Part shown: piece by piece, positions 1-37,802 of the stretch
How positions within the stretch are numbered: position 1 is the first letter of the stretch
How the letters are laid out: each line of letters opens with the position of its first letter
Assembly: GCA_015057085.1 (NCBI GenBank)
Contig: SVFB01000050.1
Location: 1 to 37,802, forward strand
DNA from: Lachnospiraceae bacterium
GTDB lineage: Bacteria; Bacillota; Clostridia; Lachnospirales; Lachnospiraceae
Direction of reading: 5' to 3'
Length of the DNA: 37,802 bases
Translations under genes and position numbers: made by a program
The notes under the pieces: generated by a model
Databases searched by the model: none
Told to the model about the DNA's origin: nothing
Seen by the model: only the letters and a program-made list of their open reading frames with translations

Positions 1-66
1 AGTACATATACGACAGTTTTTGGTGTCCGCCAACCATAAAACTTTTTTCAAAATTGTACAGGCATT

Positions 67-101
67 CAAAAGACGCATGTCTATCAGGATGCGAGCTTTT
101 G
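67..101 (+). other. Imperfect hairpin of unknown role upstream of thyA
   Basis: CAAAAG (67-72) and CGCAT (74-78) pair with ATGCG (89-93) and CTTTTG (96-101), leaving small internal bulges and a 10-base loop. There is no T-run, so it is not a standard terminator, and it does not match a riboswitch class that I recognise. The rest of 1-206 shows no convincing gene: the only open frame (20-202) starts at GTG without a ribosome site and has an unlikely composition. The stretch may be the untranslated end of something lying left of the window. Confidence 0.3.
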
Positions 102-206
102 CATATATGAAAACCAAAATATTCTTGCAAAGTGAAGGGGGGTACCGGGTTTATGGGCGGAGGATGTTTATCATAATACAGACTGTGAATGGTAACATTT
201 GATTTT

Positions 207-244
207 ATTTTACTCTTCACATCTATTGTGGAAATGAGTAAAAT
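207..244 (+). promoter_or_regulatory. thyA promoter embedded in a palindrome
   Basis: TTCACA (216-221) and TAAAAT (239-244) are separated by 17 bases; each matches five of six sigma-A consensus positions. A perfect 9-base inverted repeat, ATTTTACTC (207-215) and GAGTAAAAT (236-244), brackets the promoter, and its right arm contains the -10 box. An inner near-repeat (TTCACA against TGTGGAA) extends the symmetry. The predicted transcript start is near 251, giving a leader of about 47 bases before thyA. The promoter call is from pattern matching. An operator role for the palindrome is inference. Confidence 0.55.
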
Positions 245-297
245 ATAGGAAAGTGTGTGATTAGGGCGAGCGAGACTTGAAGAAGGAGGACAATAAT

Positions 298-1146
298 ATG
301 AGTTATGCAGATAAAGTATTTGTAGATATGTGCCGTGATATTTTAGATAACGGAACCAGTACAGAGGGAGAGAAGGTTCGTCCTCATTGGGAGGATGGAA
401 CTTCTGCCTATACCATCAAGAAATTCGGTGTGGTAAACCGATATGATTTATCAAAGGAATTCCCGGCAATTACATTGCGTAAGACCGCAATCAAGACCTG
501 TACAGAGGAGATGCTTTGGATTTGGCAGAGAAAGTCCAATAATATTCATGATTTAAAGAGTACCGTATGGGATGAATGGGCAGATGAGACCGGTTCCATC
601 GGTAAGGCTTACGGATATCAGCTTGGTGTGAAACATCAGTATAAAGAGGGAATGTTCGATCAGGTGGATCGTGTGATTTATGATTTGAAAAATAATCCTT
701 TTTCCCGTCGTATTTTGACCAATATTTATGTGCATCAGGATTTGCATGAAATGCATTTATATCCATGCGCTTACAGCATGACATTCAATGTGACACAAAA
801 GAAGGGACATGACAAGCTGACATTGAATGCGATTTTGAATCAGCGTTCTCAGGATGTGCTTGCTGCAAATAACTGGAATGTTTGTCAGTATGCGGTTTTG
901 GTACATATGCTTGCACAGGTGTGTGATATGGAAGTAGGAGAGCTTGTTCATGTCATCGCAGATGCACATATTTATGACCGACATGTTCCGTTGGTGGAAG
1001 AGTTAATTAAACGAGAACAACATCCTGCTCCGAAGTTTTGGTTGAATCCGGAAATCAAGGATTTCTATGATTTCACAACTGATGATATTAAGATTACGGA
1101 TTATGTAACAGGTGAGCAGATCAAGAATATTCCAATCGCAATTTAG
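298..1146 (+). CDS. thyA: Thymidylate synthase (ThyA, phi3T/Bacillus ThyA-like branch)
   Basis: Cytosolic enzyme that converts dUMP to dTMP with methylene-tetrahydrofolate as carbon donor and reductant. The product is 282 residues. The catalytic cysteine is C157 in YPCAYSMTFNV; the usual PCH motif reads PCA here, a departure I also associate with the phi3T/B. subtilis ThyA branch, whose length and C-terminal region (NPEIKDFYDFTTDDIKI) it resembles. The nucleotide-binding stretch NVCQYAVL and the DAHIYDRH segment are present. I start it at ATG 298 because GAAGGAGGA (282-290) stands eight bases upstream; an earlier in-frame TTG at 277 would swallow that site. folA follows 16 bases later, which couples dTMP formation to recycling of the dihydrofolate it yields. 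Confidence 0.95.
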   Translation: MSYADKVFVDMCRDILDNGTSTEGEKVRPHWEDGTSAYTIKKFGVVNRYDLSKEFPAITLRKTAIKTCTEEMLWIWQRKSNNIHDLKSTVWDEWADETGSIGKAYGYQLGVKHQYKEGMFDQVDRVIYDLKNNPFSRRILTNIYVHQDLHEMHLYPCAYSMTFNVTQKKGHDKLTLNAILNQRSQDVLAANNWNVCQYAVLVHMLAQVCDMEVGELVHVIADAHIYDRHVPLVEELIKREQHPAPKFWLNPEIKDFYDFTTDDIKITDYVTGEQIKNIPIAI

Positions 1147-1162
1147 GAGAGGAGCCGGATAC

Positions 1163-1654
1163 ATGAATTTAATTGTAGCAGTAGACAAGAATTGGGCCAT
1201 TGGCAAGAACAACGAGTTGTTGGTAAGAATCCCGGCAGATCAAAAATTCTTTCGGGAAACAACCACCGGGAAAGTCGTCGTCATGGGGCGGAAGACCCTA
1301 GAGAGTTTTCCGAACGGGCTTCCGCTGAAAAATCGCACAAATATTGTGCTAACCCGTAACCCGAATTACCAGGTAAAAGATGCCATCGTTGTACACTCTA
1401 TGGACGAGCTGCATGAAGAATTAAAAAAATATAACAGCGAAGATATTTTTGTCATCGGCGGCGAGAAAATATATGAGCAGATGTTGGATGAATGTGATAT
1501 TGCACATGTCACCAAGATTAATTATGCGTATGATGCAGATGCATATTTCCCAAATCTGGATGAGAAAGATGACTGGGAATTAGTAGGCGATAGCGAAGAA
1601 CAGACCTATTTTGATCTGGAATTTTACTTTTACCTCTATAAAAGAAAGCAATAG
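1163..1654 (+). CDS. folA: Dihydrofolate reductase
   Basis: Reduces dihydrofolate to tetrahydrofolate with NADPH, regenerating the cofactor oxidised by the preceding ThyA. It has 163 residues, the usual size. The N-terminal strand (LIVAVDKNWAIGKNNELL), the active-site acid in RIPADQKFF, the NADPH-contact strand VVVMGRKTLESFP and the glycine-rich FVIGGEKIYEQ are all visible. The start is ATG 1163, preceded by GGAGAGGAG at the thyA stop; in-frame codons further upstream lie inside thyA. The Trp that commonly precedes the active-site acid region is not present (LLVRIPADQ). It forms an operon with thyA and probably ilvBN, since ilvB begins 17 bases after its stop. Confidence 0.95.
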   Translation: MNLIVAVDKNWAIGKNNELLVRIPADQKFFRETTTGKVVVMGRKTLESFPNGLPLKNRTNIVLTRNPNYQVKDAIVVHSMDELHEELKKYNSEDIFVIGGEKIYEQMLDECDIAHVTKINYAYDADAYFPNLDEKDDWELVGDSEEQTYFDLEFYFYLYKRKQ

Positions 1655-1671
1655 AGAAAAAGAGAGATATT

Positions 1672-3393
1672 ATGGACATCACAGGAAGAAAATTATTTGT
1701 TAAAGCATTGCAGGAAGAGGGAGTAGATACGATTTTTGCCTATCCGGGCGGAACCGTTACAGACCTCTTTGATGAGTTATATAAAACAGACAATATTGAT
1801 TTGGTACTGCCAAGACATGAGCAGGGATTAATTCATGAAGCAGAAGGATATGCAAAATCGACAGGCAAAGTAGGCGTTTGTTTGGTAACAAGCGGACCGG
1901 GTGCGACCAATATTGTAACAGGATTAGCAGATGCGCATTATGACAATGTGCCATTGGTATGCTTCACGGGACAGGTTCCACTTGCATTAATTGGAAATGA
2001 TGCATTTCAGGAAGTGGATATTGTTGGAATTACCAGATCGATTACGAAATACAGTGTGACAGTGCGAAACCGTGCTGAACTGGGAAAAGTAATCAAGATG
2101 GCCTTTCATATTGCCCAAACAGGAAAGCCGGGGCCGGTTTTAATTGATTTGCCAAAGGATATTCAGACTGCTTCCGGACCTGCAAACTATCCTGATAAGG
2201 TTGAGATACGTGGATATCGCATCAATGACGGGGTGCATGTGGGCCAGCTAAAGAAGGCTTATAAAACTCTAAAATCTGCAAAGCGTCCGTTGATTTTAGC
2301 CGGTGGCGGAATTCATATTTCCGGTGCCAATGAATTGTTGCGCGCCTTTGTGGAGAAGATGAATGTCCCTATGGTTACCACTGTCATGGGAAAGGGCGCG
2401 ATTCCAACACAGCATCAGCTATATGTAGGAAATTGCGGTATGCATGGAAGATATTCTGCGAATAAGGCTGTCAGCGAATGCGATGTACTTTTTTCAATCG
2501 GAACGCGTTTTAATGACCGTATTACAGGAGATTTGAATGAGTTTGCACCTAAAGCAAAGATTATTCATATCGATATTGATACAGCATCCATTTCCAGAAA
2601 TGTTGTGGTAGATATTCCAATTGTAGCGGATGCAAAAGTAGCATTGGAAAAATTATTGGAGTGGGCAGAACCTAAGAACACAAAGGCTTGGATGAATCAA
2701 ATCGCCATCTGGGAAAGCGAAAATCCATTGGCAATGAGAAGAGATAAGGGGCTTTCTCCGCAGATGATTATGGAGCAAATCAATAAGGCTTACCCGGACG
2801 GAATCTATGTAACGGATGTTGGACAGCATCAGATGTGGGCAAGCCAGTATCTGGAATTGACGAAACCACGTCAGTTTTTGACCTCCGGAGGCTTGGGAAC
2901 CATGGGATTTGGTCTTCCGGCTGCAATCGGAGCAAAGATTGCAAACAGAGACAGTGAAGTCATCTGTATCTCGGGAGATGGCGGCTTACAGATGAATATT
3001 CAGGAGCTTGCAACTGCAGTTGTACAAGGCGCAGATGTTACGATTTGTGTATTGAACAATTATTATCTTGGAATGGTGCGTCAGATGCAGCAGCTTTTCT
3101 ATGGAAAGCGTTATTCTGCTACCTGCCTGCGCAAACGCAGAAGTTGTCCGGCGGAATGCAAAGGCCCGAATAAGAATTGTCCTCCATATACACCTGATTT
3201 TGTGAAATTAGTAGAAAGCTACGGTGGCTTTGGAATTCGTGCAGAGACTCCGGAACAGGTTGCGGCAGCATTTGATGAGGCCAAGAAACATAAGGGTGTG
3301 CCAAAGTTAATCGAATTTATGATTTCCACAGATGAATTGGTTCTTCCAATGGTAAAAGGTGGAAATCCGATGAGCGAAATGATTTTAAAGTAG
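1672..3393 (+). CDS. ilvB: Acetolactate synthase, large (catalytic) subunit, with Cys-rich insert
   Basis: ThDP-dependent enzyme that condenses two pyruvates to acetolactate, or pyruvate with 2-oxobutyrate, in the first common step of valine, leucine and isoleucine synthesis. It has 573 residues. The N-terminal Pyr domain (GVDTIFAYPGG, then the catalytic glutamate in LPRHEQG), the central FAD-type domain and the C-terminal PP domain with the ThDP/Mg motif GDGGLQMN...LNN are in order. Just after that motif, between KRYSAT and the TPDFVKL helix, lies an insert with Cys485, Cys492, Cys496 and Cys503 (spacing x6-x3-x6), rich in Arg and Lys. A cysteine quartet here is not part of the textbook enzyme and could bind a metal or Fe-S cluster. 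The ribosome site is weak (AGAGAG). ilvN follows after 10 bases. Confidence 0.95.
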   Translation: MDITGRKLFVKALQEEGVDTIFAYPGGTVTDLFDELYKTDNIDLVLPRHEQGLIHEAEGYAKSTGKVGVCLVTSGPGATNIVTGLADAHYDNVPLVCFTGQVPLALIGNDAFQEVDIVGITRSITKYSVTVRNRAELGKVIKMAFHIAQTGKPGPVLIDLPKDIQTASGPANYPDKVEIRGYRINDGVHVGQLKKAYKTLKSAKRPLILAGGGIHISGANELLRAFVEKMNVPMVTTVMGKGAIPTQHQLYVGNCGMHGRYSANKAVSECDVLFSIGTRFNDRITGDLNEFAPKAKIIHIDIDTASISRNVVVDIPIVADAKVALEKLLEWAEPKNTKAWMNQIAIWESENPLAMRRDKGLSPQMIMEQINKAYPDGIYVTDVGQHQMWASQYLELTKPRQFLTSGGLGTMGFGLPAAIGAKIANRDSEVICISGDGGLQMNIQELATAVVQGADVTICVLNNYYLGMVRQMQQLFYGKRYSATCLRKRRSCPAECKGPNKNCPPYTPDFVKLVESYGGFGIRAETPEQVAAAFDEAKKHKGVPKLIEFMISTDELVLPMVKGGNPMSEMILK

Positions 3394-3403
3394 GAGGCAG
3401 TTT

Positions 3404-3910
3404 ATGTCAGAGATGAAGAATCGCTGGATCGCGCTATATGTGGAAAATCAGGTGGGCGTTCTGGCAAAAGTATCCGGACTGTTCTCCGGAAAAAGTTATA
3501 ATTTACAATCACTTACAGTAGGTGAAACCGAGGATAAGACTGTATCTCGTATGACAATTTGTGTCACCAGCGATGATATTACCTTTGAGCAGATTAAAAA
3601 GCAGTTGAATCGCATGGTAGAGGTCATCAAGGTTATTGATCTTACGGATGTGCCTTTGCATATGAAGGAAATTCTGTTTGCCAAAGTAAGCAAACTGACA
3701 GAGGATCAGATTACACAGGTTTTCCAAATTGCTCAGGTTTTCAAAATTGAAGTGGTTGATTTGAATCAGGACAGTGTGATTTTAGAAAGTCATCTGACTG
3801 AACATCGAAATAATGAACTGATTGCATTGCTGAAGTCTAAATTTAAACAGATTTCCATCGTCAGAGGCGGTGCTGTGGCAATTGAATCAATTAGTACAGG
3901 TTGCAGATAA
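3404..3910 (+). CDS. ilvN: Acetolactate synthase, small (regulatory) subunit
   Basis: Regulatory partner of IlvB: it stimulates activity and normally gives feedback inhibition by branched-chain amino acids. The product has 168 residues. An N-terminal ACT domain (residues about 7-80) is marked by RWIALYVENQVGVLAKVSGLFSGKSYN, and the C-terminal small-subunit domain follows (ILFAKVSKLTEDQI to SIVRGGAVAIE). The start codon ATG 3404 has TAGGAGGC overlapping the ilvB stop, so the two are almost certainly co-transcribed and translated in concert. No T-box or leader peptide is visible ahead of ilvB, so control may act on the protein or on the thyA promoter. Confidence 0.94.
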   Translation: MSEMKNRWIALYVENQVGVLAKVSGLFSGKSYNLQSLTVGETEDKTVSRMTICVTSDDITFEQIKKQLNRMVEVIKVIDLTDVPLHMKEILFAKVSKLTEDQITQVFQIAQVFKIEVVDLNQDSVILESHLTEHRNNELIALLKSKFKQISIVRGGAVAIESISTGCR

Positions 3911-3925
3911 AAATGTCAGAATCCC

Positions 3926-3985
3926 TTGTACTTATGGTACAAATTAACTATAATTAGTAATGAAGTCCTAAATTTTTTGTTAGGA
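3926..3985 (+). promoter_or_regulatory. Promoter for the signalling island, plus RBS-sequestering hairpin
   Basis: TTGTAC (3926-3931) and a perfect TATAAT (3949-3954) are 17 bases apart. Downstream, TCCTAA (3966-3971) can pair with TTAGGA (3980-3985), which overlaps the AGGAGGG ribosome site (3982-3988) of the following kinase gene. The -35 match is only partial. The short hairpin could reduce translation until melted. TTGTAC and GTACAA also form a small inverted repeat (3926-3942). Confidence 0.5.
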
Positions 3986-3992
3986 GGGAGTT

Positions 3993-5435
3993 ATGGAAGA
4001 AAACGAGTTCATGCGCTTTGCAACCGATCATGCACATGAGTTAATCCTGTTTTTTGATGAAACAGGACGGGTTTTCTATGCCAATTTGGCAGCCAATCGT
4101 TGGCTGGAGTACGGGGATCAGATGAATATCACGTCAATCGTAGATATTTTTCCATCTCTTTTCACGGTAGGTGTGGGAAAATTAACCTGCAGTGAAGAGA
4201 TGGATGGGCATGATATAGAAACAGAAGCCTATCGCAGAAATCGAACCTGCTTTAATATTTGCGTAAAGTTCGAAAAAATCGGTGATGGGATTTATTCCGC
4301 AATTGGATATGAAACCACCGAAATTGTGCAAATGCGTAAAAAAGTGCAAGAGGTGGATTTACAAATTGCAGAGGCTCTCAAGGTAAAATCCGAGTTTACG
4401 GCAAATGTTACCCATGAACTTAGGACCCCTGTTAACGGAATATCAGGAAATACACGCGAACTGCTGGAGAAAGAGACTGAGCCGGGGAAGGTGCGTCTAT
4501 TGCAGTTGATCGAGCGTGGTTGTCAGGATATGCATGCCATTATAAATAATGTATTGGATTTCTCAAAACTCGAAGCCGGTAAGTTTACTTTGGAGACAAG
4601 GGAATTTGTCTTTAGAGATATGATCGACTATGCAGTTTCAAATCATAAAAGCAAAATCAACGATAAAGGATTGGATTTCTTTATAACTGTAGCTTCGGAG
4701 ATTCCGGAGCGAGTAATCGGTGATGAGCTTCGCATTGTGCAAATTCTAAACAATCTGCTTTCAAATGCAGTGAAATTCACATCAGCAGGTAAAATTATTC
4801 TCGAAGTAGTAATGACCGCACAGGTCGACAATAGAATCGAATTGTTTTTCTTGGTAATTGATTCCGGAATCGGAATTGCCAAAGAAAATCAAGATAAATT
4901 ATTCCAAAGCTTTTCACAGGTGGATGCGTCCATAACCAGAAAATACGGTGGAACCGGATTGGGCTTAAATATCACCAAACAATTGGTAGAAATGATGGGT
5001 GGCTCGATTCATCTGGAGAGCGAATACGGAAAGGGTTCGATGTTTTCATTCCACATTTGGCTGGAGCTTCCAAAGGATGAAGTTTCAGAGGCAAAAGGTT
5101 TTGATCTGACAAGCAATGAGCAGGTCGCAAGCTATTCATTGGATGATTTTGATATTGCCAATGAAATGTGGAATTACGGATCAGAAGAAAATCGGGCTGA
5201 AATTGATAAAAAGATGCAAAAGATTATTCTATGTATCGATATGGAGAATTGGGAAAAGGCGGAAGGTTTTGCGGATGCCGTGAAGAAGATGACGGCACAG
5301 GCGCCAAAAGATGTTAAGACAGCTGCTTTAAGACTGAAGATGGCTGTTCAAAAGGAAGACCAGGAAAAGGCACGGGAGTATCATAAGACTTTGAAAGGTC
5401 TGCTAGATGAGGAGAAGGTAGGAAACGGAGTATGA
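3993..5435 (+). CDS. Soluble PAS-domain sensor histidine kinase
   Basis: Predicted cytosolic sensor kinase of 480 residues with no membrane segment. A PAS-type domain occupies roughly residues 8-120 (ELILFFDETGRVFYANLAANRWL). The HisKA dimerisation helix carries the phospho-acceptor His141 in VTHELRTPVNGI, and a complete HATPase_c domain follows: N box NNLLSNAVKFT, G1 DSGIGIA, F box SFSQVD, G2 GGTGLGLN. There is no receiver domain. The last 85 residues, after the catalytic domain, form a helical acidic and lysine-rich region (MENWEKAEGFADAVKKM) of unknown role, comparable to the tail of the kinase at 10893. Its stop overlaps the start of the next response regulator (ATGA), so that regulator is the likely phosphorylation target. 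The signal is unknown; the PAS domain implies a small ligand, redox or cofactor. Confidence 0.88.
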   Translation: MEENEFMRFATDHAHELILFFDETGRVFYANLAANRWLEYGDQMNITSIVDIFPSLFTVGVGKLTCSEEMDGHDIETEAYRRNRTCFNICVKFEKIGDGIYSAIGYETTEIVQMRKKVQEVDLQIAEALKVKSEFTANVTHELRTPVNGISGNTRELLEKETEPGKVRLLQLIERGCQDMHAIINNVLDFSKLEAGKFTLETREFVFRDMIDYAVSNHKSKINDKGLDFFITVASEIPERVIGDELRIVQILNNLLSNAVKFTSAGKIILEVVMTAQVDNRIELFFLVIDSGIGIAKENQDKLFQSFSQVDASITRKYGGTGLGLNITKQLVEMMGGSIHLESEYGKGSMFSFHIWLELPKDEVSEAKGFDLTSNEQVASYSLDDFDIANEMWNYGSEENRAEIDKKMQKIILCIDMENWEKAEGFADAVKKMTAQAPKDVKTAALRLKMAVQKEDQEKAREYHKTLKGLLDEEKVGNGV

Positions 5436-6493
5436 ATGACACAAAGACACCCCGCATCTTAATTGTAGATGATGTAGAAACCAATCGATTTGCTTTGCGG
5501 GATATTATTGCAGAGATGGGTTATCAGCCAATCTTGACGGAAAATGGGGAACAGGCGCTAAGAATCATAGAAAAATTTCAGTTTTCTCTTGTGGTTTCGG
5601 ATGTGGCAATGCCTGTTATGGATGGCTATGAATTATGCATTCAATTAAAGAAAAATCCGCACACAAGAGAAATTCCTGTTATTTTTATTTCTGCTTACGA
5701 TGATCCATCGGATGTGGTAAAGGGATTTGAAATCGGCGGAGCGGACTATATTACCAAACCATTTATTCCTGAGGTGGTAAAAGCCAGAGTTGGTGTTCAC
5801 CTAAAGGCTGCTCAGGCAGGAAAAGAATTGCAGGATTTAAATCGCAAATTGCAACATTCTGTCACAGAGCAAATGGAGCAAAATGAAAAAGAGAAAAAGA
5901 ATGTATTATATGCCTTGATTCGTGTTGCGAGAGAAAATGCGAATTATGATGAGACTCATATGGAGCGGTTGAGCAAGAACTGCAGAATATTGGCGGAAGC
6001 ATTACAGCTTTCACCGAAATTTGATAAAGAGATTTCGGATTCCTATGTGGATACAATCGAACTATCTGCGCCACTATGTGACTTGGGTAATGTTTCAATT
6101 CCATCCTCTCTTTTGCAAAAGCAGGATGCGTTGACACCGGATGAAGTGAAAGTTATGCAAAGCCACACATCACAAGGTGCTCGAATTCTGCGGGATATCG
6201 AAGGCAATGGCGAATTTAACAATTTTATCCATATGTCAAAAGAAATTGCACATTATCATCATGAAAATTATGATGGGACAGGATATCCAACCGGGAAAAA
6301 AGGAGATGAAATTCCGCTGGCAGCACAGATTGTGGCTGTCGTCGGAGAATTCTGTGCTTTAACGGAAGACAGAAGTTATCGTGAAGCTTATTCTTTGGAA
6401 GAGGCTCTTGCGATTATGGAAGTAGATGCAGAAAGCAAATTTAATCCTGATATTTATGGCATTGTGAAAAAGATTTACAGACAGTTTGTTTAG
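5432..6493 (+). CDS. Response regulator with degenerate HD-GYP output domain
   Basis: 353 residues. The N-terminal receiver (1-125) has the acidic pair DD near residues 8-9, the phospho-acceptor Asp57 in VSDVAMPVMDGYEL and the conserved Lys in YITKPF. A coiled linker (about 128-160) leads to an HD-GYP fold domain. Family enzymes of this kind hydrolyse cyclic di-GMP. The GYP signature survives (H276-H277-E278 to G284-Y285-P286), as does an earlier HMERL. However, the diagnostic HD pair reads C216-D217-L-G-N, and the later D-x-x-D metal position reads GEFCAL. Two or more metal ligands are therefore missing, and hydrolysis is doubtful; a cyclic di-GMP or protein-binding role is possible. It overlaps the upstream kinase gene by four bases, indicating translational coupling. 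Confidence 0.87.
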   Translation: MNDTKTPRILIVDDVETNRFALRDIIAEMGYQPILTENGEQALRIIEKFQFSLVVSDVAMPVMDGYELCIQLKKNPHTREIPVIFISAYDDPSDVVKGFEIGGADYITKPFIPEVVKARVGVHLKAAQAGKELQDLNRKLQHSVTEQMEQNEKEKKNVLYALIRVARENANYDETHMERLSKNCRILAEALQLSPKFDKEISDSYVDTIELSAPLCDLGNVSIPSSLLQKQDALTPDEVKVMQSHTSQGARILRDIEGNGEFNNFIHMSKEIAHYHHENYDGTGYPTGKKGDEIPLAAQIVAVVGEFCALTEDRSYREAYSLEEALAIMEVDAESKFNPDIYGIVKKIYRQFV

Positions 6494-6505
6494 AAACCTA
6501 AGAAA

Positions 6506-6533
6506 TTGCTAACAAAACCTATCAGGTTATAAA
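6506..6533 (+). promoter_or_regulatory. Candidate internal promoter for the cheY-cheA-cheW-receptor genes
   Basis: TTGCTA (6506-6511), a 16-base spacer and TATAAA (6528-6533) lie in the 75-base gap between the degenerate HD-GYP regulator and the stand-alone receiver, the widest gap inside the signalling island. A small AACCT/AGGTT inverted repeat lies within the spacer. The match is moderate, and read-through from 3926 could serve these genes instead. Confidence 0.35.
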
Positions 6534-6568
6534 TAAATGCTATATGAATTGAAAAGGAGAGATCATAT

Positions 6569-6961
6569 ATGAAGATTTTATTGGCAGAGGACGATTTTGT
6601 AACGCGAAAATTTATGACAAATTTCTTGTCAAAATACGGAGAGTGCGACGTAACTGTCGATGGTATGGAAGCGGTAGATGCTTTCATGATGGCTTTGGAG
6701 GAGGATGATCCATATGACCTTGTCTGCCTCGATATTATGATGCCGGTCATGGACGGTTATCAGGCTTTGATGGGAATTCGTAATCTGGAAAAGGAACACG
6801 GTATTTCCATGGAGGATGGCGCTAAGGTGATTATGACTACCGCTTTAAATGACGAGAAGAATGTGAAAATGGCATTTGAATTGGGATGTACAATTTATTC
6901 CGGAAAACCGATTGATCAGGAGAAATTCGAACAGGCTTTGAAAAAAATCGGCTTAATCTAG
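6569..6961 (+). CDS. Stand-alone receiver protein (CheY-like)
   Basis: Single receiver domain of 130 residues with no output domain. Visible are the acidic pocket (LAEDDFV), the phospho-acceptor Asp55 in LVCLDIMMPVMDGYQAL, the Thr pair (IMTTA) and the conserved Lys in YSGKPID. It probably accepts phosphate from CheA, encoded 13 bases downstream, and passes the signal to a partner protein or to an Hpt domain in the neighbouring hybrid kinases. The insert LEKEHGISMEDGAK lengthens the loop before strand 4, which is common in this type but unlike enteric CheY. Start ATG 6569 has AAAAGGAGA seven bases upstream. Whether it contacts a flagellar motor cannot be judged: no motor gene is in the window. 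Confidence 0.85.
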   Translation: MKILLAEDDFVTRKFMTNFLSKYGECDVTVDGMEAVDAFMMALEEDDPYDLVCLDIMMPVMDGYQALMGIRNLEKEHGISMEDGAKVIMTTALNDEKNVKMAFELGCTIYSGKPIDQEKFEQALKKIGLI

Positions 6962-6974
6962 AAAGGAGCTGTCT

Positions 6975-9047
6975 ATGGCAGAGGAGTTCAACACTGGGGA
7001 TATGCTTGATGTATACCTCTATGAGAATACGCAACTGCTAGAGAAACTTCAGGATACGGTATTGGATCAAAAGGATGCGGATGAATTCGATGAAGACAGT
7101 ATCAATGAAATCTTTCGCGCAATGCATACGATCAAAGGTTCCTCTGGAGTGATGATGTTTGATGACATTACCACGGTTGCGCACAGACTCGAGGATGTGT
7201 TCTTCTTTATCCGTGAGTCCCACCCACGTAATGTTCCGCATATGGAGTTGGTGGAACTGGTACTTGACGTGGCTGATTTTATATCCGGTGAAATGGATAA
7301 ATTATCTGACGGCGATCAGCCGGATGGAGATAGTACCGAACTGGTAAAAACCATAGAAGCATTTTTGGAGAAAATCAAAGGGGAAAGTGCGGTCAAAAAG
7401 GCGACGCCGGAAAAGAAGGATGAGGCGCCAAGAAACTTTTATATCGCTCCCGTATCATCAGGTGGAGACAATTATTTTAAAATCTATCTGACATATAACC
7501 CGGAAGTGGGATTGGCAAATATTCATGCATATAAGCTTGTATTTGCATTAAAAGAAAAAGCGGAAGATATTATGTATGCGCCGGATGACATTCTCACGAA
7601 TGAACAGAGCGCAGATGAAATCTTAAAAAACGGATTCCAAATTCTTTTGAAGACAAAGCAAACGAAGGAGGATCTTGAGCGAATCATTCAACCAGGATAT
7701 GATGTGCAAAAAGCAGATATTTATCCTTGCAGTGAGCATGATTATCAATTGGGATTTGATTCCGGAAATGATACAATCATTGAAAAGCCTAGCATTGCAC
7801 CGGGTGACTTTGTCATTGCAGATAGCAGGACACCAAGTTCGCCAAAGAAACTGGTAAAAGATAAACCAAAAAAAACAGAGAAAACACAATTTATTTCTGT
7901 CGATGTTTCAAAAATGGATCAGCTGATGGATTTGATCGGAGAGCTGGTTATTTCGGAATCGGTTGTGCTACAGAATCCGGACTTGAGAGTTCCGGGACTG
8001 GTGTTGGATAACTTTAATAAAGCCGCAGGTCAGATGACCAAAATCTCAACAGATTTGCAAAATGTCATCATGAGTATGCGCATGGTTCCTCTGACTGCAA
8101 CCTTCCAAAAGATGAATCGAATTGTCTTTGATAGCTCAAGAAAGCTGGGAAAAGAAATTGAGTTTGAAATGGTAGGGGATTCCACTGAAGTCGACAAAAA
8201 TATTATCGAACATATATCGGATCCGTTGATGCATCTGGTTCGTAATTCCGTGGATCACGGAATTGAATCGAAGGAAGAGCGCATTGCAGCAGGAAAAAAA
8301 GAAAAGGGTAAAATCACTTTATCTGCAAAAAATGAGTCCGGCAAAGTTTGGATTTCTGTCACGGATAACGGAGGCGGATTAAATCGCCAAAAGATTCTCG
8401 CAAAGGCGCGGAAGAATGGTTTGATAGAAGCAGGAAAACCGGACACTGCCTTTACGGATAAAGAGGTATATCAGTTTATTACCCTTCCGGGTTTCTCGAC
8501 AAATGAGCAGGTGACGGAGCTGTCCGGTCGAGGCGTCGGAATGGATGTTGTGGTATCGAATTTGCAAAAAGTTGGCGGGGCATTGGAAATTGACAGTGTT
8601 CCGGGCGAAGGCTCTACGATGACACTCAAGATTCCGCTCACACTTGCAATCATCGACGGAATTGTAATGGAAGTCGCAAATAGTTCATTTGTAATAGAGA
8701 CCGGCTCGGTAAAAGAGTTTGTGAGTGTCACTGAGGATATGATGATATATGAGCCGGACGGCGGGGAAAGCGTAATGATTCGGGGAAATGTTTTCCCGGT
8801 ATTACGAGTCGGCAAATGGTATCATCTAAAGGATTATGCAGAGCGTGTCGAAGATGGCATGATGGTGATTGTGGAAGTGGACAATCAAAATTTCTGCCTT
8901 TTTGTAGATCGTTTGGTTGGAAAACAGGAAATTGTTGTAAAGCCGATTCCTGACTATGTGAGAAAGGTCAAAGGCTTGACCGGATGCACACAGCTTGGTG
9001 ACGGCAGCATCGCTTTGATTTTGGATGCTGCGAACTTGATTGAGTAG
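6975..9047 (+). CDS. cheA: Chemotaxis-type histidine kinase CheA
   Basis: Cytosolic kinase of chemoreceptor arrays, 690 residues. The P1 Hpt domain carries the phospho-acceptor His51 in AMHTIKGSSGVM. A long middle part (about 145-300) contains a P2-like region that would dock response regulators, though I cannot assign it by motif. The P3 dimerisation helices run from about 312 (VDVSKMDQLMDLIGELVISES), and the P4 ATPase shows SMRMVPL, the N box HLVRNSVDHGIE, DNGGGL and GRGVGMDVV. P5, the CheW-like coupling domain, fills about 560-690 and ends in DGSIALILDAANLIE. All catalytic motifs look intact. The adjoining cheW and receptor genes complete a minimal signalling core. No CheR, CheB, CheC or CheD gene accompanies it here, so adaptation would need proteins encoded elsewhere. 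Confidence 0.94.
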   Translation: MAEEFNTGDMLDVYLYENTQLLEKLQDTVLDQKDADEFDEDSINEIFRAMHTIKGSSGVMMFDDITTVAHRLEDVFFFIRESHPRNVPHMELVELVLDVADFISGEMDKLSDGDQPDGDSTELVKTIEAFLEKIKGESAVKKATPEKKDEAPRNFYIAPVSSGGDNYFKIYLTYNPEVGLANIHAYKLVFALKEKAEDIMYAPDDILTNEQSADEILKNGFQILLKTKQTKEDLERIIQPGYDVQKADIYPCSEHDYQLGFDSGNDTIIEKPSIAPGDFVIADSRTPSSPKKLVKDKPKKTEKTQFISVDVSKMDQLMDLIGELVISESVVLQNPDLRVPGLVLDNFNKAAGQMTKISTDLQNVIMSMRMVPLTATFQKMNRIVFDSSRKLGKEIEFEMVGDSTEVDKNIIEHISDPLMHLVRNSVDHGIESKEERIAAGKKEKGKITLSAKNESGKVWISVTDNGGGLNRQKILAKARKNGLIEAGKPDTAFTDKEVYQFITLPGFSTNEQVTELSGRGVGMDVVVSNLQKVGGALEIDSVPGEGSTMTLKIPLTLAIIDGIVMEVANSSFVIETGSVKEFVSVTEDMMIYEPDGGESVMIRGNVFPVLRVGKWYHLKDYAERVEDGMMVIVEVDNQNFCLFVDRLVGKQEIVVKPIPDYVRKVKGLTGCTQLGDGSIALILDAANLIE

Positions 9048-9061
9048 GAGAGGGGAAAAGG

Positions 9062-9568
9062 ATGGACGAACTTACGACATTACAACTTACAAAGTTTGTG
9101 ACTTTTAAGTCCGGAAACGAAACCTACGGAATCAAAATCGATTATGTGAATGAAATTATCGCATATCAGGAAATCACAGAGGTTCCGGAATGTGAGGATT
9201 ACATGAAGGGACTGATTAACCTACGCGGTAAAATTGTCCCTGTAATAGATGTGAGAATACGTTTTAAGCAAGAACCAGTTCCGTATACAGACCGAACCTG
9301 CATTATTGTCATTCAATATAAGCAAAATACAGTTGGCCTGATTGTAGAAAAGATTGCGGAAGTGGTGGAATTGGCGGAAGAAAATATCATTCCGTCTCCG
9401 AGCATCGGTAAGGCGGACCATGCGCAAAACAAATATGTCTATGCCATCGGCAAAATGGGAAATGAGGTGAAACTATTGCTTGATCCCGATCGTTTGCTAA
9501 ATGATGATGATTTCATTGGCATCGAGCAGGAAGCTTTAGAACCGGCAGAAGTCGAGAAGGAGGCATAA
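9062..9568 (+). CDS. cheW: Chemotaxis coupling protein CheW
   Basis: 168-residue adaptor that links CheA (through P5) to the tip of chemoreceptors in a membrane-associated array. The CheW fold is recognisable from [23 protein letters not shown] through the signature [19 protein letters not shown] to [14 protein letters not shown] and the C-terminal strand. Residues after about 150 form an acidic tail ([20 protein letters not shown]). The gene lies 14 bases after cheA and one base before the receptor gene, whose ribosome site lies inside the cheW 3-prime end, a tight transcriptional and translational unit. Confidence 0.94.
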
Positions 9569-9569
9569 T

Positions 9570-10874
9570 ATGAAAAATGTGAGGGTTGTTACAAAATTAA
9601 TTCTTGTTTCTGTGATTACGGATATTTTTATTATCATTTCATTATTTGCCGGCTATAGAGCTGCAACAGGGGTAGTGAACGCAGAAAATCAGGCAAAGTT
9701 TTTAAGAAGTTACGGTTTTTTTACACTGGGATTTTTTATTGTAGTTGTGATTGTTTTGGCAGTCGCTAACATTTCTTTGATTCATAGCATTCGAATCGCT
9801 TTGCGCCAGTTGAATCAAGCTGCAAGACAGATGGCCCGGGGAAATGTGGATGTAGAATTAACCAAGCATGGAAATGATGAATTCGGTGAACTTACTGATT
9901 CTTTTACGGAAGTTGCTGATGTGATGAGAGCACAAGCGGATGTGGCTGCACTTGTGGCCGGCGGTAATTTGACAGTAGATGTGATTCCGCGATCCGAGGA
10001 TGATGCATTAAATATCGCATTAAAGAATATGGTATCCCGAAACAAAACAGCTTTAAGCGGAATCAGCGATGCGGCGCTTTCTGTACATACCGCAGCGACT
10101 GAAGTGGCGGGAGCCTCAGAGGCTTTGGCGCAGGGATCAACAGAGCAGGCAAGTGCGATTGAAGAAATTTCTGCATCTGTAGAAGATGTGGCTGAAAAGA
10201 CACAAAAGAATGCAAGCGAAGCAAATCATGCAACCGAGCTTGTGGAAAATGCAATCAGTCATGTCTATCAGGGCAATGACCAGATGAAAGAGATGATGGA
10301 TGCGATGGAGCAAATCAATGAGTCATCCGAGAAAATAGAAAAGATTATTAAGGTCATTGATGATATTGCTTTTCAAACCAATATTCTTGCTTTGAATGCG
10401 GCTGTGGAAGCGGCAAGAGCAGGAGAAGCAGGAAAGGGATTTGCTGTTGTGGCTGAGGAAGTCAGAAATCTGGCTGCGAAATCAGCGCAGGCTGCCAGTG
10501 AAACCGAAGAATTAATTGCAAATTCCATTGAAAAAGTAAAAAATGGTTCCGGAATTGCCGAAGAGACAGCAAAGGCGCTTGATGCAATTACAGAAGCTGT
10601 CAGCGAGAGCAAAGAGATTATTTATGAGATTAAAGAGGAATCAAATTATCAGGCCACTGCAATTGCGCAAATCAATCAAGCAATCGAGCAGGTTTCACAG
10701 GTGGTTCAGAACAATTCCGCCACTTCAGAACAATGTGCTGCTGCAAGTGTGGAATTATCGAATCAAGCCGGAAGAATGCAGGAATTACTCTCGGTTTATC
10801 GATTGGGTGAGCAAGTAAAGACGGAAGAAGCCGAACAAATCATTTCTCTGGAAGAGGATTTTGGAAAGTATTAA
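9570..10874 (+). CDS. Methyl-accepting chemotaxis-type receptor without external sensor domain
   Basis: Membrane chemoreceptor of 434 residues. Two membrane helices (about 9-28 and 50-71) flank a loop of only some 21 residues, so there is no extracytoplasmic ligand-binding domain. One HAMP domain follows (about 73-125) and a second HAMP-like segment is possible (about 130-165). A long coiled-coil signalling domain then carries the highly conserved hairpin tip ([40 protein letters not shown]), written here as a motif region near 265-310. No C-terminal CheR-docking pentapeptide is evident. The receptor may sense membrane state, an internal signal or a partner protein. It is directly encoded with cheW and cheA, so it is the likely dedicated input of that kinase. 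Confidence 0.9.
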
Positions 10875-10892
10875 TCTTATAGAGGTATTATT

Positions 10893-13616
10893 TTGGGAAC
10901 GGATTCATTAGCAAAACAAAAAAGAAATATTGAAATCATTATTGCAATATTGATTCCATTATTTATATTGTCGGAGATGGGATATGGGATTTATCAGGAA
11001 TGGCCATCCTGGTTTGCAATGTATTGCGGATTTTCCGCATTGTTAATCTGGATTATCAGTTTCGGAAAATTTCAATCTGCGAATGTCAGAATCGTGATTA
11101 TCGCAATTTTGCAGAATATATCTGTTGTAATGTATTCCATCTTTGCAAAAGATATGTTGCTGATTCTGGTGCCTTTTGGCGCTATGGTGGTGGTTTTAGC
11201 TCTATATGCGTATCCGCCGACCATTTGGCTTTCGATTGTCACCTTGATGCTGATGACATTGATTCATGTTGCATGGGTAAATAGTATTGATTTTATGGAT
11301 TCCCAAAATGTGATGAAGCATCTTTTCGCCATCGCCAGTACGTTGGTAATCTGCATTGTCTTACATATGTGGGTGCATTTTAGAAATAACACGCAGAAGT
11401 ATATGGCGGAATTTGTGCAGGAAATGGAAAAAGCACAAAACGGAAAGGATGATTTCCTTGCAAATGTCAGCCACGAAATCAGAACACCAATCAATACAAT
11501 CTCCGGTTTGGTAGATATTATTTTAGAAGAAGATGATCCGCAAAAGACGAAGGATGAAATTGTTCATATCAGTCAGGCGGCGCGTAATCTTATGTTTGTT
11601 GTTTCTGATATCGTGGATTTCTCTGAATTGGAGCAGGGACAGATTTTTCTGGAAGAAGAAACCTATGATATCTCATCAACCATCAATGATGTGGTTGTGA
11701 TGGCATCAAGCTTGCAAAATAACCAAAAAGTAGAATTAATTGTAAATTATGCAGCTGATTTGCCGCGCGGCCTTGTGGGAGACGAGAAACGCTTGCGCCG
11801 TGCAATTATGAATATTGTCAATAACGCTTTTAAATTTACAGAAGAAGGCTGCGTTGTCATCGATATCTTTTTCCGTAAAGAATCCTATGGAATCAATTTG
11901 ATTATCTCCATTCGAGATACCGGAATCGGAATGAAGGAAGTTGAATTGGAAAATCTTTTCTCAACTTATAATCAGGCGGATGCCGGACGAACCAGAGCGG
12001 TTGGCGGAATTGGATTGGGATTAAATATTACGCGTGCAATCATCCGGAAAATGGGCGGAACGATTTCCGCATTCAGTGAATACGAAAAAGGAACTGAAAT
12101 TCGTATTACAGTGCCGCAACGAGTGGTGGACGAACGTCCAATCATTACGATCAAAAATCCGGATCAAAAAAATGTGGCCATCTATTTTAATTTGGAACAT
12201 TATGAGGGCGAAACGAGAGACGAGTATTATGCTTCTATTCTCAACATGAAAGAACAGTTAAATGTAAAAACTGTTTTTTGCAGGAATCTTGCGGAATTAA
12301 AGCGCCGTCAATCTGAAGGAAATTTGACGCATATTTTTATCAGTATTTCGGAATACAGAGAAGACAGCGAATACTTTGATAATTTATCTGCCAAGATGAA
12401 TGTCGTTGTTGTTATGGATACGAAGATGGGCATGGGACTTGAGAACAAAAAGATTCATCAAATCTTTAAACCGTTCCAGCTTATGCCGATTGCACATGCG
12501 TTAAATATCGATGTCAGAGAGCAGGAGAAAAATGCTAAGAATACATCACTCAATAAGAAATTCATTTGCCCGGGTGTGCGCGTGCTTGTGGTTGATGATA
12601 ATGAACTGAATATTCATGTGATTGCAGGTATTTTAAAGCGGTATCATATTACTGTGGAGATGGCAAACAGCGGAGCAATGGCTTTGGAAAAGATTACAAG
12701 TCAGGATTATGATTTTGTCTTTATGGACCATATGATGCCGGAAATGGATGGTGTAGAATGCCTGCATCGGATTCGCTCATTGCCGGGACATTTTTATCAT
12801 TCTGTTCCGATTGTGGCACTTACCGCAAATGCTGTTGCCGGAGCGAGAGAGATGTTAATCGGTGAAGGCTTTAATGACTTCTTAGAAAAACCGGTGGAAA
12901 TTTCAGTTTTGGAACGTATGTTAAGGCGTGTATTGCCGCCGCAGAAATTTGTGGAAGAATCAGAGCCTGAAGATACTACCGAAAGCAAAACAGAAACTCA
13001 AGAACAAAATATTATTTCAGACGGAAATTACACTTATGAAAGTCTAAATCGTGAGAGTGGTTATGTATATTGCGGAGGAGAGGAATCCTATCGTGATATT
13101 CTTTCGATTTATGCAAACAAAGGGGAAAAGAATTATGAACCTCTTCAAGCTTTTTTTGACCAGGAGGATTGGAATAATTATATTATCACAATTCATGGTG
13201 TGAAAAGCTCCATGAAATCCATAGGGGCAGATGAACTTTCGGAACTTGCAAGACGCTTGGAAATGGCAGGAAAAGATGGGGACTTTGATTATATCAGAGC
13301 CAATCATGCGAAGGTATATGACATGTTAAAGTCGTTGATCCTTGACCTGATGAAACATTTCCAGGTGGCACAAGAGGAAGAACATGATATCTCGAATCTG
13401 CCTGAATTGTCGAAAGAAACTTTTGAAGAAATTAAGCGCAATCTGGAAAATGCTGCTTTTGAATTGGACGGAGACAAGATGCTCGACGCCTTGAAAATTG
13501 CCAGAGGAACCAGATATGGCAAAACAGAAATGGATAAAGTGATTGCTGAAATGGAAAAGAAAATTTCGATGCTTGACTTTATTCCTGCTATGGAATTGGT
13601 AATGAAATTGAAATAA
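10893..13616 (+). CDS. Membrane hybrid histidine kinase (HK, pseudo-receiver, receiver, Hpt)
   Basis: 907-residue phosphorelay protein. About five or six membrane helices occupy residues 12-165 with little external sequence. HisKA carries His194 (VSHEIRTPINTISG), and HATPase_c follows with NIVNNAFKFT, DTGIGM and GGIGLGLN. Residues about 423-550 look like a receiver that has lost its acceptor (IFISISEY where the Asp would be). A true receiver then has Asp612 in FMDHMMPEMDG, and an Hpt domain carries His768 in IHGVKSSMKS. A helical tail of about 70 residues ends the protein. It is therefore a self-contained His-Asp-His relay. The start is taken as TTG 10893, with AGAGG seven bases upstream; the next ATG (10978) would delete the first membrane helix. 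The gene begins 18 bases after the receptor gene. Confidence 0.87.
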   Translation: MGTDSLAKQKRNIEIIIAILIPLFILSEMGYGIYQEWPSWFAMYCGFSALLIWIISFGKFQSANVRIVIIAILQNISVVMYSIFAKDMLLILVPFGAMVVVLALYAYPPTIWLSIVTLMLMTLIHVAWVNSIDFMDSQNVMKHLFAIASTLVICIVLHMWVHFRNNTQKYMAEFVQEMEKAQNGKDDFLANVSHEIRTPINTISGLVDIILEEDDPQKTKDEIVHISQAARNLMFVVSDIVDFSELEQGQIFLEEETYDISSTINDVVVMASSLQNNQKVELIVNYAADLPRGLVGDEKRLRRAIMNIVNNAFKFTEEGCVVIDIFFRKESYGINLIISIRDTGIGMKEVELENLFSTYNQADAGRTRAVGGIGLGLNITRAIIRKMGGTISAFSEYEKGTEIRITVPQRVVDERPIITIKNPDQKNVAIYFNLEHYEGETRDEYYASILNMKEQLNVKTVFCRNLAELKRRQSEGNLTHIFISISEYREDSEYFDNLSAKMNVVVVMDTKMGMGLENKKIHQIFKPFQLMPIAHALNIDVREQEKNAKNTSLNKKFICPGVRVLVVDDNELNIHVIAGILKRYHITVEMANSGAMALEKITSQDYDFVFMDHMMPEMDGVECLHRIRSLPGHFYHSVPIVALTANAVAGAREMLIGEGFNDFLEKPVEISVLERMLRRVLPPQKFVEESEPEDTTESKTETQEQNIISDGNYTYESLNRESGYVYCGGEESYRDILSIYANKGEKNYEPLQAFFDQEDWNNYIITIHGVKSSMKSIGADELSELARRLEMAGKDGDFDYIRANHAKVYDMLKSLILDLMKHFQVAQEEEHDISNLPELSKETFEEIKRNLENAAFELDGDKMLDALKIARGTRYGKTEMDKVIAEMEKKISMLDFIPAMELVMKLK

Positions 13617-13630
13617 TTAAGGAATCGTTT

Positions 13631-16321
13631 ATGATACGGATAATCAATAATATCAAAGAAAAAATTTATAAGAACGATTGGCAAGCTTGGAAAGATGCTT
13701 CGATTAAGCAAAGACTGTTTTATGTCATTGTCGTAATTGCAACCGGGTTATGTCTGGTGAATTCCATCGAAACGTTTTTGATTACAGATAGTTTTGCATT
13801 GAGTGTCTTTATGATTGCAACACTGATTGTGGTTGTCCTTGGTATGTGGCTTAGCCTGATCAAAAGGAAAATCAAGATTGCTTCGTTTTTGATTTTTGTG
13901 GTTTTAAATCTGGTGGTTTATCCATGTGTTTTCTACATGGAAGGCGGCATGCAAAGCGGTTCTGTTATGTGGTTTTTGTTGGGCTACTTCTATGTGTTTT
14001 TAATGTTCGACGGGGCATTGTTTTGGATTTGCTTGATTGCAACCATTGGCTGTGATATTTTCGTTTATGTCCATGCATATTTACATCCAGGTTTTGTAAA
14101 GCCGCCGCTGAGTCGTTTTACAGGAACCTTTGATTCTATCTTTAGTTTGATTATCATCGGAATTTTCGTGGGTATCTTATTGCGCGTGCAAATGCATCTG
14201 TATGATGAAGCGAGAAAATTGGCAGAGCATCGTGCGGAGGAACTCGAAAAAAATGCGCGCTCGCGCAACAATCTGTTTGCAGGCATGAGTCACGAGATTC
14301 GCACACCGATTAATACCATAATGGGATTAAACGAATTGATTATGCGTTCGGATGCGGATGAAACAATCAAGGAATATTCAAATGATATCGATAGTGCTAC
14401 GAGAATGTTGCTTTCTCTGGTGAATGATATTTTGGATTTTTCTAAAATCGAGATTAATAAGCTTGAAATCATACCAATGGAATACAGCTCTAAGTCAATG
14501 TTTCAAAAGCTGTATGACATGATTTTGATTCAGGCATCAAAGAAGAATCTGCAGTTGAAAATGAATATCGATACGCTTTTCCCGTCTGTGCTTTATGGAG
14601 ATGAAAAGCGATTGATACAGGTCGTGTTAAATCTTTTAAATAATGCAGTAAAATATACGGATAGTGGAACCATCACATTGGAGGCAACAGGAGATAAGGA
14701 TGATGATGGCACTTATCAAATGCGTATTTCTGTGGCAGATACCGGAATCGGTATCAAGAAAGAAGATATTTCAAGAATTTATGATTCTTTCCAGCGCGTA
14801 GATGAGCGCAATAATACATGGATTGAAGGTAGCGGACTTGGGCTTTCCATTGTGAAGCAGTTAGTAGAGCTGATGGGAGGAACCGTAAAGGTAGACAGTA
14901 TTTATCGAAAAGGCTCTGTATTTACAGTGACCATTCCGCAAAAAATTGTGGAACATACACCGGTGGGGTTGATTGTGTTCGGTACAGATGAGGAACGCAA
15001 GAAATATCAATATCATCAAAAATTCGAAGCGCCGGAAGCGCGTGTCTTAATTGTAGATGATAACCGAATGAATACCATCGTAACCAGTAGATTGCTTGCC
15101 GCAACCAGAATGCAGATTTATTCTGTGGGAAGTGGAAAGGAATGTTTGGAAATTACAAAGCAAAAGTTTTTCCATGTGATTTTGATGGACTATATGATGA
15201 CCGAAATGAACGGAATTGAAACCATGAAGGAAATCAGAAAACAGGAAAACGGATTGTGCAAAAATACGCCGATTATCGCATTGACAGCTGCCAGCAAAGA
15301 GGAGGCGGAAGCAGCTGATGTGGAAGTGGGATTTGATGCGTATTTAGAGAAGCCTGTGCGTTCGGAGCAGTTAGAGGGCGAAATTTTAAATTTGCTTCCA
15401 AAAGAAATTGTTTCCTATCGTCAGGATAAAAATATATACAGCGAGAACGGCGAAAGTAATTCCGGAGTATTGCGCAGAAAAAGAAAGGTTCGTATCACCA
15501 CAGACTGTATTGCGGATTTGCCGAAGGAATTATTGGAAAAGTATGATATTCATGTGCAGAATCTTTATATTCGTACGGAAAAGGGAAGATTCTTAGATTC
15601 TGTGGAAATTGATTCTGATAATATGTCCCAATATATTACGGCAGAAGATGTATATACGGACAGTTGCTCCGTTGAAGAATTCGAGAATTTCTTTGCAGAC
15701 AATCTAACGGATGCAGTGGATATCATCCACATTTCCATGGCAAGCAATACAGGTACCACATATTCCCGTGCCGTGGAAGCTGCAAAGGGATTTGATTATG
15801 TACATGTATATGATTCCGGACATATTTCTGTTGGCGAGGGCTTGCTTGTAGTGGAAGCGGCAAGACTTGCAAGTTTTGGGAAGAGCGTGGAAGAAGTCAT
15901 TGCTGCATTAGATGAGTACCGTCCGAAAATCGATTCGGGATTTCTGGTGGAAGGTGCCGAGATGTTGAGCCGTCAAGGTTATACCAATCGCGGTTTGGTA
16001 AAGATTACAAATGTTTTAAAACTTCATCCTGTTTTGCGTATGCGTCACAGAAGTGTCTTTGTGGATGGATTTTTGACAGGTGAAAAGGAAAATCTGTGGA
16101 GAAAATATGTGGGATTGCGTTTGCGCAAAGAACGTCAAATCAGCCAGCGTGTCGTGATGATTTCATTTGCAGGATGCACCTCGAACCAACGTAAGGTGGT
16201 ATTGGATGAAGTGGAAAAGCGGATTCCTTTTGAAAATATCATTGTATGCAAAAGCTGCTTTTCAAACGCATTGGCAAGTGGTGCAGGAACATTTGGAATT
16301 GCATTTTTTGAAAAAGATTAA
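13631..16321 (+). CDS. Membrane hybrid histidine kinase-receiver fused to a DegV/FakB-type domain
   Basis: 896 residues in one uninterrupted frame. Residues about 27-195 form roughly six membrane helices. A short coil leads to HisKA with His221 (MSHEIRTPINTIMG), a complete HATPase_c domain (LLNNAVKYT, DTGIGI, GSGLGLS) and a receiver with Asp520 in LMDYMMTEMNG. From about residue 618 to the end is a full-length DegV domain: TTDCIADLP (family TDSxxDLP), SMASNTGTTY (family S-x-SGT), VYDSGHISVGEGLLVVEAARLA, and the closing GAGTFGIAFF. DegV/FakB proteins hold one fatty acid and present it to a kinase. The His usually found before the last Gly-rich turn (H-x-GPG) is absent here (LASGAG), so ligand handling may differ. 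AAGGAA gives the start. The gene closes the signalling island and ends at a strong terminator. Confidence 0.9.
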   Translation: MIRIINNIKEKIYKNDWQAWKDASIKQRLFYVIVVIATGLCLVNSIETFLITDSFALSVFMIATLIVVVLGMWLSLIKRKIKIASFLIFVVLNLVVYPCVFYMEGGMQSGSVMWFLLGYFYVFLMFDGALFWICLIATIGCDIFVYVHAYLHPGFVKPPLSRFTGTFDSIFSLIIIGIFVGILLRVQMHLYDEARKLAEHRAEELEKNARSRNNLFAGMSHEIRTPINTIMGLNELIMRSDADETIKEYSNDIDSATRMLLSLVNDILDFSKIEINKLEIIPMEYSSKSMFQKLYDMILIQASKKNLQLKMNIDTLFPSVLYGDEKRLIQVVLNLLNNAVKYTDSGTITLEATGDKDDDGTYQMRISVADTGIGIKKEDISRIYDSFQRVDERNNTWIEGSGLGLSIVKQLVELMGGTVKVDSIYRKGSVFTVTIPQKIVEHTPVGLIVFGTDEERKKYQYHQKFEAPEARVLIVDDNRMNTIVTSRLLAATRMQIYSVGSGKECLEITKQKFFHVILMDYMMTEMNGIETMKEIRKQENGLCKNTPIIALTAASKEEAEAADVEVGFDAYLEKPVRSEQLEGEILNLLPKEIVSYRQDKNIYSENGESNSGVLRRKRKVRITTDCIADLPKELLEKYDIHVQNLYIRTEKGRFLDSVEIDSDNMSQYITAEDVYTDSCSVEEFENFFADNLTDAVDIIHISMASNTGTTYSRAVEAAKGFDYVHVYDSGHISVGEGLLVVEAARLASFGKSVEEVIAALDEYRPKIDSGFLVEGAEMLSRQGYTNRGLVKITNVLKLHPVLRMRHRSVFVDGFLTGEKENLWRKYVGLRLRKERQISQRVVMISFAGCTSNQRKVVLDEVEKRIPFENIIVCKSCFSNALASGAGTFGIAFFEKD

Positions 16322-16338
16322 TCAAAGATATAAAAGAA

Positions 16339-16370
16339 AAATCCTTCTCCATCAGGAGAAGGATTTTTTT
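16339..16370. terminator. Bidirectional intrinsic terminator
   Basis: AAATCCTTCTCC (16339-16350), loop ATCA, then GGAGAAGGATTT and further T. The 12-base perfect stem has a T-run on the plus strand and an A-run (16332-16340) that becomes a U-run on the minus strand. It lies between the stop of the DegV fusion and the stop of the convergent DtxR-family gene, so it serves both. Confidence 0.92.
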
Positions 16371-16743
16371 AGTCGATATTGTTTGAATGTAAAAACTTCT
16401 TTAATGCAATGAAGGTTTCTGCGCTGATTACATGTTCGATGCGACATGCATCATCTTCAGCAATTTGAGGATCCACACCGATATGCTCGAAGAAGCGTGT
16501 AATCAAAGTATGTCTTTCATAAATACGGTCAGCAATTTCTTTTCCGGAATCGGTTAAATAGATAAAACCGGCATCTGTGACAGTGATATGATTTTTTTCT
16601 CTTAAATTCTTCATCGCGATACTGACGGATGATTTTTTGAAGCCTAATTCATTTGCTACATCTACGGAACGAACTACCGGTAAACGTTGGCTTAAAATTA
16701 ATATTGTCTCCAGATAGTTCTCAGCAGATTCATTTGTTTGCAT
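16369..16743 (-). CDS. DtxR/MntR-family metal-dependent transcriptional regulator
   Basis: 124-residue DNA-binding regulator. A winged helix-turn-helix (about residues 4-62: AENYLETILILSQRLPVVRSVDVANELGFKKSSVS, read as a region) is followed by the metal-binding dimerisation domain with TLITRFF and EDDACRIEHVIS, whose Glu and His are classic ligands. There is no C-terminal SH3-like domain, so it has the short MntR-like architecture. The family responds to Mn(II) or Fe(II); which metal cannot be told here. I place the start at the ATG complementing 16741-16743, because GGAGGA lies at 16751-16756; an upstream in-frame TTG at 16758 would overlap that site. It is transcribed away from the ABC exporter genes. 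No convincing family operator palindrome is seen between them. Confidence 0.88.
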   Translation of the reverse strand: MQTNESAENYLETILILSQRLPVVRSVDVANELGFKKSSVSIAMKNLREKNHITVTDAGFIYLTDSGKEIADRIYERHTLITRFFEHIGVDPQIAEDDACRIEHVISAETFIALKKFLHSNNID

Positions 16744-16892
16744 TGTACATTCCTCCAAGTCTATAAGAATTTGTACCCCGTTTTTTCTCTCCCAGATTTA
16801 GTATATTCTATCATAACAACAATGAATTTTAAAGGGTTTTTTGACAGTTCAACCGGTAATGCTCTATACTGATGTAATGATTTGGAGGTTTT
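16744..16892. promoter_or_regulatory. Divergent promoter region between the DtxR-family gene and the ABC exporter
   Basis: On the plus strand TTGACA (16841-16846, perfect) and TATACT (16865-16870) are 18 bases apart, a strong sigma-A candidate for the ABC genes; GGAGG at 16884-16888 serves the first one. On the minus strand TATACT (16800-16805, complement) is a possible -10 box for the regulator, with no good -35. The region is AT-rich and has no long palindrome resembling known DtxR or MntR boxes. Confidence 0.6.
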
Positions 16893-18623
16893 ATGAAGAG
16901 ATTATTGTATTTATTAAAAGACTATAAGGTAGAAGCCTTCTTAGCACCGCTATTTAAATTGTTAGAAGCATTGCTGGAATTGTTTGTTCCGCTTGTTATG
17001 GCAAGAATCATTGATGAGGGAATTGTTGCAAAGGATCAAACCGGTATTTTGCATAATGGTATATTACTTTTGATTCTGGCTGTTGTGGGATTGGGATTTT
17101 CTGTTACAGCGCAGTATTTTGCGGCAAAGGCCGCAGTTGGATTTGGAACAGGTCTGCGTGCTGCATTATTTCGTAATCTTGAGTCATTATCTTTTCGGGA
17201 TTTGGATGGTCTGGGTTCCTCCACGATGATTACGCGTTTGACCAGCGATATTAATCAGGTGCAATCCGGTGTCAATCTGGTATTGCGATTGTTTCTGCGT
17301 TCTCCGTTCATCGTGTTTGGCGCAATGATTATGGCTTTTACAGTCAATGTGAAAGCTGCATTGGTCTTTGTGGTTACCATACCATTGTTATCAATTGTGG
17401 TATTTGGTGTGATGTTGATCAGTATCCCGTTATATAAGAAGGTGCAGTCTGCTTTGGATACCATTCTTCTGCGCACAAAGGAGAATCTTTCGGGCGTAAG
17501 AGTGATACGTGCATTTGCAAAGGAAGATGAGGAAAAAGCGCAATTTACAGAGGAGAATCAGATATTGGTTCGTCTGCAATTGTTTGTGGGCAGAATTTCC
17601 GCGTTGATGAATCCGATTACCTATATCATGATTAATGTTGCCGTGATTATTATTATCTGGATTGGCTGCGGAGAAGTTTATGCAGGTGTGTTGACGCAGG
17701 GAGAAGTCGTGGCTTTGGTAAGCTATATGACATCGATTTTAGTGGAATTGGTTAAGCTTGCAAATTTGATTATCAATATCAATAAATCCCTTGCCTGCGC
17801 AAATCGAATCGCAGAACTAACTGAGATGCAATCATCCATGAAGGAAGGGGTTGTGACAGAGCCGGATTTGGAATCTGTCACAAGAAGCGATATTGCAGTA
17901 GAATTTTGCGATGTCAGTATGCAATATGACAAAGGTGCAGAACCGGCGCTGGAACATTTGAATTTGACAGTAAAGCGCGGTCAGACCATCGGTATCATCG
18001 GCGGTACGGGATCCGGTAAATCCACGCTTGTGAATCTGATTCCACGTTTTTATGATATTTCGGAAGGAAGTCTGAAAGTAGATGGTGTGGAAGTTTCTGA
18101 TTATACTTATCAAGCATTAAGAAGCAAAATTGGTTGTGTGATGCAAAAGGCAGTACTGTTTTCGGGAACCATCCGCGAAAACCTTTTGTGGGGCAATGAA
18201 AATGCCTCAGATGAGGAGTTGCAAAAGGCAATTGAAATTGCACAGGCTTCTGATGTGGTTGCGGATAAAGGACTTGACGGTCGCATCGTAGAAGGCGGAA
18301 AGAATTTATCCGGCGGACAGAGACAGAGATTAACCATTGCCCGTGCACTGGTGCGCAATCCGGAGATTTTGATTTTGGATGACAGTGCTTCGGCCTTGGA
18401 TTTTGCTACAGATGCAGCCTTGAGAAAGGCGATTAGAAAGAGCAGTCAAAACAGAACTGTTTTTATCGTCTCCCAAAGGACTTCTTCTATTTTTAACGCA
18501 GATTTGATAGTGGTATTGGATGATGGCAAAGTGGCCGGCATCGGAACCCATGATGAGTTACTGCAAACTTGTGAGGTCTATAAAGAAATTCATATGTCAC
18601 AATTTCAAAAGGAGGGAGAATAG
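16893..18623 (+). CDS. ABC exporter half-transporter, degenerate-site subunit
   Basis: 576-residue type IV-fold exporter half: six membrane helices (about 1-310) fused to a nucleotide-binding domain. Walker A is GGTGSGKST (370-378) and the signature is a canonical LSGGQ (472-476). Two catalytic positions are altered: the Walker B glutamate is Asp497 (LILDDSAS) and the switch histidine is Gln528 (VSQRTSS). This is the pattern of the TM287-type partner in heterodimeric exporters, where one ATP site binds but hardly hydrolyses. The partner is encoded one base downstream. The substrate is unknown; relatives move drugs, lipids or peptides. The operon has its own strong promoter and stands opposite a metal-dependent regulator. 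Confidence 0.92.
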   Translation: MKRLLYLLKDYKVEAFLAPLFKLLEALLELFVPLVMARIIDEGIVAKDQTGILHNGILLLILAVVGLGFSVTAQYFAAKAAVGFGTGLRAALFRNLESLSFRDLDGLGSSTMITRLTSDINQVQSGVNLVLRLFLRSPFIVFGAMIMAFTVNVKAALVFVVTIPLLSIVVFGVMLISIPLYKKVQSALDTILLRTKENLSGVRVIRAFAKEDEEKAQFTEENQILVRLQLFVGRISALMNPITYIMINVAVIIIIWIGCGEVYAGVLTQGEVVALVSYMTSILVELVKLANLIININKSLACANRIAELTEMQSSMKEGVVTEPDLESVTRSDIAVEFCDVSMQYDKGAEPALEHLNLTVKRGQTIGIIGGTGSGKSTLVNLIPRFYDISEGSLKVDGVEVSDYTYQALRSKIGCVMQKAVLFSGTIRENLLWGNENASDEELQKAIEIAQASDVVADKGLDGRIVEGGKNLSGGQRQRLTIARALVRNPEILILDDSASALDFATDAALRKAIRKSSQNRTVFIVSQRTSSIFNADLIVVLDDGKVAGIGTHDELLQTCEVYKEIHMSQFQKEGE

Positions 18624-18624
18624 A

Positions 18625-20355
18625 ATGAAAAGAAATAATCAAAAGAAAACTCTCCGAAAAGTTTTGAAATATATGAAGCGTTATGTATGGTTGCTGGCCT
18701 TATCCGTACTGTTGGCAATTGCAGTTGTGGCTTTGACATTATATTTTCCGATTTTGACGGGAAAGGCCATCGATATGATTGCTGCGCGCACCTGGGATAA
18801 TCGCATCCTTTGGAAAGCCTTGATTGTCATTCTTGCAACTGCGCTATTGCAGTGGTTTTTGAATATGATCAATAATTCCATGACTTATCGTGTGGTCAGA
18901 GATATCAGAAAAGATGCTTTTACAAATCTGCACAGATTGCCTTTGTCCTATATTGACAAGAGCGCTCACGGCGATGTGGTTAGTCGAATGATTGCGGATG
19001 TGGATACCTTTGCAGATGGACTTTTAATGGGTGTGACACAGTTGTTTACCGGTGTTACGACGATTCTCGGAACCTTACTCTTTATGATTTCGATAGATGT
19101 ACGAGTGACGCTTGTGGTGGTATTGGTTACACCGGTGTCCATGTTTGTGGCATCGTTTATTGCCAAGAGAACCTTTTCGATGTTTCGATTGCAATCCGAG
19201 ACAAGAGGAAAGCAGACAGCATTGATTCAAGAAACCATTTCAAATCAAAAAGTCGTTGTGGCCTTTGGACAGGAACAAAAAGTCTGCGACAAATTTGATG
19301 CCATTAATAAGGATTTGCAAAAGTGCTCATTGCGTGCCACCTTCTTTTCGAGTCTGGTGAATCCATGTACGCGATTCGTCAATAGTTTGGTTTATGCAGG
19401 TGTGGGCGTCAGTGGCGCGATGCTGGCAATCGGTGGCGGAATTACGGTTGGTCAGCTTCAAGCTTTCTTAAGCTATGCAAATCAGTATACGAAGCCCTTC
19501 AATGAAATATCCGGAGTTGTCACCGAAATGCAGAATGCTTTGGCTTGCGCAGGTAGAATCTTTGAATTGATTGAAGCAGAGCCGGAGCCGGCAGAAACGG
19601 AAGATATGGCAGAATTAACGGATGTGAAAGGTCATGTAAAAGCAGAACATGTTTCCTTTTCCTATGTACCGGATCAACATCTAATCGAGGATTTTGATTT
19701 GGATGTAAAGCCCGGACAACGTGTGGCAATTGTAGGACCTACCGGCTGCGGCAAGACAACCTTAATCAATTTGCTGATGCGCTATTATGAAACTAATGAA
19801 GGCGATTTTTTCATTGATGAGAGGCCTACAAGAAAGATCAAAAAGCATAGTTTGCGCACCAATTTCGGTATGGTACTGCAGGATACCTGGCTTCGCAAAG
19901 GAACCATTCGCGAAAATATCGTGATGGGAAAGCCTCAGGCAACAGAGGAAGAAATCCTCGCAGCTGCAAAAGCTTCTCATGCACATAGTTTTATTAAGCG
20001 ACTTCCGAATGGATACGATACGCAAATCGGAGAGGACGGAGGCAATCTTTCTCAGGGACAAAAGCAGCTTCTTTGTATCACAAGGGTGATGCTTTGTTTG
20101 CCGCCGATGCTGATTCTCGATGAGGCCACATCATCCATCGATACAAGAACTGAAATTAAAATCCAAAAAGCCTTTGCCATAATGATGAAGGGACGCACAA
20201 GCTTTATCGTAGCGCACCGGCTTTCTACCATTATGGATGCCGATTTGATTTTGGTTATGAAAGATGGGAAAGTCATCGAGCAAGGCAATCATGATTCGTT
20301 AATTCAAGCGCAGGGATTTTATTATCATTTGTATCACAGCCAATTTGCAAAATAG
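18625..20355 (+). CDS. ABC exporter half-transporter, catalytic-site subunit
   Basis: 576-residue partner of the preceding gene: membrane domain (about 1-315) and ATPase domain with Walker A GPTGCGKTT (from 371), Walker B glutamate Glu500 (LILDEATSSID) and switch His531 (VAHRLSTI). Its signature deviates (LSQGQ, 475-479). Thus the competent site is made from this subunit's Walker A/B and His with the partner's LSGGQ, and the degenerate site is the reverse, as in TM287/288. The start is ATG 18625, with AAAGGAGGGAG over the end of the upstream gene; an upstream in-frame ATG at 18520 lies inside that gene and would add a 35-residue unrelated tail. No clear terminator follows. Confidence 0.93.
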   Translation: MKRNNQKKTLRKVLKYMKRYVWLLALSVLLAIAVVALTLYFPILTGKAIDMIAARTWDNRILWKALIVILATALLQWFLNMINNSMTYRVVRDIRKDAFTNLHRLPLSYIDKSAHGDVVSRMIADVDTFADGLLMGVTQLFTGVTTILGTLLFMISIDVRVTLVVVLVTPVSMFVASFIAKRTFSMFRLQSETRGKQTALIQETISNQKVVVAFGQEQKVCDKFDAINKDLQKCSLRATFFSSLVNPCTRFVNSLVYAGVGVSGAMLAIGGGITVGQLQAFLSYANQYTKPFNEISGVVTEMQNALACAGRIFELIEAEPEPAETEDMAELTDVKGHVKAEHVSFSYVPDQHLIEDFDLDVKPGQRVAIVGPTGCGKTTLINLLMRYYETNEGDFFIDERPTRKIKKHSLRTNFGMVLQDTWLRKGTIRENIVMGKPQATEEEILAAAKASHAHSFIKRLPNGYDTQIGEDGGNLSQGQKQLLCITRVMLCLPPMLILDEATSSIDTRTEIKIQKAFAIMMKGRTSFIVAHRLSTIMDADLILVMKDGKVIEQGNHDSLIQAQGFYYHLYHSQFAK

Positions 20356-20373
20356 TTTGCTACTATATTTTGT

Positions 20374-20417
20374 TGCGCAAAAGTATGTTCGATACAAGAT
20401 AGCAAAAATGCGCAAAA
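20374..20417 (+). repeat. Pair of TGCGCAAAA direct repeats upstream of a small orphan gene
   Basis: TGCGCAAAA occurs at 20374-20382 and 20409-20417, 35 bases apart start to start, in the gap after the ABC genes. Each contains the palindrome TGCGCA. A weak -10-like TATAGT (20448-20453) lies between them and the small gene at 20493. Their spacing and position suggest binding sites, but this is inference; GCGCAA is also common elsewhere in the window. Confidence 0.35.
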
Positions 20418-20492
20418 ACTCTTTCTTTTCTCGATTCGTTGTAGTACTATAGTATCACGGCTATGATTGAGAGTTGAATTAGGAGTAGAAAT

Positions 20493-20786
20493 ATGGAACG
20501 AACAAAAAGAGGCGGACAAATCGTAATCGAATGTCCAAATACGATTTTTCACTTATATGTGAACAATCAGGAAGAAATATCAAAAATTGATATTTTTATG
20601 CGCAATATTCGCAACGTGAAGAAATTGGGAATCACGGATATCTACAATTGGTGCAATCGTCAAAAGATTGATTACAGCACTTCCTTCCATTACAGAAAGG
20701 ATTTTTCATTCGTGCGCAATATGCAATCTTATTATGCTTATTCAAAGCACAAATTGAAATATCGTGCGAAATTAGGTACAATATAA
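20493..20786 (+). CDS. Small basic protein of unknown function
   Basis: 97 residues that I do not recognise. It is rich in Lys, Arg, Tyr and Asn, with Cys residues near 14 and 54, no membrane helix and no signal peptide. The middle part (IRNVKKLGITDIYNWCNRQKI) could form helices and the C-terminal third is strongly basic and aromatic (SYYAYSKHKLKYRAK), which would suit nucleic-acid binding; that is speculation. AGGAG (20481-20485) stands seven bases before ATG 20493, and a strong terminator follows 8 bases after the stop, so this looks like a genuine single-gene transcript rather than a chance frame. Confidence 0.7.
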   Translation: MERTKRGGQIVIECPNTIFHLYVNNQEEISKIDIFMRNIRNVKKLGITDIYNWCNRQKIDYSTSFHYRKDFSFVRNMQSYYAYSKHKLKYRAKLGTI

Positions 20787-20793
20787 GAACCTT

Positions 20794-20820
20794 AAAAGAG
20801 TGTCTATGACACTCTTTTTT
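20794..20820 (+). terminator. Intrinsic terminator after the 97-residue protein
   Basis: AAAAGAGTGTC (20794-20804), loop TAT, GACACTC and six T (to 20820). The perfect core stem has seven base pairs, and A-T pairs extend it. A copy of the bulged palindrome starts at the very next base. Confidence 0.9.
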
Positions 20821-20871
20821 CATGATATAGGGAATTTCTCCGAAATTCCTATATCATGAAAAGCGCTCCGC
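20821..20871. repeat. Dispersed bulged palindrome, copy 1
   Basis: CATGATATAGGGAATTTC (20821-20838), loop TCC, GAAATTCCTATATCATG (20842-20858): seventeen pairs with one bulged G. It is followed by AAAAGCGCTCCGC (20859-20871), which recurs after the copy at 37631. It abuts a terminator T-run. Related copies are at 34234 and 37631. The type of element is not known to me. Confidence 0.8.
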
Positions 20872-20899
20872 TATGGATGCGCACTCGCGCAATAGGAAT

Positions 20900-20956
20900 A
20901 TGTTGCCTTCAGCAACCGCGCTCGGCGCGAGCATGTTGCAAGCAACATGCTTTTTT
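20900..20956 (+). promoter_or_regulatory. Attenuator-like terminator/antiterminator upstream of the S66-like gene
   Basis: A perfect terminator hairpin, GCATGTTGC (20931-20939) with GCAACATGC (20942-20950) and six T, ends directly at the AAGGAG ribosome site (20957-20962). An upstream hairpin, GTTGC (20902-20906) with GCAAC (20912-20916), carries the same sequences: ATGTTGC (20900-20906) can instead pair with GCAACAT (20942-20948), and GCAAC with GTTGC (20935-20939). The two folds exclude each other, as in attenuators. CGCGC/GCGCG (20917-20929) forms a third small hairpin. No known ligand motif is recognised. The pairing is seen in the sequence; the regulatory role is inferred. Confidence 0.5.
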
Positions 20957-20968
20957 AAGGAGACTAAA

Positions 20969-21988
20969 ATGAAATATCCTAAGTTTTTGAAAGAAAATGG
21001 AACAATCGGTTTTGTGGCACCTTCCTTTGGCTGTGTTATGGAACCATATCATACGCTATTTCAAAATGCCCTAAAGAGATTTAAGAGTTGGGGTTATCAA
21101 ACTCATCTGGGACCGAATGTTTATGCTGATTGCGGAATCGGAATCAGCAATACCCCGGAACTTTGCGCAAAGGAATTAATGGAAGCATATGCGGATACAA
21201 ACAGCGATATCTTGATTTCCTGCGGTGGCGGAGAACTTATGTGTGAAATCCTAAGTTTTATGGATTTCGAGAAACTAAAAATGCAAGAGGCGAAATGGTA
21301 TTTGGGATACTCTGACAATACAAATTTTACTTTTTTGTCAACGACCTTGATGGATACCGCAGCCTTGTATGGTCCGTGTGCATCGGAATTCGGGCAGGAG
21401 CCGCTGCATCCTGCAATGGAAAATGCTTTTGCAGTCTTAAAAGGTGAAAAATTTTCATTTGAAAGTTATGATATGTGGGAAATTAATCAGATTAAGGATG
21501 AGAATCATCCACTTGCAACCTATCATTTGACAGAAGCCTCCGTGCCAAAAACTTATCAATATCAGAGCCCTGTGGAAGGACGTCTGGTAGGCGGTTGTAT
21601 GGACTGTCTTGCAAATTTGCAGGGAACACGTTTTGATCAGGTGAAACAGTTTGCCGAGCGCTATAAGGATGATGGAATCATTTGGTTTTTAGAGTCTTGT
21701 GATCTCAATGTGATGTCGATTCGCAGGTGCCTTTGGAGCATGAAGGAAGCCGGATGGTTTGAGCATGTAAAGGCTTTTTTGATTGGAAGACCGGCATGCT
21801 ACGGACAAGAAATGATGGGAATGGATCAGTATCTTGCGGTGACAGGAGCGCTGGCAGAATTTGATGTTCCAATCATTATGGATTTGGATATCGGACATCT
21901 TCCGCCGCAAATTCCTATGATGAGTGGCGCCTATGCAAAAATAGCTGTTGAAAATGGAAAATTCAAGATTGATTATGAATTGAAATAG
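20969..21988 (+). CDS. S66-family (LD-carboxypeptidase/MccF-like) protein lacking the usual nucleophile
   Basis: 339 residues resembling LD-carboxypeptidases and MccF-type immunity peptidases, which cut amide bonds next to D-residues or nucleotidyl-peptides with a Ser-Glu-His triad. The N-terminal strand GTIGFVAPSFG, the segment YLGYSDNTNFTFL, Glu242 in WFLESCDLN and His310 in DIGHLPPQIP fit the family. The nucleophile elbow, normally GG-x-x-S, reads SCGGGELMCE (84-93), so a Leu or Met occupies the serine position; Cys85 or Cys92 lies nearby. Activity is thus uncertain, and it may be a distinct subfamily. I start it at ATG 20969 after AAGGAG; upstream in-frame codons fall within hairpin-rich noncoding DNA. 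It is likely cytosolic, with no signal peptide. Confidence 0.85.
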   Translation: MKYPKFLKENGTIGFVAPSFGCVMEPYHTLFQNALKRFKSWGYQTHLGPNVYADCGIGISNTPELCAKELMEAYADTNSDILISCGGGELMCEILSFMDFEKLKMQEAKWYLGYSDNTNFTFLSTTLMDTAALYGPCASEFGQEPLHPAMENAFAVLKGEKFSFESYDMWEINQIKDENHPLATYHLTEASVPKTYQYQSPVEGRLVGGCMDCLANLQGTRFDQVKQFAERYKDDGIIWFLESCDLNVMSIRRCLWSMKEAGWFEHVKAFLIGRPACYGQEMMGMDQYLAVTGALAEFDVPIIMDLDIGHLPPQIPMMSGAYAKIAVENGKFKIDYELK

Positions 21989-21991
21989 GAT

Positions 21992-22020
21992 TTGATTTAT
22001 AGCCACATTTATAGTATATT
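21992..22020 (+). promoter_or_regulatory. plsX promoter
   Basis: TTGATT (21992-21997) and TATATT (22015-22020) are exactly 17 bases apart, directly after the S66-like stop codon. The expected start point is near 22027, leaving a short leader with AAAGGGAGG (22036-22044). It probably drives plsX-acpP, with partial read-through into rnc-smc-ftsY. Confidence 0.6.
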
Positions 22021-22051
22021 TTCTTGTAGATGTGTAAAGGGAGGTATGATA

Positions 22052-23074
22052 ATGCCAGAAGCAATCAGAGTTTGTATAGATGCAATGGGCGGAGATAACG
22101 CACCTGCAGCACCTGTGCAAGGAGCCGTTGATGCGGTAAAACTTCGCAACGATATTAAAGTGGTTCTTGTGGGTCAGGAAGATGTGATTCAAGCAGAACT
22201 TTCAAAATATGAATATCCTTCAGAGCAGATCGAAATAGTGAATGCGACTGAAATCATAGAAATGGCTGAGCATCCTGTGAATGCAATTCGCACCAAAAAG
22301 GATTCCTCTATGGTAGTGGGAATGAAAATGGTACGTGATCGTCAGGCAGATGCCTTTATTTCAGCAGGAAGTTCCGGAGCTATTTTAGTTGGTGGCCAGA
22401 CCATTGTAGGACGTATTAAAGGTGTTAAGAGACCACCTTTGGCACCGTTAATTCCAACAGAGAATGGTGTATCACTTTTAATTGACTGCGGAGCCAATGT
22501 GGATGCGAGACCGGAGCATCTTGTGACATTTGCAAAGATGGGATCTATTTATATGGAACACATCGTTGGAATCAAGAATCCACGTGTCGCAATTGTAAAT
22601 ATTGGAACGGAAGAGGAAAAGGGAAACAACCTTGTAAAAGAAACCTATCCGATGTTAAAGGAATGCGATACCATTAATTTTGTAGGAAGTATTGAATCAC
22701 GTGAGATTCCGCATGGTGGCGCAGATGTGATTGTCTGTGAGGCTTTTACAGGAAATGTGATTTTGAAATTATATGAAGGTTTAAGCCAGACTTTGATTTC
22801 TGTGATTAAAGGTGGCTTGATGAGTACCTTAAAGTCAAAGATTGGTGCAGCGCTTGCATTGCCTGCTTTAAAGAAAACAATCAAATCATTTGATGCATCA
22901 ACCTATGGCGGTGCACCGCTTTTGGGATTGAATGGGCTTGTGGTTAAGACCCATGGCAATTCAAAGAATACAGAGATCAAGAATGCAATTTTCCAGTGCA
23001 TTTCATTCTCTGAAAATCGCATCAATGAAAAAATCAAAGAGCAACTTGCTGTTGAATCTTCAACAGAAGAATAA
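22052..23074 (+). CDS. plsX: Phosphate acyltransferase PlsX
   Basis: Peripheral membrane enzyme that reversibly turns acyl-ACP and phosphate into acyl-phosphate, the acyl donor for PlsY in phospholipid synthesis; in Firmicutes it also receives acyl groups from the FakAB fatty-acid kinase route. 340 residues, the usual size. Diagnostic segments are the N-terminal VCIDAMGGDNAP, SAGSSGAILVGG, LIDCGANVDARPEHL and CEAFTGNVILKLYEG. Start ATG 22052 follows AAAGGGAGG at seven bases; an ATG at 22046 is too close to that site. acpP, its substrate carrier, follows after 32 bases. Confidence 0.95.
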   Translation: MPEAIRVCIDAMGGDNAPAAPVQGAVDAVKLRNDIKVVLVGQEDVIQAELSKYEYPSEQIEIVNATEIIEMAEHPVNAIRTKKDSSMVVGMKMVRDRQADAFISAGSSGAILVGGQTIVGRIKGVKRPPLAPLIPTENGVSLLIDCGANVDARPEHLVTFAKMGSIYMEHIVGIKNPRVAIVNIGTEEEKGNNLVKETYPMLKECDTINFVGSIESREIPHGGADVIVCEAFTGNVILKLYEGLSQTLISVIKGGLMSTLKSKIGAALALPALKKTIKSFDASTYGGAPLLGLNGLVVKTHGNSKNTEIKNAIFQCISFSENRINEKIKEQLAVESSTEE

Positions 23075-23106
23075 TACAAATTGTAAAGATTAAGAGAGGT
23101 CAAATT

Positions 23107-23346
23107 ATGGAATTAGAAAAATTAAAGAAAATCATTGCGGATACAATGAACACTGACGAGAATGAAATTACAACCGACACTACTTTCACAGATGATCTTG
23201 GAGCTGACTCTTTAGACGTATTCCAGATTATCATGGGAATTGAAGAGGAATTCGGTATCGAAATTCCAAACGAAGAAGCAGAGAAGATTTCCACTGTCGG
23301 GGATGCTGTTGAAGCCATCAAGACTGCAGTTGATGCGAAGAATTAA
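23107..23346 (+). CDS. acpP: Acyl carrier protein
   Basis: 79-residue acidic carrier for growing and finished acyl chains. Ser35 in DDLGADSLDVFQ is the site for the 4-prime-phosphopantetheine arm. The four-helix pattern and the closing GDAVEAIKTAVD match the family. It supplies acyl-ACP to PlsX encoded just upstream. AGAGAGG stands six bases before ATG 23107. A terminator-like hairpin follows 26 bases after the stop, which would let acpP be made in large excess over rnc and smc. Confidence 0.97.
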   Translation: MELEKLKKIIADTMNTDENEITTDTTFTDDLGADSLDVFQIIMGIEEEFGIEIPNEEAEKISTVGDAVEAIKTAVDAKN

Positions 23347-23372
23347 TCTGACAAAAGCAAATTGCATTTACG

Positions 23373-23405
23373 GACTCTCGTGGCAGATTGCTGCGAGGGT
23401 CTTTT
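23373..23405 (+). terminator. Weak terminator or attenuator between acpP and rnc
   Basis: GACTCTCG (23373-23380) pairs with CGAGGGTC (23394-23401) with one G-T pair; an inner CAG/CTG can add to the stem. Only four T follow (23402-23405), so partial termination is likely. Its position splits an otherwise continuous plsX-acpP-rnc-smc-ftsY run. Confidence 0.65.
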
Positions 23406-23445
23406 GTGCGTTTTAGATGTTAAGGAATCAAAGGAAAGGAATTGT

Positions 23446-24132
23446 ATGAAAGAAGCACAGTTACAGGAGACAATCGGATATACCTTTTCGAATGTGGGAT
23501 TGCTGCGCCAGGCCTTGACGCATAGTTCCTATGCAAACGAAAAGCACATGAAAAAAGGGATGGACAATGAACGCCTGGAATTCTTAGGAGATGCGGTATT
23601 AGAGCTTGTTTCAAGTGAGTTTTTATATTTGAATTATCCAAATCTTCCGGAAGGAGAATTAACCAGATTGCGCGCAAGCCTGGTATGTGAGCCGACTTTA
23701 GCCTTATGTACAAAAGAAATGAATCTCGGCGAATATTTATATCTTGGAAAGGGCGAGAATCAGACCGGAGGAAGATTGCGAAAGTCTGTTTTGTCGGATG
23801 CGCTTGAAGCGGTCATCGGTGCCATCTATTTGGATGGTGGTTTTGCTAATGCAAAAGAATTTGTGTTAAAATACATTTTAACTGACATTGAGCATAAAAA
23901 ACTCTTTTATGATAGCAAAACCATCCTGCAGGAGGTTGTGCAGGGAATGCATAAAGTTCTTTCTTACGAATTGGTGGGAGAGAGCGGACCGGATCACGAT
24001 AAGCACTTTAAAGTTGCTGCCTTAATCGATGGTGAATTGATTTCGAATGGGGAGGGCCACACGAAAAAAGGTGCGGAACAGGAGGCTGCATATGCAGCAC
24101 TTCTTATACTAAAATCAGAACAAAGGGAGTAA
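23446..24132 (+). CDS. rnc: Ribonuclease III
   Basis: Double-strand-specific endoribonuclease that processes rRNA precursors and structured mRNAs. 228 residues. The catalytic domain has the family signature NERLEFLGDAVLE (41-53) with its metal-binding acids, and a second acidic cluster in SDALEAVIGAIYLDGG. A double-stranded-RNA-binding domain fills about 158-226 and ends in KKGAEQEAAYAALLIL. Start ATG 23446 has AAAGGAAAGGA just upstream; an earlier in-frame ATG (23362) overlaps the terminator hairpin and would add a Cys-rich tail. smc begins four bases after its stop. Confidence 0.95.
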   Translation: MKEAQLQETIGYTFSNVGLLRQALTHSSYANEKHMKKGMDNERLEFLGDAVLELVSSEFLYLNYPNLPEGELTRLRASLVCEPTLALCTKEMNLGEYLYLGKGENQTGGRLRKSVLSDALEAVIGAIYLDGGFANAKEFVLKYILTDIEHKKLFYDSKTILQEVVQGMHKVLSYELVGESGPDHDKHFKVAALIDGELISNGEGHTKKGAEQEAAYAALLILKSEQRE

Positions 24133-24136
24133 CTGA

Positions 24137-27100
24137 ATGTATTTAAAATGCCTGGAAGTGCATGGATTTAAATCCTTTGCAAATAAAATTGTATTCGATT
24201 TTCATAACGGAATTACGGGAATTGTCGGTCCGAACGGATCCGGTAAAAGTAATGTCGCAGATGCCGTGCGTTGGGTTTTGGGTGAGCAAAGCCCAAAGCA
24301 GTTGCGTGGCGCATCTATGCAGGATGTTATTTTTGCAGGAACAGAGAACCGAAATCCGCAAAGCTATGCATATGTATCGATTACATTGGACAATTCAGAT
24401 CATCAGTTGGCACTGGATTATGAAGAGGTTACCATTGCCAGACGTGTTTACCGATCAGGTGAAAGCGAATATCTGATCAATGGAAACGTTTGCCGCTTAA
24501 AAGAAGTGAAGGAACTTTTTTATGATACAGGTATCGGTAAAGAAGGATATTCTATCATTGGACAGGGTCAGATTGATCGTATTTTGAGTAATAAGCCGGA
24601 GGAACGTCGAGAATTGTTTGACGAAGCTGCCGGTATCGTGAAATTTAAACAGAGAAAGATTTCCACACAGAAAAATCTCGAAACCGAACGAGAGAATCTT
24701 GTGCGTGTCAATGATATCTTAGCCGAGCTGGAACGTCAGGTCGGTCCTTTGGAGCGCCAATCAGAAAAGGCAAAGACTTATTTGAAAAAGCGCGAAGAAT
24801 TAAAAACTTATGATATTAATATGTTCTTATTGGAATCTGAGCGAATCAAGGGCCAGACAGCGCAGACGGATGAGAATTATGCGATTGCGGATAAGGAATT
24901 AAATGATGTGAAACAGCAGCATGAACAGATCCGCGGCGAATATGAAAAGTTGCAGGAAGAAATTGCAACATTGGAAGATAATATTAACAATGTGCAGGAA
25001 CAGATTAATCATTCTTCTGTGACAAAAGAAAAATTGGAAAGCCAAATCAGCCTTTTGCGCGAGCAGATTCATACTGCCGAGATGACAGATGAACATTTAA
25101 ACAGCCGCTTAAGCGCGATTGAGGCTGAAAAAAATGAACGTTTGGAATCCCGCAAGGAATACGAAGAGAAGAAAAACGCTTTTGATGAAAAATTAAAAGA
25201 AATATCTGCCCGTAAGCTGGAAGCTTCTGATCGTCTTGCAGCAATTCAGGAAGAAATTGCGCGCTGCAACAGCGGAATCGAAAGCGGACAGGCAGAGATG
25301 ATTCGTTTGTTGAACAATAAGGCTTCCATCAAAGCACGTCAGCAGAAGATGGATACGATGCTTGAGCAGACCAACATTCGAAAGGCTGAATTAAATCAGA
25401 GACTTCTTTCACGAAAGAGTCGCGAAGCAGAACAGGAAGCATTTTTCGCGGAAGCACAAAAGGCTTTTGAGGAGATTTCGGAGAGCTTAAAGCAGAAAAA
25501 AGATGAAGAAGCAGCTCTTGTGGAAAAGAACCATGAGTGGAAGCAAAAAGCACTGGAAAACACAAAGGAATTAGAACTTGTTCGCACAGAGCACAATAAG
25601 GTGGAAAGCCGCCTGGAATCGCTGCGCAATATTGCAGAGCGCTATGAAGGATATGGAAATAGTACGCGCCGTGTAATGGAACAAAAGGAAAAAAATCCTG
25701 GTGTGTTGGGCGTTGTATCGGATTTGATTTCAACCGACAAGAAGTACGAGACTGCAATTGAAACTGCACTTGGCGGTAATATCCAAAATATCGTAACAGA
25801 GGATGAAGCATGTGCGAAATCCATGATTCGTTTCTTGAAAGAGAATCGTCTCGGTAGAGCCACATTCTTGCCTTTGACTTCCGTTCGCGCCAGTCACAAC
25901 GATAAGAACCGCGATTCTCTCAAGGAGCAGGGCGTCTTAGGAATTGCCAGCGAATTGGTGCATTGCGATGAAAAATATAAGGAAGTAGCTGCTTATCTGT
26001 TGGGACGTGTGTTGGTTTTGGATTCTGTCGATCATGCACTTGCATTGGCAAAGAAGAATCATTACAGCCAGCATATGGTTACACTCGAAGGTGAGTATTT
26101 AAGCCCTGGCGGTTCTTTGACTGGTGGTGCTTTTAAGAATAATTCAAATCTATTGGGAAGAAAGCGTGAAATAGAAGAATTAGAGAAGCGTTTAAAGGAT
26201 TTGGATAAAAAGGCGACGGAATTAAATCATCGCAAAGATGAAATCGATATGGCCAGTGCACTTGGAGAAGAAGAGTTAAATGAGGTGCGAATCGCATTAC
26301 AAAAACTCTATATCGACGAGAACACAGCTAAATTGAATTTGGAACAGGCAAAGAGCCGGAAAGAAGAAAGCGATAAAGTTTATGAAAACTTGCGCAGTGA
26401 AGGTTCCGAATTAGATGGAAATATCCGCGAAATTACAGCAGAAAAGCAAAAAATCGAGGATGAAGAGAATTTCGCAAAGAAGCGAGAAGTGGAAATCGCC
26501 GAAGAAAAAGAAAAGTTTGATGAAATCATCAAAGAACAAAGCGGTTTAGAAGAAAAGGCTGTTGCGGAGGTTTCTGCGATTTCATTGGAAGAGGCAAATG
26601 TAATTCAGCGCGCAGGCTTCGTGCAGGAAAACATGGAACGTATCGACCGTGAAATCGAGAAGTTTAATGGTGAAAAAGAAGCCTTGATCGAAAATGCCAA
26701 AACTGCCAAAGGGGAAGTGGAAAAGAAGCGCTTCGAAATCGAAGAAATCCAAAAGACCATTTTGGCAGGGGATGAGACATATACGACTTTGAGCGAAAGC
26801 TTAAAGAAAGCCCGTGCAGAAAAAGAAGAAAAATCCAATACCTATCGTGGTTTCTTCCAAAAGCAGGAAGATATCAGCAAACGCGAGACTGATTTGGAAA
26901 AAGAAATTGTGCGTTTGTCAACACAACAGGAAAAATTGCGTGAAGCTTTGGATTATCAGACCAATTATATTTGGGAAGCGTATGAGTTAACACCTCATGC
27001 AGCTGAAGCATTACGCAATGAAGAATACAATGATTTGTCAGCATTGAAGAAGTTGATCTCCGGCATCAAGGACGATATTCGTGCATTAGGTGATGTCAAT

Positions 27101-27697
27101 GTCAATGCAATCGAAGAATATAAAGAGGTTTCAGAGCGCTACGAATTCTTAAAGAAGCAGCATGATGATCTTGTGATTGCAGAAGAGCGTCTTGTGGAAA
27201 TCATCGAGGAACTTGATGAAGGAATGCGCAAGCAGTTCTCCGAAAAGTTCGCGGATATTCAAAAGGAATTTGATAAGACCTTTAAGCACTTATTCGGTGG
27301 CGGACATGGAACTTTGGAATTGCAGGAAGATGAGGATATTCTTGAAGCTGGAATTAAGGTTGTGGCGCAGCCGCCGGGAAAGAAACTTCAAAATATGATG
27401 CAATTATCCGGTGGAGAAAAGGCTCTGACTGCGATTGCACTATTGTTTGCGATTCAGGCATTAAAGCCATCACCGTTTTGTCTCCTGGACGAGATTGAGG
27501 CTGCATTGGATGATTCTAACGTCGTCCGCTTCTCTAGTTATTTACAGAAGCTGACAAAGGATACTCAGTTTATTGTTATCACTCATAGACGCGGAACCAT
27601 GAATGCGGCAGACCGACTCTATGGTATTACCATGCAGGAGAAGGGTGTATCAACATTGGTATCCGTTAATTTAATCGAGAGTGATTTGGATAAGTAA
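24137..27697 (+). CDS. smc: Chromosome partition protein SMC
   Basis: ATPase of the SMC-ScpAB condensin that compacts and helps segregate the chromosome. 1186 residues. Walker A is GPNGSGKS (31-38), then QSPKQLRGASMQD; a long coiled coil runs from about 165 to 510, the hinge from about 515 to 660 (NPGVLGVVSDLIS to the Gly-rich SPGGSLTGGAF), and a second coil to about 1000. The C-terminal head carries the signature LSGGEKALTAIALL (about 1090) and Walker B PFCLLDEIEAALDD. All motifs are intact and the length is standard. It lies between rnc and ftsY, the common Firmicute order. Confidence 0.96.
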   Translation: MYLKCLEVHGFKSFANKIVFDFHNGITGIVGPNGSGKSNVADAVRWVLGEQSPKQLRGASMQDVIFAGTENRNPQSYAYVSITLDNSDHQLALDYEEVTIARRVYRSGESEYLINGNVCRLKEVKELFYDTGIGKEGYSIIGQGQIDRILSNKPEERRELFDEAAGIVKFKQRKISTQKNLETERENLVRVNDILAELERQVGPLERQSEKAKTYLKKREELKTYDINMFLLESERIKGQTAQTDENYAIADKELNDVKQQHEQIRGEYEKLQEEIATLEDNINNVQEQINHSSVTKEKLESQISLLREQIHTAEMTDEHLNSRLSAIEAEKNERLESRKEYEEKKNAFDEKLKEISARKLEASDRLAAIQEEIARCNSGIESGQAEMIRLLNNKASIKARQQKMDTMLEQTNIRKAELNQRLLSRKSREAEQEAFFAEAQKAFEEISESLKQKKDEEAALVEKNHEWKQKALENTKELELVRTEHNKVESRLESLRNIAERYEGYGNSTRRVMEQKEKNPGVLGVVSDLISTDKKYETAIETALGGNIQNIVTEDEACAKSMIRFLKENRLGRATFLPLTSVRASHNDKNRDSLKEQGVLGIASELVHCDEKYKEVAAYLLGRVLVLDSVDHALALAKKNHYSQHMVTLEGEYLSPGGSLTGGAFKNNSNLLGRKREIEELEKRLKDLDKKATELNHRKDEIDMASALGEEELNEVRIALQKLYIDENTAKLNLEQAKSRKEESDKVYENLRSEGSELDGNIREITAEKQKIEDEENFAKKREVEIAEEKEKFDEIIKEQSGLEEKAVAEVSAISLEEANVIQRAGFVQENMERIDREIEKFNGEKEALIENAKTAKGEVEKKRFEIEEIQKTILAGDETYTTLSESLKKARAEKEEKSNTYRGFFQKQEDISKRETDLEKEIVRLSTQQEKLREALDYQTNYIWEAYELTPHAAEALRNEEYNDLSALKKLISGIKDDIRALGDVNVNAIEEYKEVSERYEFLKKQHDDLVIAEERLVEIIEELDEGMRKQFSEKFADIQKEFDKTFKHLFGGGHGTLELQEDEDILEAGIKVVAQPPGKKLQNMMQLSGGEKALTAIALLFAIQALKPSPFCLLDEIEAALDDSNVVRFSSYLQKLTKDTQFIVITHRRGTMNAADRLYGITMQEKGVSTLVSVNLIESDLDK

Positions 27698-27716
27698 GAA
27701 AGCAATTGGAGAGCAT

Positions 27717-28670
27717 ATGAGCGATTTGAATGAACTTGAACAGACAGAGCAGCCGAAGAAAGAGGGCTTCTTTGCAAGATTGGTCAAAGGATTGACCAAA
27801 ACAAGAGATAATATTGTTTCCGGATTGGATAGTATCTTCAGCGGCTTTTCAAAAATTGATGACGATTTTTATGAAGAACTGGAAGAAATCCTGATTATGG
27901 GAGATCTTGGTGTGCGTGCAACTGAGAGTATTTTGGATTCTCTTCGCGAAAAAGTGAAAGAGCAGCATATCAAGGAGCCGGCAGAATGCAAGCAGCTTTT
28001 GATTGATAGTATCAAAGATCAGATGCATGTGGAAGAAGCTGCATATCGATTTGAAAGTGAAAAGTCGGTTGTTTTGGTAGTGGGTGTCAACGGGGTTGGC
28101 AAAACTACAACCGTAGGAAAGTTAGCCGGAAAATTGTCAGCTGAAGGCAAGAAGGTGATTCTTGCCGGGGCGGATACATTCCGTGCTGCAGCCGGCGAAC
28201 AGTTAAAAGAATGGGCCAACAGAAGCGGCGTGCAGATGATTGGCGGAACCGAGGGGGCAGATCCGGGTTCTGTTGTATTTGATGCAACTGCAGCTGCAAA
28301 AGCGAGAAATGCAGATGTTTTATTGGTTGATACGGCAGGTCGTTTACATAACAAAAAGAATTTGATGAACGAACTTGGAAAAATCAATAAGATTTTGGAA
28401 AACGAATATCCGGATGCCTATCGCGAAACTTTGGTTGTGCTGGATGCCACAACCGGTCAGAACGCGCTTGTACAGGCGAAGGAATTTTCGGACGTGACCA
28501 ATATTACAGGAATTGTGTTGACAAAGATGGACGGAACCGCCAAGGGCGGAATTGCCGTTGCGATTCAATCCGAGTTATCTGTTCCGGTGAAATATATCGG
28601 AGTGGGCGAGACCATTGATGATTTAGAGAAGTTTGATTCCGATGCCTTTGTGGAAGCATTGTTTTCATAG
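27717..28670 (+). CDS. ftsY: Signal recognition particle receptor FtsY
   Basis: Membrane-associated GTPase that docks the SRP-ribosome complex at the translocon; its partner Ffh is encoded at 32273. 317 residues with a short, fairly charged N-terminal A region, the helical N domain and the NG GTPase core: G1 GVNGVGKTT (from 123), the DTFRAAAGEQL insertion-box segment, G3 DTAGRLHNK, G4 TKMDGTAKGG. No long acidic A domain is present, as in many Gram-positives. Start ATG 27717 follows GGAG at 27708-27711; the frame is open upstream into the smc end, but no ribosome site supports that. Confidence 0.95.
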   Translation: MSDLNELEQTEQPKKEGFFARLVKGLTKTRDNIVSGLDSIFSGFSKIDDDFYEELEEILIMGDLGVRATESILDSLREKVKEQHIKEPAECKQLLIDSIKDQMHVEEAAYRFESEKSVVLVVGVNGVGKTTTVGKLAGKLSAEGKKVILAGADTFRAAAGEQLKEWANRSGVQMIGGTEGADPGSVVFDATAAAKARNADVLLVDTAGRLHNKKNLMNELGKINKILENEYPDAYRETLVVLDATTGQNALVQAKEFSDVTNITGIVLTKMDGTAKGGIAVAIQSELSVPVKYIGVGETIDDLEKFDSDAFVEALFS

Positions 28671-28723
28671 AGCATGGTTTTCATAGTAACAAGAAACAAA
28701 TCAGGTTTAAAGAAGGTGTAGAA

Positions 28724-29935
28724 ATGTTAACATTAGACAAGTTTGAAGAGGCAAGCGAGAAAGTCAAAGAGGTGACCCTCGAGACAAAGCTTGTGTACAG
28801 TGATTTCCTCAGTGAGCAGACAGGTAATAAAGTATATTTAAAGCCTGAAAATATGCAGTTTACCGGAGCCTACAAGGTGCGCGGCGCATATTATAAAATC
28901 AGCACACTGACAGACGAAGAGAGAGAAAAGGGACTCATTACCGCTTCAGCCGGAAACCATGCACAGGGTGTTGCATATGCTGCAAAGTGCTACGGCTGCA
29001 AGGCTGTCATTGTTATGCCAACTACCACACCGCTTATCAAGGTAAATCGTACAAAGAGCTACGGTGCCGAGGTTGTATTATATGGCGATGTATATGATGA
29101 AGCATGCGCTTATGCTTTGGAATTGGCAGAAAAAGAAGGCTATACTTTCATTCATCCATTTGATGATCCTGCTGTTGCAACCGGACAGGGAACCATCGCA
29201 ATGGAAATCTTTAAAGAACTTCCGTTGGTGGAATATATTTTAGTCCCAATCGGCGGCGGCGGATTGGCCACCGGTGTTTCAACCTTGGCGAAGTTGCTGA
29301 ATCCAAAGATCAAAGTAATCGGTGTGGAGCCTGCAGGCGCTGCTTGCATGAGTGCTTCATTTAAAAACGATAAAGTAACGACTTTACCAAGCGTGAATAC
29401 CATTGCGGATGGTACCGCAGTAAAGACTCCGGGAGAGAAAATCTTCCCATATATTCGCAAGAATTTAGACGAGATTATCACCGTTGAAGATGATGAATTG
29501 ATCACAGCATTCCTTGATATGGTTGAAAATCATAAGATGATTGTCGAAAATTCAGGCCTTTTAACTGTAGCAGCATTGAAGCATTTGAATGTGAAAGATA
29601 AACGCATTGTTTCTATTTTGAGCGGCGGAAATATGGATGTGATTACAATGAGCTCTGTGGTTCAGCAGGGACTGATTTTCCGTGATCGAATCTTTACCGT
29701 ATCTGTTTTGCTTCCGGATAAGCCGGGCGAACTTGCAAAGGTATCGGATATTTTGGCAAAAGAGCAGGGCAATGTCATCAAACTTGAGCACAATCAGTTT
29801 GTTACGACAAACAGAAGTGCTGCAGTGGAGCTTCGCATTACTCTCGAAAGCTTTGGAACAGAGCACAAGGAACAGATTTTGTCAGCTTTAGAGAAAAAAG
29901 GCTATAAGCCAAAGTTGGTACGTACATCCATCTAA
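28724..29935 (+). CDS. ilvA: Threonine ammonia-lyase (threonine dehydratase)
   Basis: PLP enzyme that deaminates threonine to 2-oxobutyrate, feeding isoleucine synthesis through IlvBN. 403 residues. The PLP lysine is Lys51 in FTGAYKVRGAYYK, the phosphate-binding loop is PIGGGGLATG, and an ACT-like regulatory domain begins near 323 (VSVLLPDKPGELAKV). The length fits the medium form with one ACT domain, which may be biosynthetic or catabolic; the presence of ilvBN elsewhere in the window favours ilvA, but the distinction is not certain. AGAAGGTG precedes ATG 28724. No clear promoter or terminator flanks it. Confidence 0.9.
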   Translation: MLTLDKFEEASEKVKEVTLETKLVYSDFLSEQTGNKVYLKPENMQFTGAYKVRGAYYKISTLTDEEREKGLITASAGNHAQGVAYAAKCYGCKAVIVMPTTTPLIKVNRTKSYGAEVVLYGDVYDEACAYALELAEKEGYTFIHPFDDPAVATGQGTIAMEIFKELPLVEYILVPIGGGGLATGVSTLAKLLNPKIKVIGVEPAGAACMSASFKNDKVTTLPSVNTIADGTAVKTPGEKIFPYIRKNLDEIITVEDDELITAFLDMVENHKMIVENSGLLTVAALKHLNVKDKRIVSILSGGNMDVITMSSVVQQGLIFRDRIFTVSVLLPDKPGELAKVSDILAKEQGNVIKLEHNQFVTTNRSAAVELRITLESFGTEHKEQILSALEKKGYKPKLVRTSI

Positions 29936-29967
29936 AATCATAATCAATGAATCAAAAAGGAGTTTTC

Positions 29968-30477
29968 ATGAACGATTTGTTTCGCGTCGGCGTAATTACG
30001 ACAACTCATGGCGTGAGAGGAGAAGTGAAAGTTTTTCCTACCACAGATGATCCAATGCGCTTTAAGAAAATCAAAAAAGTGCTTTTGGACAACGGAAAAG
30101 AAAAACGCAAATTGGAGATTGCACAGGCGCGTTTCTTTAAAAATCAAGTCATCTTAAAATTTAAGGGGATTGATAACATCAATGATGTGGAGAAATATCG
30201 AAAAGCTGATTTGTATGTAACGCGTGAGCATGCCATTCCGTTGGAAGAGGACGAATATTATGTTGCCGACTTGATTGGATTAACCGTGATTTCGGATGAG
30301 GATGAAACATTAGGAGAAATCACAGATGTGATGCAAACCGGCGCAAATGACGTTTATGTGGTTGAAACAACGGACGGAAAAGAAATCCTTCTTCCTGCAA
30401 TTCACGAATGCATTTTAAATGTGGATATGGAAGCAAAGCAGATGAGGGTGCATGTACTTGCCGGTTTGTTGGATTGA
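29968..30477 (+). CDS. rimM: Ribosome maturation factor RimM
   Basis: Assists late maturation of the 30S ribosomal head around protein S19. 169 residues: the N-terminal RimM barrel (FRVGVITTTHGVRGEVKVFP) and the C-terminal PRC-barrel (YYVADLIGLTV to LPAIHECILNVD). Start ATG 29968 has AAAAAGGAG six bases upstream; an ATG at 29947 precedes that site and is unlikely. In many Firmicutes rimM lies between the KH-protein gene and trmD, but here it is about 4 kb away, ahead of glmM. Confidence 0.94.
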   Translation: MNDLFRVGVITTTHGVRGEVKVFPTTDDPMRFKKIKKVLLDNGKEKRKLEIAQARFFKNQVILKFKGIDNINDVEKYRKADLYVTREHAIPLEEDEYYVADLIGLTVISDEDETLGEITDVMQTGANDVYVVETTDGKEILLPAIHECILNVDMEAKQMRVHVLAGLLD

Positions 30478-30507
30478 GAGAATATCTTGTTGAAAGGGTA
30501 TGAAGAG

Positions 30508-31836
30508 ATGAAATATTTTGGAACTGATGGATTCAGAGGAAAAGTAAATGAAGTATTAACCGTCGATCATGCAATCAAGATCGGCAAATTTTTAGGATAT
30601 TATTATTCTAAAAAAAGCGAAAATGCAAGATGCGTAATCGGAAAGGACACAAGACGTTCCGGTTATATGTTTGAATATGCCCTTGTCGCAGGTTTGACAT
30701 CCACAGGATGTGACGTGGATTTGCTTCATGTTACTACAACCCCGAGTGTTTCTTATATTACAAGAACCGAGAAATATGATTTCGGTATTATGATTACTGC
30801 AAGTCATAATCCGTTTTATGATAATGGAATTAAGATTATTGACGGTGACGGAATGAAGATGTCCGAGGAAGTATTAATGCAATGCGAGGACTATATCGAC
30901 GGCATCACAACTGTTGAATTGGCCGAAAATGAGGCTGTGGGACGCGCACAAGATTATATGCAAGGCAGAAATCATTATATGAATTATCTGACTACCACAA
31001 TCAACGAATCCATGCGTGGATATAAGGTGGGACTGGATTGCGCAAATGGTGCCTCCTTTATGATCGCAAAGAGTGTATTTGATATGCTTGGAGCTGATAC
31101 TTTTGTCATCAATAATCAGCCGGATGGTTTTAATATTAACAGAAATTGCGGTTCCACTCATATTGAAGAACTTCAGAAATATGTTCGTCAGAACCGCCTT
31201 GATGTAGGATTCTCATTTGACGGTGATGCAGACCGCTGCCTTGCTGTAGACGAAAATGGAAATCTGGTAGATGGCGATATGATTATTTACATTTTAGGAT
31301 GTTTTTTAAAGCAACAAAATGCATTAAAGGATAATACGGTTGTAACTACAATCATGTCAAATCTTGGAATTACCAAGGCACTTGAAAGACAGGGAATCAA
31401 GAATGTGCAGACAAAGGTTGGAGATAAATATGTCTCAGAAGAAATGAATGCACACGGATACAATATCGGCGGTGAACAGTCCGGACATGTGATTATCAGC
31501 AAATATGCGACTACAGGTGATGGTGTATTGACCGCACTTCAGGTGATGAGCATTTTGATTCAGAGAAAATGTCCGCTTTCTGCACTCGTAAATGATGTAT
31601 CATTGTATCCTCAGGTTTTGATTAATGTTACAGTTGCTGATCCGGATGCAGCACTAGAAGCACAATCTGTAAAAGACTGTGTGCGTGATTGCGAGGAGAA
31701 GATGGGCGATACAGGTCGTGTTGTGCTCAGAAAGAGCGGCACAGAGCCTTTGGTTCGTGTCATGGTGGAATGCGAAGATGATGCCCTCTGCAAGCAATAT
31801 GCGAATGAAATCAAGAATGCGGTGGTAAATGCTTAA
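30508..31836 (+). CDS. glmM: Phosphoglucosamine mutase
   Basis: Interconverts glucosamine-6-phosphate and glucosamine-1-phosphate on the way to UDP-GlcNAc and peptidoglycan. 442 residues. It has KYFGTDGFRGKV at the N-terminus, the phospho-serine Ser99 in TASHNPFYDNGIK, the metal loop DGDADR and the C-terminal phosphate-binding RKSGTEPLVRVM. The start is ATG 30508, with AAAGGG nine bases before; a TTG at 30487 would include that site. It is 30 bases downstream of rimM, probably on the same transcript. Confidence 0.94.
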   Translation: MKYFGTDGFRGKVNEVLTVDHAIKIGKFLGYYYSKKSENARCVIGKDTRRSGYMFEYALVAGLTSTGCDVDLLHVTTTPSVSYITRTEKYDFGIMITASHNPFYDNGIKIIDGDGMKMSEEVLMQCEDYIDGITTVELAENEAVGRAQDYMQGRNHYMNYLTTTINESMRGYKVGLDCANGASFMIAKSVFDMLGADTFVINNQPDGFNINRNCGSTHIEELQKYVRQNRLDVGFSFDGDADRCLAVDENGNLVDGDMIIYILGCFLKQQNALKDNTVVTTIMSNLGITKALERQGIKNVQTKVGDKYVSEEMNAHGYNIGGEQSGHVIISKYATTGDGVLTALQVMSILIQRKCPLSALVNDVSLYPQVLINVTVADPDAALEAQSVKDCVRDCEEKMGDTGRVVLRKSGTEPLVRVMVECEDDALCKQYANEIKNAVVNA

Positions 31837-31858
31837 AAATGGTGTCAAGAAAAAATAC

Positions 31859-31887
31859 TTGACAGCCTAATATCCATATGTTAGTAT
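31859..31887 (+). promoter_or_regulatory. ylxM-ffh promoter with unusually short leader
   Basis: A perfect TTGACA (31859-31864), 17 bases, then TAGTAT (31882-31887) preceded by TGT, an extended -10. Its -35 box lies in the arm of an inverted repeat (TGTCAAG 31844-31850 and CTTGACA 31858-31864). The expected start near 31894 leaves only about 9 bases before ATG 31903. Confidence 0.6.
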
Positions 31888-31902
31888 GCTTAAGGTGTAA
31901 TT

Positions 31903-32262
31903 ATGGATAAAAAGATTCAACAAGCGTATTTATACGATTTTTACGGTGAAATTTTAAATGAGCATCAGCGTAAAATATACGAGGATGTTGTCTATAATGA
32001 TTTATCACTTTCCGAAATCGCGGAGGAAGAAGGCATTTCCCGCCAGGGCGTGTCCGATATGATTAAGCGTCTGGATAAAAAATTATCCGGATACGAAGAA
32101 AAGCTTCATTTGGTTGAAAAGTTTTTATCAATCAAAGAAGAAGTGGAAACCATGCACGAGGAACTGGAACTTTTGGCAGCGGACGAAGCAATGTCCGAAT
32201 CTCAAAAGAATACCATCAAACGGGTAGAACAGTTATCGGCTAAGATTTTGGAACAATTATAA
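31903..32262 (+). CDS. ylxM: YlxM-family helix-turn-helix protein
   Basis: 119-residue protein of the YlxM/UPF0122 family, habitually encoded just before ffh and thought to relate to SRP assembly or its regulation. A sigma-70 region-4-like helix-turn-helix is clear ([28 protein letters not shown], region about 38-65), followed by a charged helical tail. It begins 10 bases before ffh ends its spacer, making a two-gene unit from the promoter at 31859. AAGGTG at 31892-31897 is the likely ribosome site, but it may be clipped if transcription starts where predicted. Confidence 0.92.
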
Positions 32263-32272
32263 AGGTAATAAT

Positions 32273-33640
32273 ATGGCATTTGACAGTTTATCTGAAAAAT
32301 TGCAGAACGTCTTTCGAAATCTGCGCGGCAAGGGTCGACTCAGCGAAGCTGATGTTAAGGCTGCCTTAAAAGAAGTCAAGATGGCGCTTTTAGAAGCAGA
32401 TGTAAACTTTAAAGTCGTAAAGCAATTTGTAAAATCAGTTGAGGAACGTGCAATCGGCCAGGATGTGATGAACGGATTAAATCCGGGTCAGATGGTTATC
32501 AAGATTGTAAATGAGGAAATGGTTTCCCTCATGGGTTCCGACACAGTGGAAATTGCATTTCGTCCGGGTAAAGAGCTGACCGTGATTATGATGGTCGGAC
32601 TTCAAGGTGCAGGTAAGACCACGACCACAGCAAAGTTGGCCGGAAAGTTTAAAGCAAAAGGTAAGAAAACTTTGCTTGCTGCCTGCGATATCTACAGACC
32701 TGCGGCTATTGACCAGTTGAAAATCAACGGGGAAAAGCAGGGCGTTCCGGTATTCGAAATGGGCAATCAGCAGAAGCCTTCTACAATTGCAAAAGCAGCA
32801 ATTGAGGAAGCAAAGCGCACGGATTGCAATGTATTGATCATTGATACCGCCGGTCGACTTCATATTGATGAAGATATGATGGCGGAGTTGATGGAAATAA
32901 AAGAAACATGTGATGTATTCCAAACCATCCTCGTGGTTGATGCCATGACAGGACAGGATGCGGTAAATGTTTCCACCACCTTCGATGAGAAAATCGGCAT
33001 CGACGGTGTGATTTTAACCAAGCTCGACGGCGACACCAGAGGCGGTGCGGCATTATCCATTCGCGCTGTAACCGGTAAACCGATTCTATATGCAGGTATG
33101 GGAGAAAAGTTGTCCGATCTGGAACAGTTTTATCCGGACCGCATGGCATCGAGAATTCTTGGTATGGGCGATGTGCTCTCCTTGATTGAAAAAGCCCAGG
33201 AGAACATCGACGAAGAAAAAGCGCGTGAGCTTGAGCAGAAGATGCGCAAAAATGAATTTGACTTTGAAATGTATTTAGATTCCATGAGTCAGATGAAGAA
33301 AATGGGCGGCTTATCCAGCATCATGGGCATGATGCCAGGCATGATGGGTGGAATGGGCGGCATGAGCAAAGGCAAGATGCCGGATATTGATACAGATGCT
33401 GCAGAAAAGCAGATGGCTCGTACAGAGGCGATTATTTATTCTATGACACCGAAGGAGCGCCGAAATCCAAACTTGCTCAACCCAAGCAGAAAGATTCGCA
33501 TCGCAAAGGGTGCGGGAGTTGATGTGGCTGATGTCAATCGACTGATTAAGCAGTTCGAACAGATGAAGAAGATGATGAAACAAATGGGCGGACTTGGCAA
33601 AAAAGGTAAAAGAGGATTGTTCAAAGGACTTCCTTTTTAA
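32273..33640 (+). CDS. ffh: Signal recognition particle protein Ffh
   Basis: SRP54 GTPase that binds signal sequences and 4.5S-type RNA and delivers ribosomes to FtsY. 455 residues: N domain, G domain with GLQGAGKTT (109-117), the DIYRPAAIDQL insertion box, DTAGRLHID and TKLDGDTRGG, then the Met-rich M domain (about 300-455) with its methionine finger loop (SSIMGMMPGMMGGMGG) and the RNA-binding SKGxGxxxxDVNRLIKQF-like segment near 405-425. The C-terminus is basic. It is 10 bases downstream of ylxM; rpsP follows after 49 AT-rich bases. Confidence 0.96.
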   Translation: MAFDSLSEKLQNVFRNLRGKGRLSEADVKAALKEVKMALLEADVNFKVVKQFVKSVEERAIGQDVMNGLNPGQMVIKIVNEEMVSLMGSDTVEIAFRPGKELTVIMMVGLQGAGKTTTTAKLAGKFKAKGKKTLLAACDIYRPAAIDQLKINGEKQGVPVFEMGNQQKPSTIAKAAIEEAKRTDCNVLIIDTAGRLHIDEDMMAELMEIKETCDVFQTILVVDAMTGQDAVNVSTTFDEKIGIDGVILTKLDGDTRGGAALSIRAVTGKPILYAGMGEKLSDLEQFYPDRMASRILGMGDVLSLIEKAQENIDEEKARELEQKMRKNEFDFEMYLDSMSQMKKMGGLSSIMGMMPGMMGGMGGMSKGKMPDIDTDAAEKQMARTEAIIYSMTPKERRNPNLLNPSRKIRIAKGAGVDVADVNRLIKQFEQMKKMMKQMGGLGKKGKRGLFKGLPF

Positions 33641-33689
33641 TAAACAAAATTTATAAACAATAAAAACAATTTTTTAGGAGGAAACTAAA

Positions 33690-33935
33690 ATGGCAGTAAA
33701 AATCAGATTAAGAAGAATGGGACAGAAGAAGGCACCTTTCTATAGAATCGTAGTTGCAGACGCACGCGCACCACGTGACGGACGTTGCATCGAGGAAATC
33801 GGAACTTACGATCCAACTAAGGATCCATCTGAATATCATGTAAATGAAGAACTTGCAAAGAAGTGGCTTTCAAACGGAGCTCAGCCTACAGAAACTGTAG
33901 CAAGAATCTTCAAGGCAGCTGGAATCGAAAAATAG
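33690..33935 (+). CDS. rpsP: Ribosomal protein bS16
   Basis: 81-residue small-subunit protein that binds 16S rRNA early in assembly. The start [22 protein letters not shown] and the [13 protein letters not shown] segment are diagnostic. It has one of the strongest ribosome sites in the window (TTTAGGAGGAAAC before ATG 33690). The 25-base gap to khpA suggests co-transcription. Confidence 0.97.
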
Positions 33936-33960
33936 TTCTATACAACACGAGGTGATTATC

Positions 33961-34191
33961 ATGAAGGAATTAGTTGAGGTAATTGCTAAAGCGCTCGTAG
34001 ACAACCCTGATGAAGTCACTGTTACAGAGACTGAGAATGGAAGAACTATCGTTTTGGAATTACGTGTCGCACCGTCTGACATGGGAAAAGTAATCGGAAA
34101 ACAGGGACGTATTGCAAAAGCGATTCGTTCAGTTGTTAAAGCAGCTTCCACCAGAGAAGACAAAAAGGTTGTTGTTGAGATCGTTCAATAG
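33961..34191 (+). CDS. khpA: KH-domain RNA-binding protein KhpA
   Basis: 76-residue single KH-domain protein (YlqC family) that pairs with KhpB in related bacteria and influences small-RNA and cell-division functions. The GXXG loop is GKQG (46-49) in MGKVIGKQGRIAKAIRSVVKAA. The start is ATG 33961 with AGGTG (33950-33954); an in-frame GTG at 33952 overlaps that site. It lies in its usual place after rpsP. A terminator follows, so trmD is not simply the next gene of the same transcript. Confidence 0.93.
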   Translation: MKELVEVIAKALVDNPDEVTVTETENGRTIVLELRVAPSDMGKVIGKQGRIAKAIRSVVKAASTREDKKVVVEIVQ

Positions 34192-34199
34192 CAATGACA

Positions 34200-34231
34200 G
34201 GGCTGTGTCTGAATAGGACAGGGCCCTTTTT
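34200..34231 (+). terminator. Intrinsic terminator after khpA
   Basis: GGGCTGTGTC (34200-34209), loop TGAATAG, GACAGGGCCC (34217-34226) and five T. The ten-base stem has one G-T pair and one G-G mismatch. The palindrome at 34234 follows almost at once. Confidence 0.8.
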
Positions 34232-34233
34232 AT

Positions 34234-34265
34234 ATAATAGGAAATTCCTTCGGATTTCCTATTAT
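34234..34265. repeat. Dispersed bulged palindrome, copy 2 (divergent)
   Basis: ATAATAGGAAATTCC (34234-34248), loop TTC, GGATTTCCTATTAT (34252-34265): 14 pairs with one bulged T. The layout (A/T-rich foot, TAGGAAAT-type core, one bulge on the left arm, three-base loop) matches the copies at 20821 and 37631, though the sequence has drifted with compensating changes. It sits between the khpA terminator and the trmD ribosome site. Confidence 0.65.
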
Positions 34266-34285
34266 CTTGGTACTTGGGAGACATT

Positions 34286-35731
34286 ATGAAATTTACAATA
34301 CTAACTTTGTTTCCGGATATGGTGATGTCCGGATTAAATGACAGTATCATTAAACGAGGCATGGATAACGGACTTCTTGAAGTAGGTGCTGTTAATATTC
34401 GTGATTTTTCTGCGGACAAACATAAAAGAGTAGATGATTATACATATGGTGGTGGAGCGGGCATGTTGATGCAGGCGGAACCTGTATATCAGGCACTTTC
34501 TTCTGTGACATCGGAAAGCCAAAAGAAACCTCGAGTGGTATATGTGACTCCGCAAGGGCGTCCGTTTTGTCAGAAGATGGCAGAGGAATTCGCAAAGGAA
34601 GAGCAACTGGTATTGCTTTGCGGACATTATGAAGGCATTGATGAGCGTGTGCTCGAGGAATGTGTCACAGATTATGTCTCCATCGGGGATTATGTTCTGA
34701 CAGGCGGAGAATTGGCGTCCATGGTTATTGTAGATGCTGTTGCGCGCCTGGTTCCGGGGGTGCTTCATAATGAAACATCAGCTGAAACAGAAAGCTTCCA
34801 CGGAGAATTATTGGAATATCCACAGTATTCACGCCCGGAAGAGTGGCATGGAAAGCGCGTGCCGGAAGTTTTGCTTTCCGGCAATTCCAAAAAGATTCGC
34901 GAATGGCGATTGACCGAAGCCGAGAAAAGAACGAAAGAGCGCCGACCGGATTTATATGAAAAATATCAGCTTTTACAGCTGGCAAAGAAGCGTTTATCGG
35001 TTCGCAAAATTCATCATATGGACATGATTGAGGCAATCAATCGCGGCAGAGCGACTTTGATATATATGGATGAAACGGAATGCCTTTTGATGGAAAATCA
35101 ATCGGGAACTTACTTTCATACCACATATGAAGCGACGGAGCAAGAAACTTATCGGCCGCATTTTTTGGATAAACTAGGACCGGAGTCTCTTGACAAAATA
35201 ATTTTGTTGATGGAACATAATGAAGGTTGTGTTTCAGAAATTGAGAAGGAACTTGGCCTTCACATGGAATACCAGAATCATACCTGTGCGCTAACACGCA
35301 GAGAAAAGCTTCCGATTCGAGGTCTGTATGCGGAAGACGGAAAAGAAGGCCCAACAGGTATCAGCATAGAGCCGCTGACCTTGTCCGATTTGGATTATGC
35401 CCTCGGATTATACAAATTGCAGTTTGATGATCCGGAGTATATGAAGCATCGCATTGAGAACGACCCGATGTATCTGGCGCGTTTTCATGGAGCACCTGCC
35501 GGCATTATGGGAATGCATGTGGACGGCAGTATCGGAATGTTGGAGGTAGATCCGGCCTTTCGACGCAAGCATATTGGTTTTGCGTTGGAGACCTATCTAT
35601 ATAATAAAATGATTGAAAACGGCGAGATTCCGTATGGATATATTTTCCATACCAATCAGATTTCAATCAACATGCAAGAAAAACTTGGCATGTATGTAGC
35701 AAAGGAATATTCATTTTGGCTACACAAATAA
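34286..35731 (+). CDS. trmD: tRNA (guanine-37-N1)-methyltransferase TrmD fused to a GNAT-type acetyltransferase region
   Basis: 481 residues, about twice the normal TrmD. Residues 1-230 are a complete TrmD, which methylates G37 of tRNAs to prevent frameshifting: GGGAGMLMQAEP, VTPQGRPF, LCGHYEGIDERV and the knot segment YVLTGGELASMVIVDAVARLVPG. The helical TrmD C-terminal part ends near RPDLYEKYQLL. From about 240 on, the sequence resembles the two-lobed GNAT acetyltransferases of Clostridia: a first half (240-360) without clear catalytic motifs and a second half with the acetyl-CoA loop region LEVDPAFRRKHIGFALETYLY and NMQEKLGM. The acceptor of any acetyl group is unknown. Start ATG 34286 follows TGGGAG. 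No frameshift or internal stop was needed to join the halves. Confidence 0.92.
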   Translation: MKFTILTLFPDMVMSGLNDSIIKRGMDNGLLEVGAVNIRDFSADKHKRVDDYTYGGGAGMLMQAEPVYQALSSVTSESQKKPRVVYVTPQGRPFCQKMAEEFAKEEQLVLLCGHYEGIDERVLEECVTDYVSIGDYVLTGGELASMVIVDAVARLVPGVLHNETSAETESFHGELLEYPQYSRPEEWHGKRVPEVLLSGNSKKIREWRLTEAEKRTKERRPDLYEKYQLLQLAKKRLSVRKIHHMDMIEAINRGRATLIYMDETECLLMENQSGTYFHTTYEATEQETYRPHFLDKLGPESLDKIILLMEHNEGCVSEIEKELGLHMEYQNHTCALTRREKLPIRGLYAEDGKEGPTGISIEPLTLSDLDYALGLYKLQFDDPEYMKHRIENDPMYLARFHGAPAGIMGMHVDGSIGMLEVDPAFRRKHIGFALETYLYNKMIENGEIPYGYIFHTNQISINMQEKLGMYVAKEYSFWLHK

Positions 35732-35747
35732 AAGGAGGATTTATTTG

Positions 35748-37112
35748 ATGAAGAAAAGAGTAGTGAGTGCATTATTGATTGCAACCATGGGGGCTTCTGT
35801 TTTGACAACAGGATGCGGTGGTTCTGCAAAAGTTCCAACTGTAAAGGAAATCTATGATGCAAACAAGAGTCTTTTAGAGGACTCAGGCGACAAGAAAGTC
35901 ACAGCTAAGGTAACTGCAGATATTGGACTTGATGTTAAGAGTGATGAGTTTGCTTCTTACGGAATTGCTTCCGGAGACAGCCTTTCTGTCAATGCTGATG
36001 TTACAGCAACTCAGGCAGGAAAGGTTTCACATGAGGAAGGAACAGTTGATCTTGAACTTGGATCTATCTTTACTCAGAATTTAGATGTTGAGATGTGGAC
36101 AGATGGTGACAAGTCCTATACTTATGATGATACTACAGAAAGCTGGTCCGTATCGACAGAGTCTGTAGAGGATCAGGCAGAGGATTTGGCATCTCAGTTC
36201 GGTTTGGATGATATTGAAAGTTATATTGAAGAGTTACAGAAGGAAATCGATGACAAGGACAACAAGGATGCAACACTTGAAAAGGACGGAGATTATTTTG
36301 TATTAACTTACAAGTATAACCTTTCTGACCTTGCAGATGTTGATGAATTATCTTCTTATGCATCTATGTTTGACTTTGATACCAGTGCATTTGCTGACTT
36401 AAAGGGACAGATTGTTTTCAATGCAAAGTTTAACAAAGACAATTATTATTTGGCAGAAGCATCAATCGAAATCGATGACACTGCGTTAAATGATATCGAA
36501 ACGATGGTACAGAGCCTTATCACAGTTGATATTACTGCATTTAAGGTAAAGGTAACATTAGACTATGGCGAAGGCACACTTGAAGTTCCGGAGGATGTTA
36601 TTTCTGCTGCTTCAGATTCCGGTACTGCTGTAGTAGAGACACAGGAAGAAGATACCACTGCTGATTTTGGTGGTACTGAAGCAAATGAGTCTACTGATTT
36701 AAATGCTGATTCCATGATGACACAGATTTTTGGAACCACATATACTGAAGAAGAATTCTTAAACCTTGTTGGAACTGATGATGTTGAAATTCCATATACC
36801 ACATTGACCGGTGAAGAATGGAAGTTGTCTTCTTATACCATTAAGATGGATTTATTCTATATCCTTGATGGATATTCAGATACAGATACACTTGCAACTG
36901 ATTTGGAATCATATGTTTCAATGGGCGAAGATGCTGATTGTGCAATGCAGGTGATTGCAGGATTGACTGCAATGGGAATGATGAATGGTTATGATGACAA
37001 TGCATCTACAAACATTCAGAATGTTGTAACATATATGGCTACAAACTGTACTGTACTTGATGCAACTGCAATTACAACAGCACTTCAGAGTTTTGGCACA
37101 AGTATGCAGTAA
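35748..37112 (+). CDS. Secreted lipoprotein of unknown function
   Basis: 454 residues. A type II signal peptide (KKR, hydrophobic core, LTTGC) predicts lipid attachment at Cys23 on the outer face of the membrane. The mature part is very acidic and rich in Asp, Glu, Thr and Ser, with few basic residues. Its N-terminal half has alternating strands like LppX/DUF-type lipoproteins that shield hydrophobic ligands, but I cannot assign the family. A Thr/Asp/Glu-rich linker (about 300-325) precedes a C-terminal domain of about 130 residues. The start is ATG 35748 after AAAGGAGGA; a TTG one codon earlier is possible. The gene sits between trmD and rplS, normally neighbours, and its codon use looks native. 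Confidence 0.85.
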   Translation: MKKRVVSALLIATMGASVLTTGCGGSAKVPTVKEIYDANKSLLEDSGDKKVTAKVTADIGLDVKSDEFASYGIASGDSLSVNADVTATQAGKVSHEEGTVDLELGSIFTQNLDVEMWTDGDKSYTYDDTTESWSVSTESVEDQAEDLASQFGLDDIESYIEELQKEIDDKDNKDATLEKDGDYFVLTYKYNLSDLADVDELSSYASMFDFDTSAFADLKGQIVFNAKFNKDNYYLAEASIEIDDTALNDIETMVQSLITVDITAFKVKVTLDYGEGTLEVPEDVISAASDSGTAVVETQEEDTTADFGGTEANESTDLNADSMMTQIFGTTYTEEEFLNLVGTDDVEIPYTTLTGEEWKLSSYTIKMDLFYILDGYSDTDTLATDLESYVSMGEDADCAMQVIAGLTAMGMMNGYDDNASTNIQNVVTYMATNCTVLDATAITTALQSFGTSMQ

Positions 37113-37119
37113 AAAGTGC

Positions 37120-37148
37120 TTGCATAAAGGCTTGCTGCATGATATAAT
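37120..37148 (+). promoter_or_regulatory. rplS promoter
   Basis: TTGCAT (37120-37125), 17 bases, then a perfect TATAAT (37143-37148) preceded by TGA (extended -10). The start point should be near 37155. This gives rplS its own transcript, separate from trmD and the lipoprotein gene. Confidence 0.8.
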
Positions 37149-37154
37149 ATGCGC

Positions 37155-37237
37155 GTTGTGAATTAAAGAAGGCGATGGTCCTCTGTTGCGAAAATAGTAG
37201 TAGCATTAAGAACGTCAAGAAATTAGGAGGTCACAAA
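37155..37237 (+). promoter_or_regulatory. Structured rplS leader, possibly an L19-type leader RNA
   Basis: The 83-base untranslated region is long for this genome. TGTTGC (37184-37189) can pair with GTAGCA (37200-37205) through two wobble pairs, and CCTC (37180-37183) can pair with GAGG in the ribosome site TTAGGAGG (37223-37230). The block GGCGATGGTCCTCTG resembles what I recall of the Firmicute L19 leader, an autoregulatory element. The family match is from memory and unverified. Confidence 0.45.
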
Positions 37238-37591
37238 ATGAACGCTAGTGAAATTATTAAGAACATCGAAGCTGAGCAGTTAAAAGAAAACGCTCCGGAG
37301 TTTTCCGTAGGTGATACCGTTAAGGTTTACGGAAAGATCAAGGAAGGAAACCGTGAAAGAATTCAGGTTTTCGAAGGAACCGTTATCAAGAAGCAGGGTG
37401 GAAGCAACCGTACAACCTTTACCGTTCGCAAGTTATCTAACGGTGTTGGTGTAGAAAAGACTTGGCCACTTCATTCTCCAAACGTAGAGAAGGTTGAAGT
37501 AATCCGTCGTGGTAAGGTTCGCCGTGCTAAGTTATATTACTTACGCGATCGTGTAGGTAAGGCTGCAAAGGTTAAAGAACTTGTAAAATAA
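37238..37591 (+). CDS. rplS: Ribosomal protein bL19
   Basis: 117-residue large-subunit protein at the 30S-50S interface. It has [57 protein letters not shown] (as a region) and [23 protein letters not shown], all family hallmarks. The start is ATG 37238 after TTAGGAGG; the frame is open upstream to 37175, but that part is the leader. It has its own promoter and terminator. Confidence 0.97.
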
Positions 37592-37600
37592 TGACACGAG

Positions 37601-37630
37601 AAAATCCGGTTCGATAGAACCGGATTTTTT
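37601..37630 (+). terminator. Intrinsic terminator after rplS
   Basis: AAAATCCGGTTC (37601-37612), loop GATA, GAACCGGATTTT (37617-37628) and two more T. The stem is a perfect twelve base pairs. The A-run on the left would allow function on the minus strand as well. Confidence 0.95.
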
Positions 37631-37680
37631 ATGATATAGGATATTTCTCCGAAATTCCTATATCATAAAAAGCGCTCCGC
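37631..37680. repeat. Dispersed bulged palindrome, copy 3
   Basis: ATGATATAGGATATTTC (37631-37647), loop TCC, GAAATTCCTATATCAT (37651-37666), with one bulged T, followed by A-run and GCGCTCCGC (37672-37680). The core and the 3-prime extension match copy 1 at 20821 almost base for base. It starts directly after the T-run of the rplS terminator. Confidence 0.8.
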
Positions 37681-37802
37681 ACTTTCTTGACGCGGATTTT
37701 GCGCAACCGCACCACATCCCTCTTCCCACACAAGGTCTCGCTGCGCAAATTGCACCAACGTGTTTCGCTTCTTCTATTACCGAATTTTTCTTCTCCGGGG
37801 TA
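37681..37802. other. Noncoding tail of the window
   Basis: No gene is supported. The stretch is C-rich on the plus strand and contains several GCGCAA/TTGCGC words, as does the sequence after repeat copy 1, so it may belong to a larger repeat unit. Minus-strand frames are open to the window edge but have unlikely composition and no recognisable end of a protein. Confidence 0.4.

Follow-up and report, generated by a model that had tools for sequence, protein, structure and literature searches.

The 37,802-nt window of a Lachnospiraceae bacterium analysed here encodes a membrane-bound hybrid histidine kinase that ends in a complete DegV/FakB-type domain. It is the second gene of a conserved two-gene kinase operon, and the kinase-linked DegV domains of its relatives form a single clade in which the arginine docking FakA (Arg202) is lost and the carboxylate-binding histidine (His266) is mostly replaced by Asn. 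Judged from its sequence, the linked domain is very probably regulatory and not a carrier serving FakA. The lost carrier residues suggest that gut bacteria related to Lachnospiraceae have turned a FakB-type carrier into a switch, which may respond to lipids.

Domain architecture of the DegV kinase

The gene (positions 13,631 to 16,321) lies on the forward strand, as do the features upstream of and within the kinase pair described below. It is a single open frame with an ATG start that encodes 896 amino acids. A hydropathy scan locates a membrane anchor of about six hydrophobic segments (residues 25-188, positions 13,703-14,194) and none past residue 210. Pfam profiles identify HisKA with His221 (residues 212-274, 14,264-14,452, 65.8 bits), HATPase_c (residues 323-438, 14,597-14,944, 98.2 bits) and a receiver with Asp520 (Response_reg, residues 472-582, 15,044-15,376, 79.7 bits). 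With the HisKA histidine, the HATPase domain and the receiver aspartate in one frame, the protein is a hybrid histidine kinase.

The C-terminal domain (residues 619-894, 15,485-16,312) matches positions 1-279 of the 280 in DegV profile PF02645 at 125.3 bits (E 3.8e-36), far above the cut-off of 27 bits. This whole-domain match places it in the DegV/FakB family, and TIGR00762 is likewise matched above its cut-off (133 versus 99.7 bits). Its sequence resembles 21 distinct solved DegV/FakB-type chains (E up to 0.001). The fusion, the multi-helix anchor and the numbering of His221 and Asp520 had all been given correctly in the preliminary description; its DegV domain of about 279 residues is indeed complete, with a length of 276 residues when counted from the first strand. 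An ortholog of identical architecture occurs in another genome of the same genus, with 79.0% identity in the receiver, 66.5% in DegV, 64.9% in the kinase and 40.4% in the anchor (relative L042).

The kinase pair and its single Hpt domain

The partner gene (10,893-13,616) ends 14 bp upstream of the DegV kinase and encodes a 907-aa protein of the order TM-HisKA (His194)-HATPase-REC (Asp612)-Hpt (His768), as assigned with Pfam. Its Hpt domain (13,098-13,280, Pfam) is the only one of the pair. The pair is conserved: the DegV kinase gene is typically the second of two, usually HK-REC-Hpt followed by HK-REC-DegV. This order accounts for 59 of 92 adjacent pairs, and a further 17 combine HK-REC with HK-REC-DEGV-HPT, so that the Hpt can be found on either partner. 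Exactly one Hpt is present in 87 of the 92 pairs, none in five and two in no pair. The intergenic gap falls within -40 to +40 bp in 85/92. Two neighbouring kinases with one Hpt between them is an unusual rule.

In the linked family, the phospho-acceptor His is kept in 88/94 kinase domains and the receiver Asp in 90/91 receivers. A narrower named set was drawn from the neighbourhood of one query, taking the best 80 out of more than 575 candidates; it represents one part of the family and has HK-REC-HPT directly 5' of HK-REC-DEGV in 72/78 cases. A response regulator gene often precedes the pair; within the named set it encodes a bare receiver in 63/72. The 33 same-strand neighbours downstream of the pair belong to no common family: receivers account for six and a sodium:alanine symporter for three, and each other family has at most one match among the 25 of 62 families listed. 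When the side carrying the Hpt was traced on the tree, five contrasts were available, about three of them opposite and none in the same direction. The sign test was not significant, and Hpt placement was rejected as a statistically independent rule.

Distribution and phylogeny of kinase-linked DegV domains

Mapping the architecture onto taxa, as the preliminary description had proposed, reveals kinase-linked DegV domains in at least 74 genomes of a 397-genome sample drawn from the same family. The genome analysed here contains two further such systems. In the phylogenetic reconstruction, 53 linked DegV domains form one clade (support 100/100) apart from 52 ordinary FakB/DegV proteins.

Two broader searches, both limited by score and to at most six scored candidates per genome, extend this picture. 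At phylum level (398 genomes, E<=1e-45), the frames of more than 700 aa listed come from at least three genomes, all of the same family; at class level (391 genomes, E<=1e-60), such frames occur in at least nine genomes, of which six belong to the same family and the remaining three to a single different one. At 20 high-scoring out-of-family places, which are not strictly the top 20, there are 22 DegV ORFs; at FakB sites 61, 93, 170, 202 and 266 they read T-S-R-R-H in 20 cases and S-S-R-R-H and T-T-R-R-H in one each.

Among 103 linked DegV domains, 70 have the order HK-REC-DEGV and 18 the order HK-REC-DEGV-HPT. DegV precedes the membrane anchor in relatives L049, L078 and L131 and stands beside an Hpt domain, without a kinase, in L040, L044 and L099. 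Such variable positions are as expected of a movable regulatory module. One subtype retains DegV but has neither the phospho-acceptor His nor a recognised receiver, and its gene shares a conserved operon with that of an intact GGDEF protein; DegV can thus matter without a phosphorelay. Four free DegV ORFs directly 3' of HK-REC-HPT already carry Asn and lack Arg202. Three of these were included in the tree and fall outside the set of the other 50 (support 97/98), as if co-operation had preceded fusion.

Carrier residues in linked and unlinked DegV domains

Residue roles were drawn from PMC8892158 and PMC9136124. The former gives the carboxylate network of FakB1 as Thr62-Ser95-Ser171-His270-carboxylate; in the latter, Arg173 is required for FakA catalysis and Arg205 for FakA and membrane binding. 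FakB1 R173 and R205 were taken as equivalent to FakB2 R170 and R202.

At FakB2 sites T61, S93, R170, R202 and H266, the alignment gives T, G, Y, T and A for the 896-aa protein, i.e. four of five sites are changed and only T61 is kept. Tyr replaces the arginine for FakA catalysis, Thr replaces that for FakA and membrane docking, and the Thr-Ser-His network reads T, G, A; the usual His had already been described as missing, and Ala is what aligns with it.

The difference extends across the family. Arg202 is found in 2/103 linked DegV domains versus 45/46 unlinked proteins (Lys in the remaining one), and Arg170 in 44/103 versus 46/46. Site 266 is Asn in 93 of the 103 linked domains and His in two; His occurs in 45/46 unlinked proteins, 44 of which combine it with Arg202. 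The loss of Arg202 together with the change of His266, mostly to Asn, is what makes a regulatory role very probable. In 67/103 linked domains, sites T61 and S93 each still bear a hydroxyl residue. The subclade of the 896-aa protein (13 domains that belong to it or resemble it) departs from this: site 61 is A in seven, S in three, and T (the 896-aa protein itself), M and G in one each, and site 93 is G in 12 and R in one. A hydroxyl is thus left at site 61 in four of the 13 and at site 93 in none, which makes acyl occupancy a weaker expectation for this subclade than for the other linked domains; any ligand it has may be a different one. The same genome also has a FakA candidate and five stand-alone DegV proteins whose sites are of the carrier type: three read T-S-R-R-H, a fourth has Lys at 202 and the fifth Thr at 93. 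The carrier role is thus covered elsewhere.

Genomic context

Upstream of the kinase pair lie an HD-domain response regulator and a chemotaxis cluster. The series starts with a HisKA-HATPase kinase (3,993-5,435; domain match) whose first 130 residues are free of hydrophobic segments by hydropathy. It is followed by the response regulator with an HD_5 (HD-GYP type) domain (5,432-6,493; domain match and motif by eye), a single CheY-like receiver (6,569-6,961), cheA (6,975-9,047; Pfam, NCBIfam), cheW (9,062-9,568; Pfam) and a methyl-accepting chemotaxis protein with HAMP (9,570-10,874; Pfam). In the regulator at 5,432-6,493 the GYP motif is present (HHENYDGTGYP), and the HD dyad, by eye, reads CD. 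With the His missing, phosphodiesterase activity is doubtful, which counts against the mechanism proposed below.

Downstream, plsX (21,992-23,074; NCBIfam) and acpP (23,107-23,346; named by eye) begin about 5.7 and 6.8 kb from the DegV kinase. Their proximity, put at 6 kb in the preliminary description, is real; as functional context for the kinase it was rejected. The genes follow the ordinary chromosomal order plsX-acpP-rnc-smc-ftsY (rnc also named by eye; smc and SRP-GTPase/ftsY matched), and are separated from the kinase by an opposite-strand gene (16,369-16,758), two ABC-transporter genes and an LD-carboxypeptidase gene.

Proposed mechanism and alternatives

The reading we favour, about which confidence and doubt are evenly balanced, is a phosphorelay in which two membrane-bound hybrid kinases, encoded side by side, share one Hpt and one FakB-derived DegV domain, with DegV as an input occupied by a ligand. 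Here we infer ligand binding, the direction of signalling and the identity of the output. Held near the inner membrane face by the kinase anchors, DegV would act as the input module. For most of the family the ligand would be an acyl chain drawn out of the inner membrane leaflet; in the subclade of the 896-aa protein it may be something else. Occupancy by a hydrophobic ligand would change the shape of DegV and bias the kinase/phosphatase balance of the pair, altering how phosphate passes from receiver to the one Hpt and on to a separate response regulator. This regulator differs by clade: it is either a lone receiver or one joined to an HD-GYP or GGDEF domain. Motility or cyclic di-GMP is therefore a likely output, and the many bare receivers of the named set indicate that a cyclic di-GMP output would not be general. 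Of the earlier idea of a lipid-gated phosphorelay, the regulatory character of the domain remains very probable, given the loss of the docking Arg and the His; lipid sensing by the linked family is our best guess. Two observations bear on the position and surface of the domain. DegV usually sits behind the receiver, the place of an output domain in one-protein systems, which is against an input role; and the hydrophobic residues at site 202 may be a protein interface and not a membrane contact.

Such an interface would also suit a DegV fold that has become a ligand-free adaptor, joining the kinases or the response regulator through protein-protein contacts after losing lipid binding, at least in the subclade of the 896-aa protein. 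The regular pairing of the kinases and the loss of carrier residues in nearly all linked members and, in this subclade, of most hydroxyls as well fit this explanation. It is nevertheless rather unlikely, since a majority of linked domains keep both pocket hydroxyls and a single specific residue, Asn, mostly replaces the His: such coordinated conservation round the old carboxylate site is unexpected for a dead pocket.

An improbable reading reverses the direction, with receiver phosphorylation controlling lipid binding or release by DegV and the pair regulating fatty acid trafficking instead of sensing. The C-terminal position of DegV after the receiver in most proteins is as such a module would have it. 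Control of lipid hand-over had been proposed earlier as an alternative. Against it, transfer to FakA is hard to reconcile with the loss of the docking Arg in 101/103 and of the catalytic Arg in 59/103 linked domains. DegV also occurs N-terminally, free, next to Hpt and in the subtype without His or receiver, and the Hpt suggests that the relay continues to another protein. A working, membrane-tethered FakB-like carrier that feeds FakA is very improbable: the domain is complete by profile and a fakA candidate exists, but Arg202 and His266 are each kept in only two of 103 linked domains, and in the 896-aa protein sites 170, 202 and 266 are occupied by Y, T and A. A sequencing error, named earlier as what might have created the fusion, an assembly error or a functionless chance fusion is ruled out for practical purposes, as dozens of relatives in many separate assemblies share the architecture, the operon is conserved and the linked domains are one clade.

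Comparison with known systems

Compared with the FakB/DegV carriers (PF02645, TIGR00762; S. aureus FakB1 and FakB2), whose domain the 896-aa protein has in full by profile, linked DegV domains are fused to or directly beside hybrid kinases and have Arg202 and His266 replaced in nearly all cases; the 896-aa protein also lacks the S93 and R170 equivalents. BarA/TorS/ArcB-type hybrid kinases share the HisKA-HATPase-REC order and rank, though well below cut-off in every case, among the top NCBIfam hits of the two kinases; here, in contrast, there are two kinases with one Hpt between them, plus the DegV domain.

RpfC has the order TM-HK-REC-Hpt and RpfG the order REC-HD-GYP, matching the 10,893-13,616 kinase and the 5,432-6,493 regulator gene. 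This is a likeness of parts and not membership, with the HD dyad degenerate here. The named bearers of linked DegV domains inhabit the gut as commensals, surrounded by free fatty acids. According to PMC5391125, RpfC of Xanthomonas is a membrane histidine kinase activated allosterically by a fatty acid, which it senses through a 22-residue N-terminal region. The system described here differs in having a soluble, putatively lipid-binding domain, two kinases and a different phylum, and no diffusible fatty acid signal is implied. In S. aureus, fatty acids accumulating without Fak inhibit SaeS signalling of the SaeRS system (PMC5539427).

Among the matches listed in a literature search on DegV/FakB with kinases, receivers or Hpt, covering titles and the start of abstracts with most subscription papers outside its scope, there was no paper on a DegV-kinase fusion. 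PMC3146951 was set aside as a prior account, since it concerns another link.

As a wider and more tentative reading than the relay itself, a phosphorelay of two kinases and one Hpt may, in a single event, have recruited a FakB carrier and turned it into a dedicated intracellular lipid receptor. In gut Clostridia, this receptor would connect the lipid state of the membrane with response regulators, of which some act through cyclic di-GMP, and, in the subclade of the 896-aa protein, with the chemotaxis array; its ligand, position and partner would since have varied, and one form would couple a pseudokinase with a diguanylate cyclase. If DegV senses lipids, it would be a lipid receptor that is soluble, open to dissection and connected directly to a histidine kinase, and the diffuse question of how bacteria perceive free fatty acids at their membrane could be tested with purified components. 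Even if no ligand binds, the family documents a metabolic carrier captured by a signalling system, with the free adjacent and the fused state both visible among relatives.

Domain architecture and distribution of kinase-linked DegV

The frame at 13631–16321 (+ strand) of the window is intact and encodes a membrane anchor, HisKA and HATPase domains, a receiver and a complete DegV domain. His221 and Asp520 are at the positions assigned to them in the preliminary description. The DegV part, put there at about 279 residues, is indeed a complete domain, but its length is 276 residues counted from the first strand.

The genome of the window (2.79 Mb, 128 contigs) contains nine DegV matches, of which three are kinase-linked and six stand alone. 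Besides the window protein, the linked ones are a DegV-Hpt protein (L007, L040), whose gene shares 8 bases with the HK-REC gene upstream of it, and a kinase-like protein ending in DegV (L008, L041), which has neither a phospho-acceptor His nor a recognised receiver. No kinase, receiver or Hpt match was found within 1.5 kb on either side of the six stand-alone genes.

The three linked domains, aligned, served as the query against 397 genomes of the window's family; up to six candidates were scored in each genome, and among the matches listed many lie in long frames. From the upper part of these matches 100 regions were taken, and the family counts describe that selection. Together with the window they hold 103 DegV-bearing ORFs, to which domains were assigned with profiles built in this analysis. 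HK-REC-DEGV is found in 70 of them and HK-REC-DEGV-HPT in 18, followed by DEGV alone (5), DEGV-HPT (3), HK-DEGV (3) and one each of DEGV-HK-REC, DEGV-HK-REC-HPT, DEGV-HK-HPT and a contig-cut REC-DEGV. Some ORFs are cut by contig ends, and two are pieces of one broken gene (L071). The ORFs stem from 72 genomes, 69 of them with a fusion; with two genomes found later (L319, L321), at least 74 of the 397 carry a kinase-linked DegV. The phospho-acceptor His is present in 88/94 HK domains, the rest being one Asn and five gaps (three in the HK-DEGV subtype, two in cut or broken genes), and the receiver Asp in 90/91 receivers, the remaining one being cut. One locus, L078, encodes DegV, dCache, HK, REC and Hpt in a single frame of 1578 aa.

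The two-kinase operon

The partner gene of the window protein (10893–13616, + strand) ends 14 bases upstream of it. An ORF with HK, REC or Hpt directly precedes 92 of the 103 DegV ORFs; the other 11 comprise contig ends, three HK-DEGV and two cases with neighbours 311 and 614 bases away. The intergenic gap is between -40 and +40 bases in 85/92 pairs (median -1). HK-REC-HPT followed by HK-REC-DEGV accounts for 59 pairs and HK-REC followed by HK-REC-DEGV-HPT for 17; the other 16 are rarer or truncated arrangements. A single Hpt is found in 87/92 pairs, and two in none. The five Hpt-less pairs comprise a DegV gene that runs off its contig (L049), the second DegV kinase of a tandem (L052), a split HK-REC/DegV behind HK-REC-HPT (L061), a bare receiver ORF near a contig end (L062) and L071, the broken gene. 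One Hpt per pair is thus a consistent rule, but not a statistically proven one, since the Hpt changes sides only rarely on the tree (five changes in the upstream gene and four in the downstream gene, 46 rows).

A set of 80 loci from titled genome records, the best 80 of more than 575 candidates, yielded 83 DegV ORFs, 78 of them HK-REC-DEGV. Of these 78, 72 follow HK-REC-HPT, five lack any partner within 200 bases and one lies behind a short Hpt ORF. Some of the records are labelled Lachnospiraceae or Oscillospiraceae; species named in the titles include Schaedlerella arabinosiphila, Mediterraneibacter agrestimuris and Anaerotruncus colihominis.

FakB signature sites

In FakB1, the carboxylate network is Thr62-Ser95-Ser171-His270-carboxylate (PMC8892158), Arg173 serves FakA catalysis, and Arg205 FakA and membrane binding (PMC9136124). 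DegV domains neither fused to nor directly behind a kinase gene were classed as unlinked. The reference was FakB2 (chain 4x9x, chain number minus 20), whose T61, S93, R170, R202 and H266 we take, from their motifs, to be the FakB1 residues.

Four solved chains read TSRRH at these sites. The 46 unlinked domains have T 44 and S 2 at site 61, S 43 and T 3 at 93, R 46 at 170, R 45 and K 1 at 202, and H 45 and Y 1 at 266; Arg202 and His266 occur together in 44. The 103 linked domains have S 71, T 15 and other 17 at site 61; S 64, G 22, T 4 and other 13 at 93; R 44, K 13 and other 46 at 170; F, I, M, V or L 74, R 2 and other 27 at 202; and N 93, H 2 and other or gap 8 at 266. Sequences are related within each set, so these counts are not independent draws. 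One of the two linked domains with His266 belongs to L052, where two tandem HK-REC-DegV genes follow one HK-REC-HPT.

The six stand-alone domains of the window's genome read TSRRH (three), TSRKH, TTRRH and, in the outlier L006, SSRRY. Unlinked domains near signalling genes read TSRRH (L328, receiver-bearing gene 24 bases upstream; L324 and L330, kinase gene about 2.9 kb away) or TTRRH (L322, receiver-bearing gene 827 bases upstream). A derived motif, T-x-x-G-x-F-x-D (window residues 649–656), is nearly invariant in linked DegV (T 96, G 92, F 99 and D 100 of 101), and its T and G are absent from the six unlinked domains of the window's genome.

The His reported missing from the window's DegV domain is truly absent, as one of several site changes. 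Thirteen proteins of or like its subclade, seven from its 100/98-supported set and six picked because their C-terminal motif is similar, have A 7, S 3, T 1 (the window), M 1 and G 1 at site 61, G 12 and R 1 at site 93, and N 11 and A 2 (the window and L042, the ortholog locus in the window's genus) at site 266.

Origin of the linked domain

A thorough maximum-likelihood analysis of 105 domains, 53 of them linked and 52 unlinked, without the long-branched L006, places linked DegV on one side of a branch with support 100/100, a split present in 100% of 200 bootstrap trees. A quick tree including L006 gives the same split. Of the free DegV genes directly behind HK-REC-HPT, three (L110, L115, L134) are placed apart from the other 50 linked domains, which group together with 97/98 support; these three and a fourth, L319, which is not in the tree, have Asn at 266 and lack Arg202. 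The free DegV of L061 falls among the 50 and looks as if it had separated from its kinase later on. The simplest sequence of events is that a carrier gene was first taken into a kinase operon and fused afterwards.

Neighbouring genes and possible output

In 40 wider regions, a same-strand gene at any distance precedes the pair in 37, with receiver matches in 25 (a few being kinases), HD_5 in 13, GGDEF in 6 and MCP in 4. A second count, by motif and within 400 bases, covered 39 complete pairs and the named set of 72 (from the best 80 of more than 575). Directly upstream of the 39 are an HD-GYP regulator (13), a bare receiver (6), another receiver protein (4), a kinase (3), another gene (10) or none (3); in the named set the numbers are bare receiver 63, HD-GYP regulator 3, another receiver protein 1, other gene 4 and none 1. 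The usual upstream neighbour is thus a response regulator (23/39 and, from the best 80 of more than 575, 67/72), whose type varies by clade. L134 has consecutive genes for HK-REC-HPT, a free DegV and a REC-GGDEF regulator.

The His-less HK-DEGV subtype, a pseudokinase-DegV without phospho-acceptor His and receiver, opens a three-gene operon conserved in three genomes (L041 1041–6699, from contig C38 of the window's genome; L043; L045). In all three the next genes encode corresponding dCache (48 and 54% identity) and HAMP-GGDEF (57 and 61%) proteins; the GGDEF motif, checked in the window's genome, is intact there.

The order of the window cluster (kinase, RR-HD, receivers, CheA, CheW, MCP, pair) is kept in four genomes (L188, L189, L191, L206), with CheA 63–69% identical; L170, from the window's genus, keeps the ends and lacks cheA, cheW and MCP. 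Five genera, the window's among them, combine a chemotaxis array (CheY-like, CheA, CheW, MCP) with a kinase and an RR-HD gene (together window 3993–10874) and with the DegV pair. The HD-GYP-type regulator at 5432–6493 keeps the GYP motif, and its HD dyad reads CD. Six flagellin matches indicate that the organism is probably motile, and further CheW-bearing genes lie on contigs C60 (two, adjacent) and C24 (one).

Role of the DegV domain

A lipid ligand is suggested by FakB descent and by the polar sites conserved in most members, and the case is weakest for the window protein. To judge from sequence, the linked DegV domain is very probably regulatory and not a FakA substrate. An input role is favoured over an output role, because DegV takes different positions in the architecture, is retained where components of phosphotransfer are missing, and was apparently a neighbour of the kinase before the two fused.
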